From Burkholderiales bacterium (lineage in GTDB: Bacteria; Pseudomonadota; Gammaproteobacteria; Burkholderiales; Burkholderiaceae_A), in the NCBI GenBank assembly GCA_027486725.1, contig JAIXOP010000003.1, positions 62,001-126,000 of the forward strand: a DNA stretch of 64,000 nt. Direction: 5' to 3'. Numbering within the stretch: the first letter of the stretch is position 1; each line of letters opens with the position of its first letter. This document shows positions 1-64,000 of this stretch, piece by piece. The position numbers were made by a program, and so were the translations under genes. The notes under the pieces are model-generated. The model was given only the letters and a program-made list of their open reading frames with translations, was not told the origin of the DNA and ran no database searches.

Positions 1-436
1 TCGCGGGCCCAAGGATTGAAGCAGGGGCCATAGGCGCAATTGAGGTTGCTCGAGCCCATGGCGAACTCATCGCAGCTGGCCTTGCCCACGGTGACCATGC
101 CGGCAGCCTGCAGGCGACCCACCACCTCGGCATCGAAGGGGCTCATGTAGCCCTCGAGGATCTTGGAGCCGGCGGTGCTGGGCAGCCCCTGGGTGACAAA
201 CACATCCTTGTGGACCAGCGGCAGCCCGACGAGCGGGCCGGCCTCGCCGCGATCGAGGGCCGCCTGGGCAGCCTGCGCCTGGGCACGGGTGAGCTCGGGG
301 TTGGTCCAGAGAACCGCATCGGGGGCCTGGGCCGCCCGCCGCAGCGACTCCTCGGCCAGCTCTGGGGCCGAAATCTCGCGCGCGTGCAGGGCCTTGGACA
401 GGGCCTGCAGGCTGCGCATCGGAAAGGACGAGGGAC

Positions 437-440
<4 letters not shown>
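1..440 (-). CDS. gatA: Asp-tRNA(Asn)/Glu-tRNA(Gln) amidotransferase subunit A (N-terminal part, runs off window start)
   Basis: Minus-strand reading from ATG at 440 gives [33 protein letters not shown]...[37 protein letters not shown]...[17 protein letters not shown], amidase signature; ATGA overlap with gatC; not in the supplied ORF track because it is open-ended. Confidence 0.93.
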
Positions 441-1833
<1,393 letters not shown>

Positions 1834-1838
1834 CCCCC

Positions 1839-2690
1839 TTGGCGCTGCACAAGGGCCCGCCGCCGCTCTTTGACCAAGGGCTCTCGGCCAGAGTCCGAGC
1901 GCTCATCGCCTCCGGCCTGGCCATCGGCCTGATGCAGGCCGATGTTGGTCTGGGTCTGGGCGCACCCATTCGTGCTGCCATCAGCACCGTCATGGCGCCG
2001 GCCTCCCAGGCGGTGCAACTTCCCGTCTCGGCATTTCAGGGCACCGCCCAGTGGTTTGAACAACGCGCCCAGCTCATCTCCGACCTGGAACAGACGCAGC
2101 GGCTCGAGACCCTCAATGCCCTCAACCTCCTCGAGGCCGACCGCCTGCGCGAGGACAACAACAATCTGCGCGGTCTGCTGGGGCTGCGGGCACAGCTGCC
2201 CTTGGCCACCGTGGCGGCCGAGGTCCGCTCTGCAGTGCTCGATCCCTTGGCACGGCGCGTGGTCCTCTCTGTGGGATCCAACGACGGCATTGCGGTGGGC
2301 AATCCGGTGATCAGCAGCGGGGGGGTGTTGGGGCAGATCAGCCGGGTCAGCCCACTCTCGAGCGAGGTGCGGCTGCTGATCGACGATGACTTCTCGGTGC
2401 CCGTGCGAATCCTGGGCTCCGACATTCAGGCCATCACCCTCGGCTCCGGGCGTGAGGACAACTTTGAACTGCGCTACGTCAACATCGAGGCCACCGTGCA
2501 GGCGGGCGACGTCATCGTGACCTCGGGCCTGGATGGAATCTATCCGCCCGGACTCCCGGTGGGCCAGGTCAGCCTGGTTCAGCCCTCGAGTGCCGGCCGC
2601 CCACCGAAGGTCGTGGCCCGTCCCTCGGCCTCGGTGGCCATGCAGCGCGAGGTGCTCGTGGTGCTCTCCAAAGCCGAGGGGCGCCGCTGA
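1839..2690 (+). CDS. mreC: Rod shape-determining protein MreC (TTG start)
   Basis: Downstream of mreB; coiled-coil then beta domain (SSGGVLGQISRVSPLSSEVRLLIDDDFSVPVRI...). Confidence 0.95.
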   Translation: MALHKGPPPLFDQGLSARVRALIASGLAIGLMQADVGLGLGAPIRAAISTVMAPASQAVQLPVSAFQGTAQWFEQRAQLISDLEQTQRLETLNALNLLEADRLREDNNNLRGLLGLRAQLPLATVAAEVRSAVLDPLARRVVLSVGSNDGIAVGNPVISSGGVLGQISRVSPLSSEVRLLIDDDFSVPVRILGSDIQAITLGSGREDNFELRYVNIEATVQAGDVIVTSGLDGIYPPGLPVGQVSLVQPSSAGRPPKVVARPSASVAMQREVLVVLSKAEGRR

Positions 2691-3232
2691 TGGTCCGGCC
2701 CAGCCGTGCGTCGCTGGAGCGCACGCTCATCACTCTGCCCTCGCTCAGGGTCCGAGGGCTCACACTGGTTGTGGCCCTGCTGTTCAACCTGCTTCCCTGG
2801 CCCAATCCCGTGTGGGCACCCGATGTGCTGGGCGCGGCCATCGTTGCCTGGAACCTCCTGTCGCCCGGATCGGTGGGGCTTGCGCTGGCCTGGGTCCTGG
2901 GTCTGGCCATGGATGTGCAGCGGGGAACGCCGCTGGGCCTCTATGCCCTCAGCTACTGCCTGCTCTCCTTCGGGTCGATTGCCCTGCACCGACGCCTCAC
3001 CGGCTTTTCGATGGGAGGCCGGATCGCCCACGTGGCCGGACTATTTGCCACGGTCTTGATCATCGCTATGTTCGCGCGGATGATCATGGATGGGCGCTGG
3101 TCACTGATGTTGGTCGTTGCCCAGACCGCGCTGGGCACCCTGCTCTGGGTGGTGCTGCGCACGGCCTTTTATCGACTGAGCCTGCGCCGCCGACGCACCC
3201 AGCGACTGCGCACCGAATCCATGACCCCATGA
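2690..3232 (+). CDS. mreD: Rod shape-determining protein MreD
   Basis: Multi-TM protein between mreC and mrdA; P-W-P and D-V-GT-G-LG motifs typical of MreD. Confidence 0.92.
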   Translation: MVRPSRASLERTLITLPSLRVRGLTLVVALLFNLLPWPNPVWAPDVLGAAIVAWNLLSPGSVGLALAWVLGLAMDVQRGTPLGLYALSYCLLSFGSIALHRRLTGFSMGGRIAHVAGLFATVLIIAMFARMIMDGRWSLMLVVAQTALGTLLWVVLRTAFYRLSLRRRRTQRLRTESMTP

Positions 3233-5058
3233 ACGCCGATCTCAGCAACGCCCGCATTCGAATCTCGGTCGCCGCGATTCTGGTGCTGCTGGCCGCAGTG
3301 TTGCTGTCCCTGCGTCTCCTCTATCTGCAGGTCTGGTCCCACGACGAACTCGCCACCATGGCAGAGGACAACCGGGTGGCCTTGGTCCCCATCCAGGCCC
3401 CGCGGGGACGCATCTACGATCGCCACGGCGAGGTCCTGGCCCGCAACGACGCGGGCTTTGCCGCCGTCCTGGGCGACGACCACGTCAAGAACATCGATGC
3501 CCTGCTGGCCGAACTCACCCCGTTGCTGGAGCTGGGGCCGAGCGACCACCGGCGCATTCGCCGAAGCCTCGCCGACTCGCGGCGCAAGGATCCCGTGGTG
3601 GTCCGCTCCCGACTCACAGACCTCGAGGTGGCTCGCCTGGCGGCCCATCAGAATTCCCTGCCAGGCCTTCAGATCGTGCAGCGGTCGACCCGCGTCTACC
3701 CCTTTGGCGATGCGGCGAGCCATCTGCTCGGCCACATCGGGCGCATCTCGCAGTCCGACATCCAACGCCTGGATCGAGAGAGCCAGTCCGACCAGTACCA
3801 GGGCGTCAGCCACATCGGCAAGCTCGGCCTGGAGCGCAGCTACGAGGAGGCCCTGCGCGGGAAGCTGGGATATCAGCGGCTCGAAGTGACCGCCTCGGGG
3901 GATGTGATCCGGGAGCTGGGGGTCAAGCCCTCGCGCTCGGGCAAGAGTCTGACGCTCGCCATCGACTGGTCGCTGCAGCAGAAGATCGAGCGGGCATACG
4001 GCAGTCGGCGGGGGGCAGCGGTGGTCATGGATCCCCGCAACGGCGAGGTCTTGGCGTTTGTGTCGATGCCCAACTTCGACCCCAATCGATTCGTCGATGG
4101 CATCGACCCCGTGCTCTGGGAAAGCCTGAACAACTCCCCCGATGTCCCACTGTTCAATCGCGCGCTGCGCGGCATCTATCCCCCGGGGTCAACCTACAAG
4201 CCCTTCATGGCCCTGGCCGCGCTTGCCTCGGGGGAGCGCAAGCCCGAAGACACCATCTCCGACCCCGGCTACTTCATGCTGGGCAACCACAAGTTTCGCG
4301 ACTCCCGGCCCGAGGGCCATGGGACGGTCGACCTCAAGAAGTCCATCGTGGTCTCCAGCGACACCTACTACTACAAGCTGGCCATCGACATGGGGGTCGA
4401 CACGATCCACGACCATGTCTCGCCCTTTGGCTTTGGCCGCAAAACCGGCATCGACATGCTGGGTGAGGTCGACGGCATCCTGCCCTCCTCCGAGTGGAAG
4501 AAGAAACGCTTTGGCAAGGTCTGGCTCACCGGTGAGACCCCATCGATCGGCATCGGCCAAGGCTACAACTCCTTCAGCATCCTGCAGCTTGCCCGAGCCA
4601 CGTCCGCACTGGCCAATGGCGGCAAGCTCTACAAGCCCCGCCTCGTTCGAAGCGTGCTCGACACCGAGACCGGCGAAGAGATCCCCACCCAGCCGCTGCT
4701 GGAGCGCGATCTGGAACTGCGCGAGGACTGGCTCGCCCTGGTGCGCGACGCCATGATTGAAGTCAATCAGAAGGGCACCGGCGCGCGCGTGTTTGCCGGG
4801 GCCACGTACTCGGTGGCCGGCAAAACTGGAACCTCCCAGGTCTTCACCGTGGGACAAAAAGAGCGTTACAACGCGGCCACCGTGGCTGAGCGGCTGCGCG
4901 ACCACTCCCTCTACATCGCCTTTGCGCCCGCCGAGGCGCCCACTGTGGCGATGGCAGTGATCGTGGAAAACGGTGGCTTTGGTGCGGCTGCGGCTGCGCC
5001 CATCGCCCGAATTGCCCTCGATCACCTTCTGGTTCCAGCCAAGCCCAGCGCCCCATGA
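3229..5058 (+). CDS. mrdA: Penicillin-binding protein 2 (peptidoglycan transpeptidase)
   Basis: MNADLSNARIRISVAAILVLLAAVLLSLRLLYLQV...APRGRIYDRHG...YPPGSTYKPF...KTGTSQVF; ORF track start 2533 is an out-of-gene extension. Confidence 0.96.
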   Translation: MNADLSNARIRISVAAILVLLAAVLLSLRLLYLQVWSHDELATMAEDNRVALVPIQAPRGRIYDRHGEVLARNDAGFAAVLGDDHVKNIDALLAELTPLLELGPSDHRRIRRSLADSRRKDPVVVRSRLTDLEVARLAAHQNSLPGLQIVQRSTRVYPFGDAASHLLGHIGRISQSDIQRLDRESQSDQYQGVSHIGKLGLERSYEEALRGKLGYQRLEVTASGDVIRELGVKPSRSGKSLTLAIDWSLQQKIERAYGSRRGAAVVMDPRNGEVLAFVSMPNFDPNRFVDGIDPVLWESLNNSPDVPLFNRALRGIYPPGSTYKPFMALAALASGERKPEDTISDPGYFMLGNHKFRDSRPEGHGTVDLKKSIVVSSDTYYYKLAIDMGVDTIHDHVSPFGFGRKTGIDMLGEVDGILPSSEWKKKRFGKVWLTGETPSIGIGQGYNSFSILQLARATSALANGGKLYKPRLVRSVLDTETGEEIPTQPLLERDLELREDWLALVRDAMIEVNQKGTGARVFAGATYSVAGKTGTSQVFTVGQKERYNAATVAERLRDHSLYIAFAPAEAPTVAMAVIVENGGFGAAAAAPIARIALDHLLVPAKPSAP

Positions 5059-6245
5059 GCCGCGCTCCACTCCAGTTCAAAGAAGACCTCATTGGCCTGC
5101 GCGGCCTCTGGCGTCAACTCACCCAGGGACTCGATCGTCCACTGCTCATGATGCTGGGCGTTCTCTTTTTGCTGAGCCTGGTGGCCATCTTCAGCGCGAG
5201 CCACGACGAGCCGAGCCGACTGTTGGCCCATGTGCGCAATCTCGCCCTGGCTGCGCTCATTGCCCTGACCCTCGCGCAGTTTGGGGCTGGGCAGTTTCAA
5301 AAGATCGCCGTTCCGCTCTACACCTTGGGTGTGGTTCTGTTGTTCGCAGTGGAGGTGGCTGGCGACACGGCCAAGGGTGCCACGCGCTGGCTCGATCTCG
5401 GAGTCGCCCGCATCCAGCCCTCGGAGCTTCTGAAGATTGCGCTGCCCATGATGCTGGCCTGGATCATCCACCGCGCCGAGGGCCGCTTCAGTGCCAAGGT
5501 CTGGCTCGGCATTGGCGCTGCGGTCCTGGTGCCCATCGCCCTCATCCTCAAGCAGCCGGACCTGGGCACCGCCATCTTGGTGGCTGCCGCGGGCTTTTAT
5601 GTCTTGGCGGTCTCCGGTCTGCCGCCTCGGCTCATGCTGGCAGGCCTCGTTCTCGGGCTCATCCCCATCCTCGGGCTCCTGATCTCGGGCGACGCTGCCT
5701 GTGGCGACGATGTGCATTGGCCCGGCTTTCACGACTACCAACGGCAGCGGGTCTGCACCCTGCTCGACCCGACCCGAGATCCCCTGGGCAAGGGCTTTCA
5801 CATCATTCAGTCCACCATCGCTGTGGGCTCGGGCGGGGTCTTCGGCAAGGGGCTGCTGCAAGGCACTCAGACCCAGCTCGCCTTCATTCCCGAGCGCGAG
5901 ACCGACTTCATTTTCTCGGGCTTCGCCGAGGAATTTGGGTTTCTTGGCGCGGCGGTGCTGATCTCGGTGTATGTGGCGCTCACCCTGCGAGGCCTGTGGA
6001 TTGCGGTGGGAGCACCAACCATCTTTGGTCGGCTCTTGGCGGCCAGCCTATCGCTCACCATCTTCACCTACACCTTCGTCAACCTGGGCATGGTCACGGG
6101 CATCCTCCCGGTGGTGGGCGTACCCCTGCCCTTCGTGTCGTATGGGGGCAGTGCCATGGTGACCCTGGGGGTCGGGCTGGGCATCCTCCTCAGCGTGGCC
6201 CGGGATCGATCCCGCGTGACCCAAGGCTTTTCTCTGCAGAGGTAG
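5055..6245 (+). CDS. rodA: Rod shape-determining SEDS protein RodA
   Basis: SEDS motifs HDYQRQRVCTLLDPTRDPLGKGFHIIQSTIAVGSGGVFGKG...FVSYGGSAMVT; overlaps mrdA by 4 nt. Confidence 0.95.
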   Translation: MSRAPLQFKEDLIGLRGLWRQLTQGLDRPLLMMLGVLFLLSLVAIFSASHDEPSRLLAHVRNLALAALIALTLAQFGAGQFQKIAVPLYTLGVVLLFAVEVAGDTAKGATRWLDLGVARIQPSELLKIALPMMLAWIIHRAEGRFSAKVWLGIGAAVLVPIALILKQPDLGTAILVAAAGFYVLAVSGLPPRLMLAGLVLGLIPILGLLISGDAACGDDVHWPGFHDYQRQRVCTLLDPTRDPLGKGFHIIQSTIAVGSGGVFGKGLLQGTQTQLAFIPERETDFIFSGFAEEFGFLGAAVLISVYVALTLRGLWIAVGAPTIFGRLLAASLSLTIFTYTFVNLGMVTGILPVVGVPLPFVSYGGSAMVTLGVGLGILLSVARDRSRVTQGFSLQR

Positions 6246-6249
6246 GCGC

Positions 6250-8004
6250 ATGCCCGTGTCCTTTCCCGCCCAAATCGCGCAGGTGCTGCTGGCTGGCTTC
6301 GACCGCCACTACCGGCTCTTTCGCTACAACGCCCAGCAGGCGAAGACCTGCTTCGAGGCGGGGAACTTCCACGGCATCCGACGCCTGGCCGCTGAGCGCA
6401 TCGATTTCTACGACCAGCGCGTGGCCGAGGCCTGCGCCCGCCTGACCGAGGAGTTCGGCGAGACCAATCTGCGCGACTCCGAGCTCTGGCAGGAGGTCAA
6501 GCGCGCCTTCATCATCCTGCTCACCGACCATCGGCAGCCCGAGCTTGCCGAGACCTTCTTCAATTCGGTCACGACGCGGCTGCTCGACAAGGCCTACTTC
6601 CGCAACGAGATTCTTTTTGTGCGGCCTGCGGTGGCCACCGACTATCTCGATGCGACACCGCCCTCGTGGCGGGTCTACTACCCGCTGGCCCGGGGCCTCA
6701 AATCCTGTCTGCGGCAGATGCTCATCGATCTGGGCTTTGCCTGCCCCTGGGAAGATGTCTCGCGCGATCTGCGCAATCTGATGCTCGCGGCCATCCGAGA
6801 TCTGCCGCGCCCCTTCAAGGCCAACCCCGACCTTCAGATCCATGTGCTGCGGTCTTTGTTTTATCGCAACAAGGGCGCCTACATCATCGGCCGGATCATG
6901 AACGACGGCGAGCCCATGGGCTTTGCGGCCCCAGTGCTGCGCAACCGTCGGGGCCAGATCTTCATCGACACCCTCATCTTCGACGTCGAACAGATCTCGG
7001 TGCTGTTCTCGTTTTCGCGCGCCTACTTCATGGTGGACATGGCGGTGCCCTCGGCCTATGTGCAGTTCCTGCGCAGCATCATGCCCAACAAGCCCAAGAG
7101 CGAGCTCTACACCATGCTGGGGCTGCAAAAGCAGGGCAAGACCCTCTTCTACCGAGACTTCCTCCACCACCTCAAGCACTCGACCGACAAATTCATTCTC
7201 GCGCCGGGCATCAAGGGGCTGGTGATGCTGGTCTTCACCCTGCCGTCCTACCCCTATGTCTTCAAGATCATCAAGGACAAGCGATCCAAGGACGTGACCC
7301 GCGAGCACATCGCATCGAAGTATCAGCTGGTGAAGGTGCACGACCGTGCGGGCCGCATGGCCGACACCTGGGAGTATTCCGGCGTGGACTTTCCCCGCGA
7401 TCGATTCGACGAGGAATTGATCCGCGAGATTCAGGAGTTTGCCCCCAGCATGATGACCATCTCGGGCAACACCATCATCATCCACCACGTCTACATTGAG
7501 CGTCGGATGGTGCCGCTGAACCTCTACCTGGAGCGCGCGACCGAGGCCGAGGTCGACCATGCCGTCAAGGAGTATGGCGACGCCATTCGCCAGCTCGTCG
7601 CGGCCAACATCTTCCCCGGCGACATGCTCTACAAGAACTTTGGCATGACCCGCCATGGCCGCGTGGTGTTCTATGACTACGACGAGATTCAATACCTGCA
7701 CGAGTGCAACTTCCGACGCATCCCACCCCCCCGGACCCCCGAGGACGAGATGGCCAGCGAGCCCTGGTACACCGTCGGACCCAACGATGTGTTTCCCGAG
7801 GAGTTCGAGCAGTTCCTGCTGGGCCAGCCCCGCCTGCGCAAGCCCTTCATGAAGTACCACGCCGAGCTGCTCGATGCCGACTACTGGGCCTCCCAGCAAC
7901 GGCGGATCCGCGAGGGACAGCTCGACGATGTCTACCCCTACCCCGAACTCCTGCGGTTTCGGCAGCGGAAAGACCTCTCCACCGGCGGCCACGACCATCG
8001 CTAG
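6250..8004 (+). CDS. aceK: Bifunctional isocitrate dehydrogenase kinase/phosphatase
   Basis: 584 aa; AceK-like motifs (GIKGLVMLVFTLPSYPYVFKIIKDKR, FFDYDE-like VVFYDYDEIQYL). Confidence 0.94.
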   Translation: MPVSFPAQIAQVLLAGFDRHYRLFRYNAQQAKTCFEAGNFHGIRRLAAERIDFYDQRVAEACARLTEEFGETNLRDSELWQEVKRAFIILLTDHRQPELAETFFNSVTTRLLDKAYFRNEILFVRPAVATDYLDATPPSWRVYYPLARGLKSCLRQMLIDLGFACPWEDVSRDLRNLMLAAIRDLPRPFKANPDLQIHVLRSLFYRNKGAYIIGRIMNDGEPMGFAAPVLRNRRGQIFIDTLIFDVEQISVLFSFSRAYFMVDMAVPSAYVQFLRSIMPNKPKSELYTMLGLQKQGKTLFYRDFLHHLKHSTDKFILAPGIKGLVMLVFTLPSYPYVFKIIKDKRSKDVTREHIASKYQLVKVHDRAGRMADTWEYSGVDFPRDRFDEELIREIQEFAPSMMTISGNTIIIHHVYIERRMVPLNLYLERATEAEVDHAVKEYGDAIRQLVAANIFPGDMLYKNFGMTRHGRVVFYDYDEIQYLHECNFRRIPPPRTPEDEMASEPWYTVGPNDVFPEEFEQFLLGQPRLRKPFMKYHAELLDADYWASQQRRIREGQLDDVYPYPELLRFRQRKDLSTGGHDHR

Positions 8005-8047
8005 CCCGGGGGTTTATCCCCCTGGGAATCCCCTAAACTGAGGGGTT

Positions 8048-11842
<3,795 letters not shown>

Positions 11843-11896
11843 ATTGTCAGCGGCAGTGCCGGTGTGCTGCGGCAGCGCCGAGCGGCAGGCCCGCGC

Positions 11897-12262
11897 TCAG
11901 GAAAGCTCCGTCCAGACCACGGGTTCCTGGCGGGCCAGAGCCCGCTGAAGCATGTCTCGCAGGGGCACCAGGCGCTGGTGCAGCCCCACGCCGGGGCCGA
12001 GTTGTTCGCCAATGGCGGCCAGATCCACATCGGGCTGCCCCTCCACCGCTTTCTGCAGGGCCGCCACCGCCGCAGCCTGCTGGGCGGCCTGCGTGCGGCC
12101 TGCGGCCATCAACTCCGCAATGCGTGCCAGCAGGGCGGGGATGCGCTCAACCACCACCACGCCTTCGGGCTTGCGCTCCAGGCCCAGGGCCTCGAAGGCC
12201 GCCTGGGCCGAAGCCTCGGCCATGATGAAGGAGGCCGAGGCCTTGCTCATGAATCGCACCAT
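11897..12262 (-). CDS. Hypothetical Ala-rich helical protein (start at 12262 or 12250)
   Basis: In-frame C-terminal portion of minus ORF 11897..12871; MSKASASFIMAEASAQAAFEALGLERKPEGVVVVERIPALLARIAELMAAG...; divergent from next gene. Confidence 0.55.
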   Translation of the reverse strand: MVRFMSKASASFIMAEASAQAAFEALGLERKPEGVVVVERIPALLARIAELMAAGRTQAAQQAAAVAALQKAVEGQPDVDLAAIGEQLGPGVGLHQRLVPLRDMLQRALARQEPVVWTELS

Positions 12263-12280
12263 GCGTCTAAACTCCCACCG

Positions 12281-12979
12281 ATGTTGACTGACCCCCCGAT
12301 GATTGCACGCCCAGCGGTGGATGGCGGGCCTCTGCAGAGCGTTCCTCGCCGCAGGCTCCTGATGGGCATGGCCGGTGTGGCACTGCCCGCCGCCCTGGGG
12401 AGTTCGCTGGTGGCATGCACCCCGGCACTCAACTGGCGGGTGGTGCAGGACCCCGATGGCTTCTGGCGGGCACTGTTCCCGCAAAAGCCCGTCGAGTTCT
12501 CGCGCGAGATCTCCCTGCCCACGGGGCAGCGCCTCGCGCTCACCCTCTGGGCGGTGCGCATGGACCTGCTGCAGCTGTCGGTGGGCGTGGCCCAGCCCAC
12601 GGGCGGGCAGCGGTGGCGCCCCGAGGATTACCCCGCACTCATCTCCGCCCTGCGCCAGGCCCGAGTGGCCACGATCGGGGCAAGCACCAGCGTTGCGGCG
12701 ACCGGCATTCAGCAGGATCGACCCTCCGAGCCGAACTTCCTCAGCGGGGTGGCCGATGCCCAGGTGCCCCCCGCCTTGGGTGGTCGACGCTTCGATCGTC
12801 TGCTGGCCACCGGGCGCATCCCCACCGACCCGCAGGGCGGCACCGCAGCCGCACGGCTCTGGGCCGAGCATCGGCCCTTCCCCCAGCGGATTGTGGAGGC
12901 ACTGGCCATCGGCCCAGACACGGCCGAGGTCCGGGCGGTGGCCGAGGAATTCCTGGCCGGGTTCGCGGCGGGCGGCTGA
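12281..12979 (+). CDS. Hypothetical putative lipoprotein / exported protein
   Basis: MLTDPPMIARPAVDGGPLQSVPRRRLLMGMAGVALPAALGSSLVAC-: RR-containing signal peptide followed by lipobox-like LVAC. Confidence 0.65.
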   Translation: MLTDPPMIARPAVDGGPLQSVPRRRLLMGMAGVALPAALGSSLVACTPALNWRVVQDPDGFWRALFPQKPVEFSREISLPTGQRLALTLWAVRMDLLQLSVGVAQPTGGQRWRPEDYPALISALRQARVATIGASTSVAATGIQQDRPSEPNFLSGVADAQVPPALGGRRFDRLLATGRIPTDPQGGTAAARLWAEHRPFPQRIVEALAIGPDTAEVRAVAEEFLAGFAAGG

Positions 12980-12980
12980 G

Positions 12981-14171
12981 GTGGCGAGTCTGGGTGCTGT
13001 GGCCTGGATGGTCTGGCCCTTTGCCCTGGCCTATTTTCTAAGTTATGCCTTGCGCAACATCAATGCGGTGGTGGGCCCGGCCATGCAGGCCGAGCTGGGC
13101 CTGAGCCCTGGCGATCTGGGCGGACTGAGCGCGGCCTACTTCCTCGTTTTTGCCTTCATGCAATTGCCGCTCGGTGCCCTGCTCGATCGCTTTGGTCCTC
13201 GGCGCGTGGAGATGGTGCTGCTCATGTTCGGTGCGGCCGGCTGCGCGACCATGGCCCTGGGCGATGGTCTGGTTGACCTCTGGCTGGGGCGTGCGTTGGT
13301 GGGCATTGGCGTGTCGGCCTGCCTGATGGGCGCCTACAAGGCCTTTCGCATGCAGTTCGCCCCCGAGCAGCAGGCGGGACTGGCCTCGGTGATGCTCGTG
13401 GTGGGAACGGTGGGCGCCATCGCCGTCACCACGCCGGTGGCATGGCTGGTGGAGGCGGTGGGCTGGCGCATGGTGTTTTGGCTCTGCGCCCTGCTTTTCG
13501 TGCTCTCGTCACTGAGCCTTGGCTGGCTGGTGCCACCCCTGCCCGGCAGTGCCCGGGTGGGCGAGAGCCTCTTTCAGCAGAGCCTGCGGGGCATTGGTCT
13601 GGTGATGCGCCACCGGGAATTCCTGCGGCTGGCCCCCTTCGCATTGGTGACCTACGGCGGCTATCTCGCCATGTCGGGCCTATGGCTTGGGCCATGGCTC
13701 CGCGAGGTGGTCGGGATGTCGGCCCCCGCAGCCGCGGCCGGCCTGGCCCAGCTGATGGTGGCCGCGCTGGTGGGGCATCTTCTGGTTGCGGTGCTTGCGC
13801 ACCGTTGGGCGGGCAGCGATGTCGGCCGCATCGATCGACTGCTGCACGGCGGGGTCTTGGCCCTGCTGCTGCTCTCGGCCGGGGCCGTGGCCATGCCGGA
13901 GCTCTCTCTGGCACTCTGGGCTCTGGCCTTCGTGGCCGCCGGATTCACCACCCTGGCCTACATTCGCATCAGCCTGTGCTTCGAGCCGGAGCGATCGGGG
14001 CAGGCCACCACAGCGATCAACTTCGTGATCTTCCTCGGGGGGTTCCTGGTGCAGTGGCTGGTCGGCCTCTGGCCATCGCTGCTGGAGGCCTTCTGGGGAT
14101 GGGTGGCCCTGCAGGCCCTGGCTTGGCTGTTCATGGTGGGCATGGCAAGAGGGCGCCGCAGAGCCCACTGA
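12981..14171 (+). CDS. MFS transporter (GTG start)
   Basis: Multi-TM; SAAYFLVFAFMQLPLGALLDRFGPRR MFS signature between TM2 and TM3. Confidence 0.88.
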   Translation: MASLGAVAWMVWPFALAYFLSYALRNINAVVGPAMQAELGLSPGDLGGLSAAYFLVFAFMQLPLGALLDRFGPRRVEMVLLMFGAAGCATMALGDGLVDLWLGRALVGIGVSACLMGAYKAFRMQFAPEQQAGLASVMLVVGTVGAIAVTTPVAWLVEAVGWRMVFWLCALLFVLSSLSLGWLVPPLPGSARVGESLFQQSLRGIGLVMRHREFLRLAPFALVTYGGYLAMSGLWLGPWLREVVGMSAPAAAAGLAQLMVAALVGHLLVAVLAHRWAGSDVGRIDRLLHGGVLALLLLSAGAVAMPELSLALWALAFVAAGFTTLAYIRISLCFEPERSGQATTAINFVIFLGGFLVQWLVGLWPSLLEAFWGWVALQALAWLFMVGMARGRRRAH

Positions 14172-14196
14172 GGTAGCCCAAGCGGCTGCCGCGGAG

Positions 14197-15888
14197 CTAG
14201 GCCAAGACCGCCTGCTGCCAGCGCCGCACCCCGGCCCGCAGTCGCAGGGCCAGGTCCACATCGGCGGGGAGCACGGTGCAGGGCCCGCGCGGCGATGCCG
14301 GCGCTGAGGTTTTGGCAAGCTTGGCTGCCTCGGCACCCTCGGCCAGCAAGGCACAGGTCTGGGCGAGGGCGGTGAGCCCCTGGCAGACCCGCTCAGAGAA
14401 GGCCGCTGCCCGAGCCTCTTGGTCGAGCACGGCGCGGGCCTCGGGCAGAAGGATGGGCACCGGCGCATCGGGGGCGGTCGCCCGACCCCGCACGGGCCCA
14501 CCGGCCTGGCGCAGCGCCTGGGCATGGACAATCGCCTGCGCCAGAGACTCCGGGCTGCGCAGCAGGGCGGCATGGCGGGAATCGATGGCCGGCTGAAGGC
14601 CCCCAGGATCGAGCACCAGCACCATCGAGAAGCGATCGAGCAGCGGCCCGGAGAGCCGCGCCTGCGCGCGCTGCCGAAGCTGAGGCCGGCAGCTGCAGGA
14701 CCGCTGGAGCGATAGTGCATGACCGCAAGCACAGGGATTGAGTGCGGCGATGAGTTGAAATCGGGCGGGCAGGGTCAGCGCGCGCTCCCCCCGCGAGAGT
14801 CCCACCTGCCCCGACTCCAGGGGCTCGCGCAAGGCCTCGAGCACGCCCGCCCCCATTTCAGAAATCTCGTCGAGAAAGAGCAGGCCAGCATGGGCCCGGC
14901 TCGCCTCGCCTGGGCGGATGGGAATGCCTCCACCCACCAGAGCCCGCAGCGTGATGGAGTGGTGGGGGGTGCGCACGGGTGGCCGCCGGCAGAGCTGGCC
15001 CGCGGGCTGCGACTCCAGGGCCTGAAGTGCTGCCTGCTCGAGGGCCTCGTGGGCAGACAGGGGCGGCAGCAGGGCTGCGATCTGACGGGCCAGGAGGGTC
15101 TTGCCCACGCCGGGGGCCCCAATGAGGAGCAGGGGATGGCGGCCGGCGATGGCAGCGAGTGCGGCCAACACCGCCAGGTCTTGGCCGCGGCTGCGGCGCT
15201 CCTCAAGACCAGGCAGGCCAGGGTCCAGCGGGCCGGGCTCCACCGGCAAGGCCCTCGCGGGAGCCACGGCTGCGGTGGCAGCGCTGGGCGGCGATGCGGG
15301 GTCGGCGGGACCGGTGAGCGCTGCGAGATCGGAGAGGCCGACGTGGTGGTGGCGCCGCTCTCGGGCGGCCGACACGATCTGGGCAAGATCGCTAGCGAAC
15401 CATGGCCCTGTATCGGCGCTGGCCGGCAGCTCGGCGAGCACCGAGAGGGCTGCCGCATCGGCAGCAGGCATCACCAGGGGGCGCTGCAGGGCAGACTGGC
15501 GGTGCGCGAGCACCAGAGCCAGGGGTGCTCGGCTGGCCTGCAGTGCCCCGGCCAGAGAGAGTTCGCCCACCCAGAGGGCGCGGGCCAGCCAGTCGGCTGG
15601 CAGCTGACCCGAGGCAGCAAGAATGGCCAGGGCAATGGGCAGGTCGAGCCCCGTGGAATCCTTGGGCTGCTCGGTGGGCAGCAGGCCCACCGTGATCCGA
15701 CGGCTCGGCATCGTGAGGCCCACCGAGGAGATGGCCGCGCGGACCCGCTCGCGGGCCTCGCGCACCGAGGCTGAGGCCTGACCAACGATGGCGAGCGAGG
15801 GCAGACCCGGCGCCAGATGCGCCTCGACCTGCAGGGCTTCGGCCTGCAGGCCATGGAGAGTGAGGGTATCGATGCGCGCCCAAGACAT
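14197..15888 (-). CDS. comM: YifB/ComM family Mg chelatase-like AAA ATPase
   Basis: MSWARIDTLTLHGLQAEALQVEAHLAPGLPSLAIVGQ...GAPGVGKTLLARQIAALLPPL...GLLFLDEISEMGAGVLEALREPLE...NPCACGH. Confidence 0.95.
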   Translation of the reverse strand: MSWARIDTLTLHGLQAEALQVEAHLAPGLPSLAIVGQASASVREARERVRAAISSVGLTMPSRRITVGLLPTEQPKDSTGLDLPIALAILAASGQLPADWLARALWVGELSLAGALQASRAPLALVLAHRQSALQRPLVMPAADAAALSVLAELPASADTGPWFASDLAQIVSAARERRHHHVGLSDLAALTGPADPASPPSAATAAVAPARALPVEPGPLDPGLPGLEERRSRGQDLAVLAALAAIAGRHPLLLIGAPGVGKTLLARQIAALLPPLSAHEALEQAALQALESQPAGQLCRRPPVRTPHHSITLRALVGGGIPIRPGEASRAHAGLLFLDEISEMGAGVLEALREPLESGQVGLSRGERALTLPARFQLIAALNPCACGHALSLQRSCSCRPQLRQRAQARLSGPLLDRFSMVLVLDPGGLQPAIDSRHAALLRSPESLAQAIVHAQALRQAGGPVRGRATAPDAPVPILLPEARAVLDQEARAAAFSERVCQGLTALAQTCALLAEGAEAAKLAKTSAPASPRGPCTVLPADVDLALRLRAGVRRWQQAVLA

Positions 15889-15921
15889 GCCCCAGAGTCT
15901 GGGGCGGGCCCGCGCGGACGG

Positions 15922-16146
15922 CTATTGGCCGGACGGCTTAGACGCAGGTGCAGGCGACGACTGGGTGGCGCTCAATTCCTTGACGCGGGCCTCGAGGGCC
16001 GCGAGGCGAGCCTCGGCCTGGGCAAGGAGGGCCTGCTGCTGCTCAAAGGCCTCGCGGGGAACGACGTCGAGGTGGGCAAGCGCGGCCGACCAGGCCTGCT
16101 GGGCGGCCTCGGGCAGTCGATCGAGAAATGGGGGGATGCGCGACAT
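15922..16146 (-). CDS. ubiK: Ubiquinone biosynthesis accessory factor UbiK (BMFP domain)
   Basis: 74 aa; short coiled-coil protein with ...VVPREAFEQQQALLAQAEARLAALEARVKEL. Confidence 0.82.
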   Translation of the reverse strand: MSRIPPFLDRLPEAAQQAWSAALAHLDVVPREAFEQQQALLAQAEARLAALEARVKELSATQSSPAPASKPSGQ

Positions 16147-16219
16147 GCCCGAAAGTTACCACGCGCGACCACGCAGGTCGGTCGGCCAGCAGCCAGTGCC
16201 CCGGAATGCTGGTGCAGGC

Positions 16220-16238
16220 GCGCACCAATCTGGTGCGC
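16220..16238. promoter_or_regulatory. NtrC (NR-I) binding site candidate
   Basis: GCGCACCAATCTGGTGCGC: 8-bp arms, contains GCACC-N5-GGTGC matching NtrC consensus TGCACC-N5-GGTGCA; further GGTGC half-sites at about 16211 and 16246. Confidence 0.8.
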
Positions 16239-16344
16239 CCCAGGATGGTGCAGGCCGTTCATCCCACGGGAGCGGCTCCGGGAGCGCACAAGACCCACCC
16301 AAGGAACAATGCAACACATTGTTTTATAGTGATTTTTATAGACA

Positions 16345-16360
16345 TGGCACGGAGATCGCT
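16345..16360 (+). promoter_or_regulatory. Sigma-54 (RpoN) promoter upstream of TorF-type porin/glnK/amtB
   Basis: TGGCACGGAGATCGCT matches TGGCACG-N4-TTGCW with one mismatch and exact GG-N10-GC spacing; lies about 107 bp downstream of the NtrC dyad. Confidence 0.8.
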
Positions 16361-16400
16361 CCATGTCGGGGGCAAACCCCCTCTCATGGAGATCACACCT

Positions 16401-17141
16401 ATGTCTAGCAAGTTCTTTGTTGCACCCCTCGTTGCCCTTTGCGCCCTGAGCGCTTCGGGCGTTGCCCAGGCCGCCGACGACTTCACCGTCACCGGCACCG
16501 CCGGCGTCTACAGCGACTACCGCTTCCGCGGCATCTCGCAGACCGGCAAGAAACCCGCACTCCAGGGCGGCTTCACCGTGGCCCACTCCAGCGGCTTTTA
16601 TGTCGGCAACTGGAACTCCAACGTCGACAGCAAAGATGTGCTGTTCAACGGCAGCAATCTGGAAATGGACATCTTCGGCGGCTACGCCACCACCGTCGGC
16701 GATTTCGGTCTCGACGCGGGCGTTCTCCAGTACTACTACCCCGGTCAGACTGCCGGCGGCAATGTCGACACCACCGAGGTCTATGGCAGCGTGAAGTACG
16801 GCCCGGCCCTCCTGAAGGTCTCGTATGCCCTGACCGAGTACTTTGGTGTTCCCGACAGCGATGGAACCATCTACACCAACCTGTCGCTGAGCCAGCCCAT
16901 CACCGAGAAAATCGCGGTCTCGGCAGCCGCCGGCTTCACCCTGGGGGAAAAGAACCAGGCCGACTACAGCGACTACATGGTCGGCGTGTCCTATGCCCTG
17001 CCCCAGAACTTCACCGTGGGCCTGAACTACCACTTCAACGCCGGCAAGGGTTCGAATGTGAGCGGTATGACAGGTATGGGTGCCACTGGTCGTGAACTTG
17101 GCTCCGACGGCGCCGTCCTCTACATCTCCAAAGCCTTCTAA
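16401..17141 (+). CDS. TorF family putative porin
   Basis: MSSKFFVAPLVALCALSASGVAQA signal peptide; DFTVTGTAGVYSDYRFRGISQTGKKPALQGGFTVAHSSGFYVGNWNSNV; ends in aromatic F; ORF track start 16128 is upstream of the promoter. Confidence 0.88.
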   Translation: MSSKFFVAPLVALCALSASGVAQAADDFTVTGTAGVYSDYRFRGISQTGKKPALQGGFTVAHSSGFYVGNWNSNVDSKDVLFNGSNLEMDIFGGYATTVGDFGLDAGVLQYYYPGQTAGGNVDTTEVYGSVKYGPALLKVSYALTEYFGVPDSDGTIYTNLSLSQPITEKIAVSAAAGFTLGEKNQADYSDYMVGVSYALPQNFTVGLNYHFNAGKGSNVSGMTGMGATGRELGSDGAVLYISKAF

Positions 17142-17531
<390 letters not shown>

Positions 17532-17556
17532 TCCCCTCCCCCTCAAAGGATTCCTC

Positions 17557-19026
17557 ATGAAATCGTTGACCTTGAAATCGAGCAGCACGGGGGCTCTCCT
17601 CGGCCTGCTCCTCATGGTGGTGAGCCTCTTTGCCTCGCCCACCTTTGCCCAGGAGGCTCCGGCCGCCCAGGCCGTGGCCGCCGCTGCTGCCGAAGCCGCT
17701 CCCGCCGTTGCAGCCACGCCCAACAAGGGCGACACCGCATGGATGCTGATCTCCACCGTGCTCGTGCTGTTCATGATCGTGCCGGGCCTGGCCCTGTTCT
17801 ACGGCGGCCTCGTGCGCGCCAAAAACATGCTGTCGGTGCTGATGCAGGTGATGGTGGGCGCCTCGCTCATCTTCGTGCTCTGGTCGATCTATGGCTACAC
17901 CGTGGCATTCACCCCCGGCAATCCCTTCTTCGGCGGCTTTGACAAGCTCTTCCTTGCTGGCATCACGCCCGACTCCGTGGCGGCCACCTTCAGCAAGGGT
18001 GTTGTGATTCCCGAGCTGGTGTTTGTCGCCTTCCAGGGCACCTTCGCCGCCATCACTGCCGCCCTCATCGTGGGCTCGGTGGCCGAGCGCATGAAGTTCT
18101 CCGCCGTCCTGCTGTTCCTGGTCATCTGGTTCACCTTCTCCTACCTGCCCGTGGCCCACATGGTCTGGTACTGGGATGGTCCGGACGCCATCACCGATGC
18201 CGCCTCGCTCGAGACCGTGCTCGGCAATGCCGGCTTCCTCTGGGCCAAGGGCGCCCTCGACTTCGCTGGCGGCACCGTGGTGCACATCAACGCCGGTGTG
18301 GCGGGTCTCGTTGCCGCGTACTTCGTGGGCAAGCGCGTGGGCTATGGCCGCGAAGCCATGACCCCGCACTCGCTGACCCTCACCATGGTGGGTGCTGCCA
18401 TGCTGTGGGTGGGCTGGTTCGGGTTCAACGCCGGCTCCAACCTCGAGGCCACGGGCCTGGCCGCTCTGGCCATGACCAACACCCTGTTTGCCTGTTCGGC
18501 CGCCGTTCTCTCCTGGCTGGCTGGCGAGTGGGTCCTCAAGGGCAAGCCCTCGATGCTCGGTGCAGCCTCGGGTGCGGTCGCAGGCCTGGTGGGCATCACC
18601 CCCGCCGCTGGCTTCGTGGGCCTCAATGGTGCGCTGATCATCGGCCTGGTCGCCGGTCTGGTCTGCCTCTGGGGCGTGACGGGTCTGAAGCGTCTGCTGA
18701 AGGCCGACGACTCGCTCGACGTCTTCGGCATCCATGGCCTGGGCGGCATCGTGGGCGCTCTGCTCACCGGCGTGTTTGCCTCGCCTGAGCTGGGCGGCAT
18801 GGGCGTCTACGACTATGTGGCCAACAAGACGGCCGAGGGCTACTCGATTGCGACGCAGCTCTACGTGCAGGCCGAGGGTGTGCTGGTGACCCTGGTGCTG
18901 TCGACCGTCGTCTCGGTGATTGCCCTGCTGATTGTGAAGGTGGTGGTTGGACTGCGTGTGAGCGAAGAAGAAGAGCGCGAAGGCCTCGACATCAGCTCCC
19001 ATGGCGAGAAGGCCTACTACATGTAA
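17557..19026 (+). CDS. amtB: Ammonium transporter
   Basis: Signal sequence plus multi-TM; GDTAWMLISTVLVLFMIVPGLALFYGGLVRAKN..., DVFGIHGLGGIVGALLTG. Confidence 0.96.
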   Translation: MKSLTLKSSSTGALLGLLLMVVSLFASPTFAQEAPAAQAVAAAAAEAAPAVAATPNKGDTAWMLISTVLVLFMIVPGLALFYGGLVRAKNMLSVLMQVMVGASLIFVLWSIYGYTVAFTPGNPFFGGFDKLFLAGITPDSVAATFSKGVVIPELVFVAFQGTFAAITAALIVGSVAERMKFSAVLLFLVIWFTFSYLPVAHMVWYWDGPDAITDAASLETVLGNAGFLWAKGALDFAGGTVVHINAGVAGLVAAYFVGKRVGYGREAMTPHSLTLTMVGAAMLWVGWFGFNAGSNLEATGLAALAMTNTLFACSAAVLSWLAGEWVLKGKPSMLGAASGAVAGLVGITPAAGFVGLNGALIIGLVAGLVCLWGVTGLKRLLKADDSLDVFGIHGLGGIVGALLTGVFASPELGGMGVYDYVANKTAEGYSIATQLYVQAEGVLVTLVLSTVVSVIALLIVKVVVGLRVSEEEEREGLDISSHGEKAYYM

Positions 19027-19083
19027 CTCCCCCGTTTGGTTTCTCCTAGGGTGGGGCCCCGTGTTCGGCATGGGGCCCAGTTC

Positions 19084-19118
19084 AAAGCCCGGCCAGCGTC
19101 ATTGGCCGGGCTTTTTTT
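19084..19118 (+). terminator. Rho-independent terminator after amt
   Basis: Perfect 12-bp stem AAAGCCCGGCCA/TGGCCGGGCTTT, 7-nt loop, followed by T tract. Confidence 0.93.
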
Positions 19119-19135
19119 ATCTCTACAATGGCCGA

Positions 19136-20467
19136 ATGACCCCCAAAGCCCATTCGTCGCTCTGCCCCCACCTCCTCGAGCTCGAAGCCAAAATGCTTCG
19201 CGGCACGTTCGAGATCGAGGCCTGGTTTCGGGCGCAATGGCGGGACCATCAGCCCCCGTTTTATTCCTCGGTCGACCTGCGCAATGCCTGCTTCAAGCTC
19301 GCCCCGGTCGACACCAATCTCTTTCCCGGTGGCTTCAACAATCTGGGCCCCAGTGCCCACCCAGTCACGATTCAGGCCCTGATGGCCGCGGGCGAAGACC
19401 ACTGCCCCGAGATGCGTCGGGTGCTGCTGGTGCCCGAGAACCATACCCGCAACACCTTCTACCTGCGCAATGTGGCGGTGCTGCAGCGGCTGCTCCTGCA
19501 GGCGGGCTATCAGGTCCGGATCGGCAGCCTGCTGCCCGAGGTCACCGAACCCACACCGCTGGTGCTGCCACCGGCCGAAGGTCATCCCCACGAAGAGACC
19601 CTGCTGCTCGAGCCCCTGGTGCGTCGAGGCAGCCGGCTGGGCCTGCAGGACTTCGACCCCTGCATGGTGCTGCTCAACAACGACCTCTCGGCCGGAGCCC
19701 CAGCCATCCTGCAGGGCATCCAGGGCCAGCACCTTCTGCCGCCCCTGCATGGGGGCTGGTTCGCGCGGCGCAAGAGCCACCACTTTGCGGCCTACCGCGA
19801 TGTCGCGGCCGAATTCTCTGCCCGCCTGGGCATCGACCCCTGGATCATCGATCCCATCTTCGATACCTGCACCGGGATCAACTTCCACGAGCGCTCCGGC
19901 GAGGAAGAGATGGCCGACAAGGTCGACCGCATGCTGGCCGAGATCCGCCGCCGCTATCAAGAGCACAAAGTGGAGCAGACCCCATTTGTGGTCATCAAGG
20001 CCGATGCGGGCACCTACGGCATGGGCATCATGATGGTCAAAGACGCCGCCGAGGTGCGCAACCTCAACCGCAAGCAGCGCAACAAGATGTCGGTCATCAA
20101 AGAAGGGCTCGAGGTCAGCGACGTGCTGCTTCAGGAGGGTGTGCATTCCTTTGAGACCGTCATGCACGACGGCCTGGAGTCGGTGGCCGAGCCCGTGGTC
20201 TACATGGTCGATCGCTATGTGGTCGGTGGCTTCTATCGGGTGCATGCCGAGCGGGGGCCCGACGAAAACCTCAACGCCCCCGGTGCCCACTTCGTCCCAC
20301 TGCCCTTCGACGACGGCTGCCATCAGCCCATGCCCTCGGGACACCCCGATGCGACCCAGAACCGCCTTTATCTCTACGGCGTGATCGCCCGGCTGGCAGC
20401 CCTGGCGGCATCGCGAGAGCTGGAGGCCACCAATCCCGCGCTCGACATCTCCATGCAGGCAGCCTAA
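19136..20467 (+). CDS. gshA: Glutamate--cysteine ligase, GshA type resembling the Thiobacillus/Acidithiobacillus family
   Basis: MTPKAHSSLCPHLLELEAKMLRGTFEIEAWFRAQW...PFYSSVDLRNACFKLAPVDTNLFPGGFNNL; followed directly by gshB; the ORF track start 19001 lies inside amt. Confidence 0.88.
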   Translation: MTPKAHSSLCPHLLELEAKMLRGTFEIEAWFRAQWRDHQPPFYSSVDLRNACFKLAPVDTNLFPGGFNNLGPSAHPVTIQALMAAGEDHCPEMRRVLLVPENHTRNTFYLRNVAVLQRLLLQAGYQVRIGSLLPEVTEPTPLVLPPAEGHPHEETLLLEPLVRRGSRLGLQDFDPCMVLLNNDLSAGAPAILQGIQGQHLLPPLHGGWFARRKSHHFAAYRDVAAEFSARLGIDPWIIDPIFDTCTGINFHERSGEEEMADKVDRMLAEIRRRYQEHKVEQTPFVVIKADAGTYGMGIMMVKDAAEVRNLNRKQRNKMSVIKEGLEVSDVLLQEGVHSFETVMHDGLESVAEPVVYMVDRYVVGGFYRVHAERGPDENLNAPGAHFVPLPFDDGCHQPMPSGHPDATQNRLYLYGVIARLAALAASRELEATNPALDISMQAA

Positions 20468-20481
20468 GTCGGCCAACGCCC

Positions 20482-21492
20482 ATGCGCCTGCTCTTCATCG
20501 TTGATCCTCCGGCCACACTCAAGGCCTACAAAGACAGCAGCGTGGTCATGATGCAGGCCGCTCAGGCCCGGGGCCACGAGGTCTGGGTGATGGATGCCGC
20601 GAGCCTGTCCGCCCAATGGCCCCTGGCCGCCGGCACCCAGCCCATCCTGGAGGGGCTGCAGCCCGTGCGCCTGCGCGGCGCTGCAGGGTCCAACCCCATG
20701 GCCGCCCCCGCCAAGACCGATGCCCTAGAAGACTGGGCCGAGCTTGGGCCGCACCAGAGCCTGCCCTTGGGTGCCATCGACGCAGCCCTGATGCGCAAGG
20801 ACCCGCCCTTCGACGCCGCATTCTTCACCGCAACCCTCATGCTCTCGGCGCTCGAGCGCCTGGGCCTGCGCGTGTTCAATGCTCCGCAGTCGCTGAGAGA
20901 CCACGGAGAAAAGCTCGCGCTGCTGGAGTTTCCCGAGTTCGCCCCCCCGGGTCTCGTCTCGGCCGATCCAGCCCGGCTGGCCGATGCGGCACAGAGATTT
21001 CAGAAGGTGGTCTACAAGCCACTCGATGCCATGGGGGGCAGCGGCATTTTTGTCTGCGAGCGCGGCGACCCCAACATTCCTGTGGTGATCGAGACCCTGA
21101 CCCACCACGGCCGTCTGCCGATCATGGCCCAGGAGTATCTGCCCGCGATCGCCTCCGGGGACAAGCGCATTCTGGTCTTTGACGGCGAGCCCATCGACTG
21201 GGCCCTCGCCCGCATTCCCCCCGAAGGTGCATCGCGGGGCAATCTCGCCGCCGGCGGCCGGGCCGAGGTGCGGCCCCTGAGCGCCCGCGACCGAGACATC
21301 GCCGTGGCGGTGGGGGCTCGGCTTCGCGGCCGAGGTCTGCTGCTGCTCGGCCTCGATGTGATTGGGGATCACCTCACTGAGATCAACGTCACCAGCCCGA
21401 CGGGCTTTCGCGAAATCCAAGACCAGACGGGCGACCCGATCGGCATGACATTCATCGAGACCCTCGAGCGGGTTCTGGCGCGGCAGCCATGA
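20482..21492 (+). CDS. gshB: Glutathione synthetase
   Basis: ATP-grasp; MRLLFIVDPPATLKAYKDSSVVMMQAA..., KPLDAMGGSGIF, INVTSPTGFREI. Confidence 0.95.
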   Translation: MRLLFIVDPPATLKAYKDSSVVMMQAAQARGHEVWVMDAASLSAQWPLAAGTQPILEGLQPVRLRGAAGSNPMAAPAKTDALEDWAELGPHQSLPLGAIDAALMRKDPPFDAAFFTATLMLSALERLGLRVFNAPQSLRDHGEKLALLEFPEFAPPGLVSADPARLADAAQRFQKVVYKPLDAMGGSGIFVCERGDPNIPVVIETLTHHGRLPIMAQEYLPAIASGDKRILVFDGEPIDWALARIPPEGASRGNLAAGGRAEVRPLSARDRDIAVAVGARLRGRGLLLLGLDVIGDHLTEINVTSPTGFREIQDQTGDPIGMTFIETLERVLARQP

Positions 21493-21935
21493 GCAGCGCT
21501 GGGCATTCCACCACTGTGGTGCTCGTCTGCCACGCGCCCCTGGCCACCGCCCTGCATGCTGTGGCCTGCCATGCCTTTGGGCAGGGCCTCGCAGATCTCC
21601 AGACCCTCGATGTGATGGCGGGTGCAACCCCCGACGCGGTGGCCGACGACATCGACCGGCTGCTCGTTGGATGTGGATCGCCCACACCGCTGCTTTTTCT
21701 CACCGATGTCCAGGGGGCAACGCCCGCCAACGGCATTGCCCGCTGGTGCGCCCGACAGCAGTCCCAGGCCGGCATCCCTCCGGGCGATCATCCCCCCATG
21801 CTTGCCGGCGTCTCGCTGCCGCTGCTGCTGCGCGCCCTCACCCACCGACACCAGCCCGCCGAGTCGCTCGCCCAAGAGCTGCTCGGCTGCACCCGTGCCC
21901 TTCCCTGCCGAATGGAGAATCCCGGTCCACCATGA
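21489..21935 (+). CDS. PTS EIIA component (mannose/fructose type)
   Basis: VVLVCHAPLATALHAVACHAFG with active-site His; LFLTDVQGATPAN; overlaps gshB by 4 nt. Confidence 0.85.
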   Translation: MSSAGHSTTVVLVCHAPLATALHAVACHAFGQGLADLQTLDVMAGATPDAVADDIDRLLVGCGSPTPLLFLTDVQGATPANGIARWCARQQSQAGIPPGDHPPMLAGVSLPLLLRALTHRHQPAESLAQELLGCTRALPCRMENPGPP

Positions 21936-22201
21936 TTCGCTCCACCCTACCCATCGTGAATGCCCTGGGTCTGCACCTGCGCGCCTCCAGCAAGCTCTCC
22001 CAGATGGCCAGCCAGTTTCCATGCGAGGTCTGGCTTGAAAAGGGGGCGCGGCGCGTCAATGCCAAGAGCGTCTTGGGGGTGACCATGCTTGCCGCCGGCA
22101 AGGGCAGTGAGGTGGTGCTCGAGACCTCCGGCGACCAGGAGGCCGAGGCCCATGCAGCCATCGCCCAGTTGATTGCCGACCGCTTCGGCGAGGCCGAGTA
22201 G
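21932..22201 (+). CDS. ptsH: Phosphocarrier protein HPr
   Basis: NALGLHLRASSKLSQMA (His15 region), NAKSVLGVTMLAAGKG (Ser46 region). Confidence 0.93.
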   Translation: MIRSTLPIVNALGLHLRASSKLSQMASQFPCEVWLEKGARRVNAKSVLGVTMLAAGKGSEVVLETSGDQEAEAHAAIAQLIADRFGEAE

Positions 22202-22203
22202 CC

Positions 22204-23964
22204 ATGGCCCACTGGCAGGCCGAGGGCTTTGGCATTGGGCGCCAGCTGGCGCTGGGCCGAGCCTGGGTGGTGAGGCCCGCCTTGGAGCTGGTGGAGTCAA
22301 GTTTCGAGGCCGCCCCGGCCCTGAGTGCCGACGACGAATGCGCCCGACTGCGCAGTGCGATTGCGCAGATTCAGACCGAGCTCTCGGAGCTGCGCGCCCG
22401 ACTCCTCAGCCAGCAGACCGAGGTCGAGGCCTTTCTCGACCTGCAGGAGCTTCTGCTCCAAGATCCGCTGCTCATCGACGATGCCCTGAGCCTCATCGGC
22501 TCCGAGAGGATCGGGGCCGAACGCGCACTCATCCGCCAGATGCAGGCGGTGCTCAGCCGCTTCGATGAGATCGACGATCCCTACATCCGCGAGCGCCGGG
22601 CCGATGTGGTGCAGCTGGTCGAGCGCATTGTGGGCGCCCTCGCCGGCCAGGGCGGTGCCATTCATCAGATACCACCCCCCACCGAGGCCATGCAGCAGGC
22701 CCACGAGGGATGGATCCTCGTGGCGCACGACATCGCCCCCGCCGACATGATCCGCCTGCGCGAGTCGGGCCTGGTGGGCTTTGCGATCGATGGCGGAAGT
22801 CCAACCGCCCACACATCGATCCTGGCTCGGGGCCTGGGACTCCCGGCACTGGTGGGCACGCGCGACCTCACCCAGCGCGTGCAGACCGGCGACCTGCTGC
22901 TGCTCGATCCCCAGGGCCACCGCGTGGTCGGAGGGCTCGGGATGGAGGCCCTCCAAGAAGCGCGCGATCAGATTGCCCAAGAGGCTCAGGCTTTGCAGGC
23001 CCTGGAGGCCATCCGGCCACTTCAGGCCCAGACCGCCGACGGGGTGGCCATCGACCTTCTGGCCAACATCGAGTTTCCCAGCGATGTGGCCAGCGCCGTC
23101 GACCACGGGTGCGATGGCGTGGGTCTATTTCGCACCGAGTTCCTATTTATGAACCGCGAGGCCCTGCCGACCGAGGAAGAGCAATACCTCGCCTATCGAT
23201 CGGTGGTCGAGCAGCTGGGCGGCCGCCCCCTCACCCTGCGCACACTCGATGCCGGCGCCGACAAGGCAGTGCCCCTGCTGCAGGGCGGGCGGGCGGAGCC
23301 CCCCAATCCAGCGCTGTCGCTGCGCGCGGTCCGGCTCTGCCTGGCCGAGCCCGAACTCTTCAAGACCCAGCTGCGGGCGGCCCTGAGGGCATCGGCCCAT
23401 GGCCCCTTGCGGCTGATGATCCCGCTGGTTTCTGGCCCTGGCGAGATGGTCCAGACCCGGCGGCTCATTCTCGAGGCCCAGGGCGAGCTGCGGGCGCAGG
23501 GCCTCGCCTTCAATCCCAAAACGCCGGTGGGGGCGATGATCGAGCTGCCCTCGGCAGCCCTGGGCATCGACGGCCTGCTGGCCCACATCGACTTTGCGTC
23601 GATCGGGACCAACGACCTCATCCAATACACCCTGGCCGTCGACCGCTCAGACCCCGAGGTGGCCCATCTCTATGAGCCGCTGAGCCCCGCGGTGCTTCGA
23701 TTGATTTATCGGGTCATCCAGGCCTGTCATCGGGCCCAGACCCCCGTGTCGCTCTGCGGCGAGATGGCCGGCGATCCGGAGCTCACCCCATTGCTGCTGG
23801 GCCTGGGACTCACCAGCTTTTCGATGCCAGCGGTCGGGCTGTTGTCGGTCAAGGCAAAACTCCGGGCCGCCAGCCGACAAGCCCTCCAGGCTCCCGTGCG
23901 ACGACTTCTGAGACTTCCCGAGGCATCGATGGTGCGCCGGGGACTCGCAGGCCTCCCCCAATGA
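22204..23964 (+). CDS. ptsI: PTS enzyme I
   Basis: GGSPTAHTSILARGLGLPALVG, GVGLFRTEFLFM, FASIGTNDLIQYTLAVDRSDPEVAHLY. Confidence 0.95.
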   Translation: MAHWQAEGFGIGRQLALGRAWVVRPALELVESSFEAAPALSADDECARLRSAIAQIQTELSELRARLLSQQTEVEAFLDLQELLLQDPLLIDDALSLIGSERIGAERALIRQMQAVLSRFDEIDDPYIRERRADVVQLVERIVGALAGQGGAIHQIPPPTEAMQQAHEGWILVAHDIAPADMIRLRESGLVGFAIDGGSPTAHTSILARGLGLPALVGTRDLTQRVQTGDLLLLDPQGHRVVGGLGMEALQEARDQIAQEAQALQALEAIRPLQAQTADGVAIDLLANIEFPSDVASAVDHGCDGVGLFRTEFLFMNREALPTEEEQYLAYRSVVEQLGGRPLTLRTLDAGADKAVPLLQGGRAEPPNPALSLRAVRLCLAEPELFKTQLRAALRASAHGPLRLMIPLVSGPGEMVQTRRLILEAQGELRAQGLAFNPKTPVGAMIELPSAALGIDGLLAHIDFASIGTNDLIQYTLAVDRSDPEVAHLYEPLSPAVLRLIYRVIQACHRAQTPVSLCGEMAGDPELTPLLLGLGLTSFSMPAVGLLSVKAKLRAASRQALQAPVRRLLRLPEASMVRRGLAGLPQ

Positions 23965-24235
23965 CGAGATGCCCCTGGCGCATGGCCGCGACCACCAGCT
24001 CGGTGCGATTGCGGGCCTGAAAGCTGCGCATCAAGGCGGCCAGATGCACCTTGATGGTTCCCTCGGAGAGGCCGAGCGTGCGGCAGATGACCTTGGTCGA
24101 ATGGCCATGGGCCAGTTCGGCCAACACGTCGCGTTGGCGGCGGGTGAGGTGGACCAGCCCATCGGCACCAGCCCGGTCCGCGGGCACAATGATGGGCTGA
24201 GGGTTTGGGTGGGAGAATGGGTAGGTATGCTTCAT
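23849..24235 (-). CDS. Small stand-alone LuxR-family HTH regulator
   Basis: MKHTYPFSHPNPQPIIVPADRAGADGLVHLTRRQRDVLAELAHGHSTKVICRTLGLSEGTIKVHLAALMRSFQARNRTELVVAAMRQG: LuxR HTH with no receiver domain; ORF track start 24343 is longer. Confidence 0.75.
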   Translation of the reverse strand: MKHTYPFSHPNPQPIIVPADRAGADGLVHLTRRQRDVLAELAHGHSTKVICRTLGLSEGTIKVHLAALMRSFQARNRTELVVAAMRQGHLVIGGGLRVPGAPSMPREVSEVVAREPGGLVGWRPGVLP

Positions 24236-24366
24236 GGCAATCTCGGGAACTTTGGGTTGTGGGGGCTGGGAGTGGATTCGTGAGGCAATCTCAAGGAGTG
24301 ACGAATCTTTAGTTTTTGATTGGCCCCCCGTCGCCCTGTCCACGGGTATGTCACCTTTTCACTGAT

Positions 24367-25527
24367 ATGAACACTTCCACCACCGCCGAGCTTGGTGTTG
24401 TTCACCCCCAGCGGGTCTCGTTCGCCGAGCCGCTGGCGCTGGACTGCGGCCGACAGCTCGAGGGCTTCGAGCTGGTCTACGAGACCTACGGCCAGCTCAA
24501 TGCCGAGCGCTCGAATGCGGTGCTGGTCTGCCATGCCCTCAATGCATCGCACCACGTGGCGGGCATCAGTGCCGATGCGGCGGCTGTTCGCGGGTGGTGG
24601 GACAACATGGTCGGCCCGGGCAAGCCCGTCGACACCGATCGATACTTCGTGGTGGGAGTCAACAACCTTGGCTCCTGCTTCGGGTCCACCGGCCCCACCA
24701 GCACCAACCCCGCCACGGGCGAGCCCTACGGAAGCGACTTTCCCCTGGTCACCGTCAACGACTGGGTGCAGGCCCAGGCTAGGCTTGCCGACCACCTCGG
24801 CATCGACTGCTTCGCCGCAGTCATGGGCGGAAGCCTGGGCGGGATGCAGGCCCTGCAGTGGGCCCTGGCCTTTCCCGAGCGCCTGCGGCTGGCGGTGGTC
24901 ATCGCCTCCACAGCGCGGCTCTCGGCCCAGAACATCGCATTCAACGAGGTGGCCCGCCGGGCCATTCTCAATGACCCCGACTTCCGCTCGGGCCACTTCT
25001 ATCGCGATGGGGTTGTGCCGCGACTTGGCCTGTCGGTGGCCCGAATGATTGGCCACATCACCTACCTCTCCGACGACGACATGGCGCAGAAATTCGGGCG
25101 GGCGCTCCAGGGCAAGACCCAGCTCGATTACAACTTCGAGCCCGAGTTCGAGATCGAGTCTTACCTGCGCTATCAGGGCGAGAAGTTCTCCACCTACTTC
25201 GATGCCAACACCTACCTCCGGCTGACCAAGGCCCTCGATTATTTCGATCCTGCCCAGTCGACGGGCGGAGACCTGACGGCAGCCATGGCGAACGCCCGCT
25301 GCGCATTTGCCATCGCCAGCTTCACCACCGACTGGCGCTTTCCACCCGAGCGCAGCCGCGAGATCGTGCGTGCCCTCATGGCCCACCGGGCCGATGTGAG
25401 CTACGCCGAGATCGATGCGCCCCACGGCCACGACGCATTTCTGATGGACCACCCGGTCTACCACCGCTTCGTGCGCACCGTCTTCGACCGGCTGGCCACA
25501 CAGGTTGGCCTGGGGGTGGGCGCATGA
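24367..25527 (+). CDS. metX: Homoserine O-acyltransferase
   Basis: alpha/beta hydrolase; [41 protein letters not shown]; followed by metW. Confidence 0.95.
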
Positions 25528-26129
25528 GCCTGCGTGCAGACCTGCAGTGGCTCGCCCGATGGATCCCCGAGGGCTCGCACGTCCTCGACCTGGGCTGCGG
25601 CAACGGCGATCTGCTCGCCCACCTGCAGACCCACCAGGGGTGCACCGGCTATGGGGTCGAGCTCGACGACGACCGCGTGGCCGAGGGCATCTCGCGGGGC
25701 CTCAACATCATCCAGGCCAACATCGACGAGAGCCTGGCGCGGTTCTCCGGGCTGCGCTTCGACGTGGTCATTCTGTCGCAGGCCCTGCAGGCCACCCACC
25801 GCACCGAGGCGGTGGTGCGCGATCTGGCCCAGCTCGGCGACCGGGTGGTGGTGAGCCTGCCCAACTTTGGCCACTACTCCCACATCCTGTCCTTGCTGCG
25901 TGGGCACATGCCGGTCAATGCCCGCCTGCCCTACGCCTGGCACAACACGCCCAATCTGCACTTCGCCACCCTGGCCGACTTTGAGCAGCTGCTCGCCGAC
26001 CTGGGCATGCAGACCCTGCACCGGGCCTACCTGCGCGAGACCGACGATGGCGATGCGGTGCCGGTTCACCTCGCTCCGGCGCTGCGGGCCACCCTCGCGC
26101 TGTATGCCTACCGGCGCCCGAGCGCCTAA
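25524..26129 (+). CDS. metW: Methionine biosynthesis protein MetW
   Basis: [18 protein letters not shown]...[28 protein letters not shown]; 4-nt overlap with metX. Confidence 0.94.
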
Positions 26130-26132
26130 GCC

Positions 26133-26654
26133 ATGACTCCCCAGATTCCCCCGCGCCTGCCCTCGGTGGCCCTGCTCTTGGGCTACGGCGGACTCATTCC
26201 CTTCTGGGCGCTGGCCCTCTTGCCGGGCGCCGTGGCCGAGGCCCTGCCGTTTTCGGTGGCCGATGCGCTGCTGCTCTACGGGGCGCTGATCGTGACCTTC
26301 GTTGGAGCGATCTCCTGGGGCATCGCACTGGTGCATCCCCATGCAGCGCCCGAGCTGCGCAGTCAGCTGCTGATCTACAGCGTGCTGCCCTCGCTCATCT
26401 GCTTTGCCACCCTGGTCTGGCAACGGGGCCCTGCGCAGGGCCATGATGCCGCGAGCTCGGGTGGGTCGGGCGTTGGCCTGGCTGCGGCAGTGCTCATTGC
26501 GGTAGCTCTCCTGGCCCTGCGGCAGGATCGCCGCCTGAGCCGGCGGCTGGCGATGCCCGAGGGATTCCTTCGGCTGCGCCTGCACCTCACCGTGGGCGCT
26601 GCCCTGGGCCTGGCGGTGGGAGCGGTGCGCCACAGCGCCGGGCTGCTCGGATGA
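26133..26654 (+). CDS. DUF3429-like integral membrane protein
   Basis: LLGYGGLIPFWALALLP...YGALIVTFVGAISWGIAL. Confidence 0.75.
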   Translation: MTPQIPPRLPSVALLLGYGGLIPFWALALLPGAVAEALPFSVADALLLYGALIVTFVGAISWGIALVHPHAAPELRSQLLIYSVLPSLICFATLVWQRGPAQGHDAASSGGSGVGLAAAVLIAVALLALRQDRRLSRRLAMPEGFLRLRLHLTVGAALGLAVGAVRHSAGLLG

Positions 26655-27958
26655 CCGCCGCGGGCAGGCCGTTGGGTCTTGCCCTGGCCATGTGGGGTCT
26701 GGCCGCGCTCTTCTACCTCATCGATTTCTTCCACCGGGTCTCGCCGGCAGCGCTGGCCGAGGATCTCTCGCGGGACCTCGCGCCCACCGCGGCAAGCCTA
26801 GGCACCCTGTCGTCGGCCTACTTCATCACCTACGCCCTGCTGCAGGTGCCCCTGGGCATGCTGGTTGACCGATTCGGTCCGCGCCGCATCATTGCCCTGG
26901 CGGCGCTCTCCAGCAGCCTGGGCGCCCTGGGCTTTGCGGTGGCCTCCGGCCTGGAAACCGGATGGGCCGGACGAATGCTGCTGGGCGCCTCGGGGGCAGT
27001 GGCCTGGACCGCGATGCTCAAGGTCGGAGCGCAGTGGTTCTCACCGGCCCAGTTCGCTCGCATCTCGGGCCTGTCGCTGTCGGTGGGTGCACTGGGCGCC
27101 ATCCTCTCGGGGCTGCCCCTGCGGGCGGCCGCCGATGCCCTGGGCTGGCGCACCGTGATCCTGCTGAGCAGCAGCGCCTCGGCACTGCTGGCCATCGCGG
27201 TCTGGAGGTATCTGCGCGACTCTCCAGGCCCCAAGACCGAAGGCCAAGACCGCGCCGAAGCAGCCCCCCAGGCGCGGCCCATGCCCACCACACCCGCCGA
27301 CACCTCGGTGGGCCGCAATCTGCTCTGGCACTGCCTTGGGCAGATGGGCATGACCGGCAGCATGGCCGCGGTGGCCTGGCTCTGGGCGGTGCCCTACCTC
27401 ACCCAGGTGCACGGCCTCACCGCACAGCAGGCCACCAGCACCACCAGCCTGATGATGGTCTTCATGGCTGCGGGGGCGCTCACGCTGGGGGCCATTTCCG
27501 ACGTGCTGCGCAACCGACAGATGCCGCTGGCCTTGGGCACCCTGGGCGTGGGTCTGGCGCTGATTGGCCTGGGCAGCGGCTGGGCCGAAGGCTCGGTGAC
27601 CCGCGCCGTGGCCCTGCTTTGGATGATGGGCCTGGCCTCGGGCGCGATGGTCCTGGCCTTTGCCCTGGGCAAAGACCTCATTCACGACGAGCGCACGGGC
27701 ACCGTGGTGGCGGTGGTCAACTTCAGCGTGATGCTGGGCAGCATCGTGCTGCCCCCGGCCTTTGGCCTGATCCTCGATGCCTTCTGGGCAGGTTCGATGA
27801 GCGATGGCGTTCGCATCTACACCGCCGAGGGATTCCGATGGGCATTTTTGGGGCTTGGGCTCTGGGTGCTGCTCACCCTGGCCTTTCAGCGTGGGGTGCG
27901 TCTGACCCCGGCGCCCAAGCTGCGCTTCCCTCTTAGTCCTTCCAAAACGCAGCGCTGA
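26651..27958 (+). CDS. MFS transporter
   Basis: SSAYFITYALLQVPLGMLVDRFGPRRIIALAAL...; 12-TM-like. Confidence 0.88.
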   Translation: MTAAGRPLGLALAMWGLAALFYLIDFFHRVSPAALAEDLSRDLAPTAASLGTLSSAYFITYALLQVPLGMLVDRFGPRRIIALAALSSSLGALGFAVASGLETGWAGRMLLGASGAVAWTAMLKVGAQWFSPAQFARISGLSLSVGALGAILSGLPLRAAADALGWRTVILLSSSASALLAIAVWRYLRDSPGPKTEGQDRAEAAPQARPMPTTPADTSVGRNLLWHCLGQMGMTGSMAAVAWLWAVPYLTQVHGLTAQQATSTTSLMMVFMAAGALTLGAISDVLRNRQMPLALGTLGVGLALIGLGSGWAEGSVTRAVALLWMMGLASGAMVLAFALGKDLIHDERTGTVVAVVNFSVMLGSIVLPPAFGLILDAFWAGSMSDGVRIYTAEGFRWAFLGLGLWVLLTLAFQRGVRLTPAPKLRFPLSPSKTQR

Positions 27959-29381
27959 ACAGCACCAGCACCGTGAGCAGCTCGAGCCGCCCCAACACCA
28001 TGAGGGCAGTGAAGATACCCAGCTGAAAGTTCGACAGCGCTCCATAATTTCCCACGGGACCGATCTCGTTGAGGCCGGGACCCATATTGTTCAGGCTCGC
28101 CAGCACACCCGAGACTGCGGTGGTGTCGGCCATGCCTGTGAGCAACAGCAACAGACAGCTCACCATCACCACCAGGCCGTAGAACAGCATGAAGGCCGTG
28201 ACCCCGGAGAGCACGGACGGCGACACGATGGTGCCCTCGAGCTGCACCGGATCGACAGCACGCGGATGAACGATGCGGTCGAGCTCGCGCCGGGCCTGCT
28301 TGCTCATGAGGATCAGCCGAATCATTTTGATGCCACCGCCGGTGGAGCCGGAACTCGAGACCACGCAGGAGAGCAGGATCATGAGCCAGGGCGCAAAGAC
28401 AGGCCACAGGCCGTAGTCGATCGAGGCAAATCCCGTGGTGGTGGCAATGGACACCACATTGAAGGCGGCATGCCGAAGCGCCTCACCCCAGGGCATGCCG
28501 TGGAAGGCGAGAACCAACGCCACCGCCGCAACCCCCAGGGCGAGCAGGGCGAGGGTGTATCGGGCCTCTGGGCAGTGCCGATACGGCTGCAGGCTGCGCG
28601 AGCGCAGTGCCGAGAAATGGGCCGCAAAGTTCAGGGCACAGACCGACATGAAGACCACGGCGACCAACTCGATGGCCACGCTGTCGAAGGCCATGAAGCT
28701 GTTGCCGTAGTTGCTCAGGCCCCCAAGACTGACGGTGGCCCCCGCATGAACAATGGCGTCGAAGTGGCCCATGCCCGCCAGCACAAAGCCCAAATAGCAG
28801 GCCACAGTGATCAGGAGATAGGTGCCATAAAGGCCTTTGGCCGTCTCGGCAATGCGGGGCGTGAGCTTCGAGTCCTTCATGGGGCCCGGCGTCTCGGCTT
28901 TGAAAATCTGCATGCCCCCCACGCCCAGGAGCGGAAGGATGGCCACCGCCAGCACCAGGATTCCCATGCCCCCCAGCCACTGCAGAAGACCCCGCCACAA
29001 CAGCAACGCCCGAGGCAGTTCCTCGGGCGCACCGAACACGGTGCTGCCGGTGGTGGTGATGGCCGAGACCGCCTCAAAGAGGGCGGCAGAAAATCGGAGG
29101 TCTTCGACGAACCAATAGAACGGCAGAGCGGCAAAGGCCGACAGGATGATCCAGACCATGGCCGCCATGAAAATGCCATCGCGGGGTCCAAGCTCGGTTT
29201 TTTGACGACGGCTGAGCAGCAGCCCCAAGCCTCCGAGTCCCACGGCCAGGGCCGATGCCCGAAGGAAACTGGGCACGGAGGGATCGGGACCAAAAACCAG
29301 CATCACCAGCGGCACCAGCATGAACAGGCCAAAGGCAAGCACCAGCAGGCTCATGATTCGCAACAGCGGGAACCACTTCAT
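27933..29381 (-). CDS. trkH: Trk system potassium uptake protein TrkH
   Basis: ETPGPMKDSKLTPRIAETAKGLYGTYLLIT, TTTGFASIDYGLWP, SSSGSTGGGIKMIR selectivity-filter motifs; next to trkA. Confidence 0.95.
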   Translation of the reverse strand: MKWFPLLRIMSLLVLAFGLFMLVPLVMLVFGPDPSVPSFLRASALAVGLGGLGLLLSRRQKTELGPRDGIFMAAMVWIILSAFAALPFYWFVEDLRFSAALFEAVSAITTTGSTVFGAPEELPRALLLWRGLLQWLGGMGILVLAVAILPLLGVGGMQIFKAETPGPMKDSKLTPRIAETAKGLYGTYLLITVACYLGFVLAGMGHFDAIVHAGATVSLGGLSNYGNSFMAFDSVAIELVAVVFMSVCALNFAAHFSALRSRSLQPYRHCPEARYTLALLALGVAAVALVLAFHGMPWGEALRHAAFNVVSIATTTGFASIDYGLWPVFAPWLMILLSCVVSSSGSTGGGIKMIRLILMSKQARRELDRIVHPRAVDPVQLEGTIVSPSVLSGVTAFMLFYGLVVMVSCLLLLLTGMADTTAVSGVLASLNNMGPGLNEIGPVGNYGALSNFQLGIFTALMVLGRLELLTVLVLFSAAFWKD

Positions 29382-30769
29382 CCAAAGAATCCCGCCGAGA
29401 CCTGAAAGAGTTTTTCCACACGAGGAATTGTTCGACGCTTGGTCACAAACAGGATGCAGTGGTCTTCGGATTGCACCACCACATCGTGGTGGGCCATCAG
29501 CACCTGGGCACCCTCGCCCTCGCCCCGGACCAATGCGCCGATGAGCACTCCCGCGGGCAAGGCAATGTCCTCGATGCGGCGCCCCACCACCTTCGATGTT
29601 CGACTATCGCCGTGGGCAATCAGCTCCAGCGCCTCGGCCGCACCTCGGCGCAGGGTGTGAACAGCGGCCACATCGCCCCGTCGCACGTATTTCAAGAGCT
29701 CACCCAGGGTGACCTGCGAGGGCGTGAGCGCAATGTCGATGCGCGTGCCCTCCATCAATTCCGCATAGGCCTTGCGATTGATCAGGGCCAGCACGCGCCT
29801 TGCCCCCATCCGCTTGGCCAGCAGTGCAGACATGATGTTGTTTTCGTCGTCGTTGGTGAGCGCGAGAAACAGATCGACCTGGGCAACGTTCTCCTGCTCC
29901 AACAATTCCTCGTCGGTGGCGTCGCCATGAAGCACGAGGGCACGGCCATTGAGGCGCTGCGCCAGCTCCTCGCATCGAGTGCGGCTGCCTTCGATGATCT
30001 TGGGAGTCACATCGCCGCCGATGGCCTCGGCCAGACGCAGGCCCACATTGCCTCCGCCCGCAATCATCACTCGCCGAACGGGCGAGTCCATGCGGCGAAG
30101 CTCACGCACGACTTGGCGAATGTCGGGCGTGGCGGCCAAGAAAAAGACCTCGTCGTCGGGCTCGATGCAGGTCTCGCCCTCGGGAAGAATCGCGCGGCCG
30201 CGCCGGAAAATGGCCACCACCCGGGCGTCGATGCCGGGCAGGTGCTGGCGCAGATCGCGAATCGGGTGGCGAACCATCGGGCTGCCCTCGGCGGCCCGAA
30301 CCCCCAGCAGGCTGACCCGACCGCCCGCAAACTCGAGCACCTGCAGGGCTTCGGGGATGTCGATGAGGCGATGCAGCGTCTCGGTGATCGTGTGCTCGGG
30401 GCTGATGGCCACATCCACCCCAAAGCCATCTGGACCAATCACCTCTGGATTTTTGGCCCATTGGCCCTCGCGCAGCCGAACAATGCGCCGCGGCGTGTTG
30501 AAGGATCGGGCACAGATCTGGCAGGCGACGAGATTGACCTCATCGCTGGCTGTCACAGCAATCAGAAGATCGGCGTCTTCCGCGCCGGCGCGACGAAGCA
30601 CGTCGAGGTTGCTGCCGGAGCCCTGCACCGTGCGCAGGTCCAGCCGCTCTTGGAGCTGCTGAAGCACCGCAGGATCGCGGTCGACCACCGTGACATCGTT
30701 GCGCTCCGACACCAGCGATTCGGCCAGGCCCTGGCCCACGCGGCCAGCACCAAGGATGAGGATCTTCAT
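29378..30769 (-). CDS. trkA: Trk system potassium transport regulatory protein TrkA
   Basis: MKILILGAGRVGQGLAESLVSERNDVTVVDRDPAVL; duplicated RCK N domains; ORF track start is too long. Confidence 0.95.
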   Translation of the reverse strand: MKILILGAGRVGQGLAESLVSERNDVTVVDRDPAVLQQLQERLDLRTVQGSGSNLDVLRRAGAEDADLLIAVTASDEVNLVACQICARSFNTPRRIVRLREGQWAKNPEVIGPDGFGVDVAISPEHTITETLHRLIDIPEALQVLEFAGGRVSLLGVRAAEGSPMVRHPIRDLRQHLPGIDARVVAIFRRGRAILPEGETCIEPDDEVFFLAATPDIRQVVRELRRMDSPVRRVMIAGGGNVGLRLAEAIGGDVTPKIIEGSRTRCEELAQRLNGRALVLHGDATDEELLEQENVAQVDLFLALTNDDENNIMSALLAKRMGARRVLALINRKAYAELMEGTRIDIALTPSQVTLGELLKYVRRGDVAAVHTLRRGAAEALELIAHGDSRTSKVVGRRIEDIALPAGVLIGALVRGEGEGAQVLMAHHDVVVQSEDHCILFVTKRRTIPRVEKLFQVSAGFFG

Positions 30770-30828
30770 GCGATTCGGAGGGGGTTGGTTGCGCGGGTAG
30801 GACTTGCTGACCCTTAGGCTGCTTGCCC

Positions 30829-31533
30829 TCAGGCCGCGGCCCGTCGGGCCTGAGCGGTTCGCCCGGGCTCCAGACCGAGCTGCCGGATCTTGCGATACAG
30901 GTGGGTGCGCTCCAGGCCGCAACGCTCGGCCAAGCGGGTCATGTTGCCGCCATCCTTCGCCATTTGGTATTCGAAGTAAATGCGCTCGAAAGCATCGCGC
31001 AGTTCGCGCAGAGGCATTTCCAGGTCGAGCTCCAATAGGGCTTTCTGCGCAGTGTCGAGATCAAAGAGGGGGCCGCGCTCGGCCAGGGCCCGGGCCTCGG
31101 CCTCGGCCTGCGCCTGAGCCACCTCGGCCTGGGCCTGCGCCACCGCCGTCTGCCAGGCCTTCTGCACGGTGCCCTTGTCCACCGCGGCCTGCACCGACTT
31201 CAACAGCTTGTTGAGGGCGATGGGCTTTTCGAGGAAGTCCAAGGCGCCAATGCGGGTGGCCTCGACCGCAGTGTCGATGGTCGCGTGGCCCGACATCATG
31301 AGCACCGGCATAGTGAGCATGCCTCGGCGCGACCATTCCTTAAGCAGGGTGATGCCATCCATATCGGGCATCCAGATGTCGAGCAGCACCACGTCGGGCT
31401 CTTTGTCTTCCCGGGCGCGCAGGGCAGCTTGGGCGGAGTCGGCCACCCGCACGTCGTAGCCCTCGTCCTCGAGCACCTCGGTGAGGAGCTCGCGGATGCC
31501 CACCTCGTCGTCGACCACCAGAATTTCAGCCAT
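30829..31533 (-). CDS. NtrX-like response regulator lacking a AAA+ domain (REC - linker - Fis HTH)
   Basis: MAEILVVDDEVGIRELLTEVLEDEGYDV...DIWMPDMDGITLL...; A/Q/E-rich linker; MTRLAERCGLERTHLYRKIRQLGLEPG Fis-type HTH; no GESGTGKE/GAFTGA motifs. Confidence 0.88.
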   Translation of the reverse strand: MAEILVVDDEVGIRELLTEVLEDEGYDVRVADSAQAALRAREDKEPDVVLLDIWMPDMDGITLLKEWSRRGMLTMPVLMMSGHATIDTAVEATRIGALDFLEKPIALNKLLKSVQAAVDKGTVQKAWQTAVAQAQAEVAQAQAEAEARALAERGPLFDLDTAQKALLELDLEMPLRELRDAFERIYFEYQMAKDGGNMTRLAERCGLERTHLYRKIRQLGLEPGRTAQARRAAA

Positions 31534-33727
31534 GGGCGACATTGTCTGCGCTTGGCGAGTGTTGCGCAAATACCACCTCGGCGCGGGCGCCCTCAATGCT
31601 GCCGTCGGCCCGAAGCCGATTGCGCAGGCTGATCTGGCCCTCGTGCTCCTCCACGATCTTTTTCACGATGGCCAGGCCCAGGCCGCTGCCCCGCAGCTTG
31701 GAGCTGACGTAGGGCTCAAAGATTCTTCCCGCCAGCTCCGGACTGAGGCCAGGACCCTGGTCGTCGACCCGAAGAACCACCCGCATGCCCTCCGGGGCAT
31801 GCTCGCAGGCCGTCGTCACCAGGATTCGTCCAGCAGCGTCGCCCATGGCCTCCTGGGCATTCAGAATGAGGTTGTGGATCACCTGGATCATCTGGGTCCG
31901 GTCGAGGAGCGCCCAGCAGGGCGACTCCAGCCGCGACTGAATTCGGGGGTCCGTGGCATACAGCGGCAGAAGATCCTTGACCACCAGCGACAAGTCCTCG
32001 GGCCGCCGCTCGGCCACGGGCAAGCGGGCGTAGTTGCGGAACTCGTCCACCAGGGTCTTGAGCACCTGGACCTGATCAACGATGGTCTGGCCCGCCCGCT
32101 CGAGAATCTCGGCCTCGCGGCCCTCGACCACGGGCCCGAGCTTGCGCATGAGGCGCTCGGCGGAGAGCTGGATGGGCATGAGGGGATTCTTGATCTCGTG
32201 GGCCAGGCGCCGCGCCACATCCGCCCAGGTGCGTGCCCGCTCGGCGGCCATCGCCAGGCCGATGTCGTCGAACACCAGGACCAGGCGGGCATTGGGCTCG
32301 CCCTCGGCCTGGGCCTCCAGCGACAGCCGCGTCACCGACAGAAGCAGGTTGGCGGCCGAGCCGTCGGGCCGCAGGCCCTCCACCTGGCGTTGGTGGTCGG
32401 TGCCCCTCTCGAGATGGCCGGCCAGCTCCGGCTGAAGAGGGCCCAAGAGCGGCAGCATCGAAAACGGCGCCCCCGGCGAACTGAGGTATTGATGGCGGCC
32501 CTCCAGGCCCAGCAGGCGGGCGACCCCGGGGTTGGCCTGGATGATTCGCCAGTCCTTGTCGAGCACCACCACACCCGAGGAGAGGTGCGAGAGCACCTGG
32601 CTGAGAAACCGGCCGGCCTCATCGCTGCGGGCGCGGCTCAACTCGGCAATCCGCCGGGCCTCAGAGAGCTGGCGGGTCATGTTGTTGAAGGCCTTCACCA
32701 GATCATTGATCTCGTGGTCCTGCGAGAAGTTTTCGCGGATCACGGGATAGTCACCGCCCGCCACGGCTTGTGTGGCCCGCTGCAGGGCGCGCAGGGGTGC
32801 GGCCAACCAGGTGCTCAGCAGCACCGCTGCCGAGAAGGCGCCGAAGGCCGCCAGCAGGATCGCCAGCCCCAGGGTCGTGCCATACATTTTCTGGATCCCC
32901 AGCTTGGCAATCACGAGCTGCTTGTAGTCGCTGTAGCCGGCGTTCAGGGCGTCGAGGTCGCGGGCCAGACGCTCGGGCACCGGGCTCACCCATTGCAAAT
33001 AGCGCTGCCGGCCTGTGGTCGAGCCATGGTCGATGCGGGCCAAGGCCCGGACCTGGATGGCCCAGGACGGCGAGTCGGGCCGGGGCTCGACAATCACGTG
33101 CTGTCCCTGGAGTCGCGCGTTGCGCAGCCCCTCTTGGGTTGGCCTCTGGGCCTCGAGCGGCATCAGTCGGCCACTCTGAATCGCGATCACTCGGCCCTGT
33201 TCGTCGAGCACGGCGAGGTCCACCCGGCCCAGCTCGGCACCCACCTGGGCCAGCAACTCGGGGACATCGCGATCGGCCCGATTGCTCAATAGGGCGGCGA
33301 CCTCCTTGGCCCCGGCCAGCGCGTCGGACTGCAGGGACCGCAGGGTGGCATTGCCCAGAGCGGCGCCGGAGGACAAAGCCGTGTCGACGGTTTCGGAAAA
33401 CCAGCTCTCGATGTTCTTGGAGAGAAACTGCACCGAGACAAGAGAGACCAACAGCACCGGCACAAAGGCCATCGCCATGAAGGCCAGGGCGAGCCGAATC
33501 ATGAGTCGAGATCCATAGGCCCGCTGGCGAAGTCGCCGCCAGGCGCGCCAGCCCACCAGCACCGTGAGGGTGGCCATCACCCCGGCCAGAGCGATGCTCG
33601 AGGCCAGCAGTGCAGGAAACAGCGCATCGAGCCGACTCTCATTCCCGGCGGCCGCCGACAGCAGGAAGATCAGGCCGCCCGCGAGGGCGAAGACCACCGC
33701 CAGCACCACCCGAAACTTGAAGCTCAT
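31526..33727 (-). CDS. ntrY: NtrY-like membrane sensor histidine kinase
   Basis: N-terminal TM segments, HAMP, PAS, ARRLAHEIKNPLMPIQLSAERL H-box, GSGLGLAIVKKIVEEHEGQI. Confidence 0.9.
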   Translation of the reverse strand: MSFKFRVVLAVVFALAGGLIFLLSAAAGNESRLDALFPALLASSIALAGVMATLTVLVGWRAWRRLRQRAYGSRLMIRLALAFMAMAFVPVLLVSLVSVQFLSKNIESWFSETVDTALSSGAALGNATLRSLQSDALAGAKEVAALLSNRADRDVPELLAQVGAELGRVDLAVLDEQGRVIAIQSGRLMPLEAQRPTQEGLRNARLQGQHVIVEPRPDSPSWAIQVRALARIDHGSTTGRQRYLQWVSPVPERLARDLDALNAGYSDYKQLVIAKLGIQKMYGTTLGLAILLAAFGAFSAAVLLSTWLAAPLRALQRATQAVAGGDYPVIRENFSQDHEINDLVKAFNNMTRQLSEARRIAELSRARSDEAGRFLSQVLSHLSSGVVVLDKDWRIIQANPGVARLLGLEGRHQYLSSPGAPFSMLPLLGPLQPELAGHLERGTDHQRQVEGLRPDGSAANLLLSVTRLSLEAQAEGEPNARLVLVFDDIGLAMAAERARTWADVARRLAHEIKNPLMPIQLSAERLMRKLGPVVEGREAEILERAGQTIVDQVQVLKTLVDEFRNYARLPVAERRPEDLSLVVKDLLPLYATDPRIQSRLESPCWALLDRTQMIQVIHNLILNAQEAMGDAAGRILVTTACEHAPEGMRVVLRVDDQGPGLSPELAGRIFEPYVSSKLRGSGLGLAIVKKIVEEHEGQISLRNRLRADGSIEGARAEVVFAQHSPSADNVAHG

Positions 33728-34389
33728 TCCTCGGTGAGGGGCGGCAGCAGCACCGACAGCCAGCCGGTGTCCAGGCCCCAACGCTCGCTGGTCAGGGCGG
33801 AAATGAAAAAGGGCTTGGGCAATGCGGCGGACTCCAGACTGAGCCGCACCCGGGCGGTGTGTTTGTGCAGGGTGGCAAGGTCCATCTTGGGAATGACCTC
33901 CCAGCCCTTGAGCGCGAGACAGGCCCTCAGGGCCTCGGTGAGGTCCACATAGGCCTGGACCTGCTCGCCGGTCTTGACGCGGAACTGGCCCGACACCGGA
34001 TGCAGGGTGAGCTGCGCCTCGCGCACCACCGAGACCACCTGCTTGCTGATGCCATACCAGCGGGGCCGCAGGAGTTCGAATTCACTTTTGAACAGCAGCG
34101 GAACCCCGCGGCCGATGGCATCGGCGAGCGTGGTGGAGAGATTCAGGGTGATGTCGCCCGCCATGGCATAGCTCGTGCCCTCGGAACGCACCAGGCGCGC
34201 AGCCTCCACGCGCAGTTCGGGCTGCACATTGCCGGCCGGCTTCTTTGCGGCGGACTTGGCGGCTGGGGCAGCCGGGGGGGTGGGGGACTGCGCCGTTGCG
34301 GAGCGAAGGCCGCCAACGGCAGAGCCCACCATCAATGCCGCCATGCTGGCGAGAGCTCGACCGGAGGCACGAAGAAATTGGCGGCGCAT
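33724..34389 (-). CDS. DUF4390 domain-containing exported protein
   Basis: Conserved position between rsmB and ntrY; exported protein with RLVRSEGTSYAMAGDITLNLSTTLADAIGRGVPLLFKSEFEL. Confidence 0.75.
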   Translation of the reverse strand: MRRQFLRASGRALASMAALMVGSAVGGLRSATAQSPTPPAAPAAKSAAKKPAGNVQPELRVEAARLVRSEGTSYAMAGDITLNLSTTLADAIGRGVPLLFKSEFELLRPRWYGISKQVVSVVREAQLTLHPVSGQFRVKTGEQVQAYVDLTEALRACLALKGWEVIPKMDLATLHKHTARVRLSLESAALPKPFFISALTSERWGLDTGWLSVLLPPLTEE

Positions 34390-34401
34390 GGTGGCTTGAG
34401 G

Positions 34402-35688
34402 CTAAGCCAGTTTGCGAAGGCTTGCAAAATAAAACCCATCTTGGGGCAAGGCACCGGTGGGGGTGGCGCCGGAATCCAACAGCGGGCGCGAGGAGGTCGG
34501 CCAAAGCTGTCCAAGGGCAGGAAGCCGCTCGGCAGGGCACTCAGCCATGAAGCGACGAATCTGATCCTCGCCCTCGGCCCGCAGAAGCGAGCAGTTCATG
34601 TAGAGCAGCTGCCCTCCGGGGCGCAGGAGCGACCAGGCCGACCGCAGCAACTGGGCCTGCAGGGGCAGCAGGGCATCGAGGTCCTGCGGCCCTCGGCGCC
34701 AGACCACCTCGGGATGGCGGCCCAGGGTGCCCAGGCCCGTGCAGGGCACATCGAGCAGCACCACATCGAACTGCCCGGCACCGGCCGACCCTGGCCGAAG
34801 GGCCTCGACGGCAAACTCGCGAACATCGGCCTGCATCCATCGAGGCTGGGAGGCCAGCGAGGGCGAGAGGCGGCGAAGCTCGGCATCCATGCGCTCTAGG
34901 CGCGCGGTGGAGACATCCAGGGCGAGGATGTCGAGGTCCGGCCGCTCGGCACAAAGAAAGGTCTTGCCGCCCGGTGCCGCGCAGGCATCGAGCACTCGCT
35001 GACCCGGCAGCAGCTCCAGATGCTCGAGGGCGCGCTGCGGGGCGATGTTCTGCACCCGAAACCAGCCCTCGGCATAGCCCTCGAGGGCGCGCGGATCGGT
35101 GGGCGGATGAAGCCAGTGGGCGGGCCGTCCCTCGGCATCGCCCACCACGGTGAGTCCGCGGGCACGCCAGGCAGAGAGCGTTCGGTCGCGGACCTCGGCC
35201 GGCCCAAGCCAGCGCACCACCATGCGCGACTCATCGAGCAGGGCGGCGGCAAGGCCGTCGGTGGCGGGACTGCCACCATCGGCATCGGCCCCCGAAACAA
35301 TCCAGGGTGGAAGCGCCACCGCGCTGCTCGGGACTGCCCGCTGCAGCACGGCATTGACGAATCGGGCAGGGGCATCACCGCCCAGCCGCCGCGCGGCCTC
35401 CACGGCCTGATGAACCAGGATGGGCCGTGCCCAACGCCCCTGAGCCAGAGCTGCCATGGCAACGGCCAGGAGGGCGGTGAGTCGGGGGCTGGGGGGCTTG
35501 GCGCAGAGCTGAGTCAGCTGCGCCCGAACAGTGCCCCAATGGCGGCAGGCCCCGTGGTAGTGGGCCATGGCGGCCCCCGAGAGATCGGGGGGTTCGGCGC
35601 CGCCCTCGAGGATCCGCGCCCGAAAGCTCCGGGCAGCCAGCAGCAGATCGCGCCAGAGAGGCGAACTCTGCGCTCTGCCGGTGTTCAA
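34402..35688 (-). CDS. rsmB: 16S rRNA (cytosine(967)-C(5))-methyltransferase
   Basis: [41 protein letters not shown]. Confidence 0.94.
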
Positions 35689-36530
35689 CGGCGGGCCATC
35701 GCCCGCAGGCGCGAGACCCGCTCCTCGGTGGCAGGGTGGGTCGAGAACAGCCCCCGAAGACCACCGCCCGACAAGGGGTTCATGATCATCATCTGCGCCG
35801 TTTCGGGATGGGCCTCGGCGGCCGCAAATGGACGGCCCTGGGCAGCGGCCTGAATCTTCAGCAAGGCCGAGGCCAGTGCTTCGGGATCCCCCGACATCTC
35901 CGCACCGCCCCGGTCGGCCTCGTATTCGCGGGCCCGCGAGATGGCCATCTGAATGAGGGCACCGGCCAGGGGTGCGAGCATCATCAGGGCGATCTGCGCG
36001 ATGGGGTTCATGGGACGGCCCTCGGAATCCCGGCCACCAAACAGCAGGGCGAAATTGGCCAGGGCGGAGATGGCACCGGCCATCGTGGCGGAGATGGTGG
36101 AAATGAGAATGTCCCGGTGCTTCACATGCGCCAGCTCGTGGGCCATCACGCCCCGGACCTCGCGGGCCGACAGCATGGAGAGCAGGCCCGTGGTCGCTGC
36201 AACCGCTGCGTTCTCGGGGTTGCGGCCTGTGGCAAAGGCATTGGGTGCGGACTCTTGGATGATGTAGACGCGGGGCATGGGCATCTCGGCCCGCTGAGCG
36301 AGCTCCGCCACCATGCCCACCAGCTCGGGGGCCGTCTGCATGTCGACCTCGCGGGCGTTGTACATGCGCAGGACCATCTTGTCGGAGAACCAGTAGGCGA
36401 AGAAGTTGGTGGCGCCAGCAAACAGCAGGGCCAAGATCATTCCCTGCTGGCCGCCCACCATGCCGCCGATGGCCCCAAAGAGGCCAACAATCGCCGCCAT
36501 CAGCACCGCAGTCTTCAAGTAATTGAACAT
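35685..36530 (-). CDS. htpX: Zinc metalloprotease HtpX
   Basis: [38 protein letters not shown] start. Confidence 0.96.
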
Positions 36531-36548
36531 CGCTTCAGCTCCATCGAA

Positions 36549-37535
36549 TCAAAGAAGAAGGCTTCCCTCGGACAAGCCGGCACCTCGGCAGAATTGCGCT
36601 GCGTCGAGCCGCCTTCCCCCTGGCCGCTGCAGCCAGCCCAGGCCAAGCAGGCCCCGACCGCAGGCCACCACCAGAGGTTCCTGCTCAGACCGGGGAAGGC
36701 GCACCACTGTTCCCGGCGCCGCCCATTGTCCCTGGGCCTCGATCAGGCGGGCCCCACCGGCCTTCAATCCCGAAGGGAACTCGGCGGCCGGCGTGGGATC
36801 GAGCCCGCGGATGCGGCGGGCCATGTCGGCCGCCTCGCCCTGGAAATCCATCTGTCGGTCGGCCTTGAGGATCTTGGCCGCGTAGCTGACGCCCTCGCTG
36901 GGCTGGGGCTGGGGGGTGTGGGCCGGGTCCCGCTGCCGGTGGCCCGCCAGAAACTCCACCAGCATCTGTGCCCCGAGGCTGGAGAGCCGATCGTGCAGGC
37001 TGGCGGCATTGTCGTCGTCCGAAATGTCCACCCGACGGGCATCCCAGACAGGGCCGGTGTCCAGCCCTTCATCCATCTGCATGAGGCAGACGCCGGTGGT
37101 GGAGTCGCCCGCCATCAGTGCCCGCTGGATGGGCGCAGCGCCCCGCCAGCGAGGAAGCAGCGAGGCATGCAGGTTGAGGCAGCCATGGCGGGGGATGGAC
37201 AGCACATCGGCAGGGATGATGAGTCCATAGGCCACCACCACGAGAACATCGAGCTGCGCCGACACCAGGGCCCGTTTGGCCTGGAGGGTCTCATCGGCCT
37301 CGCCCCGAAGCCTCTCGGGAGTCCAGACAGGAATTCCATGAGCATCGGCCAATTCGGCCACGGCCGACCTCTGAATGCCCTGGCCCCGACCACGGGGCCG
37401 ATCGGGCTGGCTGAGCACGAGCTCCACCGTCCAGGCCCGCGGACTCTGCGGCTCGAGCAGCGCGCTCAGGTGCCGCGCGGCATAGTCGGGCGTGCCGGCA
37501 AACCCGATGCGCAGCGGCGCGGGGTCCTCAGCCAC
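36549..37535 (-). CDS. fmt: Methionyl-tRNA formyltransferase
   Basis: [41 protein letters not shown]. Confidence 0.95.
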
Positions 37536-38061
37536 GGGCCAGGACGGGGGCCTTGTCGGCAGCCCTCTCCTTTTGTTTTTTGATTTTGTCTTGCAGCCGT
37601 GTTTGCTTCAGGCGAGAGAGATAGTCGACAAAGACCTTGCCATCGAGGTGATCGATCTCGTGCTGAATGCACACCGACAGAAGGCCGTCGGCCTCGACCT
37701 CGAAGGTCTCTCCTTGCAGGTTGGTGGCGCGGACCCGAATGCGATCCGGGCGCTCGACCGCGTCGTAGAACCCCGGCACCGAGAGGCATCCCTCATCCCA
37801 GACCTTGGTCTCTTCGGAGGCCTCGACGATCTCTGGATTGATGAGGGTGATGAGGCCGCTCCGATCCTCGGTGACATCCACCACGATGAGTCGACGATGG
37901 ACATTCACCTGCGTCGCCGCCAGGCCCACCCCCGGCGCCTCGTACATGGTCTCGGCCATGTCGGCCGCCAGCCGGCGCACCTCGTCGTCGACGTGGGCAA
38001 TCGGCTGGGCCAGCGTGCGCAGCCGCCGGTCGGGGTAGTGCAGAAGGGGAAGCAGGGCCAT
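37528..38061 (-). CDS. def: Peptide deformylase
   Basis: [36 protein letters not shown]. Confidence 0.96.
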
Positions 38062-38171
38062 GGATGGATGCGCAGGTGCGTTGTCTGGCGTGTTTGGGTC
38101 GGCTGTCTAGTCTAGAGCCTCTCAGCCATTTGTCGGAAGACCCCGCACCGGGTTCCCGCAATCATGGCCGC

Positions 38172-39167
38172 ATGAACTCCAGCGATCTTGTCGACGGGGC
38201 ACTCGATCCCGAACATTGGCCCCGCCTGCCACCCCTTCAGCCCCGGCTTCAGTCCCTTCACGCCTGGGGCCATCGCTCGCTGCTGTCGCTTCCTGCCATG
38301 GCCATCGTGGGCAGCCGGCGTTGCAGCCGCCAAGGCGCGGCCGATGCCGAGTCCTTCGCTGCCGAAGCGGTGCGCCGTGGGCTGGTGGTGGTGAGTGGCC
38401 TGGCCCGAGGCATCGATGCGGCCGCCCATGAAGGTGCGCAAATCCAGGGTGCGCAGATTCCGGGGGCGCAGATCGGTGGGACACAGGCCCCGGCGGGCTG
38501 TGCCTGGCCCACCATCGCGGTGCTGGGCTCGGGCATTGGCAATATCTATCCGCCCGCACACCGGGCCATGGCGAAGCGCATCGTTGAGGGCGGTGGGCTG
38601 CTGCTCTCGGAGTATCCCCACGCCATGCCAGCCCTGCGCCACCACTTTCCCCTGCGCAATCGACTGATTGCTGGCCTGTCGCAAGGGGTGCTGATCGTGG
38701 AGGCCGCCGCCAAGAGCGGTGCGCTCATCACCGCCCAGCTCGCCATGGAACTCGGCCGCCACGTCTGGGTGCTGCCCGGCTCCATCCACGATGACCGATA
38801 CGCGGGCAGCCATGCCCTCATTCGGCAGGGGGCCTCGCTGGTCTCGTCGCCCGAGGAGCTCTTCGACGACTGGGGGCTGTGGCGAACCGCCCGGCTGGAT
38901 TCCGCCGACGGTGAGGCCGTGTTGGCGCCCGCACCCGGCCTGCCCGAGGCCATCACTCAGGGCCTTGCGGCCTCCGATCGTCGCATCTTGGAGTCTCTCT
39001 CGTGGAGCCCAATCGATATCGTCAGCGTCATGGGCCGCACGGAGCTGTCCCACCTCGATTGCCGCCAGGGCCTGCTGCGGCTCTCGGCGGCTGGGCTCGC
39101 GGTGGAGGTCTCCGATGGCGCCTGGGCTCGCTTTAAATCAGCAAGGCGGTATTCTGTGGCGAAATGA
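38172..39167 (+). CDS. dprA: DNA-processing protein DprA
   Basis: AIVGSRRCSRQGAADAESFAAEAVRRGLVVVSGLARGIDAAAH...TIAVLGSGIGNIYPPAHRAMA. Confidence 0.93.
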   Translation: MNSSDLVDGALDPEHWPRLPPLQPRLQSLHAWGHRSLLSLPAMAIVGSRRCSRQGAADAESFAAEAVRRGLVVVSGLARGIDAAAHEGAQIQGAQIPGAQIGGTQAPAGCAWPTIAVLGSGIGNIYPPAHRAMAKRIVEGGGLLLSEYPHAMPALRHHFPLRNRLIAGLSQGVLIVEAAAKSGALITAQLAMELGRHVWVLPGSIHDDRYAGSHALIRQGASLVSSPEELFDDWGLWRTARLDSADGEAVLAPAPGLPEAITQGLAASDRRILESLSWSPIDIVSVMGRTELSHLDCRQGLLRLSAAGLAVEVSDGAWARFKSARRYSVAK

Positions 39168-41749
39168 AAAGCCTAGTCATCGCAGAAAAGCCCTCGGTCG
39201 CCAGCGACATCGCCAAGGCGCTGGGTGGCTTTGAGAAAAAAGACGACATCTTCGAGCGCGAGGATCTCGTCGTGGCGTCGGCCGTGGGCCATCTTCTGGA
39301 GCTCGTGGCCCCCGAGGAATTCGAGGTCAAGCGCGGGAAGTGGTCCTTTGCCCACTTGCCGGTGCTGCCGCCCTACTTCGACCTGCAGCCCCTGCCCAAG
39401 AGCGAGCAGAAGCTGAAGACGCTGGCCCGGCAAATCAAGCGCAAGGACATCGGCCGCATCATCAATGCCTGCGATGCGGGGCGCGAGGGCGAGCTGATTT
39501 TTCGCACCATCGTTCAGTACACCAAGGCCAAGCAGCCCATCGCTCGGCTCTGGCTGCAGAGCATGACGCCCTCGGCCATTCGCGAAGCCTTCAACCACCT
39601 GCGCACCGACGAAGAGCTCATGCCCCTGGCCGATGCCGCCCGATGCCGCAGCGAGGCCGACTGGCTGGTGGGCATCAACGGCACCCGCGCCATGACCGCC
39701 TTCAACAGCAAAGAGGGCGGCTTTTTCAAAACCAGCGTGGGCCGGGTGCAGACCCCGACACTGGCGATCGTGGTCGAGCGAGAAGAGGCCATCCGTCGGT
39801 TTGTGTCGAAGCCCTACTTCGAGGTCCATGCCCGGTTTGAGGCCAAGGCGGGCGATTACCTGGGCCGCTTCGTCGACCCCAGCTTCAAGAAAGACGAGCT
39901 GCATCCCGAGCACCGCGCCGAACGGCTCTGGGACAGAGCTCAGGCCGAGGCCATCGTGCAGGCCTGCATGGGCGGCAAGGCCGTGGTGTCGGAAGAAAGC
40001 AAGTCGGCCAGCCAGTCGCCACCCTTGCTCTTTGATCTCACCAGCCTGCAGCGCGAGGCCAACAGCAAGTTTGGCTTTTCGGCCAAGAACACCCTGGGGC
40101 TGGCCCAGGCGCTCTACGAAAAGCACAAGGTTCTGACCTACCCCCGAACCGATTCCAAGGCCCTGCCCGAGGACTACATCCCCACCGTCACTGCCACGCT
40201 CGCCGCCCTGGGCGGGCTGGATGGCTTTGGCGGCATGGGCGAGATTGCCCGGCATGCCCAGACGGTGCTGAATCAACAGTGGGTGCGGCCCAACAAGCGG
40301 ATATTCGACAACACCAAGGTGTCGGACCACTTTGCCATCGTGCCCACGGGCCAGCTGCCCCGCAGCCTGTCGGAGCCCGAGCAGAAGATTTTCGAACTGG
40401 TGACCCGCCGGTTCATTGCAGCCTTCTTTCCCGCGTCGGAGAGCCTGGTGACCACACGATTCAGTCGGGTGGGCGACCACAGCTTCAAGACCGAGGGCCG
40501 GGTGCTGGTCGTGCCGGGATGGCTGGCCGTGTATGGCCGAAGTGCCGCCGAGGAGGCCGAGAGCCTGGTGGCCGTGGCCCCAGGTGAGACCCCCGCAGTT
40601 GGCGAGGTGGAGCTGCAGAGCCATCACACCAAGCCCCCCGCCCGATACTCCGAAGCCACACTGCTGTCGGCCATGGAGGGCGCGGGCAAGATGGTCGAAG
40701 ACGATGAGCTTCGCGAGGCCATGTCGGGCCGCGGCCTTGGCACACCTGCCACGCGAGCCGCGATCATCGAGGGCCTATTGGCCGATACCTATCTGCACCG
40801 TGATGGCCGGGAGCTCATTCCCACCGCCAAGGCCTTCCAGCTCATGACCCTGCTTCGCGGCCTGGGCATCCCGGAGCTGTCGCGGCCAGAGCTCACGGGC
40901 GAATGGGAGTCGCGGCTTCGACAGATCGAGTCGGGAGCGCTGCGCCGGGAAGATTTCATGGACGAGATCGCGGCCATGACCGAGCGCATTGTCGGCCAGG
41001 CCAAGAACTTCTCGAGCGACACCATCCCTGGCGACTACATCACCCTCGCCACGCCATGTCCCGCCTGCGGTGGTCAGGTCAAAGAGAATTACCGACGCTT
41101 CGCCTGCACCCGCTGCGAGTTCTCCATCACGAAGACGCCCGCGGGACGCACCTTCGAGCCTTCCGAGGTCGAAACCCTGCTCGAGACACGGACCCTAGGC
41201 CCCATCGACGGATTTCGAAGCAAGCTGGGCCGCCCCTTTGTGGCCAGCCTGCGCATCACCGGGGAGAACAAGCTGGAGTTCGATTTTGGCCAGGGGGCCG
41301 ACGACGACGATGCGCCGCCGCCCGATTTTTCCAACACCGAGCGCCTGGGCGACTGCCCGAAGTGCAGTGCCGGTGTGTATGCCCTGGGCAGCTCCTACAT
41401 CTGCGAAAAGGCCACCGGCCCGAGCAAGGTCTGCGATTTCAAATCGGGGGCCATGATCTTGCAGCAGACCATCGCGCCCGAGGATATGCGGGAGCTGCTG
41501 AGCACAGGCCGAACGCGTCTCTTCGACGGCTTTGTGTCCGCACGCACCCGACGCAAATTCAAGGCCTATCTGTCGAAGGGCCCCGACGGCAAGATTGGTT
41601 TTGAGTTTGAGGCGCGCTCCCCTTCCAAAGGCAATCCAAAGGCGAGCACGAAATCCAGCGCAAAGGCTGGAGCAAAGGCCGAGATGAAGACCGAGATCAA
41701 GGCCGAAGTGAAGACAGCGACCAAGAAAGCCCAAGCGAAAAAAGCCTAA
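39164..41749 (+). CDS. topB: DNA topoisomerase III
   Basis: MKSLVIAEKPSVASDIAKALGGFEKKDD..., Toprim and type IA motifs, Zn-ribbon CPACGG..CTRCEF, Lys/Ala-rich tail. Confidence 0.93.
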   Translation: MKSLVIAEKPSVASDIAKALGGFEKKDDIFEREDLVVASAVGHLLELVAPEEFEVKRGKWSFAHLPVLPPYFDLQPLPKSEQKLKTLARQIKRKDIGRIINACDAGREGELIFRTIVQYTKAKQPIARLWLQSMTPSAIREAFNHLRTDEELMPLADAARCRSEADWLVGINGTRAMTAFNSKEGGFFKTSVGRVQTPTLAIVVEREEAIRRFVSKPYFEVHARFEAKAGDYLGRFVDPSFKKDELHPEHRAERLWDRAQAEAIVQACMGGKAVVSEESKSASQSPPLLFDLTSLQREANSKFGFSAKNTLGLAQALYEKHKVLTYPRTDSKALPEDYIPTVTATLAALGGLDGFGGMGEIARHAQTVLNQQWVRPNKRIFDNTKVSDHFAIVPTGQLPRSLSEPEQKIFELVTRRFIAAFFPASESLVTTRFSRVGDHSFKTEGRVLVVPGWLAVYGRSAAEEAESLVAVAPGETPAVGEVELQSHHTKPPARYSEATLLSAMEGAGKMVEDDELREAMSGRGLGTPATRAAIIEGLLADTYLHRDGRELIPTAKAFQLMTLLRGLGIPELSRPELTGEWESRLRQIESGALRREDFMDEIAAMTERIVGQAKNFSSDTIPGDYITLATPCPACGGQVKENYRRFACTRCEFSITKTPAGRTFEPSEVETLLETRTLGPIDGFRSKLGRPFVASLRITGENKLEFDFGQGADDDDAPPPDFSNTERLGDCPKCSAGVYALGSSYICEKATGPSKVCDFKSGAMILQQTIAPEDMRELLSTGRTRLFDGFVSARTRRKFKAYLSKGPDGKIGFEFEARSPSKGNPKASTKSSAKAGAKAEMKTEIKAEVKTATKKAQAKKA

Positions 41750-41759
41750 CGGGCAGAAC

Positions 41760-42695
41760 TCAGCCCGCGGTGGGTTTGACTCCCGAGGCAATGCCCGATC
41801 GCACATGGCCCGTCGGTCCGGCCTGTGCCGCCGACTCGCAGTGCCGGGTCTGATCGTCGAAGAAGAAGTCGGCCTCGAATTCGGCCAAGAAGGGGCCTTT
41901 TTCGAGCCCCCCCAGAAACATTGCCTCATCGATGTCGATCTGCCAGCTGCGCAAGGTGCGGATCGCGCGCTCATGCGCAGGGGCAGATCGGGCGGTAACC
42001 AGTGCCGTGCGCAGCCGCATCCCCGCATCGCGGGCCGTGTGTTGAAGGGTCTGCAATTGGCGCAGGCCCTGCAGGGCCTGCAACAGAGGTTTGAAGGGTC
42101 CTGGAGGCAGCGGCTGCTGCGCCCGGGCACGCTCGTGGCTCACAAAGGCCTCGAGTCCATCGGCCTGATAGATTTGCTCGGCCTCGTCGGAAAATAGGAC
42201 TGCGTCGCCATCGAAGGCAATGCGCAATTCATTGGGATACCGGCTGCTGGCCTGTTGGGCCTTCACCCAGACCTGAGCGGCAGGGAATCCAGCTTGAAGT
42301 GCTGCTTCGACATCGCTCGCACTGGCCGACAAAAACAGATGGGCGGCCAGGGGTTTGAGGTACCGATAGGGCGTTGCTCCTCGGGTGAAGACACCGCGCT
42401 CAATGTTTAAGCCATGGTGCTGAGCCGAGTGATAGACGCGCAAGCCCGAGACCGGATCGTTTCTGGAGAGCACCACCACCTCGACTCGAGGGTCTTCTGG
42501 GGTGTTGAAGGCCAACAGCTTTTTGACCAAGCCATAGGCCACGCCGGGAGCGGCAGGCGTCTGCAGCCGATCCCATTGAAGCGCCATGTAGGCGGCATCG
42601 TCGGCCTCTTCGAATACCTGGTTCTCTTCTTCGAAGTTGAACAGGGCCCTCGACGAGACTGCCACCACCAGCTGATTGGCAAGGCTGTGGGGCAC
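41760..42695 (-). CDS. 5'-nucleotidase (cytosolic NT5C1-like family)
   Basis: LVVAVSSRALFNFEEENQVFEE, VVLSRNDPVSGLRVYHSAQHHGLNIERGVFTRGATPYRYLKPL, RIAFDGDAVLFSDEAEQIYQADGLEAF. Confidence 0.87.
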   Translation of the reverse strand: MPHSLANQLVVAVSSRALFNFEEENQVFEEADDAAYMALQWDRLQTPAAPGVAYGLVKKLLAFNTPEDPRVEVVVLSRNDPVSGLRVYHSAQHHGLNIERGVFTRGATPYRYLKPLAAHLFLSASASDVEAALQAGFPAAQVWVKAQQASSRYPNELRIAFDGDAVLFSDEAEQIYQADGLEAFVSHERARAQQPLPPGPFKPLLQALQGLRQLQTLQHTARDAGMRLRTALVTARSAPAHERAIRTLRSWQIDIDEAMFLGGLEKGPFLAEFEADFFFDDQTRHCESAAQAGPTGHVRSGIASGVKPTAG

Positions 42696-42728
42696 TGGAA
42701 GCCTTTAGATAGCGGGTTGGATGTTGAG

Positions 42729-45200
<2,472 letters not shown>

Positions 45201-46352
45201 TTAAATCCGCATGGGCATGATGACGCAACGGAAGGACAGATCATCGCCGGGGGTGGTGATGAGCGCGCTGGCGTTGCTGTCGAGCAGACGTATCTCGACG
45301 TCGTTGGTCTTTAGATTGCCCAGGACATCGAGCAGGTATTGCACATTGAAAGAAATTTCGATGTCGTTGCCAGAGTAGTTGGCTTCGATCTCCTCGAAGG
45401 CCTCTTCTTGCTCGGCATTCTTGGCACTGATGCGCACGGTGTTGTTGCCCAACGACAGGGTCACACCCTTGAACTTTTCCGTGGTCAGAATGGCGGCCCG
45501 CTGAAGCGCACCGAGCAGCACTTCGCGCTGAATGGTCGCTACTTTGTCGTGCGCTTTGGGAATCACGCGCTCAAAGTCGGGAAACTTGCCCTCAATCAGT
45601 TTGGCAAGAAGCTCCAGGCGCCCAAGGTGAAAACGCACCTGTTGAGAGGCGACCTGGAGGTCGAGGGTCTGGTCGTCGTCGGCCAACACCTTCTGCAGCT
45701 CCATCACAGCCTTGCGAGGAATGATGACCTGATGGGATGGTGCACTGCCATCGAGTTCGATGGAGAGCCCCTGGATGTTCGCATCGTCGAGGCTGAGGCT
45801 GGCTGTGGCCAGACGATGCCCATCGGTGGCGACGGCGCGAATGGATCGAGCATCGACCACCAGCAAGAGTCCGTTGAGGTAGTAGCGGATGTCCTGCTGA
45901 GCCATGGCGAAATGCACCAAATGCAGCAGTTGCTTGAGGTCTTTCTGACGCAGCGTGAGCTTGGCCGGAGTCTGCTCGGCCGCAACCACCGTTGGGAACT
46001 CATCGGCCGACAGTGTCTGCAAAGAAAACCGTGCCTTGCCTTGCTGAATGGTCAGACGATTGTCTTTGAGGCTCAGGCTGACCTCGTTGTTGTTGGGGAG
46101 TGCTCGGAGAATGTCCACCAGCTTTCGCGCAGAGACGGTGGTCGACACATTGGCTTGAGCATCCACCGATCCCACATCGCTGTGGTGGGTGATCTGAATG
46201 TCGATGTCGGTCGCCAACATCGACAGTGTGCTGGCCGTGCGAGTTAACAGAACATTGGAGAGGATGGGCAGGGTGTGCCGACGCTCAACGATGCCGCTGA
46301 CCATCTGCAAAGGCCGAAGGAGTGCATCGCGTTCTGCTTGATGAAGATTCAT
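45201..46352 (-). CDS. dnaN: DNA polymerase III beta subunit (sliding clamp)
   Basis: VSGIVERRHTLPILSNVLL..., C-terminal RCVIMPMRI. Confidence 0.97.
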   Translation of the reverse strand: MNLHQAERDALLRPLQMVSGIVERRHTLPILSNVLLTRTASTLSMLATDIDIQITHHSDVGSVDAQANVSTTVSARKLVDILRALPNNNEVSLSLKDNRLTIQQGKARFSLQTLSADEFPTVVAAEQTPAKLTLRQKDLKQLLHLVHFAMAQQDIRYYLNGLLLVVDARSIRAVATDGHRLATASLSLDDANIQGLSIELDGSAPSHQVIIPRKAVMELQKVLADDDQTLDLQVASQQVRFHLGRLELLAKLIEGKFPDFERVIPKAHDKVATIQREVLLGALQRAAILTTEKFKGVTLSLGNNTVRISAKNAEQEEAFEEIEANYSGNDIEISFNVQYLLDVLGNLKTNDVEIRLLDSNASALITTPGDDLSFRCVIMPMRI

Positions 46353-46391
46353 AGAAATAAATTGAGGTTAGTAGTAGGTGATGGTGAGTTC

Positions 46392-46579
46392 TGGGGATAA
46401 CCGCACTAAGTCAATGTTTCATTGTTGAGATTTTACTGGCTTTGCCTGTGGAATCCTTGGGGATGGCTTAGGACAAGTTGTGGAGTACTGAGCGAATCTT
46501 GAAGTTGTCCCCAAGTTGTTCCAGCGTTGCGATACCCATTTGTGAACAAGTTGTGGACAACCCACCCCGCTTGTGCACA
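46392..46579. other. oriC: Candidate oriC region with clustered near-consensus DnaA boxes (dnaN-dnaA intergenic)
   Basis: TGGGGATAA 46392-46400, TGTGAACAA 46541-46549, TGTGGACAA 46552-46560, TTGTGCACA 46571-46579 (each one mismatch to TTWTNCACA or its complement), AT-richer stretch 46353-46440. Confidence 0.65.
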
Positions 46580-46625
46580 GCTTGCCCACAGGCTAGGGTG
46601 GTGGCGCGCGATCGGCTTGAATTGG

Positions 46626-48041
46626 TCAGCCACGGATCTGTTGCTCCAGGATGTGCAGGCTTCGGTTGAGTTCGGCATTTTTGGCCCGTTCGGCACCAAT
46701 CTTTCGAACGGCATGGAGCACGGTGGTGTGGTCCCGACCCCCGAAGAGTTCACCAATTTCGGGGTAACTCTTTTGGGTGAGTTCTTTGGCCAGGAACATG
46801 GCGATCTGCCTGGGCATGGCGATGTTGGCGGGCCGCCGCTTGCTGTACATGTCGGCGATCTTGATTTTGTAGAAGTTCGCCACCACCCGCTGAATTTCCT
46901 CGACGGAGGTGGTCGTTCGAGTGAGATTGAGCGTGTCGCGCAACGCTTCGCGAACGGTGTCGAGGTTGGCGACGCGACTGTGAAAATGGCAGAAGGCAAT
47001 CACTTTGCGCAGCGCACCCTCGAGCTCTCGAACATTGGAGCGGAGGTGGCGAGCGATGAAGAAGGCCTCCTCTTCATGCAAGGCAAATTTCTCCATATCG
47101 GCCTTGCGCAGCAGAATGGCCACACGCATTTCGAGCTCCGGGGGCTCGATCTCGACGGTGAGGCCTGAGCCAAAGCGGGTGACCAGTCGTTCGCTCAGAC
47201 CCTCAATTTCGCTGTGGTAGGTGTCGCTGGTGATGATGATCTGTTTTTTGGCAGCAATCAGGGCCTCGAAGGCATAGAAGAATTCTTCTTGGCTTCGGGT
47301 CTTGCCCGAGAAGAACTGGATGTCGTCGATGAGCAGCAGGTCGAGCTGATGGTAGGTGGCCTTGAAGGCATCGAAGGACTTCGTTTGAAACGCCCGCACC
47401 ACATCGGCCACATAGCTCTCGGCGTGGGTGTAGCGAATCTTGGCGCTTGGATTGGTGTGAAGGATGTGATTGCCAACAGCATGGATGAGGTGGCTCTTCC
47501 CAAGGCCAACACCGCCATACAAAAACAAAGGGTTGTAACTGGTCCCGGGGTGTTCGGCGACTTGGCGGGCTGCAGCGCGGGCCATTTGATTGGCCTTGCC
47601 AGTGACAAAGTGCTCAAAGGTCCAGTCGGGATTGAGGCGGGCCCGTTCGGTGGTCTTGGAACGATCTCCCTCGGGCGCAGGGTTGGTGATGGTCGGTGCG
47701 GCGAGATGGTCCATGGAATCGTCGGGCGCATCAGACGCGCCAGACGTGGCAGATGCACCAGACGACGGCTCAGAAGGCAATTCGACAGCGATCTCAACGG
47801 CACAGCCCAAGTTGGCCAGCCACCATTGCTCCAAGGGCGTTTGTAAATTTTGTTTGGCCCAGGCCTGTTTGAAGCGATTGGGAGCCTCAATGGTCAGGGC
47901 ATAGCCCGATGGGGTCTGCGTCAAAGAAGCCAGGCGCAGCGGCTCGACCCAGATTTGGAAGTGTTGTTCTGGATAGAGCCCGCGCAGATGGGCAAGACAC
48001 TGCTGCCAGGTGGTCGAAGGGTTGGGGTCTGGCGTCGACAT
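46626..48041 (-). CDS. dnaA: Chromosomal replication initiator DnaA
   Basis: [60 protein letters not shown]. Confidence 0.98.
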
Positions 48042-48067
48042 TGCAAGAAGATCGGGGGGAAGCTTAC

Positions 48068-48076
48068 TTATCCACA
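48068..48076 (+). promoter_or_regulatory. Perfect DnaA box between dnaA and rpmH
   Basis: TTATCCACA exact consensus. Confidence 0.85.
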
Positions 48077-48110
48077 GGCGCGGGGGATGCCCATTCTGCC
48101 CTGTTCTGGC

Positions 48111-48116
48111 TATAAT
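48111..48116 (+). promoter_or_regulatory. Consensus -10 element (TATAAT) for the rpmH-rnpA-yidD-yidC operon
   Basis: GGCTATAATTC 28 bp upstream of rpmH ATG; -35 weak. Confidence 0.65.
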
Positions 48117-48143
48117 TCAAGGTTCTTTTTTAGGAATCCAATC

Positions 48144-48278
48144 ATGAAACGCACTTACCAACCTTCGGTCGTCAAGCGCAAGCGCACCCACGGCTTTCTG
48201 GTTCGCATGAAGACCCGTGGCGGCCGCGCTGTGATTCGCAATCGCCGCGCCAAGGGTCGCAAGCGTCTGGCAGTCTAA
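48144..48278 (+). CDS. rpmH: 50S ribosomal protein L34
   Basis: [44 protein letters not shown], 44 aa. Confidence 0.99.
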
Positions 48279-48290
48279 GAACTGACCATT

Positions 48291-48638
48291 CTGAGTCTCA
48301 CGAAGGCCGCTGACTTTCAGCGGCTGATGCAGCAGCGGCCTCGGGTCAGTCTGCCGCAGTTTCAGTTGTATCTGATGTCTGAGCCCAGTGCCGTGCCTGT
48401 GCTGCGCCTTGGGCTGGTGGTTCCCAAGCGCCAGGTGCGCCGCGCGGTTGGCCGCAATCTCATCAAGCGCTGGGCGCGCGTGTTGGTCCGCGAACACGCT
48501 GACACACTCCTGGCATTGAACCCTGGCCATTCTGTGGACCTGCTGGTTCGGATTCGTGCACCACTGCCCACCGATCGAGCCCACCGACGAGCGTCGTTCG
48601 ACATTCTTCGGGCGGGCTTCTCGCGGCTTGTTCGTTGA
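48291..48638 (+). CDS. rnpA: Ribonuclease P protein component; start uncertain (homology extends upstream of first ATG at 48327)
   Basis: LSLTKAADFQRLMQQRPRVSLPQFQLYL...LRLGLVVPKRQVRRAVGRNLIKRWARVLVREH; KRQVRRAVGRNLIKR signature. Confidence 0.88.
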   Translation: MSLTKAADFQRLMQQRPRVSLPQFQLYLMSEPSAVPVLRLGLVVPKRQVRRAVGRNLIKRWARVLVREHADTLLALNPGHSVDLLVRIRAPLPTDRAHRRASFDILRAGFSRLVR

Positions 48639-48649
48639 GCTGCTCGGAG

Positions 48650-48964
48650 ATGCAGCCAAAGGCAGCGATGTTTACTTGGCGTGCATGGCGTGCACTGGAT
48701 TGGGCGTTGGCCCAGTTCCTTGGCGTTCTCATTTTGATTTATCAGTTGGGCATCCGACCGTGGCTGGGGCCGCGGTGTCGGTTTGAGCCGACTTGCTCAT
48801 GCTATGGCCGCGAGGCTCTGGCCCTCCACGGTGGCGTTCGGGGATCCTGGCTCACGGCCCGTCGTCTGATTCGTTGTCGCCCGGGCGGCCCATTTGGCTA
48901 TGATCCGGTTCCACCGCCGATATTGCGGGTGCCCCCAGCCCCCACCGACCCCTCTCAGGATTGA
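48650..48964 (+). CDS. yidD: Membrane protein insertion efficiency factor YidD (start ambiguous: TTG 48635, ATG 48650 or ATG 48668)
   Basis: LILIYQLGIRPWLGPRCRFEPTCSCYGREALALHGGVRGSWLTARRLIRCRPGGPFGYDPVP. Confidence 0.93.
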   Translation: MQPKAAMFTWRAWRALDWALAQFLGVLILIYQLGIRPWLGPRCRFEPTCSCYGREALALHGGVRGSWLTARRLIRCRPGGPFGYDPVPPPILRVPPAPTDPSQD

Positions 48965-48965
48965 T

Positions 48966-50618
48966 ATGGAACTTCGCCGCTCCGTGCTGTTGCTTGTGTT
49001 TGCTGTGTCATCGTTTTTGCTTTGGGAAGCGTGGCTCAAGCGCCAGACCGCCGAGCCCGCCCAGGGTCGGACGGCAGCGACGTCGCCGGCCCCTGCCGCG
49101 GCAGACAATGCGGCCATCCCATCGCTGCGCACCGATGTGGTCTCGGAGCTCCCTGCGGGACCGGCCGCTGCCAAGGCGGTGGGTGCCTCGGGCATGGAGC
49201 CGGTGGCGCAAGAGTTTCGTCTGGTCAATGCCGATGTGGAGGTGGTGATTTCCAGCCAAGGCGGTTCGATTGTCCGATCGGTGTTGCTGGATCAGTCGTC
49301 GTCGCAATACGACGGCGGCAAGGTGGTGCTGATGGACTCGCGTGGAGCAACGCGGTATGAGGCGCAGACCGGAGTGATTGGCTCGGCGGGTGTGCCAACC
49401 CATCTCACCCCGTTTCGGTTGGTGGGCAGCGCCGCGGGCGGGAAGTCGCTCACGTTGACGGCCGAGTCCGGCGGCCTGCGCGTGACGAAGATCTACACGT
49501 TGGCAGAAGCGGGCCATCAGGTGGGGCTGACGCATCGGATTGAAAATACAGGGGCCACAGCGGCCGAACCCAACATTTATTTTCAGCTTGTTCGCACCGA
49601 CATCGCCGCCCCGGGCGAGAGCGAGTTCTATCAGACCTTCACGGGTCCTGCGATTTACACGCAGGCCGGCAAATTCGAAAAGATCAGCTTCAATGACATC
49701 GCCAAGGGTCGACGCGATTTCACCGCGCAGGCCAACGATGGCTGGCTGGCGATGGTGCAGCACTACTTTGTTTCGGCCTGGGTTCCCAGCAATGCCGACT
49801 CGCGCACCTTCTACACCCGCACGGTGAGTCCAGGCCTCTACTCTGCAGGCTTCTACCAGCCCACCGGAGTGCTTGCCCCGGGCGCCCAGGTGGAGCATGC
49901 ATCGGTACTCTACACCGGCCCCCAGGTGCAGGAGGTCTTGGCGGACCTCGCCCCGGGCCTTGATCTCGTGGTGGACTATTCCTGGCTCACGTTCTTGGCA
50001 AAGCCGATCTACTGGCTCCTCAAGACCCTCTATGGCTTTGTGTCGAACTGGGGCTGGTCGATTGTGCTGCTCACCGTGTTGATCAAACTGCTGCTCTATC
50101 CCCTGTCGGCCGCGGGTTACAAATCCATGGCCCGCATGAAGGAGGTCACGCCGCGGATGATGGCCCTGCGCGAGCGCTACGCCAACGACAAGGCCAAGCT
50201 CAATCAGGCCGTGATGGAGCTCTACAAGAACGAAAAGATCAATCCCCTGGGCGGCTGTCTGCCGGTGGTGGTGCAGATCCCCGTGTTCCTGGCGCTCTAT
50301 TGGGTGCTGCTCGCCAGCGTGGAGATGCGCAATGCTCCCTGGATGCTTTGGATTGTGGACCTGTCGGAGCCCGACCCGTACTTCATTCTGCCGGTCGTGA
50401 TGGCGGTGACCATGTACCTCCAGACCTTCCTGAACCCTCCGCCACCCGACCCGCTGCAGGCCAAGGTGATGAAGTTCATGCCCTTGATTTTCTCGGCCTT
50501 TTTCTTTTTCTTCCCGGCGGGGCTGGTGCTCTACTGGCTGGTGAACAACGTCTTGTCGATTGCCCAGCAGTGGTTCGTGATGCGCCGCATGGGTGTCGCT
50601 GTGCAGGTGGGCAACTGA
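48966..50618 (+). CDS. yidC: Membrane protein insertase YidC
   Basis: MELRRSVLLLVFAVSSFLLWEAW...; NWGWSIVLLTVLIKLLLYPLSAAGYKSMARMKEVTPRM; LVNNVLSIAQQWF. Confidence 0.97.
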   Translation: MELRRSVLLLVFAVSSFLLWEAWLKRQTAEPAQGRTAATSPAPAAADNAAIPSLRTDVVSELPAGPAAAKAVGASGMEPVAQEFRLVNADVEVVISSQGGSIVRSVLLDQSSSQYDGGKVVLMDSRGATRYEAQTGVIGSAGVPTHLTPFRLVGSAAGGKSLTLTAESGGLRVTKIYTLAEAGHQVGLTHRIENTGATAAEPNIYFQLVRTDIAAPGESEFYQTFTGPAIYTQAGKFEKISFNDIAKGRRDFTAQANDGWLAMVQHYFVSAWVPSNADSRTFYTRTVSPGLYSAGFYQPTGVLAPGAQVEHASVLYTGPQVQEVLADLAPGLDLVVDYSWLTFLAKPIYWLLKTLYGFVSNWGWSIVLLTVLIKLLLYPLSAAGYKSMARMKEVTPRMMALRERYANDKAKLNQAVMELYKNEKINPLGGCLPVVVQIPVFLALYWVLLASVEMRNAPWMLWIVDLSEPDPYFILPVVMAVTMYLQTFLNPPPPDPLQAKVMKFMPLIFSAFFFFFPAGLVLYWLVNNVLSIAQQWFVMRRMGVAVQVGN

Positions 50619-50667
50619 GTCTGCTGGTGAGTTTGCCCCTGCCTACCGAATCCGATCGGTGTTGGCC

Positions 50668-52101
50668 ATGACCCGGACCGTGGTGGCTCCAGCGACCCCG
50701 ATGGTGCCCAGCGCCATCGGGGTTGTTCGTTTGTCGGGGCCCGAAGCGCAGGCCATTGGTGCGCGGGTCTTCGGTCCTCTGCCATTGCCCCGGCGAGCGG
50801 CACTGCGCACCGCGCGGGATGCCGAGGGCCGCGCTTTGGACGAGGGGCTGGTATTGAATTTCCCTGGGCCGCAGTCTTACACCGGCGAAGATGTGGTGGA
50901 GTTCCAGGGCCACGGTTCGCCGGCGGCCATGGCGCAGATCATCGATGCCTGCGTGTGGGCGGGTGCTGTCATGGCGCGACCCGGTGAGTTCACCGAGCGC
51001 GCTTTTCGTTCTGGGAAGCTGGACCTCAGCCAGGCCGAGGCCGTGGCCGATCTCATTCATGCCCGAAGTCAGCGCGCTGCCCGGGCGGCCGCAGCATCGC
51101 TGCAGGGCGCGCTGGGGCGGGCTGTGGAGGCGTTGCAGGCCGACCTCACGCGCTGCCGTGTGCGCCTGGAGGCCAACCTCGATTTTCCCGAAGAGGATGG
51201 GGTGGACCCGCATGTGCATGCCGAGTCGATGGACCTGATGGCGCGGTGTGCCGAGCATGGTCGGCAGATGCTGGCTCAGACACGTCGCGCCCAGCGGCTT
51301 CAAGAGGGCCTGCGGCTGGCGCTCCTGGGGCCGCCAAATGTTGGCAAATCATCGCTGCTCAATGCCCTGGCGGGCGACGAGGTCGCCATTGTTTCGGATG
51401 TTCCAGGCACCACTCGGGATCGCGTGCTGGGCCATCTCGTGTTGGACGGGGTTCCCATCGAGGTGATCGACACGGCCGGTTTGCGCGAGACCCAGGATCC
51501 CGTCGAGGCCCAGGGCATCGCGCGCAGCCGTCGCGCGGCCGGCGAGGTCGATCTCATTGTCTGGCTGGGCGATGCCACGGGAAACATCCCCGACGATCGG
51601 GCCCTGTTGGCGGATGTGCTGGCGCAGCGCGCGAGGGCGCGAGCGGATCGGGCAGACGTTGGCCTGGCTTCAGACGATCTGGCGGGTTCAGGCCCTGGTC
51701 TGGCTGGGGTGGCTGGGGCAGATGTGATCTGTGTGCTCAACAAGGCCGATGCGGCCCCCCATGCATCGTTGGAGCTGGGCGGGTCTACCTGGGACTTGAT
51801 GGTGTCGGCGCGATCGGGTCAGGGCCTAGATGACTTGCGTGGTTGGCTGGTGGCAGCGGCCGGCCTGGGCCTGGCTCCGGAGGAGGCGGGATTGTGGTCG
51901 GGCCGTGAACGGCATCGCCAGGCCTTGGCAGCGGTGGTGTCCCTGGTGTTCGAGGCCCAGGAGCAGCTCGCCTTGGGCTCTTTGGAGTTGTCGGCCGAGT
52001 CTCTGCGCCTGGCTCAGGCGCAGCTGTCTCAGATCACTGGGTCCATGACGGCCGACGATCTGTTGGGCGAGATTTTTTCCACTTTCTGCATCGGGAAATA
52101 G
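50668..52101 (+). CDS. mnmE: tRNA modification GTPase MnmE
   Basis: RLALLGPPNVGKSSLLNALAGDEVAIVSDVPGTTRD, C-terminal FCIGK. Confidence 0.96.
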   Translation: MTRTVVAPATPMVPSAIGVVRLSGPEAQAIGARVFGPLPLPRRAALRTARDAEGRALDEGLVLNFPGPQSYTGEDVVEFQGHGSPAAMAQIIDACVWAGAVMARPGEFTERAFRSGKLDLSQAEAVADLIHARSQRAARAAAASLQGALGRAVEALQADLTRCRVRLEANLDFPEEDGVDPHVHAESMDLMARCAEHGRQMLAQTRRAQRLQEGLRLALLGPPNVGKSSLLNALAGDEVAIVSDVPGTTRDRVLGHLVLDGVPIEVIDTAGLRETQDPVEAQGIARSRRAAGEVDLIVWLGDATGNIPDDRALLADVLAQRARARADRADVGLASDDLAGSGPGLAGVAGADVICVLNKADAAPHASLELGGSTWDLMVSARSGQGLDDLRGWLVAAAGLGLAPEEAGLWSGRERHRQALAAVVSLVFEAQEQLALGSLELSAESLRLAQAQLSQITGSMTADDLLGEIFSTFCIGK

Positions 52102-52102
52102 A

Positions 52103-52606
52103 TCAGACCATCTCGTCGAATCGGGCCAGATCTTTGTTTTTAAACGCTTTTTGATGACTCAGCAGCCGGCCTCCCATGGCGATGTGGGTTCCGGCCTCGG
52201 CCAGCTGGCAGGCGGCCAGTGCAAAACCAAGGTTGAACATGGCGTCGGAGTTTGGGACCTGGGCCGGGATCATGGCGCCCACAAAGACCACCGTCTGCCT
52301 GGGCCGTCGCTCGGCATCCACCGCGGCCGCCGAGAGTGTCAGGGTATCGGTTCCATGCACCACCACCACGGCGTCGGCGCTGGAAGCGGCAACCATGCCG
52401 GCCAGCTGCTGCCGGTGCTGGTCGGTGGCATCGAGGCTGTCGATGAGGTGGGCGGTGCGCACACGGACACGGCATTCGGGATGGAGCCGTGCGGTGATGA
52501 GCCATTGCGGAATCTGGGTGGTGGCCGCGAATCCCATGGTGCCATCCTCGGGCTGGTACTGCTTTTCAATGGTTCCGCCGCAGGCGATGATTTCAATGCT
52601 CTTCAT
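52103..52606 (-). CDS. Asparaginase N-terminal-domain protein (single domain, 167 aa)
   Basis: IEIIACGGTIEKQY, VVVHGTDTLTLSAAAV, TVVFVGAMIPAQVPNSDAMFNLGFAL; no second domain. Confidence 0.78.
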   Translation of the reverse strand: MKSIEIIACGGTIEKQYQPEDGTMGFAATTQIPQWLITARLHPECRVRVRTAHLIDSLDATDQHRQQLAGMVAASSADAVVVVHGTDTLTLSAAAVDAERRPRQTVVFVGAMIPAQVPNSDAMFNLGFALAACQLAEAGTHIAMGGRLLSHQKAFKNKDLARFDEMV

Positions 52607-52717
52607 GGGCTGGAATCCTGACAGGTTCTGGGGTGGCGCGGTGTGGTTGATGCTTGGGCCACCGGGGTCGCGGTGCTATGCTCTATTTCCCAAAATTTTC
52701 ATTTTATTTTCAATTCC

Positions 52718-54664
52718 ATGAACTCACCTGCTGCTGGTATCACTGCTGGTATCCATTCGGCTGCAGCCGCCCCCAAGGGGCAGGCGGTGGCCAACGCTCT
52801 GGGCATTCCGGAGCATCGTCCTTACACCGTGGTCCATGCGGGCCTGGTCGACTGGGTCTACAGCGTTGCTGCGAAGACCCGCCCTGCCGCCATCGTCTGG
52901 TGCGATGGCTCGGCCGAGGAGTCCGAGCGCCTTTTTGGTCAGATGGAGGCCGCTGGCACCCTGCGCCGTCTGAATCCCGCGAAGCGTCCCAACAGTTTCC
53001 TGGCCTTGTCCGATCCGTCCGATGTCGCGCGGGTGGAGGATCGAACCTATGTGTGCAGCCAGAACCAGGCCGATGCGGGCCCCAACAACAACTGGATTGA
53101 TCCCTCCGAAATGCGCGGCACCTTGTCGGGCCTGTTCGAGGGCGCGATGCAGGGCCGCACGATGTATGTCATCCCGTTTTCCATGGGCCCCATTGGCTCC
53201 TCGCTCTCGGAGATTGGCGTGGAGCTCTCCGACTCGCCGTACGTGGTCGTCAATATGCGCCTCATGACCCGCATGGGTTCGGCCGCCCTGGCGCAGCTCG
53301 GCTCCGACAAGCCGTTTGTGCCTTGTGTCCACACTGTTGGGGCACCTCTGGCGGCGGGCGCCGCCGACGTGGCCTGGCCCTGCAATCCCACCAAGTACAT
53401 CGTCCACTTTCCTGAGACGCGCGAAATCTGGTCCTACGGATCGGGATACGGCGGCAATGCCTTGCTGGGCAAGAAGTGCTTTGCCCTGCGCATTGCCTCG
53501 ACCATGGGCCGCGCGCAGGCCAAGGCCGATGGCCTGGGTTGGCTTGCCGAGCACATGCTCATCCTGGGCGTTGAGGCGCCCTGGGGCAAGAAGTACCACG
53601 TGGCAGCCGCCTTCCCGTCGGCCTGTGGCAAGACCAACTTCGCCATGCTGATCCCCCCGCAGGGTCTGGACAACGGTGGCTGGAAGATCACCACCATTGG
53701 CGATGACATCGCCTGGATCCGTCCCGATGCCCAGGGTCGCCTGCGTGCCATCAACCCCGAGGCCGGCTACTTTGGCGTGGCGCCCGGCACCAGCGCGAAG
53801 ACCAACCCCAATTGCATGGACAGCCTCCACAGCAATGTGATCTTCACCAACGTGGCGCTCACGCCGGACGGCGACGTCTGGTGGGAGGGGATGTCCGACA
53901 CCGCGCCCGCCGAGTGCACTGACTGGCAGGGGCAGCGCTGGACGCCCGAGATTGCCAAAGAGACCGGCCGCAAGGCGGCCCACCCCAACGCCCGATTCAC
54001 GGTGTCGGCCACGCAGAATCCCGCGCTCGACTCCGCCTGGGATGATCCTGCCGGTGTGCCCATCGATGCCTTTGTCTTCGGTGGCCGCCGCTCCTCGGTG
54101 GTGCCCCTGGTGACCGAGGCGCGCGACTGGGCCGAGGGGGTCTACCTCGCTGCCACCATGGGTTCGGAGACCACGGCGGCCGCCACAGGCCAGCAGGGTG
54201 TGGTCCGCCGCGACCCCTTTGCCATGCTTCCCTTCTGCGGATACAACATGGCCGATTACTTCCAGCATTGGCTCTCGTTGGGGGCTGGCCTACGTGCGCG
54301 CGGTGCCCAGCTGCCAGGCATCTATTGCGTGAATTGGTTCGGCAAGGACGCCGACGGCAAATTCGTCTGGCCTGGCTTTGGCGACAACGCCCGGGTGTTG
54401 AAGTGGATTCTGCAGCGCCTGGAGGGCGAGGTCGGTGGTCAGGAGCATGCCCTGGGTGTGTCTCCCCGCTACGAAGACCTCGATTGGAAGGGGCTTGAGT
54501 TCTCGCGCGAGAAGTTTTCACTCATCGGCGCTGTCTCCAACGAGGCCTGGGCTTCCGAGCTGTCGGACCACGAGGGCTTCTTTGCTCGGTTTGAGGGTCG
54601 TCTTCCGGCCGACCTCCCTGCCGTGCGTGCCCGCCTTCAGGCAGGGTTGAAGAAGGCTGCTTAG
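52718..54664 (+). CDS. pckG: Phosphoenolpyruvate carboxykinase (GTP)
   Basis: [53 protein letters not shown] track start 52643 is likely too long. Confidence 0.95.
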
Positions 54665-54681
54665 TTGTGTCGGATGCCTCC

Positions 54682-54711
54682 GTCTGAATTGCGCGTCTGA
54701 ATTGCGCGTCT
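54682..54711. repeat. 13-bp tandem direct repeat (GTCTGAATTGCGC x2 plus GTCT)
   Basis: Read directly; between pckG stop and its terminator. Confidence 0.9.
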
Positions 54712-54731
54712 CAAGCAGTCAGCGAGAAATG

Positions 54732-54757
54732 AAAACCCGGCTTAGGCCGGGTTTTTT
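54732..54757 (+). terminator. Rho-independent terminator after pckG
   Basis: Perfect 10-bp stem AAAACCCGGC/GCCGGGTTTT with TTAG loop and T tract. Confidence 0.92.
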
Positions 54758-54798
54758 CTTGGGGCATTCCTGTGTCGGGCATTCCTGTTCGGGTGTTG

Positions 54799-55398
54799 TC
54801 ACTCGTGGCCGGGCCGTCGGGTCCGCGCCAGGGCCTTGGCGATGGTGGTGTTGCGCGGGCCAGGCTCGATCTCGATGGGGCCGGGGCGCAGCGGGCCGGG
54901 GCTGAGCACAGCGAGATACCAGCCGCTGCAGGCATGGTCGTACATCAGCCTCGCGGCCGTGGGCAGCCGGATTGCCGCGGCCAGTTTGTGGCAAGGGACG
55001 CGTGGTGCGGTGACCCGCAGAACCACATCGCCCTGGTGCCAAAGGTCGCCAACCCAGACCTCGTTGTCGGTCACCCCCTCCGTGCTGAGGTTTTCGCCCA
55101 GCCGGCCCGCAGTCCATTCGGTCAGTGCCGTGCCGGTGGCTGTCGCCCAGAGGGGCCAATGTTCCCGTGGGTAGGCATAGATTGCCTTGTCCAGCCCCCC
55201 ATGCACGCTGAGGTCGGCCTGCTCGTCCCCCTCCAAACCGAGGCGGCCTGCCCAGACGTCGGCCTCCGATCGGGGGGATTTTCGAATGGCGGTGGAGATG
55301 GAGCGCGGCGGCCCTCCGGCCGATGCCATCAGCAGGGGCGTTGCGATTCCGGTGCAGATGGCTCGAATCTGCGGGGCGGATGGTTTCACGTGAAACAC
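54799..55398 (-). CDS. MOSC domain-containing protein (GTG start inside parS)
   Basis: WAGRLGLEGDEQADLSVHGGLDKAIYAYPREHWPLW..., GENLSTEGVTDNEVWVGDLWHQGDVVLRVTAPRVPCHKL. Confidence 0.88.
   Translation of the reverse strand: MFHVKPSAPQIRAICTGIATPLLMASAGGPPRSISTAIRKSPRSEADVWAGRLGLEGDEQADLSVHGGLDKAIYAYPREHWPLWATATGTALTEWTAGRLGENLSTEGVTDNEVWVGDLWHQGDVVLRVTAPRVPCHKLAAAIRLPTAARLMYDHACSGWYLAVLSPGPLRPGPIEIEPGPRNTTIAKALARTRRPGHE
55382..55397. promoter_or_regulatory. parS: parS site (ParB centromere), core GTTTCACGTGAAAC
   Basis: GGTTTCACGTGAAACA versus consensus TGTTTCACGTGAAACA (one outer mismatch); 14-bp perfect palindrome core. Confidence 0.9.
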
Positions 55399-56390
55399 CG
55401 GGCCTCGGCCAGTTGGAGCGCTGCGTGGAGGGAGGCATCGGAGGCCAGGCCTCGGCCCGCCAAATCGAAGGCTGTGCCGTGGTCCACGCTGGTGCGCAGA
55501 AACGGCAGGCCCAGGGTCACATTGATGCCCTCGTCCAGGCCAAACAACTTGATGGGGATCAGGCCCTGGTCGTGATACAGACAGACCACGACATCGAACT
55601 CGCGGTCCTCTCGGCGGGCACGGAAAAACACCGTGTCGGGCGAGTGGGGGCCAGATGCCGCGGCACCCCTTTGTCGGGCCATCGCCAGGGCCGGCAGCAG
55701 GATCTCTTCCTCGTCGTTTCCGAACATGCCGCCATCGCTCGCGTGGGGGTTCAGTCCGGCCAGGGCAATGCGCAGCGGGTGGCCCAGTTGGAGGATGGCG
55801 GGCGCATGCTGGTGGGTGAGCGCAATGGTCTCGGCCACATGCGCGGCGCTGAGTTCGGCCAGGGCCTGCCGCAGGGGCATGTGGATGCTGTCCAGGACCA
55901 CCGTGAGGCTTGGGCTGGTGAGCATCATCCGAACCGGAAGCTCGGCGCGGCCCAGGAATTTCCGGGATGCCTCCTGAAGAACCTCGGTGTGCCCGGGTTC
56001 GTCATGGCCGGCGAGCCGCCAGGCCTGCTTGTGGATGGGGCCGGTCACCAGGGCAGAGCATTGGTGGTTCAGGCAGGCCGAGATGGCCTGATCCAGGGCG
56101 GCGCGGGAGATGTCGCCGGCGGTGGCCGAGAGCTCCCCGGGGGTGCAGGGGGAGTCTTGGGGCGGCGATATCAGGTGGGGGACGAGGTTCTCGAGGGGCT
56201 CGGCCATGCGGAGCTGATCGTGGGCCCGGCGCAGCGCCAGGGCGCTTCCAAAGACCACCGTCCGTTGGCGCAGCGCAGCCGGCCGCCGAGCCATGGCCTT
56301 CAGGGTGATTTCGGGGCCGATCCCAGCGGGGTCGCCCAGGCTGAGGGCAATGGGCGCGCCCAGGGTGGGCAATGGGGTGCGTGGGTTCAT
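55386..56390 (-). CDS. pdxA: 4-hydroxythreonine-4-phosphate dehydrogenase
   Basis: [40 protein letters not shown]...[44 protein letters not shown]. Confidence 0.95.
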
Positions 56391-56479
56391 GGGTGCATTC
56401 TCCCCCATTCCTCCCGCCGGACCCCCGGTTTCCCTGCCACACAGGCCGTCGCCGCCCCATTGGCACCCGGCGTTCAAGG

Positions 56480-56495
56480 TGTTTCACGTGAAACA
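56480..56495. promoter_or_regulatory. parS: parS site, perfect consensus
   Basis: TGTTTCACGTGAAACA exact; embedded in 22-bp palindrome AGGTGTTTCACGTGAAACACCT (56477-56498). Confidence 0.95.
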
Positions 56496-56559
56496 CCTGG
56501 CCCCCGGGCATATCATTCTGTGCATCACCAACCCTTTGCCCAGTCCGTTCGGCCTTCCC

Positions 56560-58104
56560 ATGACCCCGACCTACTCTTCCGCTCAGGTCCAGCGCCCGCT
56601 GGACGCCCTAACCAACTGGCCGCACCGGCCGGCGGACGGCACGCCGGTCGGCATGGCGCCCATCACCAACCCCGCGACCGGCGAGGTGGTTCGCGAGGTC
56701 GCGCTGTCGTCGGCGGGCATGGTCGACGCTGCCGTGGCCCGGGCCGTCGCTGCCGCCCCGGCCTGGGCCAACACCCCGCCCCTGCGCCGCGCCCGCATTC
56801 TGTTCGCCTTCAAGGCCTGGATCGAAGAGAACCGGGACCGCCTTGCGGCGGTCATCACCGAGGAGCACGGCAAGACCTTCGACGATGCCCGGGGCGAGGT
56901 CCAGCGGGGCCTCGAGGTGGTCGAGTTTGCCTGCGGCATCCCTCAGCTTCTCAAGGGCGAGCTGACCGAGGATGTTGGCACGGGGGTGGATGCCTGGACA
57001 GTGCGGCAGCCGCTGGGCGTCTGCGTTGGCATTACTCCCTTCAATTTTCCGGTGATGGTTCCGTTGTGGATGGCGCCGATGGCACTGGCCTGCGGCAACC
57101 CCTTCATTCTCAAGCCCTCCGAGAAGGACCCCTCCGCATCCCTGCTGCTGGCCGAGGGCCTCGCTGCCGCAGGCCTGCCCGAGCATGTGTTTCAGGTCGT
57201 CCAGGGTGGCATCGAGGCCGTCCATGCCCTGATCGACCATCCCATGGTCTCGGGCATCAGCTTCGTGGGCTCCACGCCGGTGGCCAAGGCCGTCTACGAG
57301 CGCGCAAGTCAGCATGGCAAGCGCTGCCAGGCGCTGGGGGGTGCAAAGAATCATTTGGTGGTCATGCCCGATGCCGACCTCGATGCGGCGGTGGAGGGTC
57401 TGATGGGCGCAGCCTATGGCTCGGCCGGAGAGCGCTGCATGGCGATCTCCGTGGCCGTGGCCGTGGGCGCTGTTGCGGAGCCCCTGCTGCAAAAGCTTCG
57501 CGCCCGCGCGGCCTCCATTCGAGTGGCGCCGGGCATGGTGGCCGGAGCCGACATGGGCCCGCTCATCTCTGCCGCCCATCGGGACAAGGTGCGCAGCTAC
57601 ATCGATCTGGGCGTGTCGGAGGGGGCCGAGCTGGTGGTCGATGGCCGAAACCCCGCTGCCTTTGCCCAGGGCGAGGCCTTGCCCGCGGAGGGCTTCTTTC
57701 TTGGCCCCACCCTCTTTGACCATGTTCAGCCCAGCATGCGCATCGCGCAGGAGGAGATCTTTGGGCCGGTGCTCTGCGTGATTCGCGTGGAGCGATTCGA
57801 AGACGCCATGGCGGTGATTGCCCAGCATCCCTTTGCCAATGGCGTCTCCATCTTCACCCAGGACGGTGCAACCGCGCGCCGCTTTGCCCGCGACATTCCG
57901 GTGGGCATGGTCGGCATCAATGTGCCCATTCCGGTGCCCATGGCCTTTCACTCCTTCGGTGGCTGGAAGGCCTCGCTCTTTGGTGACCACCACATCCATG
58001 GCCCCGAGGGCGTGCGCTTCTACAGCCGCCATAAGGCGGTGACCGAGCGCTGGACCACGGCCGCGGGCAATGCGTCGGCATTCACCATGCCCGTGGCGCG
58101 CTGA
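56560..58104 (+). CDS. mmsA: Methylmalonate-semialdehyde dehydrogenase (CoA-acylating)
   Basis: Aldehyde dehydrogenase; [59 protein letters not shown]. Confidence 0.9.
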
Positions 58105-59537
58105 TGCACACCCAGGCCTATGTCCATGGCCAGTGGCGCAGCGACGGCGGCGCCACTTTCGCGGTGATGAACCCGGCGACGGGCGAGCACTTGGCGAACG
58201 TCACCGACAGCAGCGATGGCCTCGTGGCCGAGGCCATTGCCGCCGGCGAGTTGGCGGGGCGTGCCTGGGGCCGGCTGCCGGCCAAGGACCGGGCTCAGCG
58301 TCTGAAGGCGTGGCATGCCGAGCTGGTGCGGCGAGCCAAAGACCTCGCCGCGCTGATGACTGCCGAGCAGGGCAAGCCCCTGGCCGAGGCCCGCGGCGAA
58401 GTCCTCTATGGCGCGGCTTTTGTCGAGTGGTATGCCGAAGAGGCGCGGCGTCTGGAGGGCTTCATCCCCGAGGCGGGACTGCCCGGCCGGGAGATTCAGG
58501 TTCGGCGCGAGCCGGTTGGACTGGCCGCCATCATCACGCCCTGGAACTTCCCGATGGCCATGATTGCGCGCAAGGCCGCGGCGGCTCTGGCTGCGGGCTG
58601 CGCGGTGGTGGTCAAGCCGGCCGAGGCAACCCCACTGACCGCCCTGGCCATGGCGGAGGCAGCCGAGGTGGCGGGCTTTCCCGCGGGCGTTTTTCAGGTG
58701 CTGCCTGTGGGCCGGGAGCGCGCCCCGGTGTGGGGTGCGGCCGTGACGGCTGACCCGCGGGTGCGCAAGATTTCCTTCACTGGCTCGACCGCCGTGGGCC
58801 GCTGGCTCTACGAGCGGGCAGCGGCCAACATTCAGCGGCTCAGCCTCGAACTCGGCGGCAATGCCCCGTTTCTGATTTTTGACGACGCCGATGTGACCGC
58901 GGCCGTCCTGGGCCTGATGGCAGGGAAGTTTCGCAACGCGGGCCAGACCTGCATCAGCCCCAACCGTGTTCTGGTGCAGGCCTCGGTGTGGGATGAGGTG
59001 GTGGAGCGGCTCCGTGCGGAGGTGCAGCGCCTGCGGGTGGGGCCGGGCACGGAGCCCGGCGTTGAGGTCGGGCCGCTCATCCATGCCGAGGCCGTGGCCA
59101 AGGTGCGCGCCCATGTGGCCGATGCCCTGGCCCAGGGTGCCCAATGCCTGGTGGGCGGGCAGGCCCATCCAGCGGGACCCAACTTCTGGCAGCCGACACT
59201 TCTCACGGGCCTGACCCCTGGGATGAGGGCCTTCCGCGAGGAGACCTTTGGCCCCCTGCTGGCGCTGTCGCGCTTTGAGACCGAGGAGGAGGGCATTGCC
59301 CTGGCCAACGACACCCCCTTTGGTCTGGCGGCCTATGCCTACAGCCAGGGCCATGCGCGGATCCATCGGGTGTCTCGGGGTCTGGATGCGGGCATGGTCG
59401 CCATCAATACCGGAAGCTTCTCCAGCGAACTGTTGCCCTTTGGGGGGGTCAAGACCTCGGGTCTTGGCCGCGAGGGCACCCGGCTTGGCCTCGATGAATT
59501 CTGCGAATGGAAGTCGATTACAATCGCCGGCCTCTGA
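58104..59537 (+). CDS. gabD: NAD(P)-dependent succinate-semialdehyde dehydrogenase-like aldehyde dehydrogenase
   Basis: AAIITPWNFPMAMIARKAAAALAAGCAVVVKPAEATPLTALA, LELGGNAPFLIFDDADV, NAGQTCISPNR. Confidence 0.85.
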   Translation: MHTQAYVHGQWRSDGGATFAVMNPATGEHLANVTDSSDGLVAEAIAAGELAGRAWGRLPAKDRAQRLKAWHAELVRRAKDLAALMTAEQGKPLAEARGEVLYGAAFVEWYAEEARRLEGFIPEAGLPGREIQVRREPVGLAAIITPWNFPMAMIARKAAAALAAGCAVVVKPAEATPLTALAMAEAAEVAGFPAGVFQVLPVGRERAPVWGAAVTADPRVRKISFTGSTAVGRWLYERAAANIQRLSLELGGNAPFLIFDDADVTAAVLGLMAGKFRNAGQTCISPNRVLVQASVWDEVVERLRAEVQRLRVGPGTEPGVEVGPLIHAEAVAKVRAHVADALAQGAQCLVGGQAHPAGPNFWQPTLLTGLTPGMRAFREETFGPLLALSRFETEEEGIALANDTPFGLAAYAYSQGHARIHRVSRGLDAGMVAINTGSFSSELLPFGGVKTSGLGREGTRLGLDEFCEWKSITIAGL

Positions 59538-59564
59538 AGGACCGTGGAACGCGTGGGTGGATGA

Positions 59565-61514
59565 ATGGACTATCCCAAGGCTTTTGATGTGATTGTGGTG
59601 GGCGGCGGCCATGCGGGCACGGAGGCTGCCCTGGCCTCGGCGCGTCTGGGTGCGGCCACCCTATTGATCACCCACAGCCTCGACACCCTGGGCCAGATGT
59701 CCTGCAACCCCAGCATCGGGGGCATTGGCAAGGGCCATCTGGTGAAGGAAATCGATGCCCTGGGCGGCGCCATGGCGCGCGCCACCGATGTGGCGGGCAT
59801 TCAGTTTCGCATCCTCAACGCCTCGAAGGGTCCCGCCGTCCAGGCAACCCGCGCCCAGGCCGATCGGGTGCTCTATCGCAAGGCCATTCGGGGGATGTTG
59901 GAAAACACCCCCAACCTCTGGCTCTTCGCCGAGGGCGTCGATGACCTGATCCTGGTGGGCGGGCGGGTGGCCGGTGTGGTCACCCAGTCGGGCGTTCGCA
60001 TGCACGGCCGCGCCGTGGTGCTCACTGCGGGAACCTTCCTCAATGGCCGAGTCCACATCGGCCTGCAGAATTACAGCGCGGGCCGCGCCGGGGATCCGCC
60101 CGCCATCCGCCTGTCGGAACGCCTCAAGGAGCTGAAGCTTCCCCAGGGCCGACTCAAAACGGGCACCCCACCCCGCCTCGATGGCCGCACCATCGACTGG
60201 GCGCGTCTGGCGCCCCAGCCTGGCGACCTCGACCCGGTGCCGGTTTTTTCATTCCTCGGCAGGCCCGAGGACCATCCCGAGCAGCTGCCCTGCCACATCA
60301 CCCACACCAACGAGCGCACCCACGACATCATTCGCGGGGGCTTCGATCGGTCGCCGATGTTCACCGGCGTGATCGAGGGTGTTGGCCCCCGCTATTGCCC
60401 GTCCATCGAAGACAAGGTCAACCGCTTCGCGGAGCGCACGAGCCATCAGATTTACCTTGAGCCCGAGGGCCTGACCACCCATGAGGTCTACCCCAATGGC
60501 GTCTCGACCAGCCTGCCCTTCGACATTCAGATCGCCATGATCCATTCGATGGAGGGCCTTGAGCAGGCGCACATCCTGCGGCCAGGCTACGCCATCGAAT
60601 ACGACTACTTCGATCCGCGGCACCTCAGCCTGTCCCTAGAGACGCGCGACATTCCAGGACTGTTCTTTGCCGGCCAGATCAATGGCACGACCGGCTATGA
60701 GGAGGCTGCCGCCCAGGGGCTGATCGCCGGCCTCAATGCAGCACTTCAGGTTCAGGAACGCGCGCCTTGGACGCCCCGCCGCGACGAGGCCTACCTCGGC
60801 GTCATGGTCGATGACCTCACCACCGTGGGCGTGACGGAGCCTTACCGGATGTTCACCAGCCGGGCCGAATATCGACTCAGTCTGCGCGAGGACAATGCCG
60901 ACCTCCGCCTCACGCCCATGGGCCGAACCCTGGGCCTCGTCGACGACGAGCGCTGGCAGCACTTTGAGGCCTACCGCGCGGGTCTGGAAGAGTGTGAGCG
61001 CCTGCTGTCCAAGCGCTGGGTCCAGCCCCCCGAGGTGGAGGGCGCCGCACTGGCGCCCCTGCGGGCCAAGCTGGACCCCGGTGGCTTGCGACGTGAGCAA
61101 ACACTTCTGGATCTGTTGCGCCGGCCGGCGATCGCTCTGCCCGACCTCTGGCCTCTGCTGCCGCCGGAGGCTGCTGCGCTGCTCCACGACGCCCGGCGTG
61201 CCGAGCAGCTCACCATCGCCACCAAGTATCGCGGCTACATCGATCGCCAGGCGCTGGAGGTCGCCCGACAGACCAGCCATGCCGACGACCCGATTCCCGC
61301 CGACTTCGACTACGCCACCGTTGGCGGACTGTCGGTGGAGGTGCGTCAGAGACTGCAGAAGTCTCAGCCCGCCAGCCTGGGTCAGGCCTCGCGGCTGCCC
61401 GGTGTGACCCCGGCCGCCATGTCCCTTCTGCAGATCCACCTCAAGCGGTGGCGATCGATGTCGGACTCGGCGCCATGCGCGGCCGCCGATCCCGCCGCCC
61501 CACAGGCCGCCTGA
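59565..61514 (+). CDS. mnmG: tRNA uridine-5-carboxymethylaminomethyl(34) synthesis enzyme MnmG
   Basis: [62 protein letters not shown]. Confidence 0.98.
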
Positions 61515-62279
61515 GTGCGGGATCAGATTCAATCGGGTGCCCTGGCCATGGGCATTGCGCTCGCGCCCGAGGTGGTCGCCGGCCTTGAGGCCTTCGCCCT
61601 GCAGTTGCTGACCTGGAATCGCACCCACAGCCTCACGCGCCTCGACCGGCCCGAGGCCGTGGTCGAGGACCTCACGCTCGACGCCTTGGCTGCCCTTCCC
61701 CACCTTCGGGAAGTGCCCGCCACCGGCCACCTGCTCGATGTGGGCTCGGGCAATGGCTACCCCGCCATCCCCTTGGCCCTGGCCATGCCCGAGCATGCCT
61801 TTGGCATGGTGGAACGCGTGGCCCGCAAGGCGGCCTTTCTGCGCAGCGCGGTGGCCCGCCTGGGCCTGAGCTCCCGGGTGACGGTCTATGAGCAGGATGT
61901 CGCCCGGCTGACCCGGAGTCGGCTGCCCCGAGGCGAAGCCCCCGCCGTGGTGACATCGCGCGCCTACGCCAAGCCCGATGTCTTTCTCTCGACCACCCAG
62001 CATCTGGCGGGGCCCGAGACCCGCCACCTCTATTGGGCGGGGGCGCAAGAGATTGCCCGCTGGCTGGGTGATAATTTGCCCCTGCATCGCGCGGGGGAAA
62101 CCGCCGACCGCAGCCCACAGCGCACGACTTCCCACGACCTTGCCGGCGATTCGCCCAGGCTGGTCCAGACCCTTGCTCCCGGCGGCAGGTCGAGAGCGTT
62201 CTTGTGGCTGAGGGCGTCGTACGGATCCCCTGCGCCCCGACCATCCCAGCTCACCCCTTCATCTCCGACTGCCCCATGA
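61515..62279 (+). CDS. rsmG: 16S rRNA (guanine(527)-N7)-methyltransferase RsmG (divergent, GTG start)
   Basis: FALQLLTWNRTHSLTRLDRPEAVVEDLTLDALAALP...GHLLDVGSGNGYPAIPLAL...ERVARKAAFLRSAVARLGL; position after mnmG. Confidence 0.8.
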   Translation: MRDQIQSGALAMGIALAPEVVAGLEAFALQLLTWNRTHSLTRLDRPEAVVEDLTLDALAALPHLREVPATGHLLDVGSGNGYPAIPLALAMPEHAFGMVERVARKAAFLRSAVARLGLSSRVTVYEQDVARLTRSRLPRGEAPAVVTSRAYAKPDVFLSTTQHLAGPETRHLYWAGAQEIARWLGDNLPLHRAGETADRSPQRTTSHDLAGDSPRLVQTLAPGGRSRAFLWLRASYGSPAPRPSQLTPSSPTAP

Positions 62280-63139
62280 CTCAGCGCTCCACCCCTGCCG
62301 CTCCGACCGCCGCGCCATCGCGGGCCCAGGTCTTTGCTGTTGCCAATCAGAAAGGCGGCGTGGGCAAGACCACCACCTCTGTGAATTTGGCGGCGGCCAT
62401 GGCTGCTCTGGGTTACCGCGCCCTGCTGGTGGACCTCGACCCACAGGGCAATGCCACCATGCATGCGGGCATCGACAAGATGGCCCTCGATGCCACGGTC
62501 TATCACATGCTGGTTGGCCTCAAGGGCTTTCGCGATGTCTGCCAGCGATCTCCGGCGGGCTTCGATGTGCTGCCCGCCAACCGCGAGCTGGCGGGCGCGG
62601 AGCTCGAACTGGTCGACTTCGAAGACCGCGAGCATCGACTGCGCCAGGTCTTGAATGCCGAGGCGGCCAACTACGACCTGGTGGTGATGGACTGCCCCCC
62701 GTCCCTGTCCATGCTCACCCTCAACGGGCTGTGCGCCGCCGACGGCGTCATCATTCCCATGCAGTGCGAGTACTTTGCCCTCGAGGGCCTGACCGACCTG
62801 GTCAACTCGATCGGTCGCATCCACGCCGGTCTCAACAAAGGCCTGCGCATCATCGGCCTGCTGCGCGTGATGTTCGACACCCGAATGACCCTCTCGCTGC
62901 AGGTGAGCGAACAGCTCGACGCACACTTCGGTGACAAGGTCTTCCAAACCGTGATTCCCCGCAATGTGCGGCTCGCGGAGGCCCCGAGCCACGGCATGCC
63001 CGTGCTCCAGTACGACGCCGGATCCCGTGGGGCCCAGGCCTACAAGCGCTTTGCGGCAGAGCTCTGCCAGCGCCTGGGGCTAAAGCCCACCCCGCAGCTG
63101 CAGGCCCAGGCCGCAGCACCCCTGGTCGATGCCGACTAG
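62276..63139 (+). CDS. parA: Chromosome partitioning ATPase ParA/Soj
   Basis: VFAVANQKGGVGKTTTSVNLAAAMAALGYRALLVDLDPQGNATMHAGI; ATGA overlap with rsmG. Confidence 0.97.
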   Translation: MTQRSTPAAPTAAPSRAQVFAVANQKGGVGKTTTSVNLAAAMAALGYRALLVDLDPQGNATMHAGIDKMALDATVYHMLVGLKGFRDVCQRSPAGFDVLPANRELAGAELELVDFEDREHRLRQVLNAEAANYDLVVMDCPPSLSMLTLNGLCAADGVIIPMQCEYFALEGLTDLVNSIGRIHAGLNKGLRIIGLLRVMFDTRMTLSLQVSEQLDAHFGDKVFQTVIPRNVRLAEAPSHGMPVLQYDAGSRGAQAYKRFAAELCQRLGLKPTPQLQAQAAAPLVDAD

Positions 63140-63188
63140 TCCTGGTCGCCCCACACCCTCCAACACCCTCATCCCACAGACCATCTCC

Positions 63189-64000
63189 ATGAGCAAAAAG
63201 CGCGGCCTCGGTCGGGGCCTGGAAAACTACTTCGGCAATACCGCGGCCCTGGCCACGGGCGACGCCGGCACCACCGCCATTGCCCTGGGCGATCTGCAGC
63301 CCGGCCACTACCAGCCGCGCAAGGACTTCTCGCCCGAGGCCCTCGAGGATCTGGCGGCCTCGATTCGCACCCAGGGTGTGATGCAGCCCATCCTGGTGCG
63401 CCCTCTGCCCCCGGGCCGTGGCGCTCGCTATGAAATCATCGCGGGCGAGCGGCGCTTTCGTGCCTCCCAGATGGCGGGCCTCTCGGAGATCCCCGCCCTG
63501 GTCCGCGAGGTCGACGACCAGAAGGCCCTGGCCATGGCCCTCATCGAGAATCTTCAGCGCGAGGACCTCTCGGCGCTCGAGGAGGCCGAGGGCATTGAGC
63601 GCCTCATTCAGGAATTCGGCCTCACCCACGAGCAGGCGGCCGAGGCCGTGGGCCGATCGAGGTCGGCCACCTCCAATCTCCTGCGCCTGCTGGGACTTCC
63701 AGCCCCAACGCGCGAGGCGCTGCGGGGGGGCAGGATCGACGCCGGCCATGCCCGCGCCCTGCTGGCCCTGCCCGAGGCCCTCCATACCCCCCTGCTGCAG
63801 TCGATTGCTGCCGAAGGGCTGTCGGTCCGCGAGGTGGAGAACCGCGTGCGCGACTGGCTCGCCAAGACCGGTGGCCAAGACGGCGGCCGGACCACGGCCC
63901 GTGGGGCGGGCGGCAAGTCCAGTGGTTCGGGCGGCTCGGGCGGCTCCTCGGCCGATTGGGGCCGCATGGAGCGGCTGTTGGCCGATCAGCTCGGCCTCTC
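63189..64000 (+). CDS. parB: Chromosome partitioning protein ParB/Spo0J (runs off window end)
   Basis: MSKKRGLGRGLENYFGN...YQPRKDFSPEALEDLAASIRTQGVMQPILVRP...YEIIAGERRFRASQMAGL...ALIENLQREDLSALEEAEG; open-ended so absent from the ORF track. Confidence 0.97.
   Translation, partial: MSKKRGLGRGLENYFGNTAALATGDAGTTAIALGDLQPGHYQPRKDFSPEALEDLAASIRTQGVMQPILVRPLPPGRGARYEIIAGERRFRASQMAGLSEIPALVREVDDQKALAMALIENLQREDLSALEEAEGIERLIQEFGLTHEQAAEAVGRSRSATSNLLRLLGLPAPTREALRGGRIDAGHARALLALPEALHTPLLQSIAAEGLSVREVENRVRDWLAKTGGQDGGRTTARGAGGKSSGSGGSGGSSADWGRMERLLADQLGL

Follow-up and report, generated by a model that had tools for sequence, protein, structure and literature searches.

We found that a 16-bp element in a Burkholderiales bacterium, which is very probably a real chromosomal parS (parS-1), lies across the junction of pdxA and a MOSC-domain gene, and that its letters also supply the stop codon of the first gene and a start codon of the second. 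The window is the whole stretch of DNA that was analysed, 64,000 nucleotides long, and all positions refer to it. We are fairly confident that a canonical chromosomal parS was relocated in this lineage onto an older junction of overlapping genes, where it has taken on no extra role; the overlap of parS, stop and start is real, but looks rare and fortuitous.

A probable parS near dnaA and parAB

The elements and genes that bear on the identification of the site are as follows.

55382–55397: parS-1, GGTTTCACGTGAAACA on the plus strand and TGTTTCACGTGAAACC on the minus strand, 15 of 16 positions identical to the chromosomal parS palindrome
56480–56495: parS-2, a perfect TGTTTCACGTGAAACA, between the divergent genes pdxA and mmsA
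62204–63139, plus strand: parA (PF13614, 1.3e-58)
63129–64000, plus strand, continuing to 64115 past the end of the window: parB (ParB_N, HTH_ParB and ParB_C domains)

From 55398 down to 55382, the minus-strand sequence is GTGTTTCACGTGAAACC, that is GTG TTT CAC GTG AAA CC. The 16-mer at 55382–55397 matches the chromosomal parS TGTTTCACGTGAAACA with a single mismatch, which falls in the outer base pair, where the outermost T is replaced by G in one arm only (T1G). Two sites with at most three mismatches to parS are present in the window, compared with 0.10 expected, and none of 100 shuffles yielded two. The second is parS-2, which the earlier note had overlooked and which is 1,098 bp away from parS-1. 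A pattern search of the assembly (1.66 Mb) returned only these two sites, even with one mismatch allowed in the 14-base core, and because the assembly is 84% complete, further copies may be missing from it. We also considered whether one of the two had been duplicated from the other, but their flanks match at 7 of 9 bases on a single side only, which is suggestive at best. The perfect copy is in frame with the open frame of mmsA, from GTG 56479 (56479–56496, GTG TTT CAC GTG AAA CAC, VFHVKH), so that a gene caller may set the mmsA start there; the likeness of mmsA to its relatives begins only ~44 residues past parS-2.

The gene for ParB, which had been described as encoded in this window, does begin there at 63129 but is only partly inside it. 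By its domains the protein is a canonical ParB (ParB_N 1.9e-36, HTH_ParB 6.9e-31, ParB_C 2.3e-10), with Spo0J (1vz0, 1e-51) as its best solved match, and a cognate ParB with both the HTH and the CTP-binding N domain is thus encoded close to parS-1. The distance from parS-1 is ~7 kb to dnaA, ~7 kb to parA and ~8 kb to parB, which places the site in the origin region as judged by these genes; noise in the GC skew of the region prevented a placement of the origin. As listed, the frames of rsmG (61515–62279) and parA share 76 bp, since parA has an upstream GTG as its first available start; the real start of parA is probably downstream, at the ATG of MTQRSTPAAP.

A mismatch in the outer pair, with a perfect copy 1.1 kb away, might suggest that parS-1 is decaying or no longer functional and that only the copy at 56480 works. 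We regard this as unlikely, because the outer pair tolerates change in the closest system that has been tested: with the single-arm T1G change in Burkholderia parSc1, binding of ParBc1 was retained by SPR, by EMSA and in an in vivo incompatibility assay (PMC5450999). Moreover, the same variant, GGTTTCACGTGAAACA, identical to the parS-1 16-mer, is the sole exact-core parS of the congener G004, and the HTH and recognition helix of the ParB of G004 are nearly identical to those of this lineage (GRSRSATTNLLRLL versus GRSRSATSNLLRLL). ParB should therefore be able to bind parS-1 in this organism as well.

The pdxA/MOSC junction inside parS-1

The genes and codons at the junction are all on the minus strand.

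55386–56390, minus strand: pdxA, 4-hydroxythreonine-4-phosphate dehydrogenase (TIGR00557, PF04166)
55386–55388, minus strand: TGA stop codon of pdxA, inside parS-1
54799–55398, minus strand: MOSC-domain gene, starting at 55398 or 55389 (PF03473, 1.2e-28)
55396–55398, minus strand: GTG start of the MOSC gene as proposed in the earlier note, with a GAGG stretch 4 nt upstream
55387–55389, minus strand: alternative GTG start of the MOSC gene (MKPSAPQ...), giving a 4-bp GTGA overlap with the pdxA stop

In its different frames, on either strand, a parS inevitably reads as a TGA stop (TGT TTC ACG TGA), as possible starts (NTG TTT CAC GTG AAA) or straight through (VSRET), and each of its strands carries GTGA (CAC GTGA AAC). 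The assignment of pdxA is firm (327.9 bits with TIGR00557, against a cut-off of 290), and its 3′-end reads ...GCC CGG TGT TTC ACG TGA and finishes at 55386, which bears out the earlier note in placing the last codons and the stop of this gene within parS. An open frame of 798 aa at 55323–57719 on the plus strand runs antisense to pdxA; it is of the kind typical of GC-rich DNA and has no independent support.

The start of the MOSC gene is less clear, and the protein itself scores under the threshold set for the YiiM-type equivalog NF008577. The earlier note had put the start codon and codons 2–5 within parS; an open frame can indeed start at GTG 55398, but the residues FHVK are not established as part of the protein, since GTG 55389 is at least as likely a start. 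GAGG lies 4 nt from GTG 55398 and 13 nt from GTG 55389, a spacing that speaks somewhat for the former. From GTG 55389, which lies in the middle of parS-1, the N-terminus has a length like that of most relatives (for example MNTPTSK-LLAICTG in the family member G015), and the protein from 55398 is three residues longer. We lean modestly towards 55389 as the start rather than 55398. Both codons are inside parS-1 (GTG 55398 with the last two bases of the site and the preceding base), and hence the dual use holds regardless of the choice: the genes overlap by GTGA with the start at 55389, or by 13 bp with the start at 55398. Thus, the claim that both protein termini are constrained by parS stands insofar as CFT* and the first MOSC residues use parS letters, while MFHVK as the beginning of the protein is uncertain.

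Position of parS in relatives

In all 24 members of the genus and family with sequence covering the region, a parS is located just upstream of mnmG, including a copy with two mismatches in G014. None of these 24 relatives has a parS at pdxA/MOSC, and the position of parS-1 is therefore not one common to its relatives, although position is not a strictly defining trait of parS. In the window, the 27-bp gap upstream of mnmG contains no full parS, and only a fragment of the site is found there.

59544–59550, minus strand: isolated half-parS GTTCCAC, in the place of the relatives' full parS and ~15 bp upstream of mnmG

This half-site may be a relic of the lost parS, which is a post hoc reading, with four isolated half-sites per 64 kb. 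Taken together, parS appears to have shifted by 3–4 kb in this lineage and is now found on both sides of pdxA; the direction of the move is read from the uniform state of the relatives.

For the junction itself, we compared nine relatives in which pdxA is followed by MOSC. The earlier note had suggested looking in relatives for whether the two termini go together with parS, and this comparison supports the connection: a parS is absent from this place in all nine, as are a PdxA end in CFT* and a MOSC start with FHVK. In three congeners among them (G001, G002 and G004), pdxA and MOSC overlap by ATGA, without parS and in the same register as GTG 55389, which points to that codon as the start here, and in the remaining relatives the first plausible MOSC start is ~10–25 bp past the pdxA stop. 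A stop-start overlap was thus probably present in the ancestor, with the short gap in the other relatives making this less than certain. Among 80 homologous MOSC loci from other genomes, none has a parS core, and pdxA is in the flank of only one (L007), with a junction sequence identical to that of G015.

Stop and start codons among surveyed parS sites

We surveyed 192 distinct exact-core parS sites of Pseudomonadota, among which Burkholderiales were numerous. Genes were called by codon usage with a caller of our own making, which is rough, so that single classifications can err. Sixty-five percent of the sites were outside called genes, compared with 18% for control positions shifted by 40–350 bp. 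Only parS-1 provided both a stop and a start (1 of 192, against 0.2 expected by chance); three sites, parS-2 among them, provided a start only (3.1 expected), and two a stop only (1.8 expected). parS avoids the bodies of coding regions but shows no attraction to stops or starts, and we rejected the idea of parS as a general stop-start element for want of enrichment among the surveyed sites. Other parS sites with same-strand open frames on both sides were also discarded as candidates, since the coding score did not call these frames genes. Among the hits listed by literature searches in openly available papers, none described a parS at a start or stop codon.

Tandem parS arrays are present in two genomes of one Burkholderiales family, with 13 copies at a spacing of ~220 bp in G395 (contig C61:134635–137276, L242) and 4 copies spaced by exactly 389 bp in G356 (contig C1:396580–397760, L241). 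These look like repeat-array centromeres.

A regulatory role of parS-1 is improbable

If the dual function had been selected, ParB at the junction, or a hairpin formed by the parS letters in mRNA, would tune expression of pdxA-MOSC, and the overlap would have been kept for regulation. A small hairpin is indeed predicted (−3.1 kcal/mol for these letters alone), covering the stop, GTG 55389 and, in part, GTG 55398, and the intergenic sites parS3 and parS4 of Pseudomonas aeruginosa repress adjacent promoters together with ParB at native ParB levels (PMC5521831). However, the intragenic sites parS1 and parS2 left neighbouring expression unaltered in the same study, also at native levels, and genes adjoining parS were unaffected by loss of Spo0J in Bacillus subtilis (PMC7022226). 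Furthermore, the arrangement is shared by no relative, and use of junctions is not enriched among the 192 sites. The earlier note expected ParB occupancy to sit exactly on the translation-coupling junction. The idea that it acts there is weakened, because coupling of translation is an event on mRNA and not on DNA, and intragenic parS sites elsewhere have little effect. We therefore consider selection for a dual function quite improbable, and the specific proposal that parS-1 sets the amount of MOSC protein made per PdxA, through ParB occupancy or the hairpin, very improbable; if true, it would link a pair of metabolic genes with the segregation complex and its state. A chance match shaped by coding needs alone has practically no likelihood, since, short as the motif is, 0.003 one-mismatch copies would be expected per 1.66 Mb assembly under a simple model that takes the window's base composition, and a perfect parS is found within 1.1 kb and parAB and dnaA within ~8 kb.

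Relocation of a canonical parS onto an existing junction would account for the observations as follows. parS would have left its family position upstream of mnmG, with one copy now on the pdxA/MOSC junction, where the GTGA within parS would have replaced ATGA while still ending pdxA and starting MOSC. The stop and the start would then be tolerated by-products of this GTGA, and parS-1 would load the ParB encoded ~8 kb away and act with parS-2 in chromosome segregation. We infer the ancestral state of the junction, the direction of the relocation and the absence of a further regulatory role from these comparisons.

Comparison with known systems

Two modest points on genome evolution emerge, with no sign of new biology. 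A centromere could fit into packed coding DNA, in that GTGA on both of its strands takes over a stop-start overlap and neither gene is broken, and within one lineage parS seems able to move away from a place, upstream of mnmG, that is otherwise family-wide.

Like the chromosomal parS of ParABS systems (B. subtilis, or Burkholderia parSc1), parS-1 is a 16-bp palindrome in a dnaA-parAB region with a canonical ParB, but it differs in its outer-pair mismatch, in its stop-start junction and in its location away from mnmG. In P. aeruginosa PAO1, 9 of 10 parS sites are predicted within coding sequences (PMC4368675), and the sharing of letters between parS and codons is thus already known. As in these intragenic sites, the letters of parS-1 double as codons, but they additionally supply the stop and the start of two genes, which was seen once in 192 sites. 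Finally, pdxA/MOSC resembles the ATGA and GTGA gene pairs that are coupled by termination-reinitiation, with a stop-start overlap that is ATGA in three congeners, and differs from them in that its overlap sits at the centre of a parS.
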